A stretch of DNA of 5,707 bases from an uncultured Rhizobiaceae group bacterium (GTDB lineage Bacteria > Pseudomonadota > Alphaproteobacteria > Rhizobiales > Rhizobiaceae), in the NCBI GenBank assembly GCA_905479965.1, contig CAJQOR010000409.1, positions 1 through 5,707 of the forward strand. Direction: 5' to 3'. The position numbers were made by a program, and so were the translations under genes. This document shows, piece after piece, positions 1 to 5,707 of this stretch; position 1 is the first letter of the stretch, and every line of letters begins with the position of its first letter. The notes under the pieces are model-generated. The model searched no databases. It was not told where the DNA came from and saw nothing but the letters and a program-made list of their open reading frames with translations.

Positions 1-2632
1 GGAAGCCTTTGGTGACCTCGGGTGAGTTTGGCGATAATGACCAAGCCCCTTTACGTTTACCAATGGCATTCCAAGTCCAAAGTGTTTTTTGGTTCACAGC
101 ATTCATGCGGCGCACCGGCACTTTGATCTTGCCATGATAGGATATAATCCATGCCCAATCACCATCTTCAAGCCCTGATTCATCACAAATTTCAGACGGG
201 ATATACATCGGGTTATCACCATGAATCTGGCGCAACCAAGCATTTTGCGATCCCCATGAATGGTACATTGCAGCAGGTCTTTGCGTCAGCGCATGATATG
301 GATATTCGCCCGTATCAATTCCTGTACCTTCAAATGGTTCATACCAATCAGGCAGCGGATCAAAACACTCTTTAATGCGCAACGCATGGCTTTGCGGTGC
401 TTTGGGCTCCATCTTACCTTCTGCACAGAGTTGGAATTTCGCCAACGGTTCGCAGTAGATCTGGAAGACGTTTTCAACAGGCGCATCCTGAAGCCCCATT
501 TCAACTGCCCAATTCTGCCAAGCCATATTTGCATGTTTGTAATAAAGCGCTTCGGTCGGCACGTGACTTTCAGAAAATCCACCATTTTCAATGTAGCGTT
601 TAATCTGATCTGGGTTCGGTTCACCGCGACCCGTTTTATCGCCATCTTCACCGCGCCAGCCTGCAAGCGGGCCAACTCCAGGTTTACGCTGGTGATTAGT
701 GATATAATCGGCATAGTCTTTAAACTTAGCGCTGCCATCTTCATTAGTCATACCCGGCAAACCAAGGCGTCCACCTAAATCAATGAGGACAGATTGGAAC
801 CCGCGAACATCACGGTCCGGTTCAAAAACTGGCCAGCGGATGGCATCACACATGGCCTCTGGTTCACTGATCGGACGGTCAAGAAGCGAGATTGCATCAT
901 GGCGCTCAAGATATGTCGTATCTGGCAAGACCAGATCAGCATAGGCCACCATTTCAGATGAATAAGCATCTGAATAAATGAGTTTTGGAATGATATATTC
1001 GCCATTCTCATCTTTATCAGTCAGCATTTTCATAACGCCGGATGAATTCATCGACGAGTTCCATGACATATTGGCCATATACATGAACAACACATCAATG
1101 CCGTATGGATCACGCGCATGCGCATTTGGAATAACCATATGCATTAACCCATGCGAAGACATCGGAGCATCCCATGAAAACGCTTTATCAATGCGCTGCG
1201 GGGTTATGCCATCGTCTTCTAATAACATGCCTTCCGGACCACGCATGAAACCAAGCTGAGGTCCTGCAAGTGGCGTATTAGGTTTTGAACCGCCATGCGG
1301 CGCAGGTTGTGCACTCACTGGACGTGGGTATGGCGGCTTAAATCTAAACCCGCCCGGGCAATCAATTGAACCAAGCAAAATTTGAAGAACGTGGATAGCT
1401 CGGCAAGTTTGAAAACCATTTGAGTGGGCTGAAATTCCGCGCATCGCATGGAACGATACCGGGCGCCCGATCATTTTATCGTGCTTCTCGCCCTTCATAT
1501 CCGTCCAAGGTTGGTCAAGAGTGATTTCTTTTTCAAACGCAGCTTCAGCGATTTCTCCGGCAATACGAACAATTTGGTTTTCGCTCACACCCGTTGCTTC
1601 GCACACATTGGCGGGTGCGTATTTCTCGTCCATATATTTTTCTGCAAGCAACGCAAATGCAGGTTGGGCTTTCACCCCTTTTTTGACAGAAATTTCTCCC
1701 TGTAGATCTGGCTTAACACCTTTTTTGTTGTAAGCCACCGCTTTGCCTGATTTACGATCGAGCACCAAAGCATTGCCGTCTTTATCGCGCGCGAATGTGC
1801 CGTGATCATTTCCACCTGGATTATTAATCACCAACCAAGGTGCGTTCGTATAGCGGATGAGGTAATCAACATCGATACGACCAGCTTTTAACAGCTCGTG
1901 AATGATGGAAAGCACAAACAAACCATCCGTGCCAGGTGTGATACCCACCCATTCATCAGCAATCGCATTGTAGCCAGTACGAACCGGGTTAACGCCGATG
2001 GTTTTAACACCGCGAGATTTTAACTTCGACAAACCGATCTTAATCGGGTTGGAATCATGATCTTCCGCGACACCAAAAATGACAAACAATTCTGTTTTGT
2101 CCCAATCAGGTGAACCAAACTCCCAAAACGCACCACCAAATGTGTAGATACCGCCCGCGGCCATATTGACCGAACAGAACCCACCGTGGGCAGCAAAATT
2201 TGGTGTTCCATATTGTTGCGCCCACCAACCTGTGAAACTTTGTGATTGGTCACGACCTGTGAAGAAGGCAAGCTTCTTAGGATCTTTTTTGCGCACGTCG
2301 GACAACCAGCCAGTGGCCATCTCCAATGCTTCTTCCCATTCAATCGGCTCAAACTTACCTTCGCCGCGTTCGCCAACGCGTTTGAGTGGCTTAGACAAGC
2401 GCGCCGGAGAATAGTGTTGCATGATGCCCGCAGAGCCCTTTGCACACAAAACACCTTTGTTAATTGGATGGTCTTTATTACCCTCAATATAGCGGATTTT
2501 ATCTTCGCCATTTTCATCCTTGCGGACATGAACATTAATGCCGCAACGACAAGCACACATATAACATGTGGTCTGGCGAATTTCATCCGACACATGCGGC
2601 GACTTATCAACCACGTGAGAAGTTTCTGACAA
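1..2632 (-). CDS. soeA: SoeA-like molybdopterin oxidoreductase, catalytic subunit (3' end outside window)
   Basis: The frame stays open for 877 codons and leaves the window at its left edge. The family is usually about 950-970 residues, so perhaps 80-90 are missing. Residues 18-75 form the Mo/4Fe-4S N-terminal domain with Cys23, Cys26, Cys30 and Cys63, followed by Lys65 (VLCAKG), as in the DMSO reductase superfamily. Cys153 in GFCSVNMAAGG sits where the protein ligand to molybdenum is expected. The molybdopterin-binding core fills the middle, and the C-terminal dinucleotide-binding domain begins near residue 775 (NPMYIPSEICDESGL). The N-terminus has no twin-arginine signal, so the enzyme should be cytoplasmic. 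This favours SoeA, which oxidises sulfite to sulfate with SoeB (Fe-S) and SoeC (membrane anchor), over exported PsrA/PhsA. The neighbouring taurine transporter supports sulfite as substrate. Start: TTG at 2632, because an in-frame TAG lies two codons upstream and GGAGGA lies 8 bases upstream. A cysteine-type formate dehydrogenase or other family member is not excluded. The oxidoreductase family is near certain; the SoeA assignment is an inference. Confidence 0.8.
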   Translation of the reverse strand, partial: MSETSHVVDKSPHVSDEIRQTTCYMCACRCGINVHVRKDENGEDKIRYIEGNKDHPINKGVLCAKGSAGIMQHYSPARLSKPLKRVGERGEGKFEPIEWEEALEMATGWLSDVRKKDPKKLAFFTGRDQSQSFTGWWAQQYGTPNFAAHGGFCSVNMAAGGIYTFGGAFWEFGSPDWDKTELFVIFGVAEDHDSNPIKIGLSKLKSRGVKTIGVNPVRTGYNAIADEWVGITPGTDGLFVLSIIHELLKAGRIDVDYLIRYTNAPWLVINNPGGNDHGTFARDKDGNALVLDRKSGKAVAYNKKGVKPDLQGEISVKKGVKAQPAFALLAEKYMDEKYAPANVCEATGVSENQIVRIAGEIAEAAFEKEITLDQPWTDMKGEKHDKMIGRPVSFHAMRGISAHSNGFQTCRAIHVLQILLGSIDCPGGFRFKPPYPRPVSAQPAPHGGSKPNTPLAGPQLGFMRGPEGMLLEDDGITPQRIDKAFSWDAPMSSHGLMHMVIPNAHARDPYGIDVLFMYMANMSWNSSMNSSGVMKMLTDKDENGEYIIPKLIYSDAYSSEMVAYADLVLPDTTYLERHDAISLLDRPISEPEAMCDAIRWPVFEPDRDVRGFQSVLIDLGGRLGLPGMTNEDGSAKFKDYADYITNHQRKPGVGPLAGWRGEDGDKTGRGEPNPDQIKRYIENGGFSESHVPTEALYYKHANMAWQNWAVEMGLQDAPVENVFQIYCEPLAKFQLCAEGKMEPKAPQSHALRIKECFDPLPDWYEPFEGTGIDTGEYPYHALTQRPAAMYHSWGSQNAWLRQIHGDNPMYIPSEICDESGLEDGDWAWIISYHGKIKVPVRRMNAVNQKTLWTWNAIGKRKGAWSLSPNSPEVTKGF

Positions 2633-2640
2633 AATCTACA

Positions 2641-2646
2641 TCCTCC
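2641..2646 (-). promoter_or_regulatory. Ribosome binding site of soeA (fixes the TTG start)
   Basis: GGAGGA on the minus strand is followed by 8 bases and then TTG at 2632-2630. The ATG overlapping this site reads straight into TAG at 2638-2636, which is in the soeA frame, so no start further upstream is possible. The next in-frame alternative is a GTG at codon 7, and the first in-frame ATG is codon 25, inside the 4Fe-4S cysteine motif. A run of seven U precedes the site in the mRNA (2653-2647), a type of leader that can aid ribosome recruitment. Confidence 0.85.
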
Positions 2647-2759
2647 AAAAAAATTTAAACCCGCCTATTTCAGACAAATATACTTTATCACTTATCGCAA
2701 CAAAGCGCCCACAATGTCTAGTAATCCAAATATGAATATTTTGCAAATTTGAGTTATTT

Positions 2760-2778
2760 ATGAGATATTTAGTCTCAT
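2760..2778. promoter_or_regulatory. 19-base inverted repeat, possible operator upstream of soeA
   Basis: ATGAGA and TCTCAT form perfect 6-base arms around a 7-base spacer. The repeat is flanked on both sides by TTATTTA (2754-2760 and 2778-2784). If the TTGCAA/TACTAG candidate is the real promoter, the repeat centres near -58, where activators of the LysR type often bind, and the sequence also fits the loose T-N11-A pattern of that family. The regulator is unknown, no regulator gene is in the window, and short AT-rich repeats of this size can arise by chance. Confidence 0.3.
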
Positions 2779-2856
2779 TATTTAACAAAATACGTTATTT
2801 TTGATAAATCCAGTTCAGAAGAATTATTAGCACCAGATTGCGACGAGCTTACTGCC

Positions 2857-2904
2857 TAAATAAAACAAAAGCGCCGTGTCAAAAATCAATCAAACACGGC
2901 GCTT
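2857..2904 (-). terminator. Rho-independent terminator after tauC
   Basis: A perfect 11-base-pair stem (2869-2879 with 2894-2904, core GCGCCGTGT) closes a 14-base loop. On the minus strand it is followed by the U-rich tail UUUUGUUUUAUUUA. It lies about 30 bases after the tauC stop codon, the right place to end the tauABC transcript and to separate it from soeA. The other strand also has a T-rich stretch after the stem, but there is no plus-strand gene for it to serve. Confidence 0.9.
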
Positions 2905-2934
2905 CAAAGTTTTTATTGTAAGAATACGAAGCGG

Positions 2935-4266
2935 TTAGCCACGCCCCTTCCAAGGAACAAGTTTATCTTCTGCCATACGCATAAGAACGTCGATACCATA
3001 CCCGATGACACCAATGATAATAATACCAATGATCACGATGTCAGTCAGTTGGAATTTAGATGCGGCGATAATCATTTTACCAGCACCTTTTTCCGCAGCT
3101 ACGAGTTCTGCCGCCACAACGGTTCCCCAACAAACACCCATGGCAACACGCGCCCCGGTGAATATTTCAGGTAGTGAGTTCGGTAAAATAACCTTCATCA
3201 ACAATTGTCGTTTAGTGGCTCCCAGCGAATAAGCTGCATGAACTTTTGAGATATTCACACCAGACACACCCGCGCGCGCTCCAATGGTCATAATCCACAA
3301 CGCCGCTAAGAAGAGAAGACTGATCTTACCTTGCTCGCCAATACCGAACCAAATGATAATCAACGGGATCAGTGCAAGTGGCGGTACCGGACGCATGAAC
3401 TCTACAATTGGATCAAACCAACCACGGAGCCAAGAGTTTAGACCCATGGCAAAACCAAGCGGAATACCAAACAGACAACCCAATGCGAAACCAACAACAA
3501 CGCGGATAAGAGACCAAAACACGTTCTCCCAAAGACCCACGCCTTGGTAACCTTCAGCATTTAACTGCCAAAATCTATCCCAAACCTGCTCAGGTGGCGG
3601 CAAGAACAAAGCTTCCATCGTGCGACCTTGTGCCGGGCGAACCGACAAAGACCCCTTAGATGTCATGAAGATTTCACCATCATTAATAGCAACAATGTCA
3701 TTTGGGCTAATTGGCTTGCCGTCAATTGCTGTCACACGATAGCCTTCATCTTTACCACCCACATCATTGTCTTGAGCTTTCAAGATCTTGCCGCGTCTTT
3801 CAGGCACAAGAACAGCATCATCGATCGCAAATCCAGTTGATGAATTGGTAAACTCAGGCGCTGAGGCACCTTCTTCACCTTGCTTGGAGACATAGACAAA
3901 CACTGTAGCATCAGCCGTTTCGCCAGCTGCATTCGTCGCTGTATATTGAAACGACGTTTCGCCAGTAAACGGTGGAGGCAAAATAGTGAACGGTATAAGC
4001 TTACTTCCCGTCGCAATCCCCCACAACAAGAAGATTGTAATCACCGCAGCAATAGACGCGGCTCTGTTGGCGGTTACAGCACTTTCGTCACCAAATGTAA
4101 CTGTTTTGAGGCTGTCAAATCCGGTTGCCTTTGCTCTACCGCGACTATAGGCGGTATAAACCAAAGAACATAAACCAGATACTGCTAAGTATATCCCAAA
4201 GATTGCGGCAATGCCGAGAACCATCCAGAACGTTGTCGAAATTAGATCACCGATTTCACCCCACAT
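2935..4266 (-). CDS. tauC: Taurine/sulfonate ABC transporter permease TauC with a long N-terminal extension
   Basis: A 443-residue inner-membrane permease that forms the channel for sulfonate import with TauB and TauA. From LFLPPPEQV (residues 220-228) to the C-terminus it follows E. coli TauC closely, with FGIPLGFAMGL, RPVPPLALIPL, WFGIGE and the ATPase-contact loop AAYSLGATKRQLLMKVILP (344-362). E. coli TauC is about 275 residues. The extra length comes from an additional helix (about 13-37), a basic cytoplasmic loop (about 38-69), and a roughly 120-residue insert after the helix at about 70-94, which corresponds to the first helix of E. coli TauC. The insert, predicted periplasmic, resembles a cadherin/Ig-like repeat. 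Start: the ATG at 4266 overlaps the tauB stop codon as TAATG and has GGAG 8 bases upstream, which suggests translational coupling. An ATG at 4311 is in frame but would overlap tauB by 46 bases. Taurine is the likely substrate; a related sulfonate is possible. Confidence 0.88.
   Translation of the reverse strand: MWGEIGDLISTTFWMVLGIAAIFGIYLAVSGLCSLVYTAYSRGRAKATGFDSLKTVTFGDESAVTANRAASIAAVITIFLLWGIATGSKLIPFTILPPPFTGETSFQYTATNAAGETADATVFVYVSKQGEEGASAPEFTNSSTGFAIDDAVLVPERRGKILKAQDNDVGGKDEGYRVTAIDGKPISPNDIVAINDGEIFMTSKGSLSVRPAQGRTMEALFLPPPEQVWDRFWQLNAEGYQGVGLWENVFWSLIRVVVGFALGCLFGIPLGFAMGLNSWLRGWFDPIVEFMRPVPPLALIPLIIIWFGIGEQGKISLLFLAALWIMTIGARAGVSGVNISKVHAAYSLGATKRQLLMKVILPNSLPEIFTGARVAMGVCWGTVVAAELVAAEKGAGKMIIAASKFQLTDIVIIGIIIIGVIGYGIDVLMRMAEDKLVPWKGRG
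3604..3969 (-). other. Cadherin/Ig-like insert in the first periplasmic segment of TauC (residues 100-221)
   Basis: Residues 100-126 (FTGETSFQYTATNAAGE, then a TVFVYV strand) look like the second half of a bacterial tandem-95/cadherin-like repeat. Residues 146-214, with FAIDDAVLVPE, NDVGG, VTAIDGKPI, NDGEIFM and GSLSVRPAQG, look like the first half. The order is therefore swapped relative to a standard repeat. LPPP stands immediately before the insert (96-99) and again immediately after it (222-225). The only LPPP of E. coli TauC matches both positions. The frame is open throughout and composition does not differ visibly from the rest of the gene. The domain assignment is by eye from motif pattern, without a profile search. 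Confidence 0.55.
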
Positions 4267-5069
4267 TATGCACTCTCCGTCCGGCCCATAATCTCTTCTT
4301 CCATATCCCAAATCATATTTAGGATCTCGTCACGTATGGGTCCAAAATCTTTGTGACGTTTAACTTCACGCAAATCAGCACCAACGCCAATTTCCGCAAA
4401 AGGAAGTTGATATTCTTTGTGAACTCGGCCAGGACGAGGAGCCATAACAAGTAGGCGCTCACCAAGAAGCAACGCTTCTTCTACCGAGTGAGTGATCAAA
4501 ATGATTGTTTTGCCTGTTTCTTTCCAAATATCCAAAACGAGGCTCTGCATTTTCTCACGTGTCAATGCATCAAGCGCACCAAGTGGCTCATCCATCAAGA
4601 TAACATCAGGATCATTTGCAAGACAGCGCGCCAAGGCAACACGTTGTTGCATACCGCCCGACAGCTCATAAATCATTTTATTTTCGAATTCTTGCAATCC
4701 TACAATTTCAAGAAGCTCTTTGGTTCTCTTGCTGATCTCATCTTTTGGACGACCAGCCATGCGAGGGCCAAAACCGATATTCTCGGACACATTCATCCAT
4801 TCAAAAAGTGCACCCTTTTGAAAAACCATGCCACGTTCGGAATGAGGTCCAAGCACGCGGTCACCGTTGAGAGAGATTTCACCAGCTGTGGGAGCTAGAA
4901 AGCCAGCAAGAATATTCAAGAGCGTGGTTTTCCCGCAACCAGATGGACCAAGCACGGCCATCAGCTCGCCTTTTTTAATATTGAGATTGATGTTTTTTAA
5001 AGCCTCAACAGAGCCCCCATCGGGCAAAGAGAAGGTCATGGAAACATCGTTAATGATCAAACCAGACAT
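4266..5069 (-). CDS. tauB: Taurine/sulfonate ABC transporter ATP-binding protein TauB
   Basis: A 267-residue cytoplasmic ATPase that powers the TauC permease. All nucleotide-binding motifs are present and intact: Walker A GPSGCGKTT (41-49), Q-loop glutamine 84 in MVFQKGALFEWMNV, signature LSGGMQQRVALARCL (136-150), Walker B ILMDEP (157-162), D-loop GALDA (164-168) and switch histidine 194 (LITHSVEEAL). Length and motif wording fit the nitrate/sulfonate/taurine (TauB/SsuB) group. Start: ATG at 5069, because GGAGGT lies 7 bases upstream and the protein then opens directly into the first ATPase strand (MSGLIINDVSMTF). An in-frame ATG at 5114 would add 15 unrelated residues and lies in the loop of the upstream hairpin. 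The gene follows tauA after 83 bases, and its stop codon overlaps the tauC start. SsuB-type sulfonate or nitrate ATPases look similar; the neighbouring genes make taurine the best guess. Confidence 0.92.
   Translation of the reverse strand: MSGLIINDVSMTFSLPDGGSVEALKNINLNIKKGELMAVLGPSGCGKTTLLNILAGFLAPTAGEISLNGDRVLGPHSERGMVFQKGALFEWMNVSENIGFGPRMAGRPKDEISKRTKELLEIVGLQEFENKMIYELSGGMQQRVALARCLANDPDVILMDEPLGALDALTREKMQSLVLDIWKETGKTIILITHSVEEALLLGERLLVMAPRPGRVHKEYQLPFAEIGVGADLREVKRHKDFGPIRDEILNMIWDMEEEIMGRTESA
4273..4278 (-). promoter_or_regulatory. Ribosome binding site of tauC, inside the end of tauB
   Basis: GGAGAG on the minus strand precedes the ATG at 4266-4264; its GGAG core is 8 bases from that ATG. 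It lies within the last codons of tauB. Together with the TAATG stop/start overlap it supports the 4266 start for tauC and ribosome re-initiation from tauB. Confidence 0.7.
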
Positions 5070-5070
5070 T

Positions 5071-5111
5071 GGCGCCACCTCCGATTTATAAGAAAAGGGA
5101 TGCGTGGCGCC
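5071..5111 (-). repeat. Alternative pairing covering the tauB ribosome binding site
   Basis: GGCGCCAC (5071-5078) and GTGGCGCC (5104-5111) are perfect 8-base inverted repeats about 25 bases apart. In the mRNA this pairing would hold the last two bases of the tauB GGAGGU site and the whole spacer up to the base before the start codon. It uses the same 5104-5109 bases as the tauA-tauB hairpin, so the two structures exclude each other. Regulation by switching is speculative; the repeat itself is exact. Confidence 0.45.
5077..5082 (-). promoter_or_regulatory. Ribosome binding site of tauB
   Basis: GGAGGT on the minus strand is followed by 7 bases (GGCGCCA) and the ATG at 5069-5067, a near-ideal arrangement that decides the tauB start. 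The last two bases of the site and the spacer can pair with an arm of the upstream hairpin, so access to it may depend on RNA folding. Confidence 0.85.
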
Positions 5112-5124
5112 CAAAACGCCACGC
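5102..5124 (-). promoter_or_regulatory. GC-rich hairpin between tauA and tauB
   Basis: GCGTGGCG (5102-5109) and CGCCACGC (5117-5124) form a perfect 8-base-pair stem with a 7-base loop, 28 bases after the tauA stop codon. No continuous U-tract follows on the minus strand (AUCCCUUUUCU), so it is not a standard terminator. Hairpins in this position commonly protect the 3' end of the binding-protein message or partly block read-through, giving more binding protein than ATPase and permease. That role is inferred here. Confidence 0.7.
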
Positions 5125-5152
5125 TAAGTAATTTTAAGAGCTAAAGCTCAAA

Positions 5153-5707
5153 TTACATTTTTGTAGCAGCTTCAAGATAGCTTGCATCAATAACAGCTGA
5201 ATAGTCTGGCAGTGCTTTGATTTTACCTGATGATTCTAAGCTTGCTGCAGCATTTGTGAAGAACTCGGCAACACCGCCACCCATCCACTCAGCTGAAAGC
5301 TGTGTGTCTGTTGTAGGGAACACAAATGTACCGATCACTGCTGTAGTGCCTTCAGCATCCATACCAGCAGCTTTTGCAATTGAATCCATCATTGGAGCTG
5401 GATCAGCTGCATATTGCGCATTCATGTCGGCAGTAACCTTCAAGAATTTCGCAAGGATTTCTGGGTTTTCTTCACCAAATGACGTTGGGATAGAAGTGAT
5501 ATCAAACACTTTACCAACAACAGCTTCTTTTTCAGCGCCTTCGATGATTGGGCTACCATATTGCTTCATTGCGCGAAGTGAACCACCCCAACCGCAAGCC
5601 ATAGCAAGATCAGTATTTGGCTGAGCAAATGCAGCAGCTGAATCTGATGGAGCCATATCCACGATCTCAAGATCACTTTCAGCAATACCGAAATGTGCCA
5701 TTTGAGC
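5153..5707 (-). CDS. tauA: Taurine/sulfonate ABC transporter substrate-binding protein TauA (C-terminal 184 residues)
   Basis: The frame is open to the right edge, so the start, signal peptide and first lobe lie outside; the family is usually about 320-340 residues. The visible part is the second lobe and C-terminus of a periplasmic binding protein of the NMT1/TauA group. It has the hinge-side stretch LAMACGWGGSLRAMKQYG, then GAEKEAVVGKVFDITSIPTS, FLKVTADMNAQYAADPAPM, and a C-terminal helical part with QLSAEWMGGGVAEFF. This wording resembles taurine-binding proteins of marine alphaproteobacteria as I remember them. It would deliver taurine or a related sulfonate to TauBC. The gene ends with TAA at 5155-5153 and is followed by the GC-rich hairpin, which fits the usual pattern of a more highly expressed binding protein. 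The substrate cannot be confirmed without the first lobe. Confidence 0.82.
   Translation of the reverse strand, partial: AQMAHFGIAESDLEIVDMAPSDSAAAFAQPNTDLAMACGWGGSLRAMKQYGSPIIEGAEKEAVVGKVFDITSIPTSFGEENPEILAKFLKVTADMNAQYAADPAPMMDSIAKAAGMDAEGTTAVIGTFVFPTTDTQLSAEWMGGGVAEFFTNAAASLESSGKIKALPDYSAVIDASYLEAATKM

Follow-up and report, generated by a model that had tools for sequence, protein, structure and literature searches.

The E. coli maltose importer offers the closest described parallel to the protein analysed here. Its permease MalF has extra N-terminal helices and carries a periplasmic region, P2, with an Ig-like fold in which we know of no permutation. MalF pairs with MalG, giving one P2 per importer, and P2 ends near the start of the shared permease core. 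In the accessible portion of PMC3150292, P2 (residues 91-271) is described as having a segment that contacts MalE. According to a title cited elsewhere, P2 interacts with MalE throughout the cycle. The TauC proteins of E. coli, S. meliloti and Paracoccus share the same core permease (45-49% identity over residues ~215-442); none shows a KTVxFGD loop by pattern, although the pattern also missed one long permease that reads KTITFGD (L034). CmpB and NrtB (9ua0, 8wm8), whose 255- and 265-residue chains align nearly full length, are without a domain of the kind described below. The tauABC transporter of R. pomeroyi has been verified to carry taurine and was one of the transporters with higher expression during a plankton bloom; on taurine, a tauC (SPO0676) mutant showed 92.8% less growth and 49.1% less drawdown, and a tauA mutant 91.8% less growth with no significant change in drawdown (accessible portion of PMC10130141). 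Our literature searches, within the parts of the papers that were accessible, returned no paper describing an insert in TauC or a clade-wide permuted adhesin repeat in such permeases.

The window, by which we mean the whole 5,707-nucleotide stretch of DNA analysed, from an uncultured Rhizobiaceae group bacterium, encodes a TauC-type permease that contains such a repeat. An earlier note on this DNA saw a real feature and named the right family, but missed both the permutation and the clade-wide spread.

Results

A TauC-type permease with an extra helix and an insert

In the window, tauC lies downstream of a TauB-type ATPase gene and the end of a TauA-type gene and upstream of a molybdopterin oxidoreductase gene (Table 1). 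The type I importer permease domain was recognized at residues 267-435 (BPD_transp_1, E = 1.1e-28). The best NCBIfam match is TauC at 225.8 bits, below the equivalog cut-off of 342; this profile has a length of 275 and therefore models TauC of the short type. The flanking proteins also score below their cut-offs (TauA-type fragment, TIGR01729, 87.9 bits against 304.25; oxidoreductase, best match PhsA, 176.9 against 694). The claimed stretch of about 120 residues absent from E. coli TauC is there, together with the motifs quoted for it, and so is the claimed additional N-terminal helix, which was modelled and is likewise absent from E. coli TauC. The insert lies between the first core helix and the segment LPPPEQV. 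A second LPPP, at residues 96-99, precedes the insert; short TauC proteins have one such motif.

TABLE 1 Features of the window and of its TauC-type permease
Feature	Position	Strand	Basis
ABC permease of TauC type (443 aa) bearing a periplasmic insert and an additional N-terminal helix	2935..4266	-	ORF, ATG at 4266
Extra N-terminal transmembrane helix, residues 2-45	4132..4263	-	Model helix and hydropathy
Conserved cytoplasmic loop SLKTVTFGDESAVTANR, residues 52-68	4063..4113	-	Alignment
Core TM1, residues 68-86	4009..4065	-	Model helix; structural alignment with CmpB from CmpB residues 24-28
Insert on the periplasmic side (residues 100-221), an Ig/tandem-95 domain with circular permutation	3604..3969	-	
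Insert first half, strands 102-111 and 117-127, homologous to Big_9 C-terminal part	3886..3963	-	Big_9 profile; model strands
Insert second half, residues 146-211, six strands, homologous to the repeat's N-terminal part	3634..3831	-	Rotated match; model strands
LPPP after insert, residues 222-225	3592..3603	-	Sequence
TauB-type ATPase, 267 aa from ATG	4266..5069	-	NCBIfam TauB, 274.3 bits against a cut-off of 357
TauA-type binding protein, last 184 aa, truncated at window end	5153..5707	-	TIGR01729
Molybdopterin oxidoreductase, SoeA-like by context, cut by window end	2..2632	-	NCBIfam and relatives

The insert is a circularly permuted Big_9/tandem-95 domain

The Pfam family Big_9 (PF17963) scores 20.5 bits in the whole 443-aa protein, below its cut-off of 23.6, and 24.7 bits in the isolated insert. 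Among five relatives, three (P0025, P0029, P0039) score 26.7-26.8 bits and two fall below the cut-off (P0010, 19.7; P0057, 20.8). In natural order, only positions 56-88 of the 89-position profile are matched, at residues 93-124, and there is no collinear full-length match. With the halves swapped, three members match over profile positions 6-88, 8-88 and 6-87, and the window's insert matches over 29-88. Pfam recognizes only half of the latter because the domain is circularly permuted.

We tested the permutation independently with a profile made from five repeats of an adhesin frame at locus L105 (7695 residues, of which a piece of 5167 was read), started at the repeat's first strand as in Big_9. 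When 77 inserts were cut in tenths and compared with this profile, the score was maximal at the linker, and the linker cut beat the natural order in 76 of them. A second adhesin profile, from 29 repeats, gave 41.6 bits rotated against 25.9 in natural order and was again higher in 76/77. With the NCBIfam tandem-95 model, the swap raised the score slightly in three of four members and lowered the window's from 23.2 to 22.5, a result that speaks neither for nor against permutation. Conversely, a profile of the insert matched five consecutive repeats of the L105 adhesin at 35.4-47.5 bits each, about 103 residues apart. The insert is thus an Ig/tandem-95 (Big_9) domain, circularly permuted, with its C-terminal half first. 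The cadherin/tandem-95 likeness that had been proposed stands as to family, on the Big_9 matches and the fold; the swapped order of its halves had gone unnoticed.

The Big_9/tandem-95 repeats of giant RTX-type adhesins are homologous in sequence, but the TauC insert lies between two membrane segments of a 443-aa permease as a single copy with its halves swapped, rather than in a tandem array in a large secreted protein. It corresponds to one adhesin repeat period, and such a period cut out of register would be its simplest origin. Among 398 Pseudomonadota genomes (one a known carrier; at most 10 candidates scored per listed genome), the insert profile gave 21 matches: 13 lie in permease-like frames of 424-490 residues and 8 in frames of 553-7695 residues. 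A search with the insert only, under length limits that kept giant adhesins from appearing, placed 61 of 717 candidates at E ≤ 0.001, of which 60 have a permease domain and one is a 256-aa piece named taurine permease.

Predicted fold and topology

Folded alone, the insert is predicted with confidence as eight strands (mean pLDDT 91.8, pTM 0.81), in agreement with the beta-sandwich that the earlier note had proposed; strands and pTM together suggest sandwich packing. Two separate half-domains are unlikely, given that the insert alone folds as one confident unit. A half-domain swap between two TauC protomers may occur. In the full-length monomer model (mean pLDDT 74.2, pTM 0.58), the insert has block-mean pLDDT values of 80-92 and the core is weaker, at moderate confidence.

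In VIA-align comparisons, TM1 and the core of the model superpose on CmpB, NrtB and MalG, and residues 40-68 contain 5 K/R against 3 D/E. Structural homology (CmpB and MalG, TM1 included) together with charge therefore places the insert on the periplasmic side, between core TM1 and TM2, which bears out the location claimed for it. In a MalFGK2 entry, the alignment with one chain, which the numbering identifies as MalF, starts at model residue 225 and chain residue 260. With end points at 221 for the insert and 271 for P2, the slot occupied by the insert approximates that of P2. The searches that we ran found no sequence or structural match between insert and P2; a permuted domain would probably be hard for such searches to match.

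The insert is carried by a whole clade of long permeases

The permease search scored 7998 candidates, 5339 of them at E ≤ 0.001 with insert-less relatives counted too. As had been suspected, long TauC proteins are already in the databases and very common: at least 120 cover 97-100% of the query, the best 120 candidates being 72-96% identical to the window permease, and the 55 proteins aligned with the window permease are 72-95% identical to it. All 80 genome loci examined, the top-ranking ones among 580 relatives, contain the insert (recognized by pattern in 78 and by eye in L044 and L056); insert-less members could occur among the remainder. A one-off insertion or an assembly artefact is ruled out by these 80 loci. 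Each of the 21 genomes reached from the loci has one long permease, the other matches, as listed, starting at residue 185 or later. Mapped across TauC homologues, the insert marks the whole clade, whereas the proteins of E. coli (L092, 275 aa), Paracoccus ferrooxidans (L091, 275 aa as annotated) and S. meliloti (L089) have neither insert nor extra helix.

Thirteen columns of the insert, flanks included, are invariant in 65 sequences. In the cytoplasmic loop, K54, T55, T57, F58, G59, D60 and E61 are invariant in 69 sequences; its stretch KTVTFGDESAV is almost invariant and recurs in insert-less sisters as KTVxFGD.

Insert-less sisters and a second insert

When 385 genomes of the class were searched with a short TauC core, 32 had a match and 30 loci were obtained: 5 with a long permease, 11 with a short one, 7 whose insert-less permease has a KTVxFGD loop (the sisters), 2 with a permease of a 650-residue kind, and 5 that the pattern left unread (L108, L130, L131, L132, L134). 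Our tree, with midpoint rooting only, includes 26 long rows: the window, rows from 21 of the 80 loci, and 4 from further genomes, with the long L124, L126 and L128 left out. A branch with support 100/99 sets these rows off from all others; next to them stand the seven sisters, of which L117 separates from the remaining six (92/71). Long branches are flagged for E. coli, L112, L118, L133 and, among the long rows, L103, and E. coli joins L118, so that the branching order among short rows is unsure. Among the short relatives, L113-L116 carry 22 extra residues, two cysteines among them, past the LPPP-type elbow.

By hydropathy, the extra N-terminal helix is absent from all seven sisters, whose peaks range from -0.52 to 0.21 against 2.24 in the window protein. 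In 23 of the 26 long rows hydropathy was readable: 21 peak at 2.05 or more, and L066 (0.89) and L072 (1.47) are both cut at the match start. Sister regions searched for Xsc and Tpa (n = 4) have xsc adjoining the permease in one case (L141) and Tpa in none, and the short TauC of S. meliloti and of Paracoccus is also encoded near xsc. A taurine importer as such therefore does not need the insert. Near the tau-type operon of one sister, a cut frame (L140:1-2728) starts with a motif that we take to resemble the start of Cas9 RuvC-I.

The 650-residue permeases (L135, L136) branch outside the long and sister rows and have the N-terminal helix. From the FGD motif to the LPKP junction they span ~310 residues, compared with 164 in the window protein and 38 in two sisters, which indicates a second insert of ~270 residues; a Pfam scan of this stretch in a single protein gave no match. 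A ~645-residue permease at L139:5944-7872 likewise has an extra N-terminal helix and ~270 extra residues between TM1 and LPKP and, as in L135 and L136, lies beside its own SBP and ATPase genes. Either helix and slot domain were thus acquired on two occasions, or they were acquired early, with later exchange and with loss in the sisters. We tentatively consider that the TM1-LPPP loop of sulfonate-type importers could be a site of domain exchange, at which unrelated periplasmic modules (an adhesin repeat out of register; a ~270-residue domain) entered on separate branches, accompanied each time by an additional N-terminal helix, as lineage-tailored docking arms.

Genomic context points to taurine

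The usual insert-bearing locus is an SBP-ATPase-permease operon: among the 80 loci, fetched with up to 10 kb on either side, 78 have an SBP gene and 79 an ATPase gene, the misses (L023, L061) being at contig edges. Anywhere in these loci, we found genes for MocR (36 loci), class III aminotransferase (25), Xsc (18) and Pta (14), as well as molybdoenzyme relatives (12) and Fe-S and DmsC-type genes (10 each). One representative was named per gene type. Xsc scored above its cut-off and MocR above that of PdxR; the aminotransferase and the full-length SBP fell below all listed cut-offs (SBP, TIGR01729, 141.5 against 304.25). We therefore use the names Tpa, TauR, TauA and SoeABC on the strength of context and of how R. 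pomeroyi is annotated (accessible portion of PMC4334477). Judged by these gene neighborhoods, the window-type importer likely takes up taurine, and its relatives L043, L045, L053 and L054 suggest that SPO0676 is a long-type TauC. ECF-type sigma factor and EF-hand protein genes stand near the tau operon at L002:6127-7265, and clusters of each occur in 6 of the 80 loci. The SoeA-like molybdoenzyme gene of the window lies 302 bases from tauC, an adjacency that would connect taurine uptake to sulfite oxidation.

The insert diverges in step with TauA

Co-divergence was assessed in 76 of the 80 loci (without L023, L035, L061 and L067). Given core and ATPase, the partial correlation between insert and TauA is 0.426, by permutations that ignore relatedness; between insert and ATPase, given core and TauA, it is -0.131. 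In a quadratic variant on 35 loci, the latter rises to a small positive value (0.097, p 0.047). Co-variation with TauA also holds for the core (0.332) and the TM1 region (0.125). No co-divergence with the insert was found for MocR (-0.119, 35 loci) or Tpa (-0.10, 25 loci), which are encoded nearby and taken to be cytoplasmic. The insert is the fastest-diverging of the parts measured (mean distance 0.895 versus 0.213 for the core). Since MocR is nearly as fast (0.80 versus 0.885 for the insert), divergence speed alone does not account for the link to TauA. Region 50-92 co-varies with the ATPase (partial correlation 0.25), and its loop KTVTFGDESAV is perhaps an ATPase contact.

Discussion

We propose, with a probability of roughly one-half, that the insert is a docking arm for TauA that would work like MalF-P2 and be of separate origin. 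One clade of taurine-type importers would have gained a single permuted Ig-like domain in the periplasmic loop between TM1 and TM2. In a presumed TauC homodimer, each TauC would hold one copy above the membrane, making two per importer where the maltose importer has one P2, and the insert would hold or orient TauA above the translocation path, the part that MalF-P2 plays for MalE. Docking of TauA was among the functions offered in the earlier note, and the co-divergence across 76 loci indirectly favors it; contact between insert and TauA, the homodimer and an effect on transport are what we infer.

The co-divergence also bears on the alternatives. The two copies could instead pack together or brace the N-terminal helix and so stabilize the importer without touching TauA. 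Helix and domain may indeed form one structural unit, because the helix accompanies different inserts in two lineages and is absent from all seven sisters, but such a clamp does not predict divergence in step with TauA beyond core and ATPase, and we consider it unlikely. The fast divergence of the insert, and the existence of insert-less relatives in a taurine context, would suit a neutral passenger or spacer that was captured once and retained because its loss is rare; against this stand its retention in every one of the 80 loci and its 13 invariant columns, which make a passive role improbable. Ig and cadherin domains are often ligand binders, and D150, N167 and D168 each reach at least 90% conservation across 69 sequences, so that the insert might bind taurine, a periplasmic partner, peptidoglycan or calcium. 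These positions are lost, however, in L019, L021 and L028-L030. We regard binding of another such partner as quite improbable, and the calcium binding suggested earlier draws no clear support from these residues.

If the insert is a docking arm, it would represent another domain that came, by a separate origin, to occupy the slot of MalF-P2, and its insert-less and differently inserted relatives permit direct tests of docking-arm function.
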